The notes under the pieces: model-generated
What the model saw: the letters and a program-made list of their open reading frames with translations, nothing else
Database searches by the model: none
What the model was told of the DNA's origin: nothing
Shown: positions 1 through 53,931 of the stretch, in pieces
Layout: each line of letters opens with the position of its first letter
How positions within the stretch are numbered: position 1 is the first letter of the stretch
Assembly: GCA_017882455.1 (NCBI GenBank)
Contig: JADGPL010000022.1
Coordinates: 1 to 53,931, forward strand
Source of the DNA: Solirubrobacteraceae bacterium
Lineage (GTDB): Bacteria; Actinomycetota; Thermoleophilia; Solirubrobacterales; Solirubrobacteraceae
Length of the DNA stretch: 53,931 nucleotides
Reading direction: 5' to 3'
Position numbers and translations under genes: made by a program

Positions 1-129
1 CACGGCGCACGCACCCTCGAGAACCTCCGCGTGCGCCTGCTCACGCGCTTCGCCGCACTCGCCGCCGCCATCGCACTCAACCACCGCCTCGACCGCCCCA
101 GCCGATCCCTCACCCCCTACACCACCTGA
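1..129 (+). pseudogene. Transposase-like C-terminal fragment, cut by window edge
   Basis: Frame 1 is open from the first base to a TGA at 127-129 and encodes 42 residues with a LENLRVRLLTRFAALAAAIA stretch and a conserved-looking NHRL segment. This resembles the C-terminal helix of DDE transposases (IS5/IS982-like), where an Arg-rich helix follows the last catalytic residue. The 5' part lies outside the window, so I cannot say whether the gene is complete. It sits 18 bases from the convergent GNAT gene. The family is a guess from pattern only; another protein tail is possible. Confidence 0.4.
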
Positions 130-147
130 CACCGTGGCACTACTCAT

Positions 148-759
148 CTAGTGCGCGGGCGGATCGCCCTCGGCCGCTCGTCCCCAGATCGACGTCGAAG
201 GCCTAATGCTCCGATCGGCAGCGTGACGCAGCAGACGACGAAGCGAGGCCACCGCGCCGCTCTCGTCCTCCAGGGCGATCCTGAGCTCCAGCTCACGCCC
301 ATGGTTCACGATGTGCGTCTGCCCGAGGTGTCCGAGCACGGCGATCGCGGCGACGTTGTCGGCCAGCACGGAGGCGAGGAACTCGTGAATCCCCTCCTCC
401 CTGGCGCGATCGGAGAGCTCGTCGAGCAGCCTGGTCCCTATGCCGTGGCGCTGCCAGTCGTCGGCCACCGCGACAGCCGGTTCAGCGACGCCCTCGGCTA
501 TCCGCACGAAGCGCGCCACGCCGACGCCCTCGCCGGTCTCCTCGTCAACGGCCACGAGCGCCTCGTGGTCATGATGATCGACGTCTGTCAGATAGGTGAG
601 CTGGCCGTCGCTCAGCCGGTCGAGCGGACCGAAGAACCGCAGGTAGCGTGACTCTGCTCCAAGCCGCTCAAAGCCTCGTGCCAGCGCATCGCGGTCCTCC
701 GGTCCGATCTGCCTCACTTCGATCCGCCTGCCGTCGGCCAGGTCGAACGCTCCGCGCAT
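148..759 (-). CDS. GNAT-family N-acetyltransferase
   Basis: The 203-residue product fits a GNAT acetyltransferase, which moves an acetyl group from acetyl-CoA to an amine. After an N-terminal ADGRRIEVRQIGPEDRDAL strand-helix, the segment AVADDWQRHGIGTRLLDEL (about residues 96-114) carries the Q/RxxGxG/A acetyl-CoA pyrophosphate loop (QRHGIG). Residues 60-90 hold the central beta strands. The fold resembles the acetyltransferase part of actinobacterial Pat-like protein acetyltransferases, but no cyclic-nucleotide domain is fused, so the substrate is unknown. The ATG at 757-759 is the first in-frame start. The gene stands alone, with tRNA-Glu upstream on the same strand. Confidence 0.8.
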   Translation of the reverse strand: MRGAFDLADGRRIEVRQIGPEDRDALARGFERLGAESRYLRFFGPLDRLSDGQLTYLTDVDHHDHEALVAVDEETGEGVGVARFVRIAEGVAEPAVAVADDWQRHGIGTRLLDELSDRAREEGIHEFLASVLADNVAAIAVLGHLGQTHIVNHGRELELRIALEDESGAVASLRRLLRHAADRSIRPSTSIWGRAAEGDPPAH

Positions 760-870
760 AGTTCGGACGCTAGCGCGGCCGGAATCGCTCAGCGTTCACA
801 TCCCGTGTCGTGAGCTGGCGCGAGCACGCCTGACAACGAGACGGGCCCAGATCTCCGGGGCCCGATCGAG

Positions 871-943
871 TACCGCTACCGGGATTCGAACCCGGGTTTC
901 CGCCATGAGAGGGCGGCGTCCTAGTCCCCTGGACGATAGCGGC
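871..943 (-). tRNA. tRNA-Glu (anticodon CTC)
   Basis: A complete 73-nt cloverleaf can be folded on the minus strand. The acceptor stem GCCGCTA pairs with TAGCGGT (one G-T pair), the anticodon arm is CCGCC-CTCTCAT-GGCGG giving anticodon CTC, and the T-arm is CCGGG around TTCGAAT. The CCA end is not encoded. It reads GAG codons, which are frequent in this GC-rich DNA. The 3' end of the recombinase reading frame overlaps it antisense. Confidence 0.95.
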
Positions 944-1087
944 GCGCTTCTGCTCGATCCGAGGCTAGCAAAGTGCTCGGAGCAAGATCGGACAGAGTCT
1001 GGTCCCGTCGCGAGCTGACTCTCACGACGAGCTGGAGCTCTCCGCCCATCCCCCGCGGGTGCGATATCTTCGCATCCCCACCAGCAC

Positions 1088-1174
1088 GCGGATGTGGCGG
1101 AATTGGTAGACGCGCACGGTTCAGGTCCGTGTCTGGGAAACCAGGTGGAGGTTCGAGTCCTCTCATCCGCACCA
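1088..1174 (+). tRNA. tRNA-Leu (anticodon CAG)
   Basis: This 87-nt class II tRNA has acceptor stem GCGGATG/CATCCGC, D-loop with AATTGGTAGA, anticodon stem CACGG/CCGTG around TTCAGGT (anticodon CAG), a variable arm, and a T-arm ending before the discriminator A. Unlike the Glu and Pro tRNAs here, the CCA end is encoded (1172-1174). A 10-bp hairpin follows 20 nt downstream. The gene is convergent with a serine recombinase whose reading frame runs through it antisense, so it is a candidate integration site. Confidence 0.97.
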
Positions 1175-1193
1175 TTTGCTCTACGTTGGAACC

Positions 1194-1219
1194 AAGACCC
1201 CCGAAAAGCCGGGGGTCTT
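1194..1219 (+). terminator. Hairpin after tRNA-Leu
   Basis: AAGACCCCCG pairs perfectly with CGGGGGTCTT around a 6-nt AAAAGC loop. It lies 20 nt after tRNA-Leu and probably terminates it. It is followed by only a short T run (TTGCCTATT), so it may act as a processing or pausing hairpin. It lies inside the overlong recombinase reading frame. Confidence 0.7.
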
Positions 1220-2837
1220 GCCTATTCCGGGGGCTCCGGGGCTTGGCGGGGGTCTGGCAGCCGCGCCCCAGGCGGCTGATGTGCCGGAAGGTCGGTTGCT
1301 GCTCGCATCCGATGTTGTCGCTGCGGATGAGTAGCCGCTCGAACATGGTCTGGTTCATCAGGCGCCGTAGCATCGGGCTCGCTTCCATGTAGGTCTCGTG
1401 GCAGCGTCCGACGATGGTCAGGGCATCATCGAGTGCGTCTGTGACGTCGTTGGCTTCGTGGGTGGCGGCCTCGATCCAGTGGTGGGCCTGGGTGCGCTCG
1501 GCCTCGATGCGGGTCTGCTCGACTTGCATGACCTCTTCGGAGACGCCGCCGTTGTAGTAGAGCTGGAGTAGCTTTTGCTGCTCGCCTTGGAGCGTTTGCA
1601 AGCGGCGGCTGTGGTGCTCGGATTGTTTGCGTGCGACCGCGAGACGCTCCTCGACCTGCTCGCCAACGTCCCCGCGGACTTTCTCGATCTGTTCCGGGGT
1701 GAGCTGGATGGAGCGGTAGAAGTCCTCGATCGCTTTCTCGACATCAGCGACGGGCAGGTGTCTGGCTCCACAGCTGGGGCGTCTTGCTTGGTGGCTGAGG
1801 CAACTGAAGTACTCATAGGCCCCGCCGTTTCCTCGGTGGCGTCCGTAGACGAGCCGTCTGCCGCAGTGGTCGCAGAAGATCGAGCCCTTGAGGTAGTGGA
1901 AGTGCTTCTTGGTGCGGTCGCCGGAGTGACGGTGAGCGTCGAGGATCTGCTGGACCTTCTCGAACGTCGCCCGGTCGATGATCGCGGGATGGCGTCCCTC
2001 GCGCTTGACGCCTTTGCTCGTCACGATCCCGACGTAGTAGTCATCGCGGAGGATGCGATGGATGCCGTTGCGGCTCAGCGGTTTGGCTGCGCGTTTGGCG
2101 GTCGGGCGGGTGCGCAGCCCCAGTTCCTCCATCAGGTCGCGTAGCGTCGTGACTGAATGATCCCCGGTGGCGAACGCGTCAAAGGCGATCTGGATCAGCC
2201 GGTAGCGATCCTCATCCAGCGCTATAGAGCGGACCTCGCGGCCGTTGTCGGCTGTCTCGCGCACGTTCAGATACCCGATCCTTGTGGGGCCGATGGTGCC
2301 GCCATCAGCGAACTTGCGTTCCAGGCCCATCTTGACCTTCTCGCCGTCCCCGCGTGAGCGAAACGCGTTAACCCCCGCCATGATCGCGAACAGCAAGAGT
2401 CCTTGCGGGCTGTCATCGACGCGCTCCAGCGTCGACTCCAGCTTTGCGCCGTGGCGCTTGATCTCCCCAGGAGCCAGAACGCGTCGGCCTCCTCGCGCGC
2501 GACCCGTGAGAGGTCGTAGAAGATGACATAGGTCGGTTTCATGCTCATAAGCTCTGCAAGCATCCGCTGCAACGCTGGACGCTGCGTGCTGGTTGCGCTC
2601 GCGCCTGGCTCAACATAGGTGGCAATGATGCGTGCGCCGAGCGCCGCCGCGTGCCGTTCACACGCCTTACGCTGCCCGTCGATGGAGTACCCCTCGGGGC
2701 TGTACCCCGTGAGCTGCCCGGTACTTGAGACACGCAGGTAGATCACCGCCGTGGCTTCTAGCTCGGTGACAGTGGTGTTAGGCTTCTCAATTAGTGCGAT
2801 GGATGGGGGCAACACTCTCCTTTCTCGGCTAATTTGG

Positions 2838-2870
2838 CTTAACCATTTTCCCGTTAAGTCGCGAGTTAAG
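2838..2870. promoter_or_regulatory. TTAA-rich repeats upstream of the recombinase
   Basis: CTTAAC (2838-2843) and GTTAAG (2853-2858) form a perfect 6-bp inverted repeat with a 9-nt spacer. GTTAAG recurs at 2865-2870, 12 nt on, and TGTTAATTGG follows at 2876. The stretch is much richer in A+T than its surroundings and lies about 25-60 nt upstream of the recombinase start. It therefore probably contains the promoter and an operator or recombinase-binding repeats. No binding protein can be named. Confidence 0.45.
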
Positions 2871-2893
2871 CAACCTGTTAATTGGTAGTACGA

Positions 2894-2922
2894 GCCGGTC
2901 CAGGTGTGTAACCCAGACCGGC
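2894..2922 (-). terminator. Terminator-like hairpin after orphan gene end
   Basis: GCCGGTC (2894-2900) pairs perfectly with GACCGGC (2916-2922), with extra CC/GG pairing possible inside. It lies 11 nt downstream of the stop codon at 2933-2935 on the minus strand, where a terminator is expected. It supports the view that the reading frame ending there is the genuine 3' end of a gene. Confidence 0.5.
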
Positions 2923-2932
2923 CCGCGTTATC

Positions 2933-3067
2933 TCACTTCAGCGCCTCTAGGCGCTCAGTGATGGCCTTCTTCCTGTCGGACGCACTGGCTTTGAGGGCTT
3001 CGTACTCGGCCTTGGCCTCCTCAGCCCTGGTCTTTGCGACTCCGCGGCCGAGCTGTCGGCCTACGCC
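2933..3067 (-). pseudogene. Orphan 3' gene fragment with coiled-coil sequence
   Basis: Directly after the beta-helix stop codon (TGA, plus 3068-3070) the same frame stays open for 44 more codons to a second TGA. It encodes an Ala/Lys/Glu-rich amphipathic segment (AKTRAEEAKAEYEALKASAS, then RKKAITERLEALK). This is the composition expected of a real helical protein, not of random GC-rich DNA. It has no usable start codon after the TGA and is followed by a hairpin. It looks like the end of a gene whose 5' part was replaced, or a lost extension of the beta-helix protein. Function unknown. Confidence 0.4.
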
Positions 3068-4513
3068 TCAATGGCAGAGCGGATTCTTGGGTACGTCGTT
3101 GCATGGGTTCGGCATGGTTGGCTGCGGTGGCGGGGCCGGCTGGCCGACGGGCGGATTGACGATCCGTCCTTCGGCAGCTTCCGTCGGAAGCCTGACCAGA
3201 TAGCCGATCGCTTCTTCGCCGCCTCCCGGCTGTGGCGTGGTGGCGTTCTGGCAACCGAATGCTCCCTGGATCTTCGCCGGGAAGGTGGCGCCCGTGAACA
3301 CGTTCGAGCTCACGCAGTTGTTGGTCGATTCCGAGAACGGGAAGAAGCCGCCCATCAGCGACACGTCTCCCGTGAACGCACCGCCTCTGTAGCCGTTGTG
3401 GATGAATACGTTGCTGCTGATCCGGTTTCCAGCGAGCTGGAAGAAGATCGTGTCTTCCTGCGGCGGGAACGGGTTTGGGTACTCGAAGCCCAGCACGCCG
3501 TTGTTGGCGTTGTTCGCGATCACGTTCTGTTCGACGAGATCAGCGTAGTCGCCGGGAAGCTCGACGCCCGCACCCCATGGGGCAGCTGCGGTTGAGCCGT
3601 TGACCGGCACCGTGAGGTTGTTGTTGTTGGTGATCAGGTTGTCGCGAATCACGGTGCATCGCGGGATCTTCGTGGTGGTGATCGACGGTGTCGCGTTCGG
3701 GTTTTCGATGTTCGGCCGGCCACATTCGCCGTCCTGCGGCGGGGGGCCGTCTCCGGGGTTTTCCGAGTTGGGCACGATGCCGACAGCGTTGTTTCGGACC
3801 AGCGAGGTTTCGATCACGAGCTTGCCGCCGGAGTTGGATCCCGAGTATCCGACGGCGTTGTTTTCCATGACCGCTTTGCTGATGCGCGCATCGCATTCCT
3901 GACAGGCGCCCAGGTACATGCCCGAGTCGTTGAACCCCGAGGCGTAGATGTTTTCCCAGGAGCCCTTCGTCTCGTTGTTCGTAAAGATCCCGTAGCCGCC
4001 GTTGAGACCCGTGTCATAGGCCGTCAGGTAGCTCCCGTACCAACCATGCGCGTTGACTTTGTTCGAGCCCGCACCGCCGTTCCACCAGATCTCGTTGCCG
4101 CAGTCGCATTCCGGACCCGTGTCGAAGTTCCGCGCAGTCAGGTTTTCCACCCAGACATTGTTGGCCTTGTAGATTTCGACGCCGTTGCCCGTCTTGTTCT
4201 GGCCGTCGAGAATCACCTTGTTGCGGTTCATGCCTCTGATCCAGATCCCCGAGTGCGCGCTTGTGACCTTGACTTCTTCGTAGTACACGCCCGGTTCGAT
4301 GAGGACCCAGTCGCCCGAGGTGGCGGCGTTGACCGCCGCCTGGATCGTCGTGAAGTACTTGGTGTTTGCCGGAACCCCCGAGGGCGGTTTACCTTGGCGC
4401 ACGATGTTCACTTCCGCAGCCGACGCGCTGGTGGCCGTGGCGGCGAACGCCACTGCCAAGAGCGCGATCGCGCCTGCAAGGCCCCTCGTTGGGACACAAA
4501 GCCTGAATGACAT
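3068..4513 (-). CDS. Secreted right-handed parallel beta-helix protein
   Basis: The ATG at 4513 is preceded by GGAGGAG and begins a signal peptide (MSFRLCVPTR, hydrophobic core AGAIALLAVAFAATATSA, cleavage after SASA), giving 481 residues. The body starts with YFTTIQAAVNAATSGDWVLI and PGVYYEEVKV, the N-terminal signature of NosD/pectate-lyase-type beta-helices. It continues with Asn ladders typical of stacked coils (NNNNL, IANNANNGVLGF, NRISSNVFIHN). Cys pairs (ECDCGN, GACQECDA) suggest disulfides outside the cell. The C-terminus is Pro-rich (QPAPPPQPTMPNP). The likely role is carbohydrate binding or cleavage at the surface, but no catalytic residues can be assigned. An upstream in-frame ATG at 4618 would bury the signal peptide and is less likely. 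Confidence 0.8.
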   Translation of the reverse strand: MSFRLCVPTRGLAGAIALLAVAFAATATSASAAEVNIVRQGKPPSGVPANTKYFTTIQAAVNAATSGDWVLIEPGVYYEEVKVTSAHSGIWIRGMNRNKVILDGQNKTGNGVEIYKANNVWVENLTARNFDTGPECDCGNEIWWNGGAGSNKVNAHGWYGSYLTAYDTGLNGGYGIFTNNETKGSWENIYASGFNDSGMYLGACQECDARISKAVMENNAVGYSGSNSGGKLVIETSLVRNNAVGIVPNSENPGDGPPPQDGECGRPNIENPNATPSITTTKIPRCTVIRDNLITNNNNLTVPVNGSTAAAPWGAGVELPGDYADLVEQNVIANNANNGVLGFEYPNPFPPQEDTIFFQLAGNRISSNVFIHNGYRGGAFTGDVSLMGGFFPFSESTNNCVSSNVFTGATFPAKIQGAFGCQNATTPQPGGGEEAIGYLVRLPTEAAEGRIVNPPVGQPAPPPQPTMPNPCNDVPKNPLCH

Positions 4514-4772
4514 TTCCGCAGTCTCCTCCCCCTGGATGGAACGGCGGTAGGCAATCCTGAAGGAGGCGACCGGGCTCGTGAGGCAACGGTTCCGTACAGC
4601 GCCCGATCCCCTCGCCAACGAGGTGCACTGCCGCTGGCCTCGGGTTCACCCGAGGCGCGCACAAGTCTACACCGACCCGCACAACGCGATCGATGTTTGT
4701 GCGGATTCCTACGGCTCGAACCTGCCTGGTTCCACCGATTCACGAGCAGGGCCCAGCGAGCACACTCGGCCT

Positions 4773-5942
4773 GTGAGAGCTCCGAGCACATCCCAGTCGC
4801 GCGCAACCCCACCGAGAGACCGACACCCGCTGCTCATAGCGGCTGGGCTGCTCTCGATCGTTGCGCTCACGACAACAGCCGGCCCAGCTGCAGGCAGGCC
4901 CGCGCGCGCGACCGTGAGCCCTCGACCTTCCTGGCGCCCGCTGCCGAAGGCGCCGATCGCCGGTCGTCTCGACGCGAGCGTCGTGTGGACGAGACGGCAG
5001 CTGATCGTGTGGGGTGGTGTGACCAGGAGCGTACGCGGAGGTCCCGAGCGACGCTCGGACGGTGCCGCATACAGCCCGGTAGCGCGCAAGTGGCGCAACA
5101 TCGCCCGCTCGCCGAGCGGGATTCTGGGCGGGGGCGGCAACGCAGTCGCCTGGACCGGACGAGAAATGGTGGTTTGGGCGGGAAACTCACCAGAAGGTCC
5201 GGCGGGCGGAGCCACGTACAACCCGGACACGAACAGGTGGCGCCGTCTTCCTAACGGCCCCCTCGGCCCTCGCGAAGGCTATGTATCCGCGTGGACTGGA
5301 AGGGAGCTGCTCATTCTCGGCGGCCACACTGGCCAGGTCGCCACGCCTACGGCTGCGACCGTCAACCCCCGGACGGGCGCTTGGCGAGAGCTGCGGTCCC
5401 TCAAAGACGTAAGGAGCCTCGCGAGCGCCCAAGGCGCCGTGTGGGATGGGCACGAAGCGCTCGTCAGCGGCAACGGAGCGCTGTTCGCCGTCAACCCCGT
5501 GGCCGACACGGCCCGTGCAATCAGTCTGGCGCCAGCCCCGATCGACCCGCGGCAGCGCTCGCATCTGAACCCCATAGCCTGGACCGGCAGGGAAGTCATC
5601 TTCTGGGCCCAGGCCGAGATGTCCTCGCCGATTGGCGTGGTGGGCTACAACCCTGCCACCGGTCGCTGGAAGAAGACCGGCGCGGCCCCATGCGCGGGCA
5701 GCAGCCAGGTGGCCTGGGTCAGCAACCGGCTCATAGCCGCCTGCGGTACCTACGGCCTGCAGATCTACACGCCCGCCACCAACAGCTGGAGCACGGTCAG
5801 GTCAGGCCGCTCGCCGCTCAACTCTCGTGAGCAAAGCGCGATCGCGTGGTCGGGCGCCGACCTGATCGTCTGGAGCGGCGCCATGCACGAGCCCGGCAAC
5901 CCCACCCCGGCCGAAGGCGCATCGATCACCCTCAAGGACTGA
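4773..5942 (+). CDS. Secreted kelch-like beta-propeller protein
   Basis: From a GTG at 4773 the product is 389 residues. It starts with a signal sequence (DRHPLLIAAGLLSIVALTTT) ending near AGPAAGRPA. The rest holds about six kelch-like blades recognisable by recurrent W-T-G-R-E plus hydrophobic-hydrophobic-W-G/A-G: VWTRRQLIVWGG, AWTGREMVVWAG, AWTGRELLILGG, AWTGREVIFWAQ and AWSGADLIVWSG, each with a Y-x-P-x-x-x-x-W strand (YNPDTNRW, YNPATGRW, YTPATNSW). Such propellers bind proteins or sugars outside the cell; no enzyme site is evident. It is divergent from the beta-helix gene with about 260 bp between the starts and convergent with the PAS-HD-GYP gene, only 10 bp apart. The start is uncertain; the frame is open back to 4578. 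Confidence 0.72.
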   Translation: MRAPSTSQSRATPPRDRHPLLIAAGLLSIVALTTTAGPAAGRPARATVSPRPSWRPLPKAPIAGRLDASVVWTRRQLIVWGGVTRSVRGGPERRSDGAAYSPVARKWRNIARSPSGILGGGGNAVAWTGREMVVWAGNSPEGPAGGATYNPDTNRWRRLPNGPLGPREGYVSAWTGRELLILGGHTGQVATPTAATVNPRTGAWRELRSLKDVRSLASAQGAVWDGHEALVSGNGALFAVNPVADTARAISLAPAPIDPRQRSHLNPIAWTGREVIFWAQAEMSSPIGVVGYNPATGRWKKTGAAPCAGSSQVAWVSNRLIAACGTYGLQIYTPATNSWSTVRSGRSPLNSREQSAIAWSGADLIVWSGAMHEPGNPTPAEGASITLKD

Positions 5943-5952
5943 AACGGCAAGC

Positions 5953-7413
5953 TCAGACGCAGGCCAGGAAAGCGTCGACGACGCCCGGATCGAACTGGGT
6001 CCCGCTGGCGCGTGTGATCTCCGCGATGGCGTGCTCGGGGGGGAATGCCTCCTTGTAGGGACGCGCATGGGTGATCGCGTCGAACACGTCGGCGACCGCC
6101 ACGATCCGCCCTGAGATCGGTATCGCCTCCCCACTCAGGCCGATGGGGTAGCCGCTGCCGTCCCAGCGCTCGTGGTGAGTGAGCGCGATCTCGCGTCCCA
6201 TGTGAAGGATCGGGAAGCGACTCTCGCCCAGGATGCGCGCGCCGATCGTGGTGTGCGTCTTCATCTCGTCGAACTCCTCGACGGTGAGCCTCCCGGGCTT
6301 GAGCAGGATGCGGTCGGGGATGCCGATCTTGCCGACGTCATGCAGCGGCGCCGCGAGACGGATCGTGCCGAGGATGCCATCGTCCAGAGCGAGCTCTCTC
6401 GCCAGGCGCTCGGCGAGGATCGCGACCCGCTGCGTGTGCCGATGGGTTTCGTCGTCGCGATACTCGGCCGCCAGCGCGAGGCGCTCGAGCTCCTCGAACC
6501 TCGCCGCCTGAAATTCCTCGAGCGTGGTCCTGAACGAGGTGATGTCCGTGAGCGATGAGACCGCCGCGAACGGCTTCTCCGCATGGGGATGCTGAAGCGG
6601 ACGGCTGTTGATCGACAGCCAGCTCTTCGAGCCGTCCACCCTCTCGATCCCCATCACCACGCCAACCTGCGGTTGTCCTGTGCGCAGGCTCACGATCGCC
6701 GGTTTTTCGCTTTCCAGGAACGGCGTACCGTCCTCGTGGATCAGTCGCGTGATCGACTGATCCGGGGAGCCGCCGAGCAGGCTGGCATGACCGATCAGGT
6801 CGCTCTTCTCACGTCTCAGAATCCGCTCTGCGCTCTCGTTGACGGTCACGATCCGTCCGATCGCATCCTGCAGCACGACCCCGTCGTTGAGGGCCTCCAC
6901 GACCGAGCGGTACAGTTCGTCGCTGGCTTGCAGTTCCTCCTCGATCAGGCTCTGAGCGCTCCTGTCGCGGACGATCGCCGCGACCCCCACCAGCTGGCCG
7001 GAGGTGCCGTTGATCGGAGAGATCACCAGGGATACCCTCAGCACGCCTCCACCCTTGGCGATGCCTTCGGTCTCGATTCGCTCCACCCCGCCGCCCGCGA
7101 GCATCCTTCCGACCAGCAACGAGGTCTCCTCCCGGCGGTCGGGCGGGGAGAGCATCGTTACCCGCTGGCCCACCACCTCCGTCTGCGAGTAGCCGAACAG
7201 CCGTTCAGCCCCCTCGCTCCAGGTCGCGATCAGACCGTCAAGGGACAGCACGATCACAGCATCGTCAGAGGACTCCACCAGAGCCGCCAGCTGCAGAGCC
7301 GTGGAGAGCTCGAGCGCCCGAAGGCTCTCGACCCCCGAGACCACTGCGCCGGAAGGGTCCTGTCCGCGGCCGACGCCAGTGCCGAGCTTTGAATGGGGGA
7401 CCACGCGAGACAA
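5953..7413 (-). CDS. PAS-PAS-HD-GYP c-di-GMP phosphodiesterase
   Basis: The 486-residue cytoplasmic signalling protein has two PAS domains, about residues 40-160 (ESSDDAVIVLSLDGLIATWS) and 168-290 (DELYRSVVEALNDGVVLQDA). A C-terminal HD-GYP domain follows from about 310. Metal and catalytic signatures are intact: H-R-H-T-Q-R-V, HDVGKIGIPD, and the full HHERWDGSGYP motif, so hydrolysis of cyclic di-GMP is expected. There is no transmembrane segment. The start lies in an AT-richer intergenic region divergent from the helicase gene. With the GGDEF-EAL protein two genes away, it suggests a local c-di-GMP circuit; the sensed signal is unknown. Confidence 0.9.
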   Translation of the reverse strand: MSRVVPHSKLGTGVGRGQDPSGAVVSGVESLRALELSTALQLAALVESSDDAVIVLSLDGLIATWSEGAERLFGYSQTEVVGQRVTMLSPPDRREETSLLVGRMLAGGGVERIETEGIAKGGGVLRVSLVISPINGTSGQLVGVAAIVRDRSAQSLIEEELQASDELYRSVVEALNDGVVLQDAIGRIVTVNESAERILRREKSDLIGHASLLGGSPDQSITRLIHEDGTPFLESEKPAIVSLRTGQPQVGVVMGIERVDGSKSWLSINSRPLQHPHAEKPFAAVSSLTDITSFRTTLEEFQAARFEELERLALAAEYRDDETHRHTQRVAILAERLARELALDDGILGTIRLAAPLHDVGKIGIPDRILLKPGRLTVEEFDEMKTHTTIGARILGESRFPILHMGREIALTHHERWDGSGYPIGLSGEAIPISGRIVAVADVFDAITHARPYKEAFPPEHAIAEITRASGTQFDPGVVDAFLACV

Positions 7414-7615
7414 GATCTCTACGAAGAAGTTCGACTATTCGATTCGCTAGCTTGAAGAAGCTTACTCCTATCTGGACGCAATTTCGAGGACTCGAATGGA
7501 GCAGGCTCTGCCCGGTGTCCCGTCGCCGCTGGGGCGCGCCTCGCCTGCAGGCGCAATTGGCTCAACCAAGCCGCACAGGCGCTCGCGCTTCGATCCGTCC
7601 GCGCCGTGCCACAGG

Positions 7616-9214
7616 ATGCCGGACTCTTTGACGACCGCTTCCTCCTCCCCGACATCGTTGCGGGCGTGGCAATCCCGCGCGCTCGACCGTCTCGCCGACT
7701 GGCGCGAGGGCCCGTTCCTGATCTCAGCCGCCCCCGGCGCCGGCAAGACCCGCCCTGCGCTCGAGCTCGCCAGAGACCTGCTCGCGCGGGGCACTGCCAG
7801 GCGCGTGGCGGTGCTCTGCCCAACGACGCCCCTCACGCGCCAGTGGGCCGCCGCGGCGGCGATGGTGGGGGTGCAGCTGCAGCCGGATGCCCACGGTCCG
7901 AACCCACCACGCGACTTCGACGGGGTCGCGGTCACCTACGCCCGCGTCGCCAGCGACCCGGGTAGCTGGGCGGCGCAGGTCTCGCCGGACACGCTCGTGG
8001 TGGTCGACGAGGCGCACCACCTCGGCGAGGACCTGGCCTGGGGCATGAGCTTTCGACGTGCGTTTGGATCGGCGCCGCGCTGGCTGCTGCTCTCCGGGAC
8101 CCCCTTCCGCTCCGACGCCACTCCCATCCCGGGCGTGCGCTACGACGCCGACGGCCTTGTGGTCCCCGACGTCTCCTACACCTACGCCGAAGCCGTCGCC
8201 GACGGGATCTGTCGCCCGGTGGCCTTCGTCACCTTCGACGGGAGCCTCTCGTGGCGTAGCGGGGATGACGTGATCGAGTCCTCCTTCGAGACGATCCTCA
8301 CGGCGCGCGAGGCCAGCCGCCGCTATCGCACCGCGATCTCGACCGAGCTCCCCGACGGCCTGCCGCGTATCCTGCGCGAGGCCGACGCCAAGCTGCGCAC
8401 GCTGCGCGCCGGCGCTCACCGGGAAGCGGGCGGCCTGGCGGTCGCCGCCGACGCAACCCACGCCCGCCGGATCGCCAAGCTGCTGGGCGAGGTGACCGGA
8501 CGAGCGCCCGTGGTGGTGCTCCACACCGAGACACGCGCGGGGCGCAAGCTCGCGGACTTCCGCAGCTCGCGCGAGCCGTGGCTCGTGGCGGTCAACATGG
8601 TCTCAGAGGGCGTCGACATCCCTCGCCTACGTGTGGGCGTGTACGCCAGCGCCGCCAAGACGCCACTGATCTTCCGCCAGATCGTCGGGCGCTTCGTACG
8701 CACGATCCCCGGCCGGGGGGCGGAGCCCAGCTGGGTGTATCTACCGGCCGAGAAGACCCTGCGCACACACGCCTCCGAGGTCGAAGCGGAGCTGCGTCAT
8801 GCCCTGCGACGCGAGGAGCCGGCGGAGGGCTGGGAGGAGCGTCCCGAACGCCGCTCGAGCGAGCCATCCCCGAGCGCCGAGTTCGTGCCGCTGAGCGCCG
8901 AGTTCGCCGCACAGATGACCCTGTTCGGCCCGCCCCAGCCGGCTTCGTCCTCCGCCGCCCCAGCGGCGCCCGCGCCGGAGCCGGTGCCGATCGCGATGTT
9001 CGAGCGTCGCGCGGCACTGCGCCAGGAGCGAAGCCGGCTGGTCGCAGAGCTCCATCGCCGCGACGGCCAGAGCCACCGCGAGATCAACGCCTGGCTCAAC
9101 CGCGCGATCGGGCTCGAGCGCGTCGAGACCGCGAGCATCAAGCAGCTCGAGCGCTCGATCGAGCTGCTCGTCCGGGAGCTCGCGCGGGCAGTCCGGCGGA
9201 CCGCGACGCGATAG
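7616..9214 (+). CDS. SF2 DEAD/DEAH-box helicase
   Basis: The product is 532 residues from the ATG at 7616. The frame is open back to 7496, but the extra residues look non-coding. Motif I is SAAPGAGKTRPAL, II is VVDEAHH, III is LLSGTPF, V is VNMVSEGVDIPRL and VI is QIVGRFVRT, all in the order of a two-RecA-domain ATPase of the type III restriction/UvrB-like helicase branch. After about residue 430 comes a Pro/Ala-rich linker (PQPASSSAAPAAPAPEP). A charged helical tail then follows, with a RRDGQSHREINAWLNRAIG segment reminiscent of actinobacterial helicases linked to mobile or restriction loci. No methylase or nuclease neighbour is present, so it is probably a solitary nucleic-acid translocase; its substrate is unknown. 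Confidence 0.85.
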   Translation: MPDSLTTASSSPTSLRAWQSRALDRLADWREGPFLISAAPGAGKTRPALELARDLLARGTARRVAVLCPTTPLTRQWAAAAAMVGVQLQPDAHGPNPPRDFDGVAVTYARVASDPGSWAAQVSPDTLVVVDEAHHLGEDLAWGMSFRRAFGSAPRWLLLSGTPFRSDATPIPGVRYDADGLVVPDVSYTYAEAVADGICRPVAFVTFDGSLSWRSGDDVIESSFETILTAREASRRYRTAISTELPDGLPRILREADAKLRTLRAGAHREAGGLAVAADATHARRIAKLLGEVTGRAPVVVLHTETRAGRKLADFRSSREPWLVAVNMVSEGVDIPRLRVGVYASAAKTPLIFRQIVGRFVRTIPGRGAEPSWVYLPAEKTLRTHASEVEAELRHALRREEPAEGWEERPERRSSEPSPSAEFVPLSAEFAAQMTLFGPPQPASSSAAPAAPAPEPVPIAMFERRAALRQERSRLVAELHRRDGQSHREINAWLNRAIGLERVETASIKQLERSIELLVRELARAVRRTATR

Positions 9215-9237
9215 GTCCCGCAATGCGTAGTTTCCCA

Positions 9238-9251
9238 ACAGTCCGAACTGT
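9238..9251. promoter_or_regulatory. Small inverted repeat upstream of GGDEF-EAL gene
   Basis: ACAGT-CCGA-ACTGT forms a perfect 5-bp inverted repeat about 50 nt before the start at 9299. TCCGAACT occurs here and again as TCCGAACTAG just before the start. No Shine-Dalgarno sequence is visible before ATG 9299. The gene may therefore be leaderless or initiate on a short leader from this region, and the repeat could be an operator. Confidence 0.25.
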
Positions 9252-9298
9252 GGGGTTCTACTGTTCCGATAGCTGGACTACGGTCCGATCCGAACTAG

Positions 9299-11722
9299 AT
9301 GGCGGATCACCTCGAGATCGCTGCCGAGCCCATCGACGACGCGTTCCGCGCGACGCCCAGAGCGCGACGCCGACGCTCGCTGTTCGCCGCCGCGGTGGTT
9401 CTCCTCGTCGGTGTGGCGGTCTCGCTCGTCGGGGCCACCCTGTGGCGCTCGAGCGTCCAGACGCATGAAAGGCAGACATTTGACGCCACCACCGCCGATG
9501 TGACAGCGACGCTCGAGACGCAGCTGCGCCGCGACGTCGACTTCGCCTCAACCCTACGCGCCGTCCTCACGATGCAGCCGCACATGAGCCCCAGCCAGTT
9601 CGCCCGGTGGTTCGGCGAGATGCGGGGCGAGCAGCGGCTGGCCGGCGGCCTGGGCGCGACCGTCGTGGAGCACGTGCCAGCGAACGAGCTGAAAGTCTTT
9701 CTGGCGCGCCGCAACGCGGACCCTGCCTTCCGCGCGGTCGTGGGGGGCACCCCCCAGCCGCTGACGCTCACGGGCCGCGGGCCCTACTGCCTGATGCTCG
9801 CCACGGTGTCCACGCGGGGCGGGCTCACCCGGGAGATCGCGCGCGTATTGCAGGGCGACTGGTGCCGCCGAAGCTCTCCGATCGGAGCCTCACAAGGGCC
9901 CCTGTTGCGGGCGCAGACCGACACCGGTCAGGTCCTCGCGCTGCCGGTCAGCGCACAGGGCCTCAGAACGATCATCTTCCAGACCGCCTTCTACCGATCC
10001 GGCGCCCGCCTCGCGAGCGTCGCCCAACGCCGCGGCGCAATCACGGGCTGGGTGTTGAGCTCCTTCGACATCGACCCGCTCCTGCGCCTTGCGACAGGGG
10101 ACCACCCTGGTCTCACGGTGGCCCTCTTCCACAGCAACCCAGGTGACCGCGCTGAAGCGATCAGCCGAGTGGGCCCGGCGGTGCGCTCCGGCGGGCTCAC
10201 ACACACCGGGACGATCCAGATCGAAGGCCTGTGGACGATCGAGGTCTCGGGCAAGCCGATTGCCGCGGGGCTTTCCGCCGCTACACAGTTCCTGCTCGTG
10301 CTCGGCCTGGGCGCGCTGGTGAGCGTCCTGCTCGCGGCGCTGATCATGGTGCTCGCGCGCTCCCGCGAGCGGGCCTTGGGCATGGTCCACGAGAAGACCG
10401 GGCAACTTCGCCACCAGGCGATGCACGACGCCCTCACGGGGCTGCCCAACCGCGTCCTCGCGCTCGACCGTGCACAGCAGATGCTCGCCCGCGCACGCCG
10501 CCAGCAGCTTTCGATCGCTGTGCTGTACATCGATCTCGATGGCTTCAAGCACGTCAACGACACCTTCGGACATGCCGCCGGGGACGAACTGCTGCAGATC
10601 GTGGCCAAGAGACTGAGGACGGTCGTCAGAGAAGGCGACACCGCGGCCCGTCTCGGAGGCGACGAGTTCGTCATCCTGCTCGAGGGTGCGACGCTCGATG
10701 CCGGCCCCGAGATGGTCGCCGAACGCCTGATGGAAGTGCTGCGCCAGCCCTGTGACATGACCGACACGATCGGTCGGGAGCTGTCGGTAACCGCCAGCGT
10801 GGGTATCGCGGTCGGTATCCGCCCGAGCGCCGATGAGCTGCTACGCGACGCAGATCTCGCTCTGTATGAGGCCAAGGCGAGTGGTCGCAATCGCTTCCAG
10901 CTCTTCGCGTCGAGCATGCAGACCGCCTCTCGAGATCGCCTCACACTCGAGATGGACCTGGCTGAGGCGCTCGATCGCGAGCAGCTCTTCCTTCTCTACC
11001 AGCCCACATTCGATCTGCGCTCAGAGCGAGTGATCGGGGTGGAGGCTTTGATCCGCTGGCGCCACCCGACCCGCGGCGTGATCTCCCCCGAGGAGTTCGT
11101 GCCGATCGCCGAGGACTCCGGTCTGATCGTGCCGATCGGGCAGTGGGTGCTGCAGCGGGCCTGCAGGCAGGCAGCGACCTGGCACGCCCATGGCCACCAA
11201 GTCGGCATGTCGGTGAACGTGTCGGCGCGCCAGCTCGACGACGACGAGCTGATCGAGGAGGTCAAACGCGCGCTGGCAGAAAGCGGTCTTGACCCCAGTG
11301 CCCTCACGCTCGAGGTGACCGAGACGACGCTGATGCGCGACGCCGACGCCACCGCCACGCGTCTGGCGCGACTCAAGCAGCTCGGCGTTCGCATCGCCAT
11401 CGATGACTTCGGCACCGGCTACAGCTCGCTCGCCTACCTGCGCCAGTTTCCCGCGGACTCCCTGAAGATCGATCGCTCGTTCATCGACGGAATCGCGACC
11501 TCCAAGGAGTCGGCCGCCCTCGTCCACACACTGGTGCAGCTCGGCAAGGCCCTCCACATCGAAACGCTCGCCGAGGGAATCGAGGATCGAGCCCAGCTCC
11601 AGGCCCTACAGCACGAACACTGCGACCAGGGACAGGGGTTCCTCTTCTCACGGCCGCTCGACGTCGACGCGGTCGAGGCCTTCCTCGACACACACGAGCC
11701 CGCGTCCGTGCTCAGCGCGTAG
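9299..11722 (+). CDS. Membrane CHASE-like/GGDEF/EAL cyclic di-GMP protein
   Basis: The 807-residue protein has a first membrane helix at about 27-48 (LFAAAVVLLVGVAVSLVGA), a CHASE-like extracytoplasmic sensor of about 270 residues (TLETQLRRDVDFASTLRAVL...), and a second helix at about 325-350 (FLLVLGLGALVSVLLAALIM). GGDEF follows with an intact ARLGGDEFVIL signature and an upstream RxxD inhibitory site (REGD, five residues before GGDEF). The EAL domain has GVEALIRWRHP, LEVTETTLM, IAIDDFGTGYSSL and LKIDRSF, so both synthesis and hydrolysis look possible. A switch between the two driven by an external ligand is plausible. It follows the helicase by 84 bp and is convergent with the LPFTG gene across two hairpins. 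Confidence 0.92.
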   Translation: MADHLEIAAEPIDDAFRATPRARRRRSLFAAAVVLLVGVAVSLVGATLWRSSVQTHERQTFDATTADVTATLETQLRRDVDFASTLRAVLTMQPHMSPSQFARWFGEMRGEQRLAGGLGATVVEHVPANELKVFLARRNADPAFRAVVGGTPQPLTLTGRGPYCLMLATVSTRGGLTREIARVLQGDWCRRSSPIGASQGPLLRAQTDTGQVLALPVSAQGLRTIIFQTAFYRSGARLASVAQRRGAITGWVLSSFDIDPLLRLATGDHPGLTVALFHSNPGDRAEAISRVGPAVRSGGLTHTGTIQIEGLWTIEVSGKPIAAGLSAATQFLLVLGLGALVSVLLAALIMVLARSRERALGMVHEKTGQLRHQAMHDALTGLPNRVLALDRAQQMLARARRQQLSIAVLYIDLDGFKHVNDTFGHAAGDELLQIVAKRLRTVVREGDTAARLGGDEFVILLEGATLDAGPEMVAERLMEVLRQPCDMTDTIGRELSVTASVGIAVGIRPSADELLRDADLALYEAKASGRNRFQLFASSMQTASRDRLTLEMDLAEALDREQLFLLYQPTFDLRSERVIGVEALIRWRHPTRGVISPEEFVPIAEDSGLIVPIGQWVLQRACRQAATWHAHGHQVGMSVNVSARQLDDDELIEEVKRALAESGLDPSALTLEVTETTLMRDADATATRLARLKQLGVRIAIDDFGTGYSSLAYLRQFPADSLKIDRSFIDGIATSKESAALVHTLVQLGKALHIETLAEGIEDRAQLQALQHEHCDQGQGFLFSRPLDVDAVEAFLDTHEPASVLSA

Positions 11723-11779
11723 CGGCGAGATCGCCGCAACGGCAGAGAGACCGCGTGCCCGGGGGCAAGCGGCCTCTCT
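11722..11779. terminator. Two hairpins between convergent genes
   Basis: GCGGCGA-GA-TCGCCGC (11722-11737) and AGAGAGaCCGC...GCGGcCTCTCT (11744-11779, one A/C mismatch) lie in the 81-bp gap between the convergent GGDEF-EAL and LPFTG genes. They probably form a bidirectional terminator. Confidence 0.55.
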
Positions 11780-11803
11780 CGAGCCGAGTGATGCCGGTGA
11801 TGC

Positions 11804-12229
11804 TCAGTGTTCGCGGCGCTGGCGGCGCTGCACGACCACAATCGAGAACCCGGCGCCCATCAGGAGCAGCCCGGCGCCGACGCTCCAGCGCAGGTCGAAG
11901 CCCGTGAAGGGAAGCGTGCTCGCTTTCGTGGCTTCCGCCGTGGGGGCGGCCGTCGTCGACGACGGTTCGGTTTCTTTGCTCGTGGTTTTCGGCGTACTGG
12001 TTTCTTTAGAGGGCGAGGTCCCCGTGCTCGGTTTGTTGGGTTCCTGGTTGTAGCCCGATTTGGTTTCTTTGGCCCCAAAGGCCGTACCCGGCCCCACGAT
12101 GGCCATCGCAATCAAGAGCACCACCGGAAGAAGCGAAAGCCGGCGCAAGATACCGGCCGATCCCCTCCTCATCGGCGTTGCGGCTGCTGTCTGTGGCCTG
12201 CTCGAGGCCATGACATCGGTCCGAGTCAT
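11804..12229 (-). CDS. Small LPXTG-type (LPFTG) wall-anchored protein
   Basis: The 141-residue product starts at ATG 12229 after GGGAGG. A signal peptide (RRLSLLPVVLLIAMAIVGPGTAFG) is followed by a low-complexity Ser/Thr/Lys/Glu/Pro stretch (about residues 55-105). The C-terminal sorting signal has LPFTG at about 106-110, a hydrophobic span (VGAGLLLMGAGFSIVVV) and a positive tail (QRRQRREH). This is the complete layout of a sortase substrate, so it should be cut between Thr and Gly and attached to peptidoglycan. No recognisable adhesive domain exists; it may be a stalk or spacer, or an extensible surface peptide. No sortase gene is in the window. The upstream in-frame ATG at 12304 lacks a ribosome site. 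Confidence 0.8.
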   Translation of the reverse strand: MTRTDVMASSRPQTAAATPMRRGSAGILRRLSLLPVVLLIAMAIVGPGTAFGAKETKSGYNQEPNKPSTGTSPSKETSTPKTTSKETEPSSTTAAPTAEATKASTLPFTGFDLRWSVGAGLLLMGAGFSIVVVQRRQRREH

Positions 12230-12398
12230 GCCAACCTCCCATTGGTGGTGTGTTGAACGCTTATGTGGCAAAGCACCGTCTCTGGTTCGCCATCTGGAGG
12301 CCATAGCCTGCCTCCTGAGGATGAAGGTGTATCAGCTACGCCGGTCACAGCAACTTCTCAGGCCGGCTGTTCCCTGCCCGCAAACCGCCCAAACGCGC

Positions 12399-14039
12399 TC
12401 ATGAGAGCTGTACCCGCCCTTCGAGCGTCCCCTCGGCGAGCCGGCCGCGCAGGACCTTCTTGTCGAACTTGCCCACGCTGGTCTTGGGAATCTCGGCCAC
12501 GAACGCGAACTCGTCGGGGAGCCACCACTTGGCCACCTTGGGGCGCAGGTGCTCGATCAACGCTGCCGCGTCGGCGTCGGAGCCCTCGCGAAGCACCACG
12601 CAACAGAGCGGGCGCTCGGCCCAGCGCTCATCCGGCTTGGCGATCACCGCCGCCTCGACCACGTCCGGGTGCGACATCAGCTCGTTCTCGAGCTCCACCG
12701 AGGAGATCCACTCCCCGCCGGACTTGATCACGTCCTTGGCCCGGTCGGTGATCTGGACGAAGCCCTTCTCGTCCACCGCCGCGATGTCGCCCGTGCGCAA
12801 CCAGCCCGAGTCGAACTTGTCCTCGTCGTCTTCGCGGAAGTAGCCCGCCGCGATCCAGGGGCCGCGAACCTCGATCTCGCCCGTGGAGATCCCATCCCAG
12901 GGAACCTCCACGCCGTTGCCGTCGATCAGACGCAGCTCCACCCACGGCAGCGGGCGCCCCTGCTTGGCGCGGTCGTCCCAGTAGGCGTCGTCGTGCTCGC
13001 CCTCGCGTGGCCGCGCATAGGTGGCAACGGGACTCGTCTCGGTCATGCCCCATGCCTGGAAGATGCGCACGTCGTGGCGCTCCTCGAAGTCCTTCATGAG
13101 CTGACGCGGCACAGCCGAGCCACCGCAGGCCGCGTTGGTCAGTGAGGAGAGGTCGACCTCCGGATGCGCGTCGGCGTAGCGCAGGAGGTCGTTGAAGATC
13201 GTCGGCACGCACCCCATCAGCGTGGGCCGCTCGGCCGCGATCAGGCCGGCCAGCGGCTCGGCGCCGAGAAAGCGGTCAGGCATGATCAGGTCAGAGCCTG
13301 CGAGCGCCCCGCCGTACGGGAGCCCCCAGGCGTTGGCATGGAACATCGGCACCACGGACAGCACCCTGTCAGCGCGTGAGAGCCCGCTCCCGTCGGCCAT
13401 CAACGTGGCCGACGAGTGCAGGCTGATCGAGCGATGCGAGTAGAGCACTCCCTTGGGGTTGCCAGTGGTGCCGCTCGTGTAGCAGAGGGCGGCGGCCTGG
13501 CGCTCGTCCAGCTCCGGGTAGTCGAAGCTTCCATCGCCGGCGTCCTCGAGCAGCTCCTCGTAGCGAAGCGCGCCCGGGAGTCCTCCGGCATCCCCGTCGC
13601 CCATGATCACGTAGTGCTCGACGCTCTCGAAGCTGCCCGCCAGCGGCTCGAGCACCGGCACGAGCGAGTCATCCACGAAGATGACCTTGTCCTCGGCGTG
13701 GTTGACGATGTATGTGAGCTGCTCTGCAAACAGCCGCACGTTCAAGGTGTGCAGAACGGCCCCCACGCAGGGCACCCCCACGTAGAGCTCGAAGTGGCGC
13801 TGGTTGTTCCAGGCAAAGCTCGCCACGCGGTCGCCCTGCTCGACGCCGAGCGCCGCGAGCGCCCGCGCCAGCCGATCGATGCGCTTGGTCAGCTCCGGGT
13901 GCTCGATACGGGAAACCGACCCGTCGTCGAGCAACGTCACCAGCTCTGAGCCGTGGTTGCAGTCGCGCATGCGTCTGCGAATGTGGTTCAGCGTCAACGG
14001 GAAATCGTCCTGCATCAGGCCCTGCAGCATCTGCGTCAT
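12399..14039 (-). CDS. Long-chain acyl-CoA ligase (AMP-binding, FadD-like)
   Basis: This 546-residue enzyme activates a carboxylic acid with ATP and CoA. The P-loop signature is CYTSGTTGNPKGVLYSHRS (about 182-200). Other adenylation motifs are QAWGMTETSP, GEIEVRGPWIAAGYF, WLRTGDIAAVDEKGF and the hinge ITDRAKDVIKSGGEWISS. The C-terminal catalytic lysine lies in PKTSVGKFDKKVLR. Length and motifs match medium/long-chain fatty acyl-CoA synthetases. Its start overlaps the stop of the preceding glycosyltransferase by 4 bp (ATGA), so the two are translationally coupled, an unusual pairing. Substrate chain length cannot be told. Confidence 0.92.
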   Translation of the reverse strand: MTQMLQGLMQDDFPLTLNHIRRRMRDCNHGSELVTLLDDGSVSRIEHPELTKRIDRLARALAALGVEQGDRVASFAWNNQRHFELYVGVPCVGAVLHTLNVRLFAEQLTYIVNHAEDKVIFVDDSLVPVLEPLAGSFESVEHYVIMGDGDAGGLPGALRYEELLEDAGDGSFDYPELDERQAAALCYTSGTTGNPKGVLYSHRSISLHSSATLMADGSGLSRADRVLSVVPMFHANAWGLPYGGALAGSDLIMPDRFLGAEPLAGLIAAERPTLMGCVPTIFNDLLRYADAHPEVDLSSLTNAACGGSAVPRQLMKDFEERHDVRIFQAWGMTETSPVATYARPREGEHDDAYWDDRAKQGRPLPWVELRLIDGNGVEVPWDGISTGEIEVRGPWIAAGYFREDDEDKFDSGWLRTGDIAAVDEKGFVQITDRAKDVIKSGGEWISSVELENELMSHPDVVEAAVIAKPDERWAERPLCCVVLREGSDADAAALIEHLRPKVAKWWLPDEFAFVAEIPKTSVGKFDKKVLRGRLAEGTLEGRVQLS

Positions 14040-15259
14040 CCCCTCCGGGCTCCCTCTCGCGCGGTCAACTGGCCGAGCTCATCGTAAATCCCTCGCGTAC
14101 GCATCGCGATGTCGTCCCAGTCGAAGCTCAACACGTGCTCGGAGGCTTCTGTCACGAGCCGGTCGCGCAGCCCGTCATCGACGAGCAGCCGTTCGATCAT
14201 GATCCCGAGGTGCTCCGGATCCCCTCCGTTGAAGCGCAGCCCGACACGCTCGCCCACCGGCACCACCTCTCGCAGCCCACCCGTGTCGGCCACGATGCAG
14301 GGACAGCCCGAAGCCATCGCCTCCAACGCGACCAGGCCGAACGGCTCGTAGATCGACGGAACAACGCACAGGTCGGCTATCCGGTAGAGGGAGTGCAGCA
14401 CGTCATCGCCGATCCAGCCCACGAATGTCCCGTGCTCGTGCAGCCCCAAGCGCTCGGCCTGTGCCTTCAGCTCGGCCTCGTGAGTGCCGCTGCCGGCCAC
14501 CAGGAAGCGCACGTCGCCGACGCGCTCGATCACCCCCGGCAACGCCTCCAACGCCAGTTGAAAGCCCTTCTCGTAGACCAGGCGACCGACCAGCAGGACG
14601 AGCTTCTCCCGCGGCCCGGCGAACTCACGCCGCAGCGCCTGCAGATCGCCCGTGGGACGCAGTTCGCTCGGGTCCACGCCGTTCGGGATCACAGCCACCC
14701 GGCGCTCGTCGATGTCGAAGATGTCGGCCACGTGACCGCGCATGTAGTAGGAGCACACGATCACGGCATCGGCTCGACGAGCCATCCAACGCTCGACAGA
14801 GTGGATGTGAGACTGGGGCGGGTCGGCCACCCAGCCCTGGTGGCGACCATGCTCGGTGGCGTGGATGGTGGTTATGTAGGGAACCTTCAGCCGGTCGGCC
14901 AGCTGAGCGGCGGCGCGGGCGACCAGCCAGTCGTGCCCATGGATCAGGTCGTAGCTGTGTTCATTCGCGAGCGTCTCCCCGGCCGCCAGCATGTCCTCGT
15001 TCATCTGCTCCACCCATGCCACGAACCGGTCGAGGTCGCGGGGCCAGCCGGGCTCGCGCACGCGGTGAACGTTGACCCCGGCGATCTCCTGGGGGCCGCA
15101 ACGGCCGACCTCGGCGCTCGAGCCCACGCCGCGCGTGAGCACGTCCACCGCCACACCCTGGCGGACCAGCGCCTCGGCGAGCTTACGCACGTGCCGCGCC
15201 AGACCGCCCTCGATCACCGGCGGATACTCCCAGGAGAGAATCAGCACGCGGTCGCTCAT
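14036..15259 (-). CDS. GT4-family glycosyltransferase (glycogen synthase-like)
   Basis: The 407-residue enzyme starts at ATG 15259 (RVLILSWEYPPVIEGGLARHV), the N-terminal donor/acceptor loop with its Gly-Gly typical of GT4 and actinobacterial glycogen-synthase-type enzymes. HGHDWLVA and TTIHATEHGRH lie in the N-domain. The retaining-transferase EX7E signature is in EPFGLVALEAMASG (about residues 305-318), and AVIPNGVD is the nucleotide-sugar loop. It should add a hexose from a nucleotide sugar in the cytoplasm, perhaps to make alpha-glucan or a glycolipid. It is coupled to the acyl-CoA ligase downstream. A TTGACA hexamer is visible upstream on the minus strand near 15305-15310. An upstream in-frame start at 15310 is less likely. 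Confidence 0.85.
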   Translation of the reverse strand: MSDRVLILSWEYPPVIEGGLARHVRKLAEALVRQGVAVDVLTRGVGSSAEVGRCGPQEIAGVNVHRVREPGWPRDLDRFVAWVEQMNEDMLAAGETLANEHSYDLIHGHDWLVARAAAQLADRLKVPYITTIHATEHGRHQGWVADPPQSHIHSVERWMARRADAVIVCSYYMRGHVADIFDIDERRVAVIPNGVDPSELRPTGDLQALRREFAGPREKLVLLVGRLVYEKGFQLALEALPGVIERVGDVRFLVAGSGTHEAELKAQAERLGLHEHGTFVGWIGDDVLHSLYRIADLCVVPSIYEPFGLVALEAMASGCPCIVADTGGLREVVPVGERVGLRFNGGDPEHLGIMIERLLVDDGLRDRLVTEASEHVLSFDWDDIAMRTRGIYDELGQLTAREGARRG

Positions 15260-15313
15260 TCCCAGGACCCTATATGCCCTAGCCAGAACATCCGGCGTCG
15301 TGGATGTCAACTC

Positions 15314-15339
15314 GCAGGTCCGCCTGCAGGCGGACCTGC
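15314..15339. repeat. Perfect 26-bp palindrome
   Basis: GCAGGTCCGCCTG is followed immediately by its exact reverse complement, giving 13+13 bp with no mismatch. As RNA it forms an 11-bp stem with a TGCA loop. It lies between the end of the wHTH gene (15350) and the start of the GT4 gene (15259), both minus strand. It could end the first transcript or be an operator for the second. No T-tract follows on either strand. Confidence 0.7.
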
Positions 15340-15349
15340 CGCCGTGCGC

Positions 15350-15610
15350 TCAGACCGCGATCAGCCCGAGCTCATCGAGGCGGCGGGCGGCGCGAGACGC
15401 CGACACCCGCGGTTGCATGGCCGACAGTACGCCATCCTCGTGCAGTGCCCGCACGGCCGCTTCGACCTCGGCGGCGTCTGCGTCGAGCTCGAAGCCGAGC
15501 TCCTCGCAGGTCATGCCGTCCGGGCCATCGGCGCCCAACAGCGCGAGGACGACCGCCCGCTGCAGTCCCCGGCCACCGCCGGCGCGCGATCTGCTGGCCT
15601 GCTCGTGCAT
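15350..15610 (-). CDS. Small winged-helix-like DNA-binding protein
   Basis: From ATG 15610 the product is 86 residues. After a basic N-terminus (HEQASRSRAGGGRG) it shows a helix (LQRAVVLALLGAD), a turn, a second and third helix (TCEELGFELDADAAEVEAAVRALHEDGVL) and a final segment (QPRVSASRAARRLDELGLI). That is the order of a winged helix resembling MarR/ArsR-type or scaffold HTHs. There is no ligand domain, so it may be a small repressor. It is followed by the 26-bp palindrome, a candidate target. The upstream extension to 15739 looks non-coding. Function is inferred from fold alone. Confidence 0.55.
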   Translation of the reverse strand: MHEQASRSRAGGGRGLQRAVVLALLGADGPDGMTCEELGFELDADAAEVEAAVRALHEDGVLSAMQPRVSASRAARRLDELGLIAV

Positions 15611-15772
15611 GGGCGCCACTCCCTCTCGTCCCGGTGGCCCCGCTCGGGCCGCGGCCGGCCACCTTCTTGCCAGTGTGCCCGAGCCTACACCTCGACTCGA
15701 GCTGGCCGGCGCCCAGGAGGCGGCCAGCGTCTCCCCCACCTCCCGCGTGGCGAGCTGTGAGCGCAGGCAGGC

Positions 15773-16072
15773 TCAGGCCGACGGGCTGTCCCGCCCCAGG
15801 GTGAGATCGATCTCGAGCTGGCGCGGGGAGGGACGCAGCGGCTCGCTGGTCGGGCGCGGGCGTCCGCGCTTGGCCCAGTGACCGACCACCTCGCGGCTGC
15901 GGCAGCTGTAGTAGTTGATCCGCCGATCGGTCGGCTGCAGCGCCAGTCCGCCCGGCGCCTGACCGGTGACCACGGCGTGGAAGCGTCGGCCCTTGTGATC
16001 GACCTCGACGATGTCTCCCGCCTGGATGCCCCCGAGTCGCATTTGCCCCACGCACTCCAGCAGATCGCTCAC
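15773..16072 (-). CDS. Conserved small protein of unknown function
   Basis: A GTG at 16072 preceded by AGGAG eight nt upstream gives 99 residues (VSDLLECVGQMRLGGIQAGDIVEVDHKGRRFHAVVTG...). The middle reads like a small beta barrel: AGDIVEVDHKGRRFHAVV strands, then LALQPTDRRINYYSCRSREVVGHWAKRG. The C-terminus is basic. The spacing of Tyr-Ser-Cys and the barrel suggest nucleic-acid or ligand binding, but I do not recognise a family. It is divergent from the NYN-domain gene, with starts 76 bp apart, so the two may share a regulatory region. Confidence 0.6.
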   Translation of the reverse strand: MSDLLECVGQMRLGGIQAGDIVEVDHKGRRFHAVVTGQAPGGLALQPTDRRINYYSCRSREVVGHWAKRGRPRPTSEPLRPSPRQLEIDLTLGRDSPSA

Positions 16073-16148
16073 ACGAGGCGGACTCCTGCGGGCCGAGCCC
16101 AGGCTCTGCACGACGGACAGGCACAGTCAGGACGTAGGCTTGGTCGCG

Positions 16149-16523
16149 GTGCGGTGGCTCATTGACGGCATGAACGTGATCGGCACACGTCCGGACGCCT
16201 GGTGGAAGGACCGGCACGGCGCCATGATCAGGCTCGTGGACATGCTCGAGCGCTGGGCCGCCGCCAGCGGCGCCGAGGTCACGGTCGTGTTCGAGCAGCC
16301 GCCCTCGCCGCCGATCCGCTCCACGGTCATCGCAGTGGCACACGCCCCCCGACCGCGGCGCGATTCGGCAGACGACGAGATCATCCGCATCCTCGCCGGC
16401 GACACCGAGCCGGGATCGGTCCGCGTGGTGACCTCGGATCTTTGGCTCTCCGATCGGGTCCACGCGATCGGAGCCACCGTCGAGCCCTCCGCGCCCTTCC
16501 GGGCGTTGATCGAAGACTCCTGA
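16149..16523 (+). CDS. NYN/YacP-like PIN-fold nuclease
   Basis: The 124-residue product from GTG 16149 opens with VRWLIDGMNVIG, the first acidic strand of the NYN (YacP-like) PIN fold. Conserved acidic positions follow: Asp in LIDGMN, RLVDMLERW, DSADDEIIRIL and VVTSDLWLSDRV. These fit a metal-dependent RNase site of the kind known for YacP/Rae1, which cleaves mRNA on ribosomes. Its stop overlaps the start of the hydrolase-cyclase gene by one base (TGATG), implying coupling. The target RNA is unknown. Confidence 0.8.
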   Translation: MRWLIDGMNVIGTRPDAWWKDRHGAMIRLVDMLERWAAASGAEVTVVFEQPPSPPIRSTVIAVAHAPRPRRDSADDEIIRILAGDTEPGSVRVVTSDLWLSDRVHAIGATVEPSAPFRALIEDS

Positions 16524-17857
16524 TGGTGCCCAGCACGCGCTACGCGCACAGCGGCGAGGCCAGCATCGCCTACCAGGTCACCGGCGAGGGAGCCCTCGAT
16601 CTCCTGTTCCTGCCCGGATGGATCTCGCAGATCGAGCAGCTGTGGGAGGCGCCGGCGATGCGACGCTTCCTCGAGCGCCTCGCCGTGTTCAACCGCCTGA
16701 TCCTGTTCGACCGCCGCGGAACGGGCCTCTCGGATCGCACGCTGGAGGAGCAGACGATCGAGCAGGACGCCGAGGACGCTCTCGCCGTACTCGACGCCGC
16801 CGGCAGCGAACGCGCCGCGCTGTTCACCTACTCGCTGGGCGGCCTCGTCGGGGCGCTGCTCGCGGCCGACTTTCCCGAGCGGGTGGGCGCCCTGATCATG
16901 TACGCATCGGTTGCGCGCACCTCCTGGGCTCCCGACTACGACTGGGCACTTACCAACGAGGAGCGCCAGGCCATGACCGAGCGAAACGCCGACGCGTGGG
17001 GCAAGAGCGACACCCCCGTGCTGCAGACGCTCGCGCCATCGATGTCGGGCGACCGCGCGCTGGCCGAGTGGTTCGCTCGCATGCAGCGCCTGGCCGCGAG
17101 TCCCGCCGAGGCGCGGGCGATGTCGAGGTCCCTGGTCGACCTCGACGTCCGCGACACCCTGCCCCGCATCCGCGTGCCCACGCTGGTGATGCACAGGAGC
17201 CGCGATCAGGCCTGGGACATCCGTCACTCGCGCTACCTGGCCGAGCACATCGCGGGTGCGCGCTTCGTCGAGCTCGACGGCAGGGACTCGTTTCCGTTCG
17301 TGGGCGACAGCGACGCGATCGTCGAGGAGATCGAGGAGTTCCTCACCGGCGGGCGCCGGGGCGGGGAGATCGCCCGCGGCCTGCTCACCGTGATGTTCAC
17401 CGACATCGTCGAGGCCACCGCGCTCGCGGCAAGGCTCGGCGATGGACGCTGGCGCGACCTGTTGGCCCACCACGACGAAGAGGTCCGCGCCCAGCTCGGC
17501 CGCTTTGGCGGACGCGAGGTCAAGACCGTGGGGGACGGCTTTCTCGCCACCTTCGAGGGACCACCCTCGCGTGCGCTGCGCTGCGCGCTGGCGATCACCG
17601 CGGCGGCGCGTGAGCTCGGCATCGAGGTCCGCATCGGCGTGCACACGGGCGAGTGCGAGCTGATCGGCGATGATGTGGGCGGCATGGCAGTCCACATCGC
17701 CTCGCGCGTCAACGGGCTCGCCGGCCCCGGCGAGGTGCTCGTCTCGGGCACCGTCTACGGAACGGTGGTGGGCGGTCCGTTCACGTTCGAGGACCGGGGC
17801 TTCCACGAGCTCAAGGGCGTTCCGGGGCGCTGGCCGCTGTTCGCGCTGGGCGGTTGA
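16523..17857 (+). CDS. Alpha/beta-hydrolase fused to class III adenylate/guanylate cyclase
   Basis: The 444-residue protein starts at ATG 16523, overlapping the NYN stop. Residues 1-280 form an alpha/beta-hydrolase (LFLPGWISQIEQLW, DRRGTGLSD, ALFTYSLGGLVGAL, a PTLVMHRSRD Asp strand). The nucleophile elbow reads T-Y-S-L-G, so the first Gly of GxSxG is missing. Residues 285-444 form a class III cyclase catalytic domain: LLTVMFTDIVEATAL with the first metal Asp, REVKTVGDGFLATFEGP with the second, then RIGVHTGECELIGDDVGGMAVHIASRVN. Fusions of this kind occur in actinobacteria and may sense a small ligand with the hydrolase-like half to control cAMP. FAH-family and NYN neighbours are in the same orientation. 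Hydrolase activity itself is doubtful. Confidence 0.88.
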   Translation: MVPSTRYAHSGEASIAYQVTGEGALDLLFLPGWISQIEQLWEAPAMRRFLERLAVFNRLILFDRRGTGLSDRTLEEQTIEQDAEDALAVLDAAGSERAALFTYSLGGLVGALLAADFPERVGALIMYASVARTSWAPDYDWALTNEERQAMTERNADAWGKSDTPVLQTLAPSMSGDRALAEWFARMQRLAASPAEARAMSRSLVDLDVRDTLPRIRVPTLVMHRSRDQAWDIRHSRYLAEHIAGARFVELDGRDSFPFVGDSDAIVEEIEEFLTGGRRGGEIARGLLTVMFTDIVEATALAARLGDGRWRDLLAHHDEEVRAQLGRFGGREVKTVGDGFLATFEGPPSRALRCALAITAAARELGIEVRIGVHTGECELIGDDVGGMAVHIASRVNGLAGPGEVLVSGTVYGTVVGGPFTFEDRGFHELKGVPGRWPLFALGG

Positions 17858-17867
17858 GGAGCGGACG

Positions 17868-18725
17868 GTGCGGCTGATCACCTACGAGGACGATCATCGC
17901 TCCGGGTCGCGTGCCGGCGTGCTCCTGGGAGCCGGCGTGGCACCCCTCGAGGGACTGGGAGCGCCGTCGAGCAGCGTTCGCGGTCTGCTCGAGGCGCTCG
18001 ACCCGGCCGGGCTTGCAGAGCTCGGGGAGCAGGCGGCCGCAGCGACCGAGCTGATTCCGCTCGCCGGTCTGCGGCTGCACGCACCGGTGCCGGATCCGCA
18101 GAAGATCATCTGTCTCGGGCTCAACTACCGCGACCACGCGGCCGAGACCGGGCAGCCGATCCCCACCGCGCCGATGTGGTTTGCCAAGTTCGCAAACTCC
18201 CTGAGGGGCGGTGGCGAGGACGTGATCCTGCCGCGCGAGCACGCCGAGCACGTCGACTATGAGGCCGAGCTGGCCATCGTGATCGGGCGCCCCGCCCACC
18301 GCGTGGAGGCCTCTGAGGCGCTCGATCACGTGGCCGGGGCAATGGCCTTCAACGACCTCAGCGCCCGCGACCTGCAGTTCCAGAACCCGCTGTGGACCAG
18401 CGGCAAGGCGATCGACACCTTTGCCCCCTGTGGCCCGTCGCTGGTGACCCTCGATGAGATCCCAGACCTCCAGGCGCTTGGCCTGCGCACCCGCATAGAC
18501 GGCGAGCTCGTGCAGGAGGGCAGCACCGCCGATCAGATCTTCGGCGTGGCCGAGACGGTCGCATGGCTCTCGCGCACGATGACCCTGCTCCCGGGCGACA
18601 TCATCGCCACGGGCACCCCGGCGGGAGTCGGGGCGTCGAAGGGGCGGTTCCTGCACGACGGCGAGACCGTCGAAGTGGAGGTGGACGGGATCGGCGCTGT
18701 CTCCAACCCGATCCGGGTCGAGTAG
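17868..18725 (+). CDS. Fumarylacetoacetate hydrolase (FAH) family enzyme
   Basis: A GTG at 17868 after GAGGAG gives 285 residues. The signature core is PDPQKIICLGLNYRDHAAE, MWFAKFANSL, VDYEAELAIVIG (E-x-E metal ligands) and AFNDLSARDLQF. Next come a lysine in SGKAIDTFAPCGP and a C-terminal IATGTPAGVG with the metal-binding Gly-Thr-Pro. This places it with the 5-oxopent-3-ene/acylpyruvate hydrolase-type FAH proteins, which split C-C bonds or isomerise dicarbonyls with a divalent metal. It is 10 bp after the cyclase-fusion gene, so probably the last gene of that operon. The natural substrate cannot be told from sequence. Confidence 0.9.
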   Translation: MRLITYEDDHRSGSRAGVLLGAGVAPLEGLGAPSSSVRGLLEALDPAGLAELGEQAAAATELIPLAGLRLHAPVPDPQKIICLGLNYRDHAAETGQPIPTAPMWFAKFANSLRGGGEDVILPREHAEHVDYEAELAIVIGRPAHRVEASEALDHVAGAMAFNDLSARDLQFQNPLWTSGKAIDTFAPCGPSLVTLDEIPDLQALGLRTRIDGELVQEGSTADQIFGVAETVAWLSRTMTLLPGDIIATGTPAGVGASKGRFLHDGETVEVEVDGIGAVSNPIRVE

Positions 18726-19206
18726 CCGAGCGATGCCGGTCGAGGACGCGACCGAGAGCGATCTGGCGCTGCTTCAGCTGCGCCTCTGAGCGCCTATCCG
18801 GTGCACTTGACTTTGACGTGGTGGTCGAAGCCGCCCTTCGCGTTGTTCGTGTTCCAGAACGCGTGGGCGTCGATCAGATACTTCCCGGGCGGCCCTTCGA
18901 TCGGGACGGTGTCCGTGCCCGAGGAGCCATTGAAGGTGAAGATGGTCGTGGAGACCACCTGGCCGGCGACGGTGAGGACCTGGTGGACCGTATTGCCTTC
19001 GGCTTCGGGAAATCCCGTATAGACAAAGGTCACCTGGGTACAGCTGATTTCTGTGATGCCGATCCCGCCCGGGATCGTGACCGTGACGGTGTTCGACGTG
19101 CTCGCGACCGACGGCCCGTCCCCCGGCGGGGGCGTGGCCAGCGCGCTCGCGGTGTTTTCGTAGAAGCCGGTTTTGCCGTCTCGATTGACGAGCACGTGAC
19201 TGCAGG

Positions 19207-19263
19207 TGTAGGTGCTCGACGCGCCTGGCGCGAGCAGGCTTTCGCCCGGGCCACCCGCGATCG
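19207..19263 (+). repeat. 57-bp direct repeat copy 1 (inside B domains)
   Basis: This copy matches 19561-19617 at 52 of 57 positions (same strand, period 354 bp, i.e. 118 codons). It encodes APGASSTYTC plus neighbours in each B domain. The high DNA identity shows a recent internal duplication or gene conversion. Confidence 0.75.
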
Positions 19264-19560
19264 AGGCGCAATGGGCGTCGGTGAAGCTCTCGATGCGCAA
19301 CGGCACGTTGCCGGTGTTCGTCACGAGCATCTCGCAGTCGATCGTGCGTCCGACCTCGCTGGCCAGCGGTGCGGTCGTGAAGCCCGCTTCGCTGCCGGCG
19401 ATTTCCTGGAGCTTCTCGATCGAGAAGCCCGGTTCGGCGGGAACGTTTACGACGACGGCGTTGGAGCTATGGGTGATCGGCGAGCCGCCGACCGCGGCGG
19501 CGGTGGCGGTGGTGGCCTGGTTGGTGTAGGAGCCGCCGGCGATCAGCACGTGATCGCATG

Positions 19561-19617
19561 TGTAGGTGCTCGACGCACCCGGCGCGAGCGGGCTTTCGCC
19601 CGAGCCGCCCGCGATCG
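19561..19617 (+). repeat. 57-bp direct repeat copy 2 (inside B domains)
   Basis: Second copy of the repeat at 19207-19263, with five mismatches. The phase is kept with respect to the reading frame (354 bp), consistent with domain duplication. Confidence 0.75.
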
Positions 19618-20346
19618 TGCCTTCGTCGCAGTGCGGGTCGGTGAAGCTCGAGAAGGTCACCGGCACCACGCCTGTGTTGGTCACGACGATCTCGTATTCG
19701 ACCGTCTGACCGATACTGCCTGCGAGCGGGAGGGTCGTGAATCCGGCTTCGCTACCCCGTATCCGCTGCTGCTTTTCGATCGAGAAGTCGGGCTGCGCAC
19801 CTCACCTGGACGTGATGGTCAAAGCCGCCTTTCACGCCGTTGGTGCGCCATACCGCGTGGGCGTCGATCAAGTTTCCCGCAACCGCTGTGATCGGGACCG
19901 TGTCCGAGCCGGAGGGGCCGTCGAAGCTGAAGGTGGTCTTCGAGATCACGTTGTGGGCGATCGTGACCACCTGGGTGACCGTGTTGCCCGGGGCGTTGGC
20001 GAAGCCTTCATAGGAGAAGACCACGTGCTGGCATGTGATGTCGGTCGTGCCGGTCCCGGCTCCGGCAGCCTGAGCCGAGGAGGCGCCCAGCGCCGCCAGC
20101 ATCAGTGCCGCGGACAGTGCGAGCAGCAGCGATCGACCTCGCTCGCGCCGAGCGGGACCTGGGTCATCGACCACGCTTGGGGCAGCGCCCCACGCTCGCA
20201 GACATCGTCGTTCCCTCCGTCATGCCGCATGTCACTGCAAACAAGCCGCCGGCCAGCCTGCCGCCTCCGACGGGTGAGCCTACACGAGGGCCCTGTCGTT
20301 TCTCCCGAGCGCGCTGACTGCGGCCGCATGCGCCATTCACAAGCTG

Positions 20347-20376
20347 TTGACATTTGGAGCGGACTCCGGTTAGCGT
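20347..20376 (+). promoter_or_regulatory. Sigma70-like promoter of secreted protein gene
   Basis: TTGACA (20347-20352), an 18-nt spacer and TAGCGT (20371-20376) fit a vegetative actinobacterial promoter, 90 nt before the start at 20467. It predicts a leader of about 85 nt that contains the hairpin at 20396-20422. Confidence 0.55.
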
Positions 20377-20395
20377 GCTCTCAGTGCGAGTGGTA

Positions 20396-20422
20396 CATCC
20401 GGGCGCAGGGGCCCCCCGGATG
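20396..20422 (+). promoter_or_regulatory. 5'-leader hairpin before secreted protein
   Basis: CATCCGGG (20396-20403) pairs perfectly with CCCGGATG (20415-20422) around an 11-nt loop. It would form 45 nt before the start codon. It might slow the leader or stabilise the mRNA, but no known riboswitch consensus is seen. Confidence 0.4.
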
Positions 20423-20466
20423 CTCGGGACCACGCTCGGCCCTCAACGAGGACGGGGAGGGATGCA

Positions 20467-21078
20467 ATGCGCAGCAAGCTATTTGCCAGCCTCGCACCGC
20501 TGCTGGCCATCACGGCGTTTGCCGTCGTGCCCGCAGCGGCTCAGGCCACACCACATTGGTACAAAGGAGTCACGTTGGTGGGCTCCTCGCCGGTCACCGT
20601 CGCAACCGGAGGCGCACTCACGATCAACGCGTTGTCAGCGACGATCACGTGCAAACTGACAGACAGCGAGGAAATCTGGAACCCGATCGGGGGCGGAGCG
20701 GGCGAAGATCTGATGACGACGTTCACGCTGTCTGGGTGCAAAAACAAAGTCGCCTCCGCCGCCTGTCCAAAAGGTGCGCTGACGGTGAAAGCGGAAGCCC
20801 TGCCATGGCGCTCGCTGCTCTACTCCACACCGCCGCCCGGCAGCGTCATACGAGATGAAATCATGAAGGTCCGGCTGTGGGTCGGGTGTGCAGGATCGGC
20901 CGGCACGGTCGGGGACGAATTCGAAGGCACGCTGACCCCGGAAGTGGGCAACGGCGTTCTCAACTTCGGCGGCCCCGGCGGTGGGACGCTCTACGACAGT
21001 GGATCCAATCCGCTGACTGTCACGGGCGTGGACAAACTCAAAGCGTCGAAAGGCAAAATCACGGCCAAAGACCCGTGA
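20467..21078 (+). CDS. Secreted protein of unknown function
   Basis: ATG 20467 follows GGGGAGGG and opens a clear signal peptide (RSKLFASLAPLLAITAFAVVPAAAQA). The 203-residue product then has a beta-rich body (HWYKGVTLVGSSPVTVATGGALTINA) with a CK...C-K pair and AACPKGALT, consistent with disulfides. The C-terminus is Gly-rich (NFGGPGGGTLYD) then Lys-rich (KLKASKGKITAKDP). It resembles the expanded secreted families seen in Solirubrobacterales. No enzymatic motif is visible. The upstream promoter and the downstream hairpin mark it as a single-gene unit. Confidence 0.7.
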   Translation: MRSKLFASLAPLLAITAFAVVPAAAQATPHWYKGVTLVGSSPVTVATGGALTINALSATITCKLTDSEEIWNPIGGGAGEDLMTTFTLSGCKNKVASAACPKGALTVKAEALPWRSLLYSTPPPGSVIRDEIMKVRLWVGCAGSAGTVGDEFEGTLTPEVGNGVLNFGGPGGGTLYDSGSNPLTVTGVDKLKASKGKITAKDP

Positions 21079-21100
21079 GCACCACCTAGGCGTGAGCGGT

Positions 21101-21127
21101 CTGCGGCCGGCTTCGAGCTGGCCGCAG
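21101..21127. terminator. Strong hairpin between convergent genes
   Basis: CTGCGGCC (21101-21108) pairs with GGCCGCAG (21120-21127), extended inward with one G-T pair around a TTCGA loop. It lies between the secreted-protein gene (+) and the flavoprotein gene (-), so it probably terminates both. Confidence 0.7.
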
Positions 21128-21147
21128 GCGCGCACGGGACGATCGGG

Positions 21148-22341
21148 TCAGCCGCCGAACCAGCGGGCGCGGCGACTTGATCCGAAGTGCTGCTTCTCGG
21201 TTACGAGAGCGCTGGAGGGCTCTTGGAAGGCGCCTGTCGGGGTCGGCCCTGAGAGGAAGTCCACGTCCACGCGACCGACGCGACCGGAACCGAACTCGAT
21301 GTAGCAGGAGCCGCGACCGTCATAGGCGCTCGGTCGCTCGCCGCCCCTCAGATCTGCGATCAGCGAAGCCGCGACGACCCGAGCCGGACCCTCTGCGAAC
21401 ACCCCCGCTTTCGGCACTCCGGTCGCGGCAACGTCGCCGATTGCATAGACGCCGGGAAAGCGAGTCTCGAGCGTCTTCGGATCGACGGGCACGCATGTGT
21501 CCTCGATCATGCCGCTCGCCGCGACCACGTCGGGGGCGCGGTGCTTGGGGACGCCGAGGAAGAGGTCATAGGGCATCTCGCTGCCGTCGTCGAGGACCAC
21601 GACACCACGCGCCCCGTCCAGCGAGCTCACGCGACGGCCGGGGACGAACTCGATGTCACGCTCGGCGAAGGCGGCCACCAATGCACGAGATGTCTCCGGC
21701 GACGGCGGAACCGGGCTCCCGAACGGGATCACGAAGGAGATCTCGCAATCGGCGCGGACGCCCCGTGCGGACAGGTAGTCGTGCAACAGCAGCGCCGTCT
21801 CGCTCGGCGCCGGTGGGCACTTGAACGGCGCTCCGCAGATGCCCACGATCGCCCGCCCGTGCGTGAACGTGGGAAGGATCCCGGCCAGCCGTTCGGCTCC
21901 GGCCACCGAGTAGAACTCGTTGCCCGCCTCGGCCAGTCCCGGCGTTGCCTCCAGGTCATAGTCGGCTCCGAGTGCCACCACCAGCACCTCGGCCTCGTGT
22001 ACTCCCGCGTCCGTGGTCACGCGCCGCGCCTGGGGATCGATCGCGGTGATCGTCTCCTGCAGGAAGCGAACTCCCGGCTTCTCGATGTCACGGTAGGCGA
22101 GCCGGACCGCCGCGGGCGTCGTGCGTCCGAACATCACGTCGAGCTTCGAGTACCCGAAGACGAACGCGTCGTTCTTGTCGATCAGCGTCACCTCGACGCT
22201 GTCGCCCAGCTCCTCCGACAGCGACGTCGCGAGCTCGAGACCTCCGAATCCAGCCCCCAGAATGACTATCCGCGTGTCGATGGCGAGGACGATAACCGAC
22301 CGCGCCAGGCGGGCGTCAAACCGGTCGATCCCGATCTTCAA
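21148..22341 (-). CDS. FAD-dependent pyridine nucleotide/sulfide:quinone reductase-like protein
   Basis: A TTG at 22341 is the only plausible start and gives 397 residues. The FAD-binding GxGxxG is in RIVILGAGFGGLELA. LVVALGADYDLEATPG marks the second strand, and GVYAIGDVAATGVPKAGVFAEGPA is the C-terminal FAD loop. GICGAPFKCPPAPSE contains two Cys in the position of the active-site Cys of sulfide:quinone reductases. The protein therefore belongs with SQR/type-II NADH dehydrogenase relatives that feed electrons to the quinone pool, matching the oxidases elsewhere in the window. Whether sulfide or NADH is used is undecided. It begins only 6 bp from tRNA-Pro on the same strand. Confidence 0.8.
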   Translation of the reverse strand: MKIGIDRFDARLARSVIVLAIDTRIVILGAGFGGLELATSLSEELGDSVEVTLIDKNDAFVFGYSKLDVMFGRTTPAAVRLAYRDIEKPGVRFLQETITAIDPQARRVTTDAGVHEAEVLVVALGADYDLEATPGLAEAGNEFYSVAGAERLAGILPTFTHGRAIVGICGAPFKCPPAPSETALLLHDYLSARGVRADCEISFVIPFGSPVPPSPETSRALVAAFAERDIEFVPGRRVSSLDGARGVVVLDDGSEMPYDLFLGVPKHRAPDVVAASGMIEDTCVPVDPKTLETRFPGVYAIGDVAATGVPKAGVFAEGPARVVAASLIADLRGGERPSAYDGRGSCYIEFGSGRVGRVDVDFLSGPTPTGAFQEPSSALVTEKQHFGSSRRARWFGG

Positions 22342-22347
22342 CCGTCA

Positions 22348-22421
22348 TCGGGGCGGCGGGATTCGAACCCACGACCCCCTGCTCCCAAAGCAGGTGCGCT
22401 ACCAGGCTGCGCCACGCCCCG
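22348..22421 (-). tRNA. tRNA-Pro (anticodon TGG)
   Basis: A 74-nt cloverleaf on the minus strand has acceptor CGGGGCG/CGCCCCG, anticodon arm CCTGC-TTTGGGA-GCAGG giving anticodon TGG, and T-arm GTGGG-TTCGAAT-CCCGC. CCA is not encoded. It reads CCA and, by wobble, other Pro codons. Confidence 0.96.
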
Positions 22422-22490
22422 TACAGCTAAGAGTAGTCGTCACAGAAGCATCCGCACTGCGGACATCCGCTGATAGCGTCCCGGGCGGCC

Positions 22491-23756
22491 ATGGCTGACG
22501 TTCAACCACTGCGCGCGTTGCACTACGACCCATCGGTCGTAGGAGCGCTCGCGGACGTCGTGGCACCTCCCTACGACGTGATCGATGCCGCTCAGCGCAC
22601 GGCTCTGCTCGAACGCTCGCCCTTCAACGTGGTGGCCGTCGATCTGCCCCAGGGCGAGCCCGGCGGGCGCGACCCGTATGAGGCGGCCGGCCAGCTGTTC
22701 GAGAGCTGGCAGCTGCAGGGGGCGCTGGTGCGCGACCCGCAGCCGGCGCTGTGGGCTCACACCCAGGACTACACGGGCCCCGACGGGGTCAGGCGCACGC
22801 GTCGCGGCTTCTTCTGTCGCGTGCGAATCGAGGACTACGGGCCCGGCCGCGTGCGCCCGCACGAGCGGACCCATCCCGGTCCAAAGGAGGATCGCCTGCG
22901 CCTGACAAGGGCGACGCGGGCCAACATCTCCCCCATCTTCTCGCTCTTCTCAGACCCCGCTGGCGCCACCTGGCGAGCGATCGTTCCGGCCACTGATCGC
23001 CCGCCATGGGGCGAGGTGAGCGACTCCGACGGCACCGTCCACCGCCTTTGGCGCGTGGGCGAGCCCGAGGCGATCGCCTCGGTGCAGGCGGCCACGCGCG
23101 AGGCCGAGCTGCTGATCGCCGACGGCCACCACCGCTACGAGACGATGCAGGCCTATGCCGAGGAGCTGGGTGGCGAGGGCGAGCACCGCTACATCCTCAT
23201 GTGCCTGGTGGCGCTGGAGGACCCAGGACTGACCGTCTTTCCCACCCATCGCCTCGTGCGGGGGCTCGACGACGGTCGTCGCGAAGCGCTCGCACAGGCG
23301 CTCGCCCGCGACTTCGACATCCTCGAGGTGCCCCTTGAGCAGATCGCGCCGGAGCCCGGCGGTGGACCCTTGCAGCTCGGCTACATCGACGGGCGCGACG
23401 GGCGGGCTCTGCGACTGACGCTCAAGGACCAGGCGATCGCCGACGTGGCCCTGCAGGGACGCTCCGAGGCCTACCGTCACCTGGACACGGGCGTGCTGGA
23501 GACATTGGTGTTGAAGGGCGCGCTCGGTCTCAGCGACGAGGATATCTCTCATTTCAACGGGCTCTTCTACGCCCGCGACACGGCCGAGGCGCTGGCGATG
23601 GTCTCCTCAGGCGAGTACGACGCGGCCTTTCTGATGCGTCCAACCCCCGTGGAGCAGGTCCGAGAGGTGGCCGCCGCCGGCGAGAACATGCCGCCCAAGT
23701 CGACCTTCTTCTTTCCCAAGCTGCTCACAGGGCTGCTGTTCAACCCGCTGTCCTAG
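22491..23756 (+). CDS. DUF1015 family protein
   Basis: The 421-residue protein begins ADVQPLRALHYDPSVVGALADVVAPPYDVI, the hallmark N-terminus of DUF1015. It contains GRVRPHERTHPGPKEDRL (conserved His and acid) and ADGHHRYETMQAY, then ends with EQVREVAAAGENMPPKSTFFFPK. The family's best-studied members act as small-molecule kinases (SerK-like), but whether this copy phosphorylates serine is unproven. OsmC and Nudix follow in the same orientation after a 56-bp gap, so an operon is possible. It is an almost full-length, ordinary family member. Confidence 0.87.
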   Translation: MADVQPLRALHYDPSVVGALADVVAPPYDVIDAAQRTALLERSPFNVVAVDLPQGEPGGRDPYEAAGQLFESWQLQGALVRDPQPALWAHTQDYTGPDGVRRTRRGFFCRVRIEDYGPGRVRPHERTHPGPKEDRLRLTRATRANISPIFSLFSDPAGATWRAIVPATDRPPWGEVSDSDGTVHRLWRVGEPEAIASVQAATREAELLIADGHHRYETMQAYAEELGGEGEHRYILMCLVALEDPGLTVFPTHRLVRGLDDGRREALAQALARDFDILEVPLEQIAPEPGGGPLQLGYIDGRDGRALRLTLKDQAIADVALQGRSEAYRHLDTGVLETLVLKGALGLSDEDISHFNGLFYARDTAEALAMVSSGEYDAAFLMRPTPVEQVREVAAAGENMPPKSTFFFPKLLTGLLFNPLS

Positions 23757-23812
23757 CCGCAGCGGGGCTATGATCAAGCCAGAGGCAAGGCGGAGCGATT
23801 GAAGGGATCCAC

Positions 23813-24247
23813 ATGACCGATATGCAAGGGCTCACGAGGATGAAAGCCACCGCGCGGCGAGACGGTGGGACGCTCAGGCACACCGTGCAGGTTCGCGACC
23901 ACCAGGTGAGCGTCGACGAGCCGCTGGAGCAGGGCGGCGACGACACCGGCCCTGACCCGCGTGAGCTGCTCGCCGTGAGCCTCGCCTCATGCACGGCCAT
24001 CACGATGGAGATGTACGCGGCCCGCAAGGGCTGGGACATCGGTCACGTGGAGGTCGACGTCGAGTACAGCCCAGCCGAGCGCGGCTGTCCGACCAAGTTC
24101 CAGCTCGTGATGCGCCTGCCGGACGACCTCCCCGAGGAGCAGGTCGAGAAGCTGCGCGTGATCGCCGCCAAGTGCCCCGTGCACCGCGCCCTCGACGGCG
24201 AGGTCATGTTCCAGGAGCGCATTGAGCGCGTTCACCTGGCCGCCTGA
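23813..24247 (+). CDS. OsmC-like thiol peroxidase
   Basis: The 144-residue OsmC/Ohr-like protein starts at ATG 23813 after AAGGGA. It has the two redox Cys expected: one in DPRELLAVSLASCTAITMEM (about residue 62) and one in VIAAKCPVHRALD (about 121). The family reduces organic hydroperoxides or handles persulfides. The 1-Cys peroxiredoxin 0.5 kb away strengthens an oxidative-stress theme. The following Nudix gene starts inside its last codons. Confidence 0.9.
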   Translation: MTDMQGLTRMKATARRDGGTLRHTVQVRDHQVSVDEPLEQGGDDTGPDPRELLAVSLASCTAITMEMYAARKGWDIGHVEVDVEYSPAERGCPTKFQLVMRLPDDLPEEQVEKLRVIAAKCPVHRALDGEVMFQERIERVHLAA

Positions 24248-24812
24248 GCTTTCCGCCGCCGGCATCCAGCAGCCCGCGCCCGGCGATCAGGTAGCCGCGG
24301 CCGTCCTCGTCCCGCTGTTCCTGCAGGGTCCCGAGGAGGAGCCGCACGTCGTGCTCACGCGCCGCAGGGCCGATCTACGTCGCCACGCCGGCGAGATCTC
24401 CTTTCCGGGAGGACGCCGGGATGCTGCCGACGCCGACCTCGCCGAGACCGCTCTGCGCGAGGCCGAGGAGGAGATCGGCCTGGAGCGCGTCCACGTGCGC
24501 CTGCTGGGCGAGCTCCCTCCCACCTCGACCTTCGCCACCAAATACGTCATCCACCCATTCGTCGGCGCCGTCCCCGCGGGCATCGCCTGGCGGCTCTCCC
24601 CGCGCGAGGTCGACGCCGTGCTCGAGTTGTCCCTGAGCGCGCTCAGCGCGGGCAGGACGCGAACGCAGATCGAGCGCCGCGGCATCACCTTCGAGACCGA
24701 CGCCTTCGTGGTCGACGATCACCTCATCTGGGGCGCCACCGCCCGCATCCTCGAGAACCTGTTCGAGCGACTGCGGGCGGGTGGCTCCGACGACCGGCTT
24801 GCCCTGGCCTAG
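24222..24812 (+). CDS. Nudix hydrolase (CoA/nucleotide pyrophosphatase-like)
   Basis: From TTG 24222, overlapping the OsmC end by 26 bp, the product is 196 residues. The Nudix box is GGRRDAADADLAETALREAE, continuing EEIGL, with RE and EE metal ligands. FPGGRRDAADADL and the following LGELPPTSTFATKYVIHPFVG match CoA pyrophosphatases (NudL-like), which hydrolyse CoA or acyl-CoA. It is convergent with the peroxiredoxin, 6 bp apart. Substrate assignment is by family only. Confidence 0.87.
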   Translation: MSAFTWPPELSAAGIQQPAPGDQVAAAVLVPLFLQGPEEEPHVVLTRRRADLRRHAGEISFPGGRRDAADADLAETALREAEEEIGLERVHVRLLGELPPTSTFATKYVIHPFVGAVPAGIAWRLSPREVDAVLELSLSALSAGRTRTQIERRGITFETDAFVVDDHLIWGATARILENLFERLRAGGSDDRLALA

Positions 24813-24818
24813 CGACTC

Positions 24819-25478
24819 CTAGCTCGGCTGCGGCACGATCCGGATGTAGGGGCGGGGCTCCTCCCAGCCGTCCGGGTAGGCCTCTTTGGCCTGATCATTG
24901 GAGACAGAGCCCGCGATGATCACCTTCTCGCCCGGCTTCCAGTTGACGGGCGTTGCGACCTTGTGGTTGGCGGTGAGCTGGAGCGAGTCGATCACACGCA
25001 GGACCTCGTCGAAGTTGCGCCCTGTGGTCATCGGGTAGATAAGGATCAGCTTGACCTTCTTGTCGGGCCCGATCACGAACACGTTGCGGACCGTCTGGTT
25101 GTCCGCGGGCGTGCGCGCCAGCGGGTCGCCGGAGGTATCCGAGGGCAGCATGCCGTAGAGCTGTGAGACGTTGAAGTCGCTGTCGCTGATGATCGGATAG
25201 TTGGGGGCCGTGCCCTGCGTCTCCTCGATGTCCTTGGCCCACGCCTCGTGGTTCTCGAGGGCATCGACCGAGAGACCGATGATCTTCACGTTACGAGCGT
25301 CGAACTCGGGCTTGGCGTTCGCCATGTAGCCGAGCTCGGTGGTGCACACCGGCGTGAAGTCCTTGGGGTGCGAGAACAGCACCGCCCAGGAGTCGCCGAT
25401 CCAGTCATGGAACTTGATGCGGCCCTCGGTGGTGTCCGCCTCGAAGTCGGGGGCTGTGTCGCCAAGTTGCAGCGTCAT
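24819..25478 (-). CDS. 1-Cys peroxiredoxin (Prx6 family)
   Basis: ATG 25478 is preceded by AAAGGA and gives 219 residues. Peroxidatic Cys45 is in the PVCTTELG motif (Prx6/1-Cys type) and the Arg partner is in the LARTPADNQTVRNVF segment. VNWKPGEKVIIAGSVSNDQA is the family C-terminus. It reduces H2O2 and alkyl hydroperoxides in the cytoplasm. An imperfect inverted repeat about 65-100 nt upstream may be an operator. Extension to 25751 has no coding character. Confidence 0.93.
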   Translation of the reverse strand: MTLQLGDTAPDFEADTTEGRIKFHDWIGDSWAVLFSHPKDFTPVCTTELGYMANAKPEFDARNVKIIGLSVDALENHEAWAKDIEETQGTAPNYPIISDSDFNVSQLYGMLPSDTSGDPLARTPADNQTVRNVFVIGPDKKVKLILIYPMTTGRNFDEVLRVIDSLQLTANHKVATPVNWKPGEKVIIAGSVSNDQAKEAYPDGWEEPRPYIRIVPQPS

Positions 25479-25542
25479 TGATGTCGTCCTTTCTCGATGA
25501 AGAGCCCGTGCGGACTCCGGACAAGAGAGACCGGCCCTCCAG

Positions 25543-25576
25543 AGTGAATCCTGATCGGCTTTACGGGGATTACACT
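25543..25576. promoter_or_regulatory. Inverted repeat upstream of peroxiredoxin
   Basis: AGTGAATCC (25543-25551) and GGATTACACT (25567-25576) form an inverted repeat with a single extra base in the second arm and about a 15-nt spacer. It lies between the peroxiredoxin start and the stop of the upstream 4-TM gene. Position suits control of the peroxiredoxin gene (minus strand) by an OxyR- or Fur-like protein, but I match no consensus. Confidence 0.35.
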
Positions 25577-25615
25577 CAGCATAGCGCCCCGCACCGGCGC
25601 ACAGGGGTGCGCCGC

Positions 25616-26218
25616 TCAGCTGCTGGGGGTCCAGCCCGACAGTCCGCTCCAGGCGCCCCGCACCTCGACATCGGAGACCGTCGAGGAGTACATCGCGCGC
25701 GGCCATAGGCCGCCGAGCACCATCGCCAGAGCGCCCAGCAGCGCGAGCCATGAGCCCTCGCGCAACGACAGCGAAACTAGGTTGCCGGCGGGCGCGGGCG
25801 GATCGACCATGCGGTAGAGCACGCAGATGGCGGCCACCGATCCGAGCACGACGACCGAGCCGCCTGCTCCGGCCGGCATCGAGGCGCCCGAGCGCGCCAA
25901 CGGAAGGATCGCATCGAGCATCGCCAGGCCGGCGAGCACGAGCAGGAGAACGTTCATGTCGTGCAGCGCCTGGTGAGCGCTGAGCGCCGCGAACTGCTGA
26001 CCGGCGAGCCCTCCGAGAGCGGCGTGAGCGCCACTCATGAGCGACTGCATGGCGGCGTTGCCGTACTGCGAGGCCACCTGATCGCCGAGTTGCTGGGCAA
26101 AGCTCACCCCAGCGGGCGTGAAGCTCAGCGCGTACCAGGGCAGGAACACCGACACGGCGAGCACGATCGCGCCGAGCGCGGAGACGGCAAGTCCATATCG
26201 GGATCGATCGCCGGCCAT
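25616..26218 (-). CDS. Four-helix membrane protein of unknown function
   Basis: ATG 26218 gives 200 residues. Four hydrophobic spans are clear: YGLAVSALGAIVLAVSVFLP, MNVLLLVLAGLAMLDAIL, GSVVVLGSVAAICVLY and LALLGALAMVLGGLWP. Between helices 1 and 2 is a long extracytoplasmic loop with AQQLGDQVASQYGNAAMQSL. The C-terminus is short. No family recognised; a small actinobacterial membrane protein with no transport motif. It lies upstream of the peroxiredoxin on the same strand, separated by the inverted repeat. Confidence 0.72.
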   Translation of the reverse strand: MAGDRSRYGLAVSALGAIVLAVSVFLPWYALSFTPAGVSFAQQLGDQVASQYGNAAMQSLMSGAHAALGGLAGQQFAALSAHQALHDMNVLLLVLAGLAMLDAILPLARSGASMPAGAGGSVVVLGSVAAICVLYRMVDPPAPAGNLVSLSLREGSWLALLGALAMVLGGLWPRAMYSSTVSDVEVRGAWSGLSGWTPSS

Positions 26219-26270
26219 CTTGGGGCCATCATCGGCTCGCGGGGCCCGAGGCTTGATACAGGCGTCACGA

Positions 26271-26765
26271 TCATGCGCGCGTGAGCAATGCCTCGACCGC
26301 CGCGCCTGCCTGCGCGAGCCACTCTGCGCCGTCGAGCGGGTCCGCCGTGAGCACCGCCACCGGGATGGCGCTGCGCTCGGTGAGCCTGCGAACGGTGCGC
26401 TCGCCCTCGGCCAGCAGATCCGCGGGCACTCCGGTCCCGCGCGCCTCATAGAGGAAGCCCCGCACGGTCGTGTCGATGGCCTGGGTCAGGAAGAACTCAA
26501 GGCGCGTGGTGAACAGGGCGCGCAGCTCCTCCTCGGAGCCACTTGCCGCGCCCAGCATCCAACAGAGAATCGTGACGCTGTCCAGCGCGCCCCTGAGGGT
26601 GGCGAGGCGGTCAGGCGTTCCGACCCAGCACTCGGCTCCGGTGCGCTCGATGGCCGCGCGCCCCTCCTCCGCGCGCGTGGTGATGCGAACGGCGTGCCTG
26701 TCGCTCACCAGCGTTGCGGCCAGCTGGCGCCCCCTGCAGCCACCGCCGACGATCATCACGCGCGC
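26271..26765 (-). CDS. Rossmann-fold NAD(P)-binding protein
   Basis: GTG 26765 (VARVMIVGGGCRGRQLAATLV) gives 164 residues. The first strand-helix has GGGCRG, a GxGxxG-type dinucleotide loop with Cys in place of the usual residue. The following AVRITTRAEEGRAAIE and GTPDRLATLRGALDSVTILCWMLG strands complete half a Rossmann fold. The rest is helical and shorter than a typical dehydrogenase, so it resembles the small NAD-binding proteins often annotated as nucleoside-diphosphate-sugar epimerase-like. It is divergent from glyQS with 116 bp between the starts. Activity unknown. Confidence 0.65.
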   Translation of the reverse strand, partial: ARVMIVGGGCRGRQLAATLVSDRHAVRITTRAEEGRAAIERTGAECWVGTPDRLATLRGALDSVTILCWMLGAASGSEEELRALFTTRLEFFLTQAIDTTVRGFLYEARGTGVPADLLAEGERTVRRLTERSAIPVAVLTADPLDGAEWLAQAGAAVEALLTRA

Positions 26766-26881
26766 CACGGCGGCGCATCTTACGCACGTCGCGCCACACG
26801 CCCCGCGGTCGCCGATTTGCGTACGCGACCAGCACATGCTCCCCGGGCGATGGAAGCCTCGACTACCATCCGCAGCCCGCC

Positions 26882-28267
26882 ATGACCGAGCAATCCCCAG
26901 TCACCATGGAGAAGATCGTCGCGCTGTGCAAGCGCCGCGGTTTCGTGTTCCCCTCCTCGGAGATCTACGGCGGCGTCGGCTCGACCTACGACTACGGCCA
27001 CTACGGAGTCCTGCTCAAGACCAACGTCAAGAACGAGTGGTGGCGGGCGATGCTCCAGGAACGCGACGACATCGTGGCGATCGACTCGGCGATCCTCCAG
27101 CACCCCCGCGTGTGGGAGGCCTCCGGCCACCTCGCCGGCTTCACCGATCCCCTCGTCGACTGCAAGACCTGCGGCCAGCGCTTCCGCGCCGACCATCTCG
27201 CCGACCTGCCCTGCGGGCGCAAACCCTCCAAGCACCCCGGCGAGACCGATGAGTGCGACCTCACCGAGGCGCGCGACTTCAACCTGATGTTCGAGACCAC
27301 GATCGGCCCCGTGAAGGAGTCCGGCGCGACCGCATACCTGCGCCCCGAGACCGCCCAGGGGATCTTCATCAACTTCAAGAACGTGCTGCAGTTCTCGCGC
27401 AAGAAGCCGCCCTTCGGGATCGCCCAGGTGGGCAAGTCCTTCCGCAACGAGATCACCCCGGGCAACTTCATCTTCCGCACGCGCGAGTTCGAGCAGATGG
27501 AGATGGAGTTCTTCGTACCGCCCGCCGAGGCCCAGAAGTGGTTCGAGCACTGGCTCTCAGAGCGCGAGCGCTGGTACACCGAGCTGGGCATCCGCCCCGA
27601 CCATCTGCGCCTGCGCGCCCACGACCCCGACGAGCTCTCCCACTACTCCTCGGCGACGAGCGACGTCGAGTACCTCTTCCCGATCGGCTGGTCCGAGCTC
27701 GAGGGAATCGCCAACCGCGGGGACTTCGACCTCAGCCGCCACGCCGAGTTCTCGGGCCAGAAGCTCGAGTACTTCGACCAGGCCAGCGGCGAGCGCTACG
27801 TGCCCCACGTGATCGAGCCGGCCGCCGGCGCCGACCGTGCAACGCTTGCCTTCCTGGTGGACTCATACGACGAGGAAGTCGTGGAGCGCGAGGGCACGGG
27901 CGCCGGCGAGACGCGCACGGTCCTGCGCCTGCACCCGCGCCTCTCGCCCGTGAAGGCGGCGGTGCTCCCGCTCGTCAACAAGGACGGCCAGCCGGAGCTA
28001 GCCCGCGAGGTGCACGATGCGCTGCGGGGGCGCGTGCAGTCCGAGTACGACGACGGCGGCGCGATCGGCAAGCGCTACCGCCGCCAGGATGAGATCGGCA
28101 CCCCCTTCTGCCTTACGATCGACCACCAGAGCATCGAGGACCGCACCTTGACGTTGCGCGACCGCGACTCGCTGGCGCAGGAGCGCCTGCCGATCGAGGG
28201 CATCGCCGAGGAGATAGAGCGACGCGTGAACGCGTCGTGGACCACACCCAAGCTGGCCGGTGTATAG
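26882..28267 (+). CDS. glyQS: Glycyl-tRNA synthetase, alpha2 type
   Basis: From ATG 26882 the product is 461 residues, the usual size of the single-chain alpha2 enzyme. Class II motif 2 is FRNEITPGNFIFRTREFEQM and motif 3 is VIEPAAGADRATLAF. CKTCGQRFRADHL with a later CGRK resembles the zinc-like insertion. HYSSATSDVEYLFPIGW and GIANRGDFDLSRH are GlyRS-specific. It charges tRNA-Gly with glycine and is essential. The ACAD gene follows after a 77-bp gap. No T-box leader is visible upstream. Confidence 0.95.
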   Translation: MTEQSPVTMEKIVALCKRRGFVFPSSEIYGGVGSTYDYGHYGVLLKTNVKNEWWRAMLQERDDIVAIDSAILQHPRVWEASGHLAGFTDPLVDCKTCGQRFRADHLADLPCGRKPSKHPGETDECDLTEARDFNLMFETTIGPVKESGATAYLRPETAQGIFINFKNVLQFSRKKPPFGIAQVGKSFRNEITPGNFIFRTREFEQMEMEFFVPPAEAQKWFEHWLSERERWYTELGIRPDHLRLRAHDPDELSHYSSATSDVEYLFPIGWSELEGIANRGDFDLSRHAEFSGQKLEYFDQASGERYVPHVIEPAAGADRATLAFLVDSYDEEVVEREGTGAGETRTVLRLHPRLSPVKAAVLPLVNKDGQPELAREVHDALRGRVQSEYDDGGAIGKRYRRQDEIGTPFCLTIDHQSIEDRTLTLRDRDSLAQERLPIEGIAEEIERRVNASWTTPKLAGV

Positions 28268-28344
28268 CAATGGTGATACAGACGTGAAGCAGAACACATG
28301 CACGCCCCCACGTTCGCATTCCGCACGACCCCGATAGGAGAGGG

Positions 28345-29505
28345 ATGGACTTCGACCTGACCGACGAGCAGCGCCTGATCAAGCAGACCGCACGCGAGTT
28401 CACCGACAACGAGCTGATCGAGCGGACTAGGGAAAACGCGCGCAACCATCACTTCGACCTCGATCTGGTCAAGAAGATCGCAGACCAGGGCTACCTCGGT
28501 GCGATCGTCCCGGCGGAGTACGGCGGCGCCGGCCTGGACTACCTCAGCTACGGGCTGATCGTCGAGGAGATCGGCCGCGGCGACTCGGCCATCCGCACGG
28601 TGATCTCGGTGCAGACCTCGCTCGTGTGCTCGGCGATCCTCAAGTGGGGCACCGAGGAGCAGAAGCACCACTACCTGCCCAGGCTCTGCTCGGGCGAGTG
28701 GCTGGGGTGCTTCGGGCTGACCGAGCCCGACACCGGCTCCGACGCCGCCAACCAGCGCACCCGCGCCAAGAAGACCGACTCCGGCTGGGTGATCAACGGA
28801 GCCAAGATGTGGATCTCGATGGGCAACTACGCCAAGGTTGCGCTGATCTTCGCCCAGACCGACCCCGAGCTCGGCTACAAGGGCCTCGCGTGCTTTCTCG
28901 TGGACACCGACCAGGCGGGCTACAAACCGCAGACGATCGAGCACAAGATGGGGCTGCACGCCTCGGACACCGCCTCGATCGCGCTGGAAGACGTGGAGGT
29001 CTCAGACGATCAGATGCTGGGCGGGATCGGCGACGGCTTCAAAGTTGCGATGTCGGCGCTCGACTCCGGACGCTACTCCGTGGCCGCGGGCTGCGTGGGG
29101 ATCTGCCAGGGCTGCGTGGAGGAGTCGGTCAAGTACGCCAAGGAGCGCCAGCAGTTCGGGCGCCCGATCGCGAGCTTCCAATTGGTCCAGGCGATGATCG
29201 CCGACATGGTGCTCAAGACGGACGCCTCGCGAATGCTCGTGTGGCGCGCCGGCTTCCTCAAGGACCAGGGCCGCCCCAACACGCTTGAGACCTCGGTTGC
29301 CAAGCTCCACGCGACGGAGGCGTCGCTCGAGTGCGCCAACCTCGCAATCCAGGTGCACGGAGGCGCGGGCTACGTCGATGACCACCCCGTCGAGCGCTAC
29401 TTCCGCGACGCCCGCGTCACGACCCTGTACGAGGGAACCTCGCAGATCCAGAAACTGATCATCGGGCGCGAAATGACGGGCATCGGCGCGCTCGTTCCCG
29501 CGTGA
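28345..29505 (+). CDS. Acyl-CoA dehydrogenase
   Basis: This 386-residue enzyme oxidises acyl-CoA with FAD and passes electrons to ETF. FGLTEPDTGSDAANQ is the FAD-binding signature and INGAKMWISMG the second. The catalytic Glu lies in TLYEGTSQIQKLIIGREM at the C-terminus, the position of short/medium-chain enzymes. RBS AGGAGAGGG precedes ATG 28345. The downstream 3-hydroxyacyl-CoA dehydrogenase overlaps by 4 bp (GTGA), so they form a beta-oxidation operon. Confidence 0.92.
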   Translation: MDFDLTDEQRLIKQTAREFTDNELIERTRENARNHHFDLDLVKKIADQGYLGAIVPAEYGGAGLDYLSYGLIVEEIGRGDSAIRTVISVQTSLVCSAILKWGTEEQKHHYLPRLCSGEWLGCFGLTEPDTGSDAANQRTRAKKTDSGWVINGAKMWISMGNYAKVALIFAQTDPELGYKGLACFLVDTDQAGYKPQTIEHKMGLHASDTASIALEDVEVSDDQMLGGIGDGFKVAMSALDSGRYSVAAGCVGICQGCVEESVKYAKERQQFGRPIASFQLVQAMIADMVLKTDASRMLVWRAGFLKDQGRPNTLETSVAKLHATEASLECANLAIQVHGGAGYVDDHPVERYFRDARVTTLYEGTSQIQKLIIGREMTGIGALVPA

Positions 29506-31172
29506 GCCGCCCAGCGAGCATCATCGGCGTGTTGGGTGCCGGCACGATGGGGGCCGGCATCGCCCAGCTCGCATGCCGCTCGGGCGCGAGGACGCTCCTG
29601 CACGATCCCATCCCAGAGGCGCTCCACAGTGGCGCGGAGAAGCTGCGCGCGGGCCTGCAGAGGGAAGCCGCGCGCGGCCGTCTCAGCGCCGAGGAGGCAG
29701 ACGCAGCAGCCGTGCGCCTGGAGGCGGTGGACTCGCTGGAGGCATTTGCCCCCTGCGAGCTGATCATCGAGGCGGTGCCCGAGCGCCTCGAGCTCAAGCA
29801 CGAGATCTACGCGCGCCTGTCGGAGATCGTGAGCGAGGAGTGCGTGCTTGCAACCAACACCTCCTCGCTGCTGGTCACAGCCATCGCCGCGGCTGCGAGC
29901 CGTCCCGAGCGCGTCGTGGGGATGCACTTCTTCAACCCCGCGCCGCTCATGCGACTGCTCGAGGTGGTGGCCGGCGAGGAGTCCTCGCCCGAGTCCCTGG
30001 CGCTCGCCCACGCCACCGGCGAGGCGATGGGCAAGACCGTGATCCGCGCCAGCGACGGACCGGGCTTCCTGGTCAACCGCTGCAACCGGCCCTTCGGCCT
30101 CGAGGCCCTGCGCCTAGCGCAGGAGCAGATCGCGGACATCGAGACGATCGACCGCGTCTGCCGGATGCAGGGCGGCTTTCGCATGGGCCCGTTCGAGCTC
30201 ATGGACCTCGTCGGCGTGGACACCGGCTTCGAGATCTCAAAGAGCTTCTTCGCCCAGAGCTTCGGCGAGCCGCGCTGGCGCCCCTCGCCGATCACGGCTC
30301 GTTACGTGGCCGCGGGGCGTCACGGACGCAAGACGGGGCGCGGCTACTACACCTACCCGCCCGCCGGCGAGGTCGGTGCGGCGCGCTATCGCCCCGAGGA
30401 CCCGGAACCGCCCGAGAGCGACGTGCAGCGCAGCGGCGAGGGCGTGATCGTGATCGCCGGGCACGGCACCCTGGCCGCGGAGCTGCGCGAGGCGGCGGGC
30501 GGGGTGGGCTATGAGATCCGCTCTCCCAACGACCCCACGGGCGGGATCCTCCCGGCACTCATCATCGACTGCGACCGCGACCCCCCCGGGGGCCAGCGTG
30601 GCTCCGCCTCGGGCGAGCGGCGTCCGGATCGCCGCGGCCAGGGCAGGCCCGCGCCACAGGGCGGCGCATACCTGGTGCTCTGCGCCGCGGGGTCGCTCGG
30701 TGTGCTCGATCCGGAGGGCAGCGGAGTCGGCTTCCACGCGCTGGCGCCGTTCGCGGATGCTCGCCTGGTAGAGCTCACGCGCAACGAGAGCTCCTCCCCC
30801 CTGGCAGCCGCACGCGCAGAACGCTTCTTCAAGGCGCTCGGCAAGCACGTGGCATGGGTCGGCGACGCTCCCGGCCTGGTGCTGGGGCGGATCGTCTGTC
30901 AGGTCATCAACGAGTCGGCGTTCGCGCTCGGAGAAGGCGTGGGCGAGGCACGCGACATCGACCTGGGGATGGTCCTCGGTCTGAGCCATCCGCACGGCCC
31001 GTTCGAGTGGGCCGATGCGATCGGGCTCGATCATGTGCTCGCCGTGCTCGAGGCCCTGTGCGACGAGTACCGCGAGGAGCGCTATCGCCCGGCTCCAGCG
31101 CTGCGCCGGCTGGCGGCGGCGGGAAGGCTGGGGCGGGCAAGTGGAGCCGGGTTCTTCGACTACGAGACCTGA
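29502..31172 (+). CDS. 3-hydroxyacyl-CoA dehydrogenase, two-module form
   Basis: The 556-residue protein starts at GTG 29502 overlapping the ACAD stop. The N-terminal Rossmann half has GVLGAGTMGAGIAQLA, ELIIEAVPERLELKHE and HFFNPAPLMRLLEVV; the helical dimer domain follows with GFLVNRCNRPFGLEALRL. The second half (from about 300) begins with a weaker nucleotide fold (VIVIAGHGTLAAELREA). A Gly/Arg/Pro-rich insertion (PPGGQRGSASGERRPDRRGQ) follows, then a second helical domain (LGRIVCQVINESAFALGEGV, DIDLGMVLGLSHPHGPFEWAD). The layout resembles PaaH2-type enzymes of phenylacetate or fatty-acid oxidation. Catalytic competence of the second module is doubtful. Confidence 0.88.
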   Translation: MSRPASIIGVLGAGTMGAGIAQLACRSGARTLLHDPIPEALHSGAEKLRAGLQREAARGRLSAEEADAAAVRLEAVDSLEAFAPCELIIEAVPERLELKHEIYARLSEIVSEECVLATNTSSLLVTAIAAAASRPERVVGMHFFNPAPLMRLLEVVAGEESSPESLALAHATGEAMGKTVIRASDGPGFLVNRCNRPFGLEALRLAQEQIADIETIDRVCRMQGGFRMGPFELMDLVGVDTGFEISKSFFAQSFGEPRWRPSPITARYVAAGRHGRKTGRGYYTYPPAGEVGAARYRPEDPEPPESDVQRSGEGVIVIAGHGTLAAELREAAGGVGYEIRSPNDPTGGILPALIIDCDRDPPGGQRGSASGERRPDRRGQGRPAPQGGAYLVLCAAGSLGVLDPEGSGVGFHALAPFADARLVELTRNESSSPLAAARAERFFKALGKHVAWVGDAPGLVLGRIVCQVINESAFALGEGVGEARDIDLGMVLGLSHPHGPFEWADAIGLDHVLAVLEALCDEYREERYRPAPALRRLAAAGRLGRASGAGFFDYET

Positions 31173-31211
31173 GCGATCTCACGTTCTCGAGGCGCCTTGC
31201 GTTAAACGATC

Positions 31212-31691
31212 GTGAGCGAGCCCCTCCCTCCCTTTCAACGCTTCCTCGATGCCCACCGCGAGATCGTGTGGCGCTTCCTGCGCGCCTCGGTCGGTCCGGT
31301 CGAGGCCGAAGACTGCTTCCAGGACACCTTCGTGGCGGCGCTGCGCGCCTACCCGCGCCTGCGCGCAGGATCCAACCTGCGCTCCTGGGTGCTGACGATC
31401 GCGCACAACAAGGCGCTCGACTCCCACCGAGCCCGCGCCAGGGGCGCGATCCCGGTGGCCGAGCCGGCGGCGGTGGACAGACGCACCGAGCCCTCGCCGG
31501 GGGCGCGTGACGAGATTCTTTGGGAGGCTGTCGAGGAGCTGCCCGATCGGCAGCGCTCGGCCGTGATGCTGCGCTATGTCGCAGACCTTCCCCACCGCGA
31601 CATAGCGGCGGCGATCGGCTGCTCGGAGGAGGCTGCGAGACGCTCGCTGCACGAGGGATTGACCAAGCTGCGAAAGGCGGTGCCCGCATGA
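31212..31691 (+). CDS. ECF-type RNA polymerase sigma factor
   Basis: A GTG at 31212 gives 159 residues. Sigma region 2 is VEAEDCFQDTFVAALRAYPRL and RSWVLTIAHNKALDSHR; region 4 is LPDRQRSAVMLRYVADLPHR with IAAAIGCSEEAARRSLHEGL. No region 3, as in ECF sigmas. No anti-sigma gene is adjacent. Instead the MGMT gene overlaps its stop (ATGA), so the sigma and the DNA-repair protein are translationally coupled, suggesting control of an alkylation response. Confidence 0.92.
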   Translation: MSEPLPPFQRFLDAHREIVWRFLRASVGPVEAEDCFQDTFVAALRAYPRLRAGSNLRSWVLTIAHNKALDSHRARARGAIPVAEPAAVDRRTEPSPGARDEILWEAVEELPDRQRSAVMLRYVADLPHRDIAAAIGCSEEAARRSLHEGLTKLRKAVPA

Positions 31692-32368
31692 ACGAGAGTC
31701 AGCCACCCCAGGAGCACGAGATGGTCGCCGAAGCGCTTCGCCGCGGCCCCGGGGCAAGCGCAAGCGCTGCCGGCGCCCTGGGTGGTGATGCGCAGGCCGA
31801 CGTCGAACGCGCCGCCGCCGGTGCAGCCCGCCGCCTGGCCGATCGCGCCGCCTCCGAAGGTCTCGCCGATGTGAGCTACGCGCCCGTTGATTCTCCGTTC
31901 GGCCCACTGCTCGCCGCCACCACCGAGCGGGGCCTGGTACGCCTGGCCTTCCCGGAGGAGAGCATCGACACGGTGCTCGAACGGCTCGCCCGCCACCTGT
32001 CACCGCGAATCGTCGAGTCCTCGGCGCCCCTCGACCCGCTGCGCAGGGAGCTCGAGGACTACTTCCACGGCACCCGCCGCACATTCGAGGTGGCGCTCGA
32101 CTGGTCGCTGATCGGCCCGTTCGGGCGGCGCGTGCTGCGCGTGACCTCCGATATTCCCTACGGGGGCGTGCTCAGCTATGGCGAGGTGGCGGCTGAGGCG
32201 GGCAGTCCGCGCGGGTCGCGCGCGGCTGGCAACGCGCTCGGATCGAACCCGATTCCGATCGTGATCCCCTGCCATCGCGTGCTGCGCACGGGCGGCGCGC
32301 TCGGTGGCTACGGCGGCGGGCTCGATCGCAAGCGCTACCTGCTCGAGCTCGAGGGCGCTATCGAGTAG
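31688..32368 (+). CDS. ogt: Methylated-DNA-protein cysteine methyltransferase with N-terminal extension
   Basis: This 226-residue protein removes O6-methyl (alkyl) groups from guanine onto its own Cys. The C-terminal domain has FGRRVLRVTSDIPYGGVLSYGEVA, then AAGNALGSNPIPIVIPCHRVLRTGG, with the acceptor Cys at about 195 and the conserved PCHR. It is about 55 residues longer at the N-terminus than common Ogt proteins, with an Ala-rich stretch (RRGPGASASAAGALGGDAQA) in place of a domain. An anti-sigma function for that part is possible but shows no zinc motif. ATG 31688 overlaps the sigma stop by 4 bp. Confidence 0.93.
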   Translation: MNESQPPQEHEMVAEALRRGPGASASAAGALGGDAQADVERAAAGAARRLADRAASEGLADVSYAPVDSPFGPLLAATTERGLVRLAFPEESIDTVLERLARHLSPRIVESSAPLDPLRRELEDYFHGTRRTFEVALDWSLIGPFGRRVLRVTSDIPYGGVLSYGEVAAEAGSPRGSRAAGNALGSNPIPIVIPCHRVLRTGGALGGYGGGLDRKRYLLELEGAIE

Positions 32369-32371
32369 GCG

Positions 32372-33391
32372 CTACGGCGCCAGGTCGACCACGGGCGCAT
32401 ACTGCGCCTCCGCGGGATCGCCGGCCGGCATCTCTGCCGGCACGGGCACGCCGGGAGTGTCGCGCAGGTACCACTCGGCGTCGAGCGCGGCCTGGCATCC
32501 GGAGGCGGCGGCGGTGATGGCCTGACGATATGTGTGGTCGACGAGGTCGCCCGCCGCGAACACGCCGGGGCGGTTGGTGCGGGTGGACTTGCCGGCCGTT
32601 ATGACGTAGCCGTTCTCGTCCACGTCGATCTGGCCCCGCACGAGCGCGGACTGGGGCTCGTGGCCGACGGCCACGAAGGTGCCGGACGCTGGTATCTCGA
32701 GCTCCGCCCCGGTGACCGTGTTGACCAGTGCCGCGTGGCCCAGCGCACCGCTCTCGCCGGCGACGAACTCGGCCACGCGGTAGGGGGTCACGAACTCGAT
32801 GTTCTCCTGTGCACGTGCGCGCTCGAGCATGATCTTCGACGCACGGAACTCGTCGCGGCGATGCACGATGCTCACCTTGGATGCGAACTTCGACAGGAAG
32901 ATGGCCTCCTCCATCGCGGAGTCCCCGCCGCCGACGATGATCGTGGGCGCCTCCTTGAAGAAGGCGGCGTCACACGTGGCGCAGTAGCTGACCCCGCGCC
33001 CGGCGAGCTCCTCCTCGCCGGAGACCCCGAGCTTCTTGTGCTCGGCGCCCATCGCCAGCACGACCGTGTGCGCGCGATGCTCGGTGTCCCCGACCCACAC
33101 ACTGTGCACGCCGCCGGGCTCGGTGGCGAGCTCCACGCGATCGGCCTGGTCGGTGATCAGGCGGGCACCGAAGCGCTCTGCCTGATCGCGAAACTTCTGC
33201 ATCATCTCGGGCCCCATCACGCCCTCGGGGAAGCCTGGGTAGTTCTCCACGTCGGTCGTCTGCTGCAGCAGCCCACCCCACGCGAAGCCCTCGACCACCA
33301 GCGGATGGAGATTGGCGCGTGCGGTGTATAGACCGGCCGTGTAGCCGGCGGGCCCGCTGCCGACGATGATCACGTTCTCTACCTCGCTCAT
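32372..33391 (-). CDS. trxB: Thioredoxin-disulfide reductase
   Basis: From ATG 33391 the product is 339 residues. GSGPAGYTAGLYTARANL is the FAD dinucleotide loop, GVSYCATCDAAFF the redox CxxC, VGGGDSAMEEAIFLSKFA the NADPH site and GVFAAGDLVDHTYRQAITAAASG the C-terminal FAD segment. It transfers electrons from NADPH to thioredoxin. It is convergent with MGMT, 3 bp apart. A perfect CTTTAC-N3-GTAAAG palindrome sits about 55 nt upstream. No thioredoxin gene is in the window. Confidence 0.95.
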   Translation of the reverse strand: MSEVENVIIVGSGPAGYTAGLYTARANLHPLVVEGFAWGGLLQQTTDVENYPGFPEGVMGPEMMQKFRDQAERFGARLITDQADRVELATEPGGVHSVWVGDTEHRAHTVVLAMGAEHKKLGVSGEEELAGRGVSYCATCDAAFFKEAPTIIVGGGDSAMEEAIFLSKFASKVSIVHRRDEFRASKIMLERARAQENIEFVTPYRVAEFVAGESGALGHAALVNTVTGAELEIPASGTFVAVGHEPQSALVRGQIDVDENGYVITAGKSTRTNRPGVFAAGDLVDHTYRQAITAAASGCQAALDAEWYLRDTPGVPVPAEMPAGDPAEAQYAPVVDLAP

Positions 33392-33446
33392 CTCATCTCC
33401 AATTCTCGCGCTCTCGGGCCGCAGCTGGCGGACTGTTTCCAAGGCG

Positions 33447-33461
33447 CTTTACTTTGTAAAG
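33447..33461. promoter_or_regulatory. Perfect palindrome upstream of trxB
   Basis: CTTTAC-TTT-GTAAAG is a perfect 6-bp inverted repeat with a 3-nt spacer, in a strongly AT-rich patch 56 nt upstream of the trxB start and 30 nt from the end of the next gene. Such compact palindromes are typical repressor sites. The binding protein is unknown. Confidence 0.5.
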
Positions 33462-33491
33462 TTTAGCACGGGGACTGGCATTGCGCACAGG

Positions 33492-34679
33492 TCACGATCC
33501 TTGGAGCGCCCCCGCCGGCTCCGATGATCCCACGTGCGGAGCACCCGCCGGCGCGAGGCTCTGCTCGTCGCGCCAGCGAGCCACGGTGCGGCGCAGCTGG
33601 AAGTAGGCGACGACCCCCGGCAATGTCGGCAGCCAGAACGAGATCCCACGATAGGACAGCACCGCGAGCACCGCCAGGTTGAAGTCGACACCGAAGGCGG
33701 CCAAGGCTCCGATCATCCCCCCCTCCACGCCTCCGAGGCCGCCGGGGAGAGGCAACAGGTTGCCCAACATCCCAACGAAGTAGGCCATCCAGATGACCGT
33801 GAATGGCGGGGGCGAGCCGAAGGCGTGGAACATCGCCCACAGCACCGAGATGTCAAAGCCCCACCAGGCGAGCGCCCCGAGCAGCCCGGCGTCGCGCGAG
33901 CGGACCAGGTCGATCGCTGTCCGCACCCCGCTGGCGGCAAGCGCGGGAGCGGTCACGGCGCGTGCGACCCAGTGGGCGAGGCGCCCCGAGCCCGAGGCCC
34001 AGCGCTGCAGACGTCGCTCGAGATCGCCGGGCAGAAGGGCCATCGCACCGGCGAGAGCGAACAGGACGGCTGCCACGATCGCCGGCAATACGGTGATCGC
34101 AAACGAGCCCCCTCCCGGGAACAGACCCGAGCCCAGACCGATGCCGTCGATCAGCAGCGAGGCCGCGTAGACCACGTACAGCAGCACCATGAAGGCGACC
34201 ATGCGACACGCCACCAACCGCGGCTCCATGCCCGAACGCCGCAGCGACCACGCCGTCAGCGCGACCCCGCCGGCGCCGGCCGCTGCGAACAGCCGCGTGG
34301 CGACGAGGCCCGCCATCGTGATCTGATAGCTCTCACTCCAGCCGATACGCGAGGGCGGGCGGGCTTCTGTCGCCACGAAGACCGAGCGAAACAGCATCAC
34401 GTAGCCGGCGAACGACGCGAGCTCGAGCACCACGCCGATCGCGATCCACCAGGTGTCACCGCGCTCGATGCGGTGCACCGTCGTGCCCACCCCGGCGAGC
34501 TTGGGCAGCACGAAGTAGAAGAAGGCGATGCCCGAGAGGATGAAGACGGCGAACAGCACGATCTGCCGCCGCGTGAGCACCACGCGCGGCATCTCCTCTT
34601 CAGATACGCGCACTCGCGGGACGAGCGCGGCGTGCGCCTCGTCCCGGTCCTCCCCCCCAGCTGCCTCCCGCCACCCCAT
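33492..34679 (-). CDS. Lysylphosphatidylglycerol synthase TM/flippase-like protein
   Basis: The 395-residue integral membrane protein has about eight hydrophobic spans, from QIVLFAVFILSGIAFFYFVL to VLAVLSYRGISFWLPTLPGVVAYF. The family signature GNLLPLPGGLGGVEGGMIGALAAFG lies near residue 330, and residues 101-140 hold the YQITMAGLVATRLFAAAGAGG segment. This is the LPG_synthase_TM (UPF0104) fold, seen in lipid flippase domains and in enzymes of glycolipid transport. There is no C-terminal aminoacyl-transferase domain. It lies downstream of the PAP2 gene on the same strand with 30 bp between, so the two probably act on lipids together. Confidence 0.82.
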   Translation of the reverse strand: MGWREAAGGEDRDEAHAALVPRVRVSEEEMPRVVLTRRQIVLFAVFILSGIAFFYFVLPKLAGVGTTVHRIERGDTWWIAIGVVLELASFAGYVMLFRSVFVATEARPPSRIGWSESYQITMAGLVATRLFAAAGAGGVALTAWSLRRSGMEPRLVACRMVAFMVLLYVVYAASLLIDGIGLGSGLFPGGGSFAITVLPAIVAAVLFALAGAMALLPGDLERRLQRWASGSGRLAHWVARAVTAPALAASGVRTAIDLVRSRDAGLLGALAWWGFDISVLWAMFHAFGSPPPFTVIWMAYFVGMLGNLLPLPGGLGGVEGGMIGALAAFGVDFNLAVLAVLSYRGISFWLPTLPGVVAYFQLRRTVARWRDEQSLAPAGAPHVGSSEPAGALQGS

Positions 34680-34709
34680 CGTGCTCGCACCAACTCCCTT
34701 GTTGGACTC

Positions 34710-35651
34710 CTAGTGGGCCATCTCCTCCAGCGCGGCCACCGCCCGACCGAAGCCGTTGATCGCAGGCCCGGCCCGTGGCCCCCAGCGGCGCACGGCCATT
34801 GTCAGCGCCGTCCCCGCCACGAGATCCACGAGATAGTGCTCCCCGAGGTACACGAGCGCAAATCCGAGCGTCGCCGCATAGGTGAAGCCGACGGCGCCCG
34901 CCGCAGGTCCCGCCTCGGCGAGCAGAAGCGCAGCCATCACGGTTGTGGCGAAGTGCAGAGAGGGCATCGCGGCCAGGGGATTACCTCCGAACACACTGTA
35001 GAGCGAGCCCCAGCCGTCTCTCCAGAAGAACTCGCCGTACTCGACCATCATGCGACGCACGGCCGGTGGCTGGGCAAGGCGCTCGCCGTCCAGCTCCGCC
35101 GCGTACCACGGCGGTGCGGTGGGCACGAGCCAATAGATGCCCGCGCCGATGTTGAAGACCGCATAGGTCATCACCGCGGCGCGCGAGAAGCGCGCCGGAT
35201 GGCGCACGAGGATGAACAGCAGGGTTCCGTGCGGGACCAGGAACCAGCTCCAGTGCGCCCACACGAGCACGCGGTCGAGCACCCGCCAGTGCGGGCCCTG
35301 CTCGCCATGACGCGTCAGCGCACGCTGCAGGCGCACGGTGGGAAGCCCCCCGAACCCGAGCACGCGGTCTGCCACGATCGGGTAGTTGACGTGCATGCGC
35401 TGTTCCTGGGCGTCGGCGTCGTCATGGGGCGTCTTGTAGGCGGCGAGGTAGGCCCACATCTGCAGGGCACAGGTCGCGACGTCGCGCTTCGGGGAGCGGC
35501 GCACGGCAACGCACAGGCCGACGGGCGCGCCGTAGGCGATCGTCTGCATCAGCAGCGGCGGGGCATTGACGCGCTTGCGCACCAGCGGTGCGATGACCCC
35601 GGCTGCGACCATCCCCCATGCGGTTGCTTTGATCGCCTTCGACAGCCGCAC
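34710..35651 (-). CDS. PAP2-family membrane phosphatase/transferase
   Basis: GTG 35651 gives 313 residues with about six hydrophobic spans. The C-terminal active-site triad is recognisable: PLAAMPSLHFATTVMAALLL (His) and YLGEHYLVDLVAGTALTMAV (His, Asp), with the first K-x6-R-P-like part replaced. The N-terminal part carries VRLSKAIKATAWGMVAAGVI. The pattern matches the inositol phosphorylceramide synthase/PAP2-like family (DUF4337/AUR1-type), acting on lipid phosphates. Together with the flippase-like neighbour it suggests phospholipid or glycolipid remodelling. Confidence 0.8.
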   Translation of the reverse strand: MRLSKAIKATAWGMVAAGVIAPLVRKRVNAPPLLMQTIAYGAPVGLCVAVRRSPKRDVATCALQMWAYLAAYKTPHDDADAQEQRMHVNYPIVADRVLGFGGLPTVRLQRALTRHGEQGPHWRVLDRVLVWAHWSWFLVPHGTLLFILVRHPARFSRAAVMTYAVFNIGAGIYWLVPTAPPWYAAELDGERLAQPPAVRRMMVEYGEFFWRDGWGSLYSVFGGNPLAAMPSLHFATTVMAALLLAEAGPAAGAVGFTYAATLGFALVYLGEHYLVDLVAGTALTMAVRRWGPRAGPAINGFGRAVAALEEMAH

Positions 35652-35718
35652 TTGGCCGGGAGTATATGAGCCGGGCGGGGGCGGCCCTTCGGCGCTGTGG
35701 CGCTCGCGTGCGGAGAGC

Positions 35719-36459
35719 CTATTCGCGAGTGAGCGTACTGGCGGCCCTGGCGGCAGCCTGCACGAGAGCGCCCACGACCGTGCTGCTCTCATCCGCCTCA
35801 GGGTGCCATTGCACCCCGAGCACGAACTGCTTATCGGGAAGCTCGATCGCCTCTGGAAGATCGTCCATCGTCGAGATGCCGCTTACGACCAAGCCCTCGC
35901 CCAAGCGCTCCACGCCCTGGTGATGGTGGGACTTGGTGGCGTGGGCGACCTCGCCGGCGGCGCTCGCCGCCAACGAGCCCTCGGTGAGGATCACGTCGTG
36001 GTCGGCACCGTCGAAGGAGCCCAGCACGCGCCTGTGCTCCTGATGGCCCACATGCTCGGGCAGGTGCTGCACGAGCGTCCCCCCCAGAGCCACGTTTATC
36101 AGCTGCATGCCTCGGCAGATGCCCAGCACGGGCAGGTCGCGCTCGATCGCGGCGCGCGCGAGGGCGATCTCGAACTGGTCGCGCTCGGGCATCGTCTCGA
36201 CGGTCTCGAGGTGGCGCTCGTGACCGTAGGCGTCAGGATCGATGTCCGCGCCGCCGGCGAGCACCAGCCCGTCGATCAGCTCGAGTGCCTGCTCGGGATC
36301 CTCGACGAGCTGCGCGTCCGGAGGAAGCAGCAGCGCCAAGCCCCCGGCTCGCTGGACGGCCGTCACGTAGCCGAGCGACAGGAGCACGGCCTCCTGATCC
36401 CAGACGCTCCATCTCGCGCGCTCGAGCGCCGTGCATATGCCGATCACGGGACGTTTCAT
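35719..36459 (-). CDS. Class I glutamine amidotransferase (gamma-glutamyl-GABA hydrolase-like)
   Basis: ATG 36459 gives 246 residues (MKRPVIGICTALERARW...). The nucleophile elbow is DLPVLGICRGMQLIN (Cys at about 110) and the catalytic His-Glu pair is in QFVLGVQWHPEAD. VLAGGADIDPDAYG and SHHHQGVERLGEGLVVSG are family blocks. This fits PuuD/peptidase C26 enzymes that cleave gamma-glutamyl bonds. It is divergent from the enoyl-CoA hydratase gene, with 91 bp between the starts. The substrate is unknown. Confidence 0.88.
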   Translation of the reverse strand: MKRPVIGICTALERARWSVWDQEAVLLSLGYVTAVQRAGGLALLLPPDAQLVEDPEQALELIDGLVLAGGADIDPDAYGHERHLETVETMPERDQFEIALARAAIERDLPVLGICRGMQLINVALGGTLVQHLPEHVGHQEHRRVLGSFDGADHDVILTEGSLAASAAGEVAHATKSHHHQGVERLGEGLVVSGISTMDDLPEAIELPDKQFVLGVQWHPEADESSTVVGALVQAAARAASTLTRE

Positions 36460-36550
36460 CCTCCACACCTTAGGATCAACCTCGCCGAGACGCCGTTGGA
36501 GTCCCGGCGCCGGCGGCCGACCACCGACTTCGCACGAGGAGAGGAGAGAG

Positions 36551-37360
36551 ATGAGCGAGCCGTACATGGAGCTCGAGACGGTGAACATTCGCCTACGCGA
36601 TGGCGTGGCCACGATTGCGCTCAACCGGCCCGAGGCTCTCAACGCCTGGAACGCACAGCTGGGCGCCGATCTGCTGGCGGCGCTGGAGCGGGCCGCGCAG
36701 GACGAGGCCGTGCGGGCGCTGCTGATCACCGGCTCGGGAAGAGCCTTCTCCTCGGGCGCGGATCTCAAGGACCTCAGCGTCGACACCACGCCGGAGGGGC
36801 GGCCGGACGTCTACCGGACGTTGACCGAGCGCTACCACCCGATCATGCGCGCGATCCGCGACATACCCAAGCCGGTGCTCGCCGCCGTCAACGGACCGGC
36901 GGTCGGAATCGGCTGTTCGCTGGCGCTGTGCTGCGATCTGATCATGGCCGGCGAGGGCGCCTACTTCCTGCTCGCCTTCGTCAACATCGGCCTGGTGCCC
37001 GACGGCGGCTCATCGCTGTTCCTGCCGACCCGCGTGGGGATGGCGCGCGCCAGCGAGCTGTCGATGCTCGGCGAGCGCCTACCCGCTCCCCGGGCGCTCG
37101 AGTGGGGCCTGATCAATCGAGTCGTGGCGGACGAGCACCTCGAGCAGGAGAGCCAGGCGCTGGCGGCACGCCTTGCGAGTGGGCCGACCCGCTCCTATGC
37201 AGGCACCAAGCGCCAGCTCAACAACTGGCTCTATGGACGCATGGAGGAGCAGCTCGAGCTGGAGGCACAGCTACAGCAGGAGATGGCCGGGAGCGACGAT
37301 TTCCTAGAGGGCGCGATGGCCTTCGTGGAGCGCCGACAGGCGCGTTTCTCCGGGAGCTAG
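36551..37360 (+). CDS. Enoyl-CoA hydratase/isomerase (PaaG-like)
   Basis: ATG 36551, just after GAGGAGAGAG, gives 269 residues of crotonase fold. Oxyanion hole residues are in LITGSGRAFSSGADL and AAVNGPAVGIGCSLALCCDL. The catalytic position reads LLAFVNIGLVPDGGSSLFLP: Asp in GLVPD as in PaaG-type isomerases, while the Glu of classical hydratases is absent. So isomerisation or ring-type chemistry is more likely than plain hydration. The operon context is simple; the cox gene follows. Confidence 0.85.
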   Translation: MSEPYMELETVNIRLRDGVATIALNRPEALNAWNAQLGADLLAALERAAQDEAVRALLITGSGRAFSSGADLKDLSVDTTPEGRPDVYRTLTERYHPIMRAIRDIPKPVLAAVNGPAVGIGCSLALCCDLIMAGEGAYFLLAFVNIGLVPDGGSSLFLPTRVGMARASELSMLGERLPAPRALEWGLINRVVADEHLEQESQALAARLASGPTRSYAGTKRQLNNWLYGRMEEQLELEAQLQQEMAGSDDFLEGAMAFVERRQARFSGS

Positions 37361-37421
37361 GGCCTCGTGGCAAACGTCATCAAGCGCCTGCCGCCCAGGC
37401 CTGAATAGAATCCCCGCCGCC

Positions 37422-38258
37422 TTGGGCCATCTGCTCCACCCAACGTTCGCGTTCTTCACCCCGCTGTCGGGCGGCTCGCCCAACGCCGACCACATCGACA
37501 GCCTCTACAAGATCACGCTCTACATCGCGCTGGTGATCTTCGTGGCCGTGGAGGGTGGCCTGATGTACGCGCTTATCAAGTTCCGTAAGCGCAAGGGTGC
37601 TGTGGCCGCGCAGATCCGCGGGAACACCCGCCTGGAGATGGGCTGGACCGTAGCCGCGGCCGTGATCCTGGTGGCGCTCGCCGTGCTCACGTTCGCCAAG
37701 CTCGGCTCGATCCAGAACCCCCCGAGCTCGAGTCCCGGGGGAGACGAACTCACGGGTGACAGCGTGGCGTACGCCAGCTCCGAGCGCAAGCTTCCACCCA
37801 ACGGCAAATCGCTGAACATCAACGTGATCGGCCGCCAGTACATCTGGCAGTTCGTCTATCCCGGCGCCGACGAACCGGACGGGCTCGGCGCGCCTTACTC
37901 CTACGAGGAAATGGTCGTCCCCACCAACACGACGGTCACGCTCGACATCGCCTCGGCAGACGTCGTGCACTCATGGTGGATCCCCGAACTGGGCGGCAAG
38001 TTCCAGGCCGTGCCCGGCTACCACAACTACACGTGGTTCAAGATCTCAAAGCCCGGCATCTACCGCGGCCAGTGCGCGATCCTCTGCGGCCGCGGCCATG
38101 CGCGCATGATCGCCACCGTCAGGGCCGTGCCCCCGGCGCAGTTCGACGAATGGCTGACCAATCAGAAGCGGGAGATCACCGAAGCCAACGCGGCCGCAAA
38201 GGAAGCGCGGGCAAAGCTGAATTCCCAGACCGGCGCAGGACAGGTCGAAAACCCCTAG
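37422..38258 (+). CDS. ctaC: Cytochrome c oxidase subunit II (CuA), first cluster
   Basis: A TTG at 37422 gives 278 residues; a TAGAAT hexamer 11 nt upstream hints at a nearly leaderless transcript. Two membrane helices: LYKITLYIALVIFVAVEGGL and MGWTVAAAVILVALAVLTFA. The external domain carries CuA ligands: a His in VVHSWWIPELGG, then C-x3-C-x3-H-x2-M in GQCAILCGRGHARM. INVIGRQYIWQFVYPG is the aromatic electron entry. It accepts electrons from cytochrome c and passes them to heme a. No fused cytochrome c, in contrast to caa3 subunits. The start codon is unusual but no better start is visible. Confidence 0.93.
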   Translation: MGHLLHPTFAFFTPLSGGSPNADHIDSLYKITLYIALVIFVAVEGGLMYALIKFRKRKGAVAAQIRGNTRLEMGWTVAAAVILVALAVLTFAKLGSIQNPPSSSPGGDELTGDSVAYASSERKLPPNGKSLNINVIGRQYIWQFVYPGADEPDGLGAPYSYEEMVVPTNTTVTLDIASADVVHSWWIPELGGKFQAVPGYHNYTWFKISKPGIYRGQCAILCGRGHARMIATVRAVPPAQFDEWLTNQKREITEANAAAKEARAKLNSQTGAGQVENP

Positions 38259-38283
38259 GACATCAGGAGCTCAAGCGCACGAC

Positions 38284-39987
38284 ATGGCCACCTACGTAGC
38301 CCCGGTCCCCCAGATCACCGCCCACGACGCAAAGCGCGAATCCAAAGGCTGGACGAGCTGGATCACCACCACGGACCACAAGAAGATCGGGATCATGTAC
38401 ATGGTCACGACCTTCGTGTTCTTCTGCCTCGGCGGTGTCGAGGCGCTGATGCTGCGCCTGCAGCTCGGCGCGCCGAACAACACGCTGGTCACGCCGGAGA
38501 TCTACAACCAGCTGTTCACGATGCACGGGACCACGATGGTCTTCCTGTTCGTCGTGCCGATGATGGCCGGCCTGGCCAACTACTTCGTGCCACTGATGAT
38601 CGGCGCCCGCGACATGGCCTTCCCGCGCCTCAACGCCCTGTCCTACTGGCTGCTGCTGGCGGGCGGCCTGGTCTTCTACTCCTCGGTCTTCTGGAACCCG
38701 CCGGAAGCGGGTTGGGTGAGCTTCATCCCGCTGGCCAACTCGACGTACTCGCCCAGCGGCGGCGAGGACGCGTGGATCTATCTCATCCACCTCACCGGCC
38801 TGTCCTCGATCCTCGGAGCGATCAACTTCTACACCACGATCGCCAACATGCGCGCGCGGGGGATGAGCTGGGGACGGCTGCCGCTGTTCATCTGGACGAT
38901 CCTCACCTACTCGGTGCTGTTGATCTTCGCTCTGCCCGTGATCGCGGCGGCGGTCACGATGCTGCTGACCGAACGGCACTTCGGCACGCACTTCTTCGAC
39001 CCCACCGAGGGCGGCTCGCCGATTCTCTGGCAACACCTGTTCTGGTTCTTCGGGCACCCCGAGGTCTACATCATGGTGCTCCCGGGCTTCGGGGTGATCT
39101 CGGAGGTGCTGCCGGTGTTCGCGCGCAAGCCGATCTTCGGCTACAAGGCGATCGCGGCCTCGACCGTCGCGATCGCGTTCCTCGGCTTCCTCACCTGGGC
39201 CCACCACATGTTCACGGCGCCGATTCCCGAGGCGATCCTGGTGTTCGTGATGCTCAGCTCCTATCTGATCGCGGTGCCCACGGGCGTGAAGATCCTCAAC
39301 TGGATCGCCACGCTGTGGCGCGGGACCGTCGAATTCAAGACGCCGCTGCTGTTCTGCGCGGGCGCGATCGCGATCTTCCTGATCGGCGGCATCTCGGGCA
39401 TCTTCCTGGCGACGTTCCCGATCGACTGGCAGGTCAACGAAACCTACTTCGTGGTCGCGCATCTGCACTTCGTTCTGCTCGGCGGAGCCGTGCTGCCGAT
39501 CTTCGCGGCGATCTACTACTGGTTCCCGAAGATCACCGGGCGGATGTTGAGCGAGAGCCTCGGACGTCTGAGCTTCGGCCTGATCTTCCTCGGCGTGCTG
39601 ACGACCTTCCTGATCCAGCACGTGATCGGCCTCGACGGCATGCCTCGGCGGGTCTACGAGTACAACGACGTCGGCCATCTGGCGCTCTACAACGCGATCT
39701 CGACGGTCGGCTCGTTCATCCTCGCGGCAGGCGTTATCGTCACGATCGTGAACTTTGCGCGCAGCCTCAAGGTGGGGGTCGTGGCGGGCGCAGACCCCTG
39801 GGGGGCCAACACGCTCGAGTGGTTCACGCCCTCGCCTCCGCCGGTCAACAACTTCGACGTGGTGCCCCTGGTCCGCTCGGCTGAGCCGATGAAGGACATC
39901 CGTCGCGAGATCGAGCGGCGCAGCACCAGCGGTCGCAGCGCGGGCGCCGCGACCGTCCCCACCGGCGCGACGCAGGTCGGGGTGTAG
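38284..39987 (+). CDS. ctaD: Cytochrome c oxidase subunit I, A1-like
   Basis: The 567-residue catalytic subunit has twelve-helix heme-copper oxidase architecture. Heme a and a3/CuB ligands are in TMHGTTMVFLF, WQHLFWFFGHPEVYIMVLPG (His258 and crosslinked Tyr262), WAHHMFTA and VAHLHFVLLGGAV. The D-channel Glu260 in GHPEVY and the N-D motif (NYFVPLMIGARDMAFPRLN) are present. The K-channel Lys is at about 352 in TVEFKTPLLF. This is the A1 pattern of a proton-pumping aa3 oxidase. It lies 25 bp after ctaC, and ctaB starts on the last base of its stop. Confidence 0.95.
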   Translation: MATYVAPVPQITAHDAKRESKGWTSWITTTDHKKIGIMYMVTTFVFFCLGGVEALMLRLQLGAPNNTLVTPEIYNQLFTMHGTTMVFLFVVPMMAGLANYFVPLMIGARDMAFPRLNALSYWLLLAGGLVFYSSVFWNPPEAGWVSFIPLANSTYSPSGGEDAWIYLIHLTGLSSILGAINFYTTIANMRARGMSWGRLPLFIWTILTYSVLLIFALPVIAAAVTMLLTERHFGTHFFDPTEGGSPILWQHLFWFFGHPEVYIMVLPGFGVISEVLPVFARKPIFGYKAIAASTVAIAFLGFLTWAHHMFTAPIPEAILVFVMLSSYLIAVPTGVKILNWIATLWRGTVEFKTPLLFCAGAIAIFLIGGISGIFLATFPIDWQVNETYFVVAHLHFVLLGGAVLPIFAAIYYWFPKITGRMLSESLGRLSFGLIFLGVLTTFLIQHVIGLDGMPRRVYEYNDVGHLALYNAISTVGSFILAAGVIVTIVNFARSLKVGVVAGADPWGANTLEWFTPSPPPVNNFDVVPLVRSAEPMKDIRREIERRSTSGRSAGAATVPTGATQVGV

Positions 39988-40910
39988 TGAGCGCAGCGCC
40001 TCCCACCGGCGCAGCTCCTGCAATCGAGGCGGCTGCGCTCGGACTGGCGCCCAGGACCCGCCAGCTGCTGAGCGACTACCTCGAGCTGACCAAGCCCAAG
40101 GTCCAGTCGCTGCTGCTGCTGACCACGATCACGACCATGTACGTGGCCGGCGATCCCTCGCCGCTGCTCGTGGCGCTCACCTGCCTCGGCGGCTACCTCT
40201 CGGCGGGCGGAGCCGGCGCTGTCAACCACTGGTTCGACCGGGACATCGACGCGCGCATGGCGCGCACCTCGACCCGCCCGATCCCCGCGGGCAGGGTCTC
40301 GCCGCGAGCCGCGCTCACATTCGGCTGCACGCTCGCTTTCCTCTCCCTCCTGGAGCTCTCGCTGACCGTCAACCCGCTCGCGGCGGCGCTGTCGTTCTCG
40401 GGCTTCCTCGGCTACGTCTTCGTCTACACCGTGTGGCTGAAGCGGCGCACCCCGCAGAACATCGTGATCGGCGGCGCCGCCGGCGCCGTTCCGCCGCTGG
40501 TCGGCTGGGCCGCCGTGACCGGGTCGGTGAGCGGCACGGCCGTGATCCTCTTCTTCATCGTCTTCTTCTGGACCCCCCCGCACTTCTGGGCGCTGTCGCT
40601 GCTGATGAAGGAGGAGTACGGCAAGGTCGGGGTGCCGATGCTCCCGGTCGTCCGCGGCGAGGCCGAGACCCGCCGGCAGATCCTCCTCTACTCGGTGCTG
40701 CTGTATGCCGTCACGCAGCTGCCCTTCTGCGCCGGGGGCTTCGGCGTGATCTACCTCGTCTCCTCGCTGGTGCTCGGCCTCGGCTTCATCGCCGGCGCCG
40801 TGCGCCTGCACCGTCGTGCGGACCGTAGCTCGGCGCTGAAGCTGTACCTCTTCTCACTGGCCTATCTCGCGCTGCTCTTCTGCGCGATGGTCGCGGACGC
40901 CCACCTGTAG
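39987..40910 (+). CDS. ctaB: Protoheme IX farnesyltransferase (heme O synthase)
   Basis: GTG 39987 overlaps the ctaD stop by one base and gives 307 residues of the UbiA prenyltransferase type. The first Asp-rich motif is AGAVNHWFDRDIDARMARTSTR (NxxxDxxxD), the second GVPMLPVVRGEAETRRQ. YLELTKPKVQSLLLLTT is the family N-terminus. It adds a farnesyl group to heme b, giving heme O for the aa3 oxidase. About eight or nine hydrophobic spans. Confidence 0.95.
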   Translation: MSAAPPTGAAPAIEAAALGLAPRTRQLLSDYLELTKPKVQSLLLLTTITTMYVAGDPSPLLVALTCLGGYLSAGGAGAVNHWFDRDIDARMARTSTRPIPAGRVSPRAALTFGCTLAFLSLLELSLTVNPLAAALSFSGFLGYVFVYTVWLKRRTPQNIVIGGAAGAVPPLVGWAAVTGSVSGTAVILFFIVFFWTPPHFWALSLLMKEEYGKVGVPMLPVVRGEAETRRQILLYSVLLYAVTQLPFCAGGFGVIYLVSSLVLGLGFIAGAVRLHRRADRSSALKLYLFSLAYLALLFCAMVADAHL

Positions 40911-40925
40911 GATGCGCCTCTGCCG

Positions 40926-41039
40926 ATGATGACCCGACGCCTCGCACGCAAGAACATCCGCACCGGCCTGATCGTGGCCGCGATCTGCATGTTCATGTTC
41001 GGCATCACGTTCGTGGTGGCCGCCACGTACGTCTCATGA
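40926..41039 (+). CDS. Small single-span membrane protein after ctaB
   Basis: Too short for most gene finders: ATG 40926 to TGA 41039, 37 residues (MMTRRLARKNIRTGLIVAAI...). A basic N-terminus (RRLARKNIR) precedes one hydrophobic span (LIVAAICMFMFGITFVVAATYV). The stop overlaps the next start by 4 bp (ATGA). It resembles the N-terminal anchor of CtaG/Cox11 or a small cox subunit, and its place in the operon supports an oxidase role. Identity is unproven. Confidence 0.7.
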   Translation: MMTRRLARKNIRTGLIVAAICMFMFGITFVVAATYVS

Positions 41040-41272
41040 GCCCTCTCGATCCAGAGGTCCCGCCGGTCGGCGAGGAGATACATCTTCCCGGCCCCACGAT
41101 CCTCCCGCTGCTGACAGCGCTGGGGATAACGCTTGCGCTCGTGGGCGTGACCACCTTCATAGAGCTGACGGTCGTGGGCGTGGTGCTGACCCTGTACTGC
41201 GTCTTTGCCTGGATCAAAGACACCCGCCGCGAAGTGGACGAGCTTCCGCTCGACACGCACGGCGAGAGCTGA
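41036..41272 (+). CDS. Cytochrome oxidase subunit IV-like small protein
   Basis: The 78-residue protein has an acidic N-terminus (PLDPEVPPVGEEIHLPGP), two hydrophobic spans (TILPLLTALGITLALVGV, FIELTVVGVVLTLYCVFAWI) and a charged C-terminus (KDTRREVDELPLD). This fits the actinobacterial subunit IV / small structural oxidase subunit that completes aa3 complexes, though sequence similarity is short. It closes the first oxidase operon. Confidence 0.7.
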   Translation: MSPLDPEVPPVGEEIHLPGPTILPLLTALGITLALVGVTTFIELTVVGVVLTLYCVFAWIKDTRREVDELPLDTHGES

Positions 41273-41287
41273 GCTCACTACTTCGTG

Positions 41288-41310
41288 CTACGATACATCG
41301 CGTAACGTAG
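41288..41310. promoter_or_regulatory. Inverted repeat before PadR-family gene
   Basis: CTACG-N13-CGTAG (41288-41310) forms an inverted repeat, with further similar repeats in GATACATCGCGTAACG, 45-65 nt before the padR-like start. PadR proteins usually bind such palindromes upstream of their own operons, so autorepression is likely. Confidence 0.4.
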
Positions 41311-41354
41311 TAGCGTGCGGTCCTGGCGGCTGCGCCCGATGACGAAGGAGCGCG

Positions 41355-41684
41355 ATGACGAGCAAGCTCGCGGACCTGGGACGCTGGTCTGAGCCTTCGC
41401 TGCTGGTGCTGTCGAGCCTGGCCGGCGGCGACAAGCACGGCTACGCGATGGTCAGCGACATCGAGGCGCTCGCCGGAGTCCACCTCGGGCCCGGAACCCT
41501 CTACGGCGCCCTCTCGCGCCTGGAGGACCAGGGCCTCATCCTCGCACTGCCCGCACAGGGGCGCCGCCGCCCCTACCGCATCACGGCCGCGGGCGCCCGA
41601 GCGCTCGAGGAGCAGCTCACAACGATGGCGAGCGTCGCCAACACGGGCCTCACCCGCCTGCGCGCAAACGGAGCGCCGGCGTGA
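41355..41684 (+). CDS. PadR-family transcriptional repressor
   Basis: The 109-residue protein is a short PadR (PF03551). The winged helix is SLLVLSSLAGGDKHGYAMVS with DIEALAGVHLGPGTLYGALSRL, then the wing DQGLILALPAQGRRRPYRIT. A short C-terminal helix replaces the long coiled coil of larger PadRs. It is coupled by 4 bp (GTGA) to a downstream membrane protein, a common layout for PadR targets. Confidence 0.9.
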   Translation: MTSKLADLGRWSEPSLLVLSSLAGGDKHGYAMVSDIEALAGVHLGPGTLYGALSRLEDQGLILALPAQGRRRPYRITAAGARALEEQLTTMASVANTGLTRLRANGAPA

Positions 41685-42352
41685 GCGTCGCCGCCCACCG
41701 AGGACGCATGGCGAGGCTGCTCGTGGGCCTCTACCCGCTCGCCTGGCGTGAGCGCTACGGGAGGGAGATGGAGGCGCTGATCGACGTGGTCGTCACGGGC
41801 GCGCTGCTCGGCGGGCTCGCAATCGCATTCGGCGGCCTGCCCCTGCTGTGGCAGGCCGTGCGCCACGCCCTCCGGGAGCGCGACGGGCGCCTGATGCTCC
41901 TGCTCCTCTCCCCCGCGCTCGCGCTCGTCGGCTTTGGCGCGCTGAGCTGGCTGCTGTTCGTGACCGCGCCTGCCCGCCACGGCCAGTTCCCGCTGAGCTT
42001 CGTTGTCCTCTTCCAGGCGCCCTGGCGCCTCGCCGGATGGGCATGCGCCGCGGTCTGCGCGCTGGCCCCTCGCTGGGCGCTGGCCCGTATCGAGCTCTCG
42101 CCCCGGGCCCTGCGTCGTGCCAGCCGCGCAGGGGCTGCGCTGGCGACGGCGACGGTGCTCATCGCGGGCGCCCTGATCGTCTACGTCTGCGTCCTGGCGC
42201 TACAGGCCGGCAAGCTCTCAGCGCAGAGCACCGCGCCGGTCGGCGCGAGCACTGGAGCCATGCTGGCTCTCCACGCAGCGATGGCGTGCCTCGCCAGCAC
42301 GCTGGCGCTGGCCGCGGCGAAACGCGCCAGCCGCGCCGCCCGCGTTCGCTGA
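41681..42352 (+). CDS. PadR-linked multi-span membrane protein
   Basis: GTG 41681 gives 223 residues. The N-terminus RMARLLVGLYPLAWRERYGREM is the motif seen in membrane proteins encoded next to PadR genes in actinobacteria. Four or five hydrophobic spans follow (LLLLSPALALVGFGALSWLL, LAGWACAAVCALAPRWAL, TATVLIAGALIVYVCVLAL). There is no ATPase or permease motif. Function unknown; it may be the target repressed by the PadR neighbour. Confidence 0.78.
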   Translation: MSVAAHRGRMARLLVGLYPLAWRERYGREMEALIDVVVTGALLGGLAIAFGGLPLLWQAVRHALRERDGRLMLLLLSPALALVGFGALSWLLFVTAPARHGQFPLSFVVLFQAPWRLAGWACAAVCALAPRWALARIELSPRALRRASRAGAALATATVLIAGALIVYVCVLALQAGKLSAQSTAPVGASTGAMLALHAAMACLASTLALAAAKRASRAARVR

Positions 42353-42443
42353 CGCTCGCCTCGAGCATCCATGCTCTTCAGGACACGCAGGCAGTGGCGA
42401 GGCGGGCGCGGTCCCCAGCCCGCGCCCGGCCGCCGCGGCCATT

Positions 42444-42471
42444 GGCGCGCCCGCTCCCCAGCAGGCGCGCC
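42444..42471. terminator. GC-rich hairpin between convergent genes
   Basis: Two identical GGCGCGCC octamers (42444-42451, 42464-42471), each self-palindromic, fold with a 12-nt loop. They lie between the PadR-linked gene (+) and the CBS gene (-), where a bidirectional terminator is expected. A smaller GAGCAT/ATGCTC hairpin is at 42363-42376. Confidence 0.5.
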
Positions 42472-42478
42472 GCCCCTC

Positions 42479-42892
42479 TCACCCCACGGCCGCCTTGTCC
42501 GGCACCAGACAGATCGCCCCATCCTGGGTCCAACAGCGCACGATGTCGCGGACCGACAGGATGCCAACCGTCTCGGCACCGTCAAGAACGATCAGATGGC
42601 GAAAGCCTCCGCGCACCATCGCGCCGGCGGCCTCCTCCAACGACCAGTCGGGTGCTGCAAAAACGACGTCACGAGTCAGATGCGCAGCCACGGACTCCCC
42701 GTTGGGGTCCTCTCCGGCACCCACCGACATGAGGATGTCGCGCTCGGTGATGATCCCCGGACCGTTCCCCTCCGGATCCATGACCACGGCCGCCCCCACG
42801 CGCCGCTCGGACATCAGCCGCGCGACCGCGCGCAGGGTGTGCCCCGGCCCGACCGTGAGAACCATGCGACTCATGCCTTCGTGAACCTGCAT
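42479..42892 (-). CDS. Tandem CBS-domain protein
   Basis: ATG 42892 gives 137 residues with two CBS motifs (MVLTVGPGHTLRAVARLMSE..., DVVFAAPDWSLEEAAGAMVR...). GIITERDILMSVGAGED and GILSVRDIVRCW are the strand ends where adenosine ligands sit. Such proteins bind AMP, ATP or SAM and regulate enzymes or channels, but here no partner domain is fused. It is divergent from the second cox operon, which may be a coincidence. Confidence 0.85.
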   Translation of the reverse strand: MQVHEGMSRMVLTVGPGHTLRAVARLMSERRVGAAVVMDPEGNGPGIITERDILMSVGAGEDPNGESVAAHLTRDVVFAAPDWSLEEAAGAMVRGGFRHLIVLDGAETVGILSVRDIVRCWTQDGAICLVPDKAAVG

Positions 42893-43133
42893 CCCCTCGT
42901 CCTTTGGCTCGCCTTCAGATCTCTTCCCCGGAAGCCACCGCCACTTCTCCTTGGCGCTCAACTGCCCGGGAAACCGCTCTTCCAAGCCTTAGCAACTATT
43001 GCCTCAATCTAGTGCCTGGGCGTATGCGAGTCAAGGTCCGAGCGGTCCGTGGACGGAGGCATTAGGATCACGCTCCCGATGGAGAGGAACGCCGCACACC
43101 AGAACTCCCCCGCGCGCACCGGAGCCACAGCCG

Positions 43134-43910
43134 GTGTCTAGGCAGCGCTCGCTCGGCATCGCCTTCGCGCTGGCGGTCATAGCCGTTGCGATCGGCGTGG
43201 TGCTGAGCTACTCGATCCACTGGTTCCCCGTCCAGGCCTCCGTCCAGGCCAAGAACACCGACCGGCTCTACCACGTGCTGGTCCTCGCCTCGATCCCGAT
43301 CTTCGTGATCGTCGTGACCGTGATCCTGTACAGCATCTGGCAGTTCCACATGAAGCCCGGCGAGGAGCTCAAGGACGGGCCGCCGATCCACGGCAACACG
43401 CGCCTGGAGGTCTTCTGGACCGCGATCCCGACGGTGCTGCTGCTGGGCCTGGTCAGCTACTCGTTCGTGGTGCTGCACGAAAACGAGAAGAAGCCCGCAC
43501 GCGAGATCCAGATCGGCGTGACCGGACAGCAGTTCGCCTGGACCTACCAGTACCCGCCGTCGGTGACCGGCGGTGCGCCGCTGAACAGCAGCCAGCTCTA
43601 TGTCCCCAAGGGCGAGTCCGTCAACTTCGGCATGCACAGCAAGGACGTGATCCACGCCTTCTGGATCCCGGCGTTCCGCCTGCAGGAGGACGTCGTGCCG
43701 GGGATCACCACCCACTATCGCGCCACGGCCGTGCGCCTCGGCAACTATCCGGTGGTCTGCAACCTGCTGTGCGGCCTGGGGCACTCGCTGATGCGCTCCA
43801 CCGTCCACGTCGTGACCGAAGCGCAGTTCCAAGCATGGATCAAGAGTCAGGTGACCGCTGGCTCGAGCACGGCCGCCGCCGGTTCCACAAGCAGCGGGGC
43901 TACGGGATAA
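43134..43910 (+). CDS. ctaC: Cytochrome c oxidase subunit II (CuA), second cluster
   Basis: GTG 43134 gives 258 residues. Membrane helices are SLGIAFALAVIAVAIGVVLS and LYHVLVLASIPIFVIVVTVI. The CuA domain carries VIHAFWIPAFRLQEDVVPG and C-x3-C-x3-H-x2-M (CNLLCGLGHSLM). The sequence differs strongly from the first subunit II (VTGQQFAWTYQYP instead of IGRQYIWQFVYP), so they are separate oxidase lineages. An upstream extension to 42999 looks non-coding. Spacing to the next gene is 40 bp. Confidence 0.92.
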   Translation: MSRQRSLGIAFALAVIAVAIGVVLSYSIHWFPVQASVQAKNTDRLYHVLVLASIPIFVIVVTVILYSIWQFHMKPGEELKDGPPIHGNTRLEVFWTAIPTVLLLGLVSYSFVVLHENEKKPAREIQIGVTGQQFAWTYQYPPSVTGGAPLNSSQLYVPKGESVNFGMHSKDVIHAFWIPAFRLQEDVVPGITTHYRATAVRLGNYPVVCNLLCGLGHSLMRSTVHVVTEAQFQAWIKSQVTAGSSTAAAGSTSSGATG

Positions 43911-43950
43911 TGTTGCCCGACGCGATGACCGGTTTCGAGGGCACACCCTG

Positions 43951-45861
43951 ATGGCCGCCAAGCTTCGAGCCCCGGGCTTCTACCGCGCAGGCTGGATGAT
44001 GGTCGGCGGTGCGCTCTTCGCCACCGCGCTGACGTGGCTCGTGCGGATGGCCACCGGCCACTCGACCTTCCAGCACTTCATCTCCCCGGACGCGATCCTC
44101 TCGGTCTCGCTGCTGGCCGTGCCGCTCGCGTTCCTGATCGGGATCGGCGGCTTCGACTACTGGTTCTACTGGGCGATCGGGCGCCCCACGCGCCCGGAGG
44201 ACCACTCCAGCCACGGGGCCTACACCTGGAAGGACTACTTCCGCATCAACACCGATCACAAGGTGATCGGCATCCAGTACCTCGTCAACTCGTTCTTCTT
44301 CCTGCTCGTGGGAGGCCTGCTCGCGCTGCTGATGCGCGCGCAGCTCGCGCAGCCCGGCTCGCATTTCGTCGACGCCAACACGTTCAACGGCCTGTTCTCG
44401 GTCCACGCCTCGCTGCTGATCTTCCTGTTCATGGTGCCCGTGTTCGCGGGCTTCGGCAACTACGTGATCCCGTTGATGATCGGCGCGCCCGACATGGCGT
44501 TCCCGCGCCTGAACGCCCTCTCGTTCTGGCTGCTGCCGGTCGCAGGCATGATCATGCTGGGGAGCTTCTTCGCGCCGGGCGGCGCGTTCGCAGACGGCTG
44601 GACCGCCTATGCGCCACTGTCGGTCAATGCCCCGATCGGACAGACGTTCTTCTCGATCGGCGTCCAGTTCGCGGGCGCATCCTCGATCATGACCGCGCTC
44701 AACTTCCTCGTGACCATCATCACGATGCGGGCGCCGGGCATGAGCTTCTTCCGCATGCCACTGCTGGTGTGGGCCAACTTCGCCACATCGCTCCTGGTCG
44801 TGATCGCGACCCCGTTCATCGCGGCCTCGCAGTTCTTCGTGCTGCTGGACCGCGCGCTCGGCTTCAACTTCTTCAACGCCGCCAAGGGCGGAGACGTGCT
44901 GATGTACCAGCACGTCTTCTGGTTCTACTCCCATCCGGCGGTGTACATCATGATCCTGCCGGGCTTCGGGATCATCAGCGAAGTGATCGCGGTCAAGTCG
45001 CGCAAGCCGATCTTCGGCTACCGCATGATGGCGTTCTCGCTGCTGGCGATCGTGGGGCTCGGATTCACGGTGTGGGCGCACCACATGTTCACCTCGGGCA
45101 TGGCCGCCTGGATCCGCATCCCGATGGCGATCACGACCGCGATCATCGCGGTGCCGACGGGCATCAAGGTCTTCTCCTGGCTGGCCACGCTATGGCGAGG
45201 GGTGTTGCACCTGGATACGGCGATGCTGTTCGCGCTCGGCTTCATCACCACGTTCACGCTGGGCGGCATCAGCGGCATCATGCTCGCGATGGTGCCCTTC
45301 GACATCCACGTGAGCGCCACCTACTTCATCGTGGCGCACATCCACTATGTGCTCTTCGGAGGCTCGCTGATGACGATCTTCGCGGGCGTCTACTACTGGT
45401 TCCCGAAGATGACGGGCCGGATGTATGACGAGCGCCTGGGAAAGTGGCATTTCTGGACGACGTTCATCTTCGTCAACCTGACGTTCGCCCCGATGCACGT
45501 CCTCGGGCTGCAGGGGATGCCGCGACGGGTGGCCACCTACGCAGCGCAGTTCGCCGATCTCAACCTGTTCATCTCGATCGCGAGCTTCGGCCTCGGGGCG
45601 ACCACCCTGCTGTTCGTCTACAACATGGTCACCAGCTGGCGCGGCGGGCCGCGGGCCGTGAGCAACCCCTGGCGAGCCCTGACGCTCGAGTGGCAGGTCA
45701 GCTCGCCCCCTCCGATCTTCAACTTCGATCGCCTGCCGACGGTGGTGGGCGGTCCCTACGAGTACGGTGTCCCTGGCGCCGTGCACGGCATCTTCGCACC
45801 CGCCCCCGCACCGACGGTTGCTGGAGCAGGAGCCGGCGTCGTGAGCGCACCCAGTCAATGA
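43951..45861 (+). CDS. ctaD: Cytochrome c oxidase subunit I, A2-like, with N-terminal extension
   Basis: The 636-residue subunit is about 70 residues longer than the first copy, with an extra N-terminal hydrophobic region (GWMMVGGALFATALTWLV, SVSLLAVPLAFLIGIGG). Ligand motifs are intact: SVHASLLIFLF, FWFYSHPAVYIMILPG (His328, Tyr332), WAHHMFTSG and VAHIHYVLFGG. The D-channel Glu is missing (HPAVY) and a YS pair precedes HP, the A2 pattern. The K-channel Lys aligns with Asp422 (VLHLDTAMLF). Either proton delivery differs or my alignment misses a substitute. It is followed by a Usp-like gene. Confidence 0.9.
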   Translation: MAAKLRAPGFYRAGWMMVGGALFATALTWLVRMATGHSTFQHFISPDAILSVSLLAVPLAFLIGIGGFDYWFYWAIGRPTRPEDHSSHGAYTWKDYFRINTDHKVIGIQYLVNSFFFLLVGGLLALLMRAQLAQPGSHFVDANTFNGLFSVHASLLIFLFMVPVFAGFGNYVIPLMIGAPDMAFPRLNALSFWLLPVAGMIMLGSFFAPGGAFADGWTAYAPLSVNAPIGQTFFSIGVQFAGASSIMTALNFLVTIITMRAPGMSFFRMPLLVWANFATSLLVVIATPFIAASQFFVLLDRALGFNFFNAAKGGDVLMYQHVFWFYSHPAVYIMILPGFGIISEVIAVKSRKPIFGYRMMAFSLLAIVGLGFTVWAHHMFTSGMAAWIRIPMAITTAIIAVPTGIKVFSWLATLWRGVLHLDTAMLFALGFITTFTLGGISGIMLAMVPFDIHVSATYFIVAHIHYVLFGGSLMTIFAGVYYWFPKMTGRMYDERLGKWHFWTTFIFVNLTFAPMHVLGLQGMPRRVATYAAQFADLNLFISIASFGLGATTLLFVYNMVTSWRGGPRAVSNPWRALTLEWQVSSPPPIFNFDRLPTVVGGPYEYGVPGAVHGIFAPAPAPTVAGAGAGVVSAPSQ

Positions 45862-45877
45862 CGAGGAGGCACAACCG

Positions 45878-46723
45878 GTGAAGGAAGTTCTCGTGGTCGC
45901 CAACCGCACCCTCGGCGGCGCCAAGCTGCTCGAGGCCGTCCGCACGCGCGCCGCCGCCGGCGATGTCCGCTTCCGCCTGGTGGTGCCCCAGAGCAAGCCC
46001 TCGGCAGGCCTCGTGATCTACGACGAGGCCGTGCGCGAATCGGCGCAGGTGCGTGTCGACCTCGCGCTCTCGGCGGTCTCGGCGGAGGGCATCGAGGCCA
46101 CCGGCGAAGTCGGCGACGGCGATCCCTTCCTCGCCACGATGGACGCCGTGGCCCAGCGCCGCCCCGACGAGATCATCGTCTCGACCCATCCGGCCAGCCA
46201 CTCTGGATGGCTGCGGCGGGATCTGATCGAGCGCATCCAGAACGCGACCGGCCTGCCCGTGGAACACGTCGTGGTCGATCTCGAGCACGAAACCCTGCCC
46301 TTCAGCGTCACGCTCGTGCTGGCCAACAAGACCTCCAGCGGAGAGGAGCTGCTCGAGCACCTCCAGGAGCAGGCCGCGCGCGGAGGACAGCATTTGTTCA
46401 TCGCAGTTGTGCCCCAGGCCGACGGCAGCGGCCACGGGCCGGCCGAGGCTCGCGCGCGCCTGGCCAAGATGCTCGACCGTCTCGCCGGCGCCGGGCTTCT
46501 CAGCTCTGGGATGATCGGCGATCCCGACCCGTACACGGCCGCCATCAACGCCCTCGAGCTCTTCAGGGTCGACGACGTGGTCATCTCCACCCTCCCGGGA
46601 GAGCGCTCGGGCTGGCTGCGCTCCAATCTCATCGAGCGCGTTCGCGGCGCCACCTCCGCACGCGTGGAGCACGTGGTCGTCGACCCCCAGGCCACGACGA
46701 CCACCGCGGCTCCAGCCGCTTAG
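45878..46723 (+). CDS. Tandem Usp-like protein inside oxidase operon
   Basis: GTG 45878 after GAGGAGG gives 281 residues in two homologous halves. Each has a first strand VLVVANRTLGGAKLLEAV or VTLVLANKTSSGEELLEHL, a VVPQ segment, and a closing block SGWLRRDLIERIQNAT / SGWLRSNLIERVRGAT followed by VEHVVVD. The V-N/A...strand-helix order and the STHPASHSGW loop resemble universal-stress (HUP) folds, but the ATP loop G-x2-G-x9-G is not evident. I do not recognise the family. Position between subunit I and subunit III suggests a role in oxidase assembly or control. Confidence 0.65.
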   Translation: MKEVLVVANRTLGGAKLLEAVRTRAAAGDVRFRLVVPQSKPSAGLVIYDEAVRESAQVRVDLALSAVSAEGIEATGEVGDGDPFLATMDAVAQRRPDEIIVSTHPASHSGWLRRDLIERIQNATGLPVEHVVVDLEHETLPFSVTLVLANKTSSGEELLEHLQEQAARGGQHLFIAVVPQADGSGHGPAEARARLAKMLDRLAGAGLLSSGMIGDPDPYTAAINALELFRVDDVVISTLPGERSGWLRSNLIERVRGATSARVEHVVVDPQATTTTAAPAA

Positions 46724-46734
46724 CGAGGAGCCCC

Positions 46735-47352
46735 ATGGAGGCAGCCAGCATCAGTCACGGAGCCGCTCACGCGGGCGAGCACCACGGCCCGCCGGCGGCG
46801 AACCGCAGCTCGCGGGTCGAGCCCGCGCTGCTCGGGATGCTGCTTTTCATCATCTCCGAGATCATGGTCTTCGGGGCGTTCTTCACCGCCTACTTCTTCA
46901 TCCGCATCGCCAGCGGCGACCCGTGGCCGGCCCACGGCACCACCCTGCCGGTGCAGGTCGCCGGCGTGAACACCGCGATCCTGGTGTCCTCCTCGTTCAC
47001 GATCCACTGGGCCCAGACCTCGATCAAGAACGGCAACCGCTTCGGGCTGAAGGCCGGCATGCTCACGACCTTCCTGCTCGGCTGCACGTTCCTGTTCATC
47101 CAGATCAACGAGTACGCCAACATCGGCTTCGCCCCCCAGGACGCCGCCCAGCAGACGATCTTCTACTCGCTGACCGGCCTGCACGGTGCCCACGTGTTCA
47201 TCGGGCTGCTGCTGCTGCTGTTCGTCACGATCCGATCCTTCCGCGGCCACTACACGCCCGAGGAGCACCGCGGGGTCGAGGTGCCCGGCATCTACTGGCA
47301 CTTCGTCGACATCATGTGGTTGGTCGTTTACACGACCGTCTACATCCTCTGA
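46735..47352 (+). CDS. ctaE: Cytochrome c oxidase subunit III, second cluster
   Basis: ATG 46735, preceded by GAGGAG, gives 205 residues with five hydrophobic spans. The first block is LLGMLLFIISEIMVFGAFFT, with the conserved Glu; LTGLHGAHVFIGLLLLLFV and GIYWHFVDIMWLVVYTTVYIL are the subunit III signatures (HGxHV, YWHFVDxxW). It stabilises subunit I and its proton uptake. The first oxidase cluster lacks a subunit III gene, so it may be shared or encoded elsewhere. Confidence 0.94.
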   Translation: MEAASISHGAAHAGEHHGPPAANRSSRVEPALLGMLLFIISEIMVFGAFFTAYFFIRIASGDPWPAHGTTLPVQVAGVNTAILVSSSFTIHWAQTSIKNGNRFGLKAGMLTTFLLGCTFLFIQINEYANIGFAPQDAAQQTIFYSLTGLHGAHVFIGLLLLLFVTIRSFRGHYTPEEHRGVEVPGIYWHFVDIMWLVVYTTVYIL

Positions 47353-47354
47353 CG

Positions 47355-47497
47355 GTCTGACGGCTGTGGACACGGTGCTGGACGATCTCCGATCGGTCTG
47401 CGTCCTCGGTCGCTCATGTGCTCAAGCACATTTCAGCGCTACTGCCTGTGCCCCGAAGGGGTACGTCCTTGTCTCGCTTGATCCACAGCCGTCAGAC
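47355..47497. ncRNA. 143-nt element with perfect inverted ends and internal hairpins
   Basis: GTCTGACGGCTGTGGA (47355-47370) and TCCACAGCCGTCAGAC (47482-47497) are a perfect 16-bp inverted repeat enclosing 111 nt. Inside are GGACG/CGTCC (47380-47384, 47401-47405), CGCT/AGCG around ATGTGC-TCAA-GCACAT (47411-47438), and GTGCCCC-GAA-GGGGTAC (47448-47464, one G-T pair). Together they give a multibranched cloverleaf. It begins 3 nt after the coxC stop and ends 24 nt before a small ORF. It could be a structured RNA or attenuator, a 3'-end processing element, or a short MITE. No target-site duplication is clear. Confidence 0.5.
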
Positions 47498-47520
47498 AGC
47501 TGGCTTGTGAACCGTCCGTC

Positions 47521-47631
47521 GTGCTGAATCCTCTGCGCTCCGAGGATGAGGCCTTCCGCTTCCTGCTCTACGCGATCGCCGTGATCGTGGTGATCGTCGC
47601 CTTGATCCTGATCCTCCGCGCGATCCTCTGA
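47521..47631 (+). CDS. Small single-span membrane protein after coxC
   Basis: GTG 47521 to TGA 47631, 36 residues (VLNPLRSEDEAFRFLLYAIA...). A charged N-terminus (RSEDEAFRF) leads into one long hydrophobic span (LLYAIAVIVVIVALILILRA). It has no Shine-Dalgarno match, so it may be leaderless. Its place after subunit III, together with the 37-residue peptide in the first cluster, suggests accessory oxidase subunits. Coding is judged by composition and length only. Confidence 0.6.
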   Translation: MLNPLRSEDEAFRFLLYAIAVIVVIVALILILRAIL

Positions 47632-47693
47632 GCGTCATCGGCGCGAGCGCCCGCCCAAGACGTCGCTCGACCGGAGGATCGGCACTCTCGACG

Positions 47694-47747
47694 ATGCCGT
47701 GATCCCGCATGGGAAGCCGGATCGCGGCATGACCCCCCGCCGGGTCA
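47694..47747. terminator. Hairpins between oxidase and cytochrome c genes
   Basis: ATGCCGTGATCC (47694-47705) pairs with GGATCGCGGCAT (47719-47730) with one G-T pair. A second TGACCC/GGGTCA hairpin follows (47730-47747). They lie between the small ORF (+) and the convergent cytochrome gene (-), so a bidirectional terminator is likely. Confidence 0.55.
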
Positions 47748-47793
47748 GGGTTGTGCGAGCGGCGCGAGCGGTGCGGTGCGCCGGACTCCGGCC

Positions 47794-48600
47794 CTATTTG
47801 ACGGTCAGCGTGCCGTACATCCCTGCGGCGCGGTGTCCGGGCGCTTCGCAGAAATACGTGTAGGTGCCCGGCTTGAGATTGACCGTCACCGTGGCCGTGC
47901 CCTTGGTCGTGAACTGACTGGCGCCCAGCTTGGCTCCGCCGGGGGTGGCTCCGTGAGCACCGGATTCGATGGCGATGTTGTGCGAGACACCGGACAGGTT
48001 GGGCATTTCGATCGTTACCGCCCCGGGGGTGGCGGTGGCCTTGCTGGTCACGTAGGCGAGCTGGCCGCTGGGGCTGGCGGGGATCTGAAGCTTGCCGCCC
48101 TTCTCCACGGCGGGCTTGCCGGCGCCTGGGGCTTCGACCGCGGTGGCCAGCAGGCCACTGTCCTTTCCAGGCGCAGCCGCCACCTTGGCGATGTAGGCGG
48201 CGACATCTTTCAGCTTGGCGCCCGTAACGAGGTCTTTGGGCATGACGCCTTCTGGGTTGGGGAGCTGTATCTGGCCTTCCACGACGCCACGCACCGAGCC
48301 GCGCTCGAGCCCTTCGGCGATGCTCGCGCGGAAGGCTTCGTCGAGGTTGGGGCCGACGGTGCCCTTGGTGTCGGCCCGCGCGAGCGTGTGGCAGGACCCG
48401 CACTTGGCCACGAAGGTCTGCTTGCCGAGGATCAGGTTGGCGTTGTCGGCGCCCTTGACCGAACATCCGGCCGTACCCACGGCCAGCGCCAGCAGCACGA
48501 GGCCGGCGCAGGCGCGTGAGCCGAGGCCGCCGCAGCGGCGATCGGAGCGTTGGGAGGCGTCGGGGTCGGCATGCACGAAGCTCATCGGCGGGCGGAACAC
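47794..48600 (-). CDS. Lipoprotein fusing cytochrome c and a cupredoxin
   Basis: GTG 48600 gives 268 residues; ATG 48585 is an alternative start. A lipobox (LALAVGTAGC) anchors it outside. Domain 1 is a class I cytochrome c: FVAKCGSCHTLA (heme CxxCH) and a distal Met in EGVMPKDLVTG. A linker (GLLATAVEAPGAGKPAVEKG) leads to a cupredoxin with blue-copper ligands: His in SGVSHNIAIESG, then C-x4-H-x4-M in YFCEAPGHRAAGMYG. One polypeptide thus carries both heme and copper redox centres. Lying convergent with the oxidase cluster, it is a plausible direct electron donor to CuA. Confidence 0.9.
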   Translation of the reverse strand: MFRPPMSFVHADPDASQRSDRRCGGLGSRACAGLVLLALAVGTAGCSVKGADNANLILGKQTFVAKCGSCHTLARADTKGTVGPNLDEAFRASIAEGLERGSVRGVVEGQIQLPNPEGVMPKDLVTGAKLKDVAAYIAKVAAAPGKDSGLLATAVEAPGAGKPAVEKGGKLQIPASPSGQLAYVTSKATATPGAVTIEMPNLSGVSHNIAIESGAHGATPGGAKLGASQFTTKGTATVTVNLKPGTYTYFCEAPGHRAAGMYGTLTVK

Positions 48601-48654
48601 TATCCGAAGCGGCGGGCGGCTGGACGCAAGCTCAGGCCGGCCGAGCGCCGCTTC

Positions 48655-50244
48655 TCATGGCTTGCGCAGCTCGTCCAATTCGCCGTGGGCCGCCGCGATC
48701 ACCCCGTGCGCCACGCGATCCCAGGACCAGCGTTCGCGGACCGTGGCGATGAGGCCCTCACGAGTCCTGGCGCGCAACTCGGGGGCAGCCTGGAGCCAGG
48801 TGACGAGTCGCTGTGCCAGCGACCGCACGGCCTGGTCGTCCACGGGAAAGGAGAGGCTCGCCGCAGCGGCCTCGGGCACGGCCCGGGCGAGCGCCTCGCT
48901 GACCTCGAGCAGCCCCGAATGAGCGGCGCTCAGCGGCAGCGCGCCGCACGCCGCCGCCTCGGCGGCCACCATCCCGAAGGCCTCGGGAAAGGTGCTCGGC
49001 ACGACCAGCGCCTCGCAGGCCGGGAGCAGGTCCGCGAGCTCCTCGTGCTCGAGGCGTCCGGTGAACACCACACGCTCCCCCAATCGCGTCGCGGCCTCGA
49101 TGTAGCGCTCGCGTCGCTCCCCGTCGAGCCCATCCAGGAACGCGAGCAGATGCCTCAGGGGGTGCCTGGGGGCAGATTCGTCCTCCACGGCCCTACCCGC
49201 GAGGGCCAGTGCCCGTGCTCGCTCTAGATCTCCACGGCCAAGCGCCGCAAGCAGGCCTTCCAGGCCCTCCCGATAGGCCCCGAAGCCCACCACCACCAGA
49301 CGCGCCCGCGGAACGCTCTCGAGCACGAGCGGCCACGCGGCTGCGAGCAGGTCCACACCCTTGCTCACGATCAGCTTGCCCACGTAGGCCACGAGGAGGT
49401 CACGCTCGGGGTCAAGGCGCTCGAGCGACGCGCCCGCGGCGCGTGGGTCGCGGGTGAAGGCGCTGCTCGCCCGCTGCTCGCCCGCGTGCGATGTCCGCAG
49501 CCGCTTCCCCAGCGCTCGCAGCCCCGCGGCCGCCGCCGCGGGCTCGCGCGGGGTGAAGCGCTTGACGTCCACGCCCGGAGGGCCCAACCGCGTGCGTCTG
49601 GGCAGCTCCGGGTCCCCGAGCGCCTCCCACAGGCTCACAGCCGTATGGTGGGAGCCGACGAGGATCCCGCCTGCCCCCGCCAGACCCTCGCGGGCCACCG
49701 GCAGGAAGCGCTCGGGCTCGGGCTTGACGGTGTACTCCAGCGCGCTGCCATGGATCTTGACCGCATACGGCACAGCCCCGCTCAGCGCGCGGGCGAGGAT
49801 CACGGGGCCCATCACCAGGTGGTTGGCCAGCGCGGCCTGCGGCCCGAGGAGACCGGCCACCTCGGCCACCGCGGCCACGTTGGCATGGAGGTAGTGGGCG
49901 AGCTCCTGCTCGCTGCACTGAGAGAAGGTGCGCGCCTCGATCCCCTCGTAGCGGTCGGCCACGTACACGGGCAGCAGGGGGCCGATGTCCGGACGGTAGA
50001 CCACGCAGCGTCCACGCCCCGTCTCCCCGCCGCGACCCCCACGGCCCTCCAGCGCGCGCACGCGAAGCGAGCCTCCCTCCCACTCGCCCACCGCGTCCAC
50101 GAACGGCTGGTCCTGCGGGTGGCGGTCCTGGCAGAGCAGGTGCACCTCGTGGCCGAGACCCACGAGCGCCTCGGCCAGCCGCGCGTTGTAGACGTTGGAC
50201 CCCGTGCCGCCAAGGAGGTAGCCGTGGAAGATCAGGACGCGCAC
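48655..50244 (-). CDS. GT4-family glycosyltransferase, long form
   Basis: GTG 50244 (VRVLIFHGYLLGGTGSNVYNARL) gives 529 residues. The GGTGSNVYNARLAEAL loop and AVKIHGSALEYTVKP lie in the N-domain. YVGKLIVSKGVDLLAAAW opens the C-domain and PSTFPEAFGMVAAEAAACG is the EX7E block. Compared with typical GT4 enzymes (about 400 residues) there are insertions near residues 235-280 (KRFTPREPAAAAAGLRALGK) and 340-400. It transfers sugar from a nucleotide donor, perhaps for envelope glycan. No polysaccharide cluster is adjacent. Confidence 0.84.
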   Translation of the reverse strand: MRVLIFHGYLLGGTGSNVYNARLAEALVGLGHEVHLLCQDRHPQDQPFVDAVGEWEGGSLRVRALEGRGGRGGETGRGRCVVYRPDIGPLLPVYVADRYEGIEARTFSQCSEQELAHYLHANVAAVAEVAGLLGPQAALANHLVMGPVILARALSGAVPYAVKIHGSALEYTVKPEPERFLPVAREGLAGAGGILVGSHHTAVSLWEALGDPELPRRTRLGPPGVDVKRFTPREPAAAAAGLRALGKRLRTSHAGEQRASSAFTRDPRAAGASLERLDPERDLLVAYVGKLIVSKGVDLLAAAWPLVLESVPRARLVVVGFGAYREGLEGLLAALGRGDLERARALALAGRAVEDESAPRHPLRHLLAFLDGLDGERRERYIEAATRLGERVVFTGRLEHEELADLLPACEALVVPSTFPEAFGMVAAEAAACGALPLSAAHSGLLEVSEALARAVPEAAAASLSFPVDDQAVRSLAQRLVTWLQAAPELRARTREGLIATVRERWSWDRVAHGVIAAAHGELDELRKP

Positions 50245-50350
50245 GCACCGCCAGCCTATCCGCGTGCACGGCGCCCGCGAGCGTGTCGCGGAGGCGTAAG
50301 CGGACCCGTCGGCACACGCAGCCGATCGGACGCCCACCTGCTCCGGTAAA

Positions 50351-50623
50351 GTGCGCTTGGTGAGCACGAGACAGCGTTACCGCCTGCGCAACCCCGCCAC
50401 CGGTCGCGAGGTCATGGTCGAGGCCGAGCCCGATGAGATCTACCTCGACCGGGAGTCCGACGAGCCGCTCGAAGTCGTCGGCAAGGTGCTGCCGTTGGCT
50501 CCCTCTCCGTCGAAGCTTCCCTGGTCGGTCGAGAACCTGCGCTTCTGTCCCTGGTGTGACCAGCTCGCCCAGAAGGATCTCAACGACTGTCCCACCTGCC
50601 GACGGCGCATGGGGCCGCTTTGA
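50351..50623 (+). CDS. Small zinc-ribbon protein
   Basis: Starts at GTG 50351 (90 residues) or, with TAAAGT nearby at a leaderless position, GTG 50360 (87 residues). The N-terminal half is strand-rich (YRLRNPATGREVMVEAEPDE). The C-terminal half has a zinc ribbon CPWCDQL and CPTCRRRM, two CxxC pairs 15 residues apart. Such proteins bind zinc and often nucleic acid. It is divergent from the GT4 gene with about 107 bp between the starts, and its last codons overlap the lipoprotein start by 4 bp. Confidence 0.72.
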   Translation: MRLVSTRQRYRLRNPATGREVMVEAEPDEIYLDRESDEPLEVVGKVLPLAPSPSKLPWSVENLRFCPWCDQLAQKDLNDCPTCRRRMGPL

Positions 50624-51012
50624 GGCCACGAGGGCTGGCGGCCGCAGCCTGCGTAGCGCTGCTCGCGCTGGGCGTCACGGCATGTGGTGGCAGCAGCGTG
50701 TCCGACGCTGTGCCCAAGAGCACGCCCGAAATCACACCGCCGACAGACACGAGCGCCGAAAAGGCTGCCGTCCAGACGACTTCCACGTCGACCACCGCGA
50801 CCAAGACTTCGAGCACCAAGAGCGAAGAATCATCCGGGGGCGAACAGTCCGAAGGCGGCGAAGAATCCGCGAGCAAAGAAAGCTCCAAAGAAACCGGAGC
50901 ATCGGGCGGCGCCCCGGCCGAAGAAAAAGAAAAAGCCAGCAGCGAAACCAAAGGCGGCGGGGAATCGGCCGGCGGCGGCTCCAGCCCCACCGGCGGCGCC
51001 AGCGCCCCCTAG
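50620..51012 (+). CDS. Low-complexity lipoprotein
   Basis: TTG 50620 overlaps the previous stop and gives 130 residues. A signal sequence (LAAAACVALLALGVTAC) ends with a lipobox Cys at about 18. The rest is almost entirely Ser, Thr, Lys, Glu, Gly and Ala (TSTSTTATKTSSTKSEESS, SKESSKETGASG). This looks like a disordered surface tether, compositionally related to the LPFTG protein at 11804. No domain; role unknown. Confidence 0.65.
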   Translation: MRPRGLAAAACVALLALGVTACGGSSVSDAVPKSTPEITPPTDTSAEKAAVQTTSTSTTATKTSSTKSEESSGGEQSEGGEESASKESSKETGASGGAPAEEKEKASSETKGGGESAGGGSSPTGGASAP

Positions 51013-51018
51013 CGACCA

Positions 51019-51059
51019 AGGACGCCGGATCGGCCAGCGCCGGCCAGCGGGGGCGTCCT
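51019..51059. terminator. Hairpin overlapping the next stop codon
   Basis: AGGACGCC (51019-51026) pairs with GGCGTCCT (51052-51059) across a GC-rich loop that can itself pair. It lies between convergent genes (lipoprotein + and secreted protein -), overlapping the stop at 51058. Bidirectional termination is likely. Confidence 0.6.
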
Positions 51060-51738
51060 AAGGGGTGGAGATCAGCGTGGCGCTGTAGGTCAGACGCGCG
51101 GTCTGGTAGAGGCAGAAGTACTGGACCGGGACGCCGATCTGGGTGTCGGTCGTCTGGGCGCTCGTGCTCGTGCACTGCTTCTTGGGACGGCTCGCGCGCC
51201 ATGAGGTGTCGTTGCCGAAGCCGAGCGCCAGCGCGGGCGCCCACGAGGGCACCGTGAGGGCGATGACGTCGCCCTTTTTGACGGGGATGGTCGTTTCGAG
51301 CGGGAACTGGGCCGTCTTGCCGAAGTAGGGCTGGAGCTTGACCAGCGGGCCCTGCGCGATCAGCTTGTAGGTGAGGTTGGGGCTCTTCTGCGCCCGCAAC
51401 ACCGCGATGCCCGCTTCCGATACCCCGCCCTCGTTGGCGTTGAAGAACTTGATCTGGGTGGCGTTGGGCTTGCCCAGCGTGATCGTCCAGGCGACGATCG
51501 TGCCTGTCTGGGTGGCGCTCAGGGGGTTGCGCACCGTGCCGACCTTGACCTGGAAGCCCGTCGTGCGGCTAACCGCCAAGCATGGACTGGCCGGGCAGCT
51601 CGGCACCGTGGGCGGCGTCGTCGCCGGGATCACGCCGATTTCAGCCAGCGTGGCTGGTGCCACGGCGGGCGCCACCAGCGCGAGCGCCAGGGCCCCGAGC
51701 ACGGCTATATGCATGTTTATCCGTCTCATCTGTGCCAT
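51058..51738 (-). CDS. Secreted beta-rich protein of unknown function
   Basis: ATG 51738 or, two codons later, 51729 gives up to 226 residues. The signal peptide is MHIAVLGALALALVAPAVAP with cleavage near APATLA. The body has disulfide-type Cys (PSCPASPCLAVS, KKQCTSTS, VQYFCLY) and regular strands (TGTIVAWTITLGKPNATQIKFF, GDVIALTVPSWAPALALGFG). It resembles a paralogous secreted family seen in Solirubrobacterales. No enzymatic motif. Confidence 0.7.
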   Translation of the reverse strand: MAQMRRINMHIAVLGALALALVAPAVAPATLAEIGVIPATTPPTVPSCPASPCLAVSRTTGFQVKVGTVRNPLSATQTGTIVAWTITLGKPNATQIKFFNANEGGVSEAGIAVLRAQKSPNLTYKLIAQGPLVKLQPYFGKTAQFPLETTIPVKKGDVIALTVPSWAPALALGFGNDTSWRASRPKKQCTSTSAQTTDTQIGVPVQYFCLYQTARLTYSATLISTP

Positions 51739-51780
51739 TCAACACACCCAACCGTCAGATGTAGCGGTTGGATCATTTCG

Positions 51781-52194
51781 CTACGGGCCGCCCAGTTCCT
51801 GCGCCACGGCGGCGATCTCGTCCTGATCGCCGGGGGACGGGACCCATGGAAGCTGCAGAGGGTCGCCCTCGTAGCGGGGGATCACGTGCACATGGAAGTG
51901 GAAGACCGTCTGCCACGCGGCCGCGCCACAGGAGTTGATCAGGTTGACTCCGTCGGCGCCCAGACGCTCCTTGGCGCGCGCGGCCAAACGCCGGGCGGCA
52001 AGGATCACAGCCTGCAGATCCTGCTCGCCGATGCTCAGCAGGTCGACACTGTGGGCGCGCGGGATCACGAGCGCATGGCCCCGCGTGGCCGGAGCGATGT
52101 CCATGAAGGCGATGGTCCGCTCGTCTTCCTCGACAACGCGTGCCGGGAGCTCGCCCGCGAGGATCCTGCAGAAGATGCAATCGGGATCTGCCAT
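51781..52194 (-). CDS. HIT-family nucleotide hydrolase
   Basis: ATG 52194 gives 137 residues. The catalytic triad HFHVHVIP (about 100-107) is intact and CIFCRILAGELPARVV marks the N-terminus with a zinc-type CxxC. This is a Hint/Fhit-like protein that hydrolyses nucleoside phosphoramidates or diadenosine phosphates. It starts 10 nt after the CCA-enzyme stop, so it is probably the last gene of an operon with alr and the nucleotidyltransferase. Confidence 0.93.
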   Translation of the reverse strand: MADPDCIFCRILAGELPARVVEEDERTIAFMDIAPATRGHALVIPRAHSVDLLSIGEQDLQAVILAARRLAARAKERLGADGVNLINSCGAAAWQTVFHFHVHVIPRYEGDPLQLPWVPSPGDQDEIAAVAQELGGP

Positions 52195-52204
52195 TCGCTG
52201 CACC

Positions 52205-53629
52205 CTAGATGTTTTGCGCAACCGCGCGCGCGTAGGCAAGCGCCTGCTCGCGCGTGTCCAGCTCACCCGCATAGCGGGCCTCGGCGAGCGCCTCGAGCAG
52301 CTCCCCCAACCGCGGCCCCGGCGCAATGGCGAGCTCGCGCGCGAGCTCATCACCGCGCAGCAGCGGTGCTCCCGGCCCATCGGCGTGCCAGCGCAGGGCC
52401 GCGCCGAGCATGTCTCGGGCCACCGCCAGGTGCGCATCGATCGCCGCGCCCGCTTTGTCCCCGCGCGTGGCCAGCCGATCGGCGACCGACAGCAGCGTCA
52501 CGTCCACCTCGACCGGCGAACAGGCCCGCAGATAGGCGAACACGGTCCGTCTGGCCAGCGGCTGGGGCTCGTGCACCAGGAAGCCGAGCCGCAGATGGTG
52601 GCGGACCAGCGCCGCCACGTGCGCCCGCAGGCGCTCGCTTGCCCGCAGGCGCTCGAGCACCGAGCGCGCCAGCTCCGCACCGCGGACGTCGTGGCCGATG
52701 AATGTCACGCGCCCATCCAAGGGGCGCACCTCGCGAGTCAGCGGCTTGGCTGCATCGTGCAGCAGCGCGCCCCAGCGCAGGGCCTCGCCACGGCTGAGCT
52801 CATCGGCGAGCGGCTCGGACAGGAACCCCCGAACCTGTGCGTCGTGGGAGCCCGTCACGCGATCCAGCTCCTCGGCGTGCGGCCCGCCGCGCTCCGTCAA
52901 CTCGATCGTGCGGTCGAGGACCTCGAACGTGTGCCCGTGGACGTCACGGTGGTGGAAGCGGCTCTGCTCCACGCCCCGCAGGGCCTCGAGCTCGGGTAGC
53001 ACCACGGCGGTGGCGCCGAGATCGTGCATGAGCTCCAGGCCTTCGCGCGCGCGGGTGGCAGCCAGAATGCGGCGCAGCTCGGCGAATACCCGCTCGGCCG
53101 AGACCCCACCCAACGCTCCCGTGCTCTCCCGCGCGCAACGCACGGTCTCGGCCTCGGGAGCGAGATCTAGCTCCACCGCCGCCCGCACGAGGCGCAGCAC
53201 CCGCAGTGGATCGTCGGCGAACGCACTCGGGCCCGCCATGCGCAGGCGTCGAGCCTCGAGGTCCGCCAGCCCGCCGAGAGGGTCGATCGGGCTCCCTCCC
53301 TCGAGCGGCTCGGCGATCGCGTTGACCGTGAAGTCCCTCAGCGCGAGGTCCTGCTCGAGCGTCTCCGCGCGCAACGGCTCCACGTCGATCTGCCACGAGT
53401 GATCGCGCGCCACCACCCGCCAGGACCCGAACTCCTCGGAGAGGGCAAAGCAGGCCGCGCGACCCGCCGCTCGGGAGACCGCGCGCGCGGCCTCCCCTGG
53501 ATCGCCCTCGACGACCATGTCGAGGTCTGCCGTCTCACGGCCCAGCAGGCGATCGCGCAGGGTGCCGCCGACCACCCATGCGCGCCTGCCGGCCAGTCCC
53601 GTGCGGGCGATCTGAAGAGCAGAGCTCAT
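52205..53629 (-). CDS. tRNA CCA-adding/poly(A) polymerase-family nucleotidyltransferase
   Basis: The 474-residue enzyme has the class II nucleotidyltransferase head: VVGGTLRDRLLG with the Gly-Gly motif, the DLDMVVEG two-Asp metal site, and RDFTVNAIAEPL with DPLRVLRLVRAAVEL in the neck. A C-terminal HD domain follows (ALRWGALLHDAAKPLTREV, HHLRLGF). It adds CCA, or A residues, to tRNA 3' ends; the Glu and Pro tRNAs here lack an encoded CCA. The HD part may remove 3' phosphate. It is 25 bp from alr. Confidence 0.88.
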   Translation of the reverse strand: MSSALQIARTGLAGRRAWVVGGTLRDRLLGRETADLDMVVEGDPGEAARAVSRAAGRAACFALSEEFGSWRVVARDHSWQIDVEPLRAETLEQDLALRDFTVNAIAEPLEGGSPIDPLGGLADLEARRLRMAGPSAFADDPLRVLRLVRAAVELDLAPEAETVRCARESTGALGGVSAERVFAELRRILAATRAREGLELMHDLGATAVVLPELEALRGVEQSRFHHRDVHGHTFEVLDRTIELTERGGPHAEELDRVTGSHDAQVRGFLSEPLADELSRGEALRWGALLHDAAKPLTREVRPLDGRVTFIGHDVRGAELARSVLERLRASERLRAHVAALVRHHLRLGFLVHEPQPLARRTVFAYLRACSPVEVDVTLLSVADRLATRGDKAGAAIDAHLAVARDMLGAALRWHADGPGAPLLRGDELARELAIAPGPRLGELLEALAEARYAGELDTREQALAYARAVAQNI

Positions 53630-53654
53630 CTCGCCCGCGCGTGCGGCCCCGCCC

Positions 53655-53931
53655 TCACGACGCCTTCTCGTCGGCGACGGGCGCTCCGTCGCGATGGTAG
53701 ACCCGCGGCACGCGCGGCGTGAGCGCGCAGGTGATCTCGTAGTTGATCGTGTCCAGGCGGCGCGCCACCTCCTCGGCGGTGATCCGCTCGCTGCCCTGGA
53801 AGCCGATCAGGACCGCTCGCTCGCCCCGCATCCTCGCGGCGTGCTCGTCCATCCCCAGGTCGACCGTGATGCTGTCCATGCTCACCGTCCCCACCAGCGG
53901 ATGGCGATGTCCGCCGATCAGCACGTCCGCG
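53655..53931 (-). CDS. alr: Alanine racemase, C-terminal part, cut by window edge
   Basis: The frame is open to the right edge and ends at 53655. It shows GHRHPLVGTVSMDSITVDLG, which matches the C-terminal domain of alanine racemase (the VSMD block next to the substrate site), then ERAVLIGFQG, ITAEEVARRLDTINYEITCAL and PRVPRVYHRDG. The enzyme is PLP-dependent and makes D-alanine for peptidoglycan. The N-terminal PLP domain lies outside the window. Confidence 0.88.
   Translation of the reverse strand, partial: ADVLIGGHRHPLVGTVSMDSITVDLGMDEHAARMRGERAVLIGFQGSERITAEEVARRLDTINYEITCALTPRVPRVYHRDGAPVADEKAS

What the first reader, a model, noticed from the sequence alone, without database searches (positions are those of the whole stretch)
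47355..47497. Structured 143-nt element with a perfect 16-bp closing stem in the oxidase operon
Two 16-bp arms pair without a mismatch across 111 nt. The inside holds three further stems: GGACG/CGTCC, the ATGTGC-TCAA-GCACAT hairpin closed by CGCT/AGCG, and GTGCCCC-GAA-GGGGTAC. The cloverleaf-like arrangement is too regular for chance in GC-rich DNA. It starts 3 nt after coxC and may control the downstream small ORF, end or process the transcript, or be a MITE-like repeat. I know no named RNA family with this plan.
Basis: seen in the sequence. Interest (0 to 1): 0.68.

Follow-up and report, generated by a model that had tools for sequence, protein, structure and literature searches.

The report
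Dispersed hairpin insertion at gene ends
The 143-nt structure after coxC is one altered copy of a previously unnamed, mobile-looking hairpin element of about 100 nt found in many Solirubrobacterales genomes, which sits at the stop codons of core genes and encloses its conserved core in a 17-bp stem partly made of the host's own flanking DNA and its mirror copy.

Summary
In detail: a perfect 16-bp stem encloses a structured 143-nt stretch (z = -5.8). The plan is different. The window copy is a derived, composite member of a dispersed family. The usual form is one 103-nt imperfect hairpin: a 17-bp outer stem, a GGCG/CTT internal loop, a 6-bp stem, a conserved core with tandem TC/TC mismatches (GA/GA on the other strand) and an apical hairpin. 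I found 13 strong copies in this genome, up to 61 in relatives, and matches in 83 of 151 genomes of the order; longer relatives occur in other classes of the phylum. Rfam has nothing like it. Covariation is strong (0.547 versus 0.150 shuffled). Congeners with similar flanks lack the insertion, so it is a dispersed insertion and not a fixed operon regulator. The stem length is fixed although its sequence is copy-specific. In several copies its outer ~12 bp are host sequence, even codons, mirrored on the other side. Wobble and folding energies favour the strand antisense to the upstream gene in most groups. No RAYT transposase accompanies it and no reverse transcriptase does so consistently. Best reading: a non-autonomous hairpin mobile element. 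How it moves, RNA or ssDNA, is inferred.

The parts
46735..47352 (+). coxC (cytochrome c oxidase subunit III), upstream gene; stop codon 47350-47352
   Evidence: Pfam COX3 E 2.9e-41; coordinates
47355..47370 (+). left arm of the outer stem, 16 bp perfect; begins 2 nt after the coxC stop
47371..47377 (+). CAC-GGTG: inner end of the left arm and 5' side of the internal loop (family consensus GGCG)
   Evidence: by alignment with family
47378..47383 (+). inner stem P2, 5' side (CTGGAC)
   Evidence: family alignment
47384..47398 (+). nested palindromic module GATCTCCGATCGGTC, absent from canonical copies
47399..47415 (+). conserved core, left half (TGCGTCCTCGGTCGCTC)
47416..47431 (+). apical hairpin ATGTGC-TCAA-GCACAT (covaries with GCGTGC/GCACGC in other copies)
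47432..47445 (+). conserved core, right half, first part
47446..47465 (+). nested hairpin module CTGTGCCCCGAAGGGGTACG; overlaps CGTCC of the core by 2 nt
47464..47470 (+). conserved core, right half, end (CGTCCTT)
47471..47476 (+). inner stem P2, 3' side (GTCTCG)
47477..47479 (+). CTT, 3' side of the conserved internal loop
47480..47497 (+). right arm of the outer stem (GA + TCCACAGCCGTCAGAC)
47521..47631 (+). 36-aa membrane-type ORF (VLNPLRSEDEAFRFLLYAIAVIVVIVALILILRAIL), conserved after coxC with or without the element
   Evidence: no Pfam match
51002..51060 (-). second, partial copy: left half of the element (arm, GGCG, stem, GGCGTCCTTGGTCGCT), directly after the stop of ORF 51058-51738(-), closed by GGGGGCGC complementary to its own left arm

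Best explanation
It is a copy, altered by nested modules, of a small non-autonomous mobile hairpin element. Shown: the family is dispersed, present or absent at the same gene end in congeneric genomes, and built as a fixed-geometry hairpin (17-bp outer stem, GGCG/CTT loop, P2, conserved GA/GA-type core, apical hairpin). In the copies that can be checked, the inner ~5 bp of the outer stem belong to the element, while the outer ~12 bp are host flank on one side and its inverted copy on the other. Inferred: the active single-stranded form is the strand antisense to the upstream gene; it inserts at gene ends; during insertion the 3' end of the new strand folds back on the element's own inner stem and copies about 12 nt of adjacent host DNA, so the 17-bp stem is made at the insertion. 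Whether that strand is RNA (target-primed reverse transcription) or ssDNA, and which enzyme acts, is not shown. At gene ends the copies are tolerated and may secondarily act on transcript ends.
For: Family and spread. Presence/absence at nusG-rplK, rpsG, rpoD and coxC within one genus. Contiguous empty sites in another genus with 73-91% identical flanks, for example nusG ATCTAG[element]GCTACACTCC against ATCTAGCTACGCTCC. Fixed stem length: WC pairing about 80% for pairs 1-16, 0.63 at 17, 0.40 at 18, background after; per-copy length peaks at 16-18 (53 of 94). Stem sequence near background beyond pair ~7 in the f3 subset while pairing stays 75-94% to pair 16. The left arm is host coding sequence in empties (gcvP RQPL, L079 QLPV, L109 QLEL); in 15 copies whose left arm is codons, outer-12 pairing is 81% against 32% for right arms of other copies. 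Strand: A.C 111 against G.T 50 in the stem, 140:145 outside; the antisense strand folds better in 90 of 104 copies, and in 20 of 20 distant copies by 20.8 kcal/mol on average; conserved TC/TC mismatches are tandem GA/GA on that strand. Several partial copies keep the left half. Pair statistics.
Against: No transposase partner found: Y1/RAYT absent from all element-bearing genomes tested; reverse transcriptases occur in some copy-rich genomes but not in G025, G023, G146, G092 or G108. No direct target-site duplication seen. Some sites are occupied in three families of the order (rpoD), which fits long retention or preferred sites. A same-lineage copy at rho lies in opposite orientation in two genomes (L091, L125), and a few right arms are codons, so copying is not strictly one-sided. 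Some empties contain short palindromes of their own, and parts of some right arms resemble host sequence. The A.C excess is absent in family f2 and weak when repeated mismatches are counted once, 46 against 36. The window copy itself folds better on the gene-sense strand.
Confidence: 0.55

Rival explanations
1. Retained 3'-UTR RNA element: the hairpin is kept by selection at the ends of core genes as a transcript-end structure (factor-dependent terminator, exonuclease block or processing site), and the stems covary because pairing is selected.
For: Copies lie at stop codons of core genes (rpsG, nusG, recA, ftsZ, rpoD, clpP, coxC); strong covariation over families; conserved internal loops; gene-sense orientation commoner (39 sense only, 16 antisense only).
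Against: No T tract after the hairpin on either strand (TTTT within 15 nt in 2 of 105 sense, 0 antisense). 11 of 14 congeneric genomes lack it at coxC and most lack it at nusG, rpsG and rpoD. Wobble and energies favour the strand that the upstream mRNA does not contain. Pairing with host codons is not expected from UTR selection alone.
Confidence: 0.2
2. Ordinary insertion followed by replication template switching: the element lands with short inverted ends and later quasipalindrome corrections copy flank into the opposite arm, lengthening and maintaining the stem without an insertion-coupled mechanism.
For: Template switching is reported to create and maintain RNA hairpins (PMC8794818) and to homogenise inverted-repeat arms and invert spacers (PMC8604942; titles and abstracts). 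The rho copy is inverted between two genomes, and short palindromes exist at some empty sites.
Against: It does not predict one stem length; lengths cluster at 16-18 bp. Conserved mismatches inside the hairpin persist.
Confidence: 0.25
3. DNA-transposon MITE: internal-deletion derivative of an IS with terminal inverted repeats and a TA/CTAG target, which would explain TAG stops flanked by CTA.
For: TAG...CTA ends are frequent in the window's genus and TA lies at both ends of several distant copies.
Against: In family f3 the ends are often CTGA...TCAG, which is inverted and not a direct repeat; stops are TGA 47, TAG 26, TAA 3; terminal sequence is copy-specific, unlike transposase-recognised TIRs. 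IS630-type transposases were not searched.
Confidence: 0.1
4. REP/BIME element mobilised by a RAYT (Y1) transposase.
For: Extragenic palindrome near stop codons, CGTC motifs in the core.
Against: No Y1_Tnp in any element-bearing genome tested; REPs are 20-40 bp with a terminal unpaired GTAG or CGTC tag, and the phyla listed in the survey passages read do not include this one (PMC3733652), whereas here CGTC is internal and on both sides.
Confidence: 0.02

Closest known systems
REP / BIME (GTAG- and CGTC-tagged palindromic repeats, RAYT-associated)
   Same: Dispersed extragenic palindromes, mostly downstream of genes, between co-directional or convergent ORFs, sometimes inside larger palindromes (PMC3733652).
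   Different: About 103-190 nt instead of 20-40; no terminal tag; no RAYT; 17-bp stem of copy-specific sequence containing host flank.
Bacterial MITEs such as Correia/NEMIS, ERIC/RU-1 (general knowledge; review PMC10969869 listed)
   Same: Roughly 100-190 bp, foldable, near genes, no coding capacity, present/absent between relatives.
   Different: No fixed terminal inverted repeat sequence and no direct target-site duplication seen; the fixed features are stem length and an internal core.
Integron attC sites (general knowledge)
   Same: Imperfect hairpin placed at a stop codon; variable stem sequence with conserved structural features; functional bottom strand.
   Different: No conserved R/L boxes at the ends (stem positions 7-17 near background); follows core chromosomal genes.
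Hairpins created by replication template switching (PMC8794818)
   Same: Arms made complementary by copying.
   Different: Here a conserved core and one stem length recur at many loci.

Membership tests
REP elements (GTAG/CGTC, RAYT-mobilised) | Y1/RAYT transposase in the same genomes | tested here: not met
   PF01797 found in 1 of 20 genomes only (G005, which had no element match); none in the copy-rich genomes
REP elements (GTAG/CGTC, RAYT-mobilised) | 20-40 bp unit with terminal unpaired GTAG or CGTC | tested here: not met
   103-nt unit, CGTC inside the core on both sides (definition)
MITE | Terminal inverted repeats shared between copies | tested here: not met
   Inverted ends exist in each copy but sequence is near background beyond pair ~7 in the f3 subset; shared ends only in some distant genomes
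MITE | Direct target-site duplication | tested here: inconclusive
   No direct duplication evident at the nusG, L108, gcvP and L079 empties; a 2-bp GC or TA duplication cannot be excluded
MITE | Autonomous partner in the genome | not tested
   Only Y1 transposase and reverse transcriptase families were searched
Intrinsic terminator | T tract directly after the hairpin | tested here: not met
   TTTT in 2 of 105 sense, 0 of 105 antisense
Any Rfam 15 family | Score above gathering threshold, or E<=1 | tested here: not met
Integron attC | Conserved R boxes (RYYYAAC/GTTRRRY) at both ends | tested here: not met
   No such conserved columns in the gapless 55-copy alignment
Retroelement moved by a standard reverse transcriptase | RVT_1 gene in copy-rich genomes | tested here: inconclusive
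   Present in G000, G149, G056, G110, G053; absent in G025, G023, G146, G092, G108

The most novel reading that the evidence does not exclude
A new class of tiny bacterial mobile element whose mobile form is a single-stranded hairpin (antisense RNA or ssDNA) and whose insertion adds a fixed-length inverted copy of the host flank by snap-back synthesis, so that every copy builds its own 17-bp stem from its target.
Probability: 0.3. Interest if true: 0.9.

Novelty: new variant of a known kind. Interest (0 to 1): 0.7.

Why it matters
The family explains a recurrent structured stretch at the ends of core genes (rpsG, nusG, rpoD, ftsZ, recA, coxC) in a poorly studied bacterial order and in other classes of the phylum. 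If the fixed 17-bp stem really is built from host flank at insertion, it is an insertion signature (inverted and not direct flank duplication) that I could not find described. It also warns that covariation in variable-arm hairpins may not prove an RNA function, because copying one arm from the other gives the same signal.

Tried and rejected
(1) Cloverleaf or four-way junction: hairpins proposed within the conserved halves are broken in several copies; single-hairpin pairing fits better. (2) REP/RAYT: no Y1 transposase. (3) Intrinsic terminator: no T tract. (4) Riboswitch or known ncRNA: no Rfam match. (5) Insertion into pre-existing long terminator palindromes: empties have no 17-bp palindrome, only short ones at some sites. 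(6) Phage or plasmid cargo: 0 viral contigs for the exact pattern, none in plasmid or phage records. (7) CTAG/TA target duplication as the whole explanation: does not fit family f3. (8) Reverse transcriptase in every copy-rich genome: not found. (10) Literature searches gave no description of this family; the library is open-access only.

Full report
The observation. The two 16-nt arms at 47355-47370 and 47482-47497 pair perfectly and the 143-nt stretch folds far better than shuffles (z -5.8; opposite strand z -4.9). The arm starts 2 nt after the coxC stop codon. Pfam confirms coxC. Rfam has no match at gathering thresholds for the element in the window, nor at E<=1 in ten loci holding canonical copies, apart from a neighbouring tRNA.

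It is one copy of many. A search of the window's own genome gave one full match but dozens of short matches to the inner parts. Reading them out showed a family with a constant core, TGCGTCCTCGGTCGCTC - apical hairpin - CACGCTCCCTGCGTCCTTG, inside two stems whose sequence differs from copy to copy but which are complementary within each copy. A covariance model from 12 own-genome copies finds 13 strong copies in this genome, 8 to 61 in eight relatives, and matches in 83 of 151 genomes of the order, including none in some congeners and 26 or more in others. Named exact-pattern hits are mostly Solirubrobacterales and other Thermoleophilia MAGs. A phylum-wide sample (396 genomes) still gives 18 genomes, some from other classes.

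Anatomy. In 55 gapless copies, read on the antisense strand, the plan is a 17-bp outer stem, AAG/CGCC internal loop, 6-bp inner stem, a core with seven pairs separated by mismatches that include two tandem GA/GA motifs, and a 6-bp apical hairpin. 92.3% of cells pair (shuffles 70.9%), 26 of 36 pairs show double changes, covariation score 0.547 against 0.150 +/- 0.009 shuffled and at most 0.116 for slid structures. The window copy keeps all landmarks but carries two nested modules (47384-47398 and 47446-47465), which made it look like a cloverleaf. Distant copies from other classes have much longer outer stems and often begin at a TAA/TAG stop.

Position. In 105 distinct copies the stop codon of the upstream sense gene clusters at +1 to +3 of the stem (29 of 76) or exactly +12 (12 of 76). 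Upstream genes read as core genes from their sequences.

Presence and absence. At coxC, 14 genomes of the genus were compared: the window, one canonical copy (L144), one internally deleted remnant (L131) and 11 without; the downstream 36-aa ORF is kept in all. At nusG-rplK, rpsG and rpoD the pattern is similarly patchy. In a second genus a flank-joined query recovered contiguous empty sites. So the copies are dispersed insertions that are gained and lost.

The stem. Stem length is fixed: pairing is about 80% up to pair 16 and at background from pair 19, with per-copy lengths clustered at 16-18. Stem sequence is conserved only in the first 4-7 pairs in the f3 subset. Empty-site alignments show what the rest is. 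At gcvP the filled site reads ..GTC CGT CAG CCT CTC TGA.., the empties ..GTC CGG CAG ACG CTC GCC TGA and ..GTC CGC CAA CCC CTG GGC TGA: the left arm is the gene's own codons, and its mirror copy on the right is absent from the first empty; in the second (G083) the native stop region has a partly similar string. Sites L079 and L109 also have host codons in the left arm; in both, the outer end of the right arm resembles host sequence, so only part of it is new. At L116 the left arm end is the host stop region CCTGA and the right arm TCAGG is mostly new. In 15 copies where the outer 12 nt are codons, they pair 81% with their right arm against 32% with right arms of other copies. I read this as copying of about 12 bp of flank into the opposite arm. 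A few copies show codons on the right arm, and one lineage (rho, L091 and L125) lies in opposite orientations, which template switching or recombination between arms could do.

Which strand. In the stem A.C mismatches outnumber G.T 111 to 50 on the gene-sense strand, but not outside it (140:145); 48 copies have more A.C, 11 fewer. On the antisense strand these are G.U. That strand folds better in 90 of 104 copies and in all 20 distant ones, by 20.8 kcal/mol on average; control flanks differ by 0.7. Caveats: the excess is absent in family f2 and weak when repeated mismatches are counted once (46:36), and the window copy is an exception.

Mechanism. Shown: dispersed insertion, fixed stem length, flank copy in several cases, strand preference in most groups. 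Inferred: the active form is the antisense strand as RNA or ssDNA, and the 3' end of the newly joined strand snaps back on the element's inner stem and copies a short flank. Several partial copies keep the left half (L047, L049, and L054, which is the one in the window; G158), which would be the last-copied end missing if synthesis starts on the left; the sample is small. No Y1 transposase accompanies the family; reverse transcriptases are present only in some copy-rich genomes. The main rival for the stem is replication template switching, which is reported to build and maintain hairpins (PMC8794818, PMC8604942) but does not predict a single length. A host role at transcript ends is possible but lacks a T tract and is patchily distributed.

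Verdict. A previously unnamed (as far as Rfam and the open library show) family of small dispersed hairpin insertions, REP/MITE-like in lifestyle but failing the defining tests of REPs and not established as a MITE. For the window itself: a derived, composite copy after coxC, not a dedicated regulator.

Noticed in passing
window 51002-51060 (-): A second, left-half copy of the element directly after the stop codon of ORF 51058-51738(-), closed by a short stem with its own left arm.
   Followed up: partly
window 47521-47631 (+): A 36-aa membrane-type ORF after coxC is conserved in all 14 congeneric genomes compared but has no Pfam family; probably a small oxidase-operon subunit.
   Followed up: partly
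L159, L167, L171, L172, L207, L208 (downstream of rpsG and nusG): Perfect palindromes with a central (G)CATG(C) and different arms in each, often several in a row; a second variable-arm palindrome family in the same gene ends.
   Followed up: no
window 47384-47398 and 47446-47465; also L009, L011, L013, L018, L023: Short palindromic modules are nested in loops and strands of element copies and also occur alone elsewhere in the genome.
   Followed up: partly
L091 and L125 (rho locus): The same element lineage lies in opposite orientations relative to rho in two congeneric genomes.
   Followed up: partly
L104, just before the element: This copy follows what looks like the 3' end of a tRNA gene instead of a stop codon.
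   Followed up: no
L243: A contig labelled Chlamydiae MAG carries a canonical copy; probably a mis-binned Solirubrobacterales contig.
   Followed up: no
L110: Two copies in tandem about 105 nt apart with almost identical sequence.
   Followed up: no
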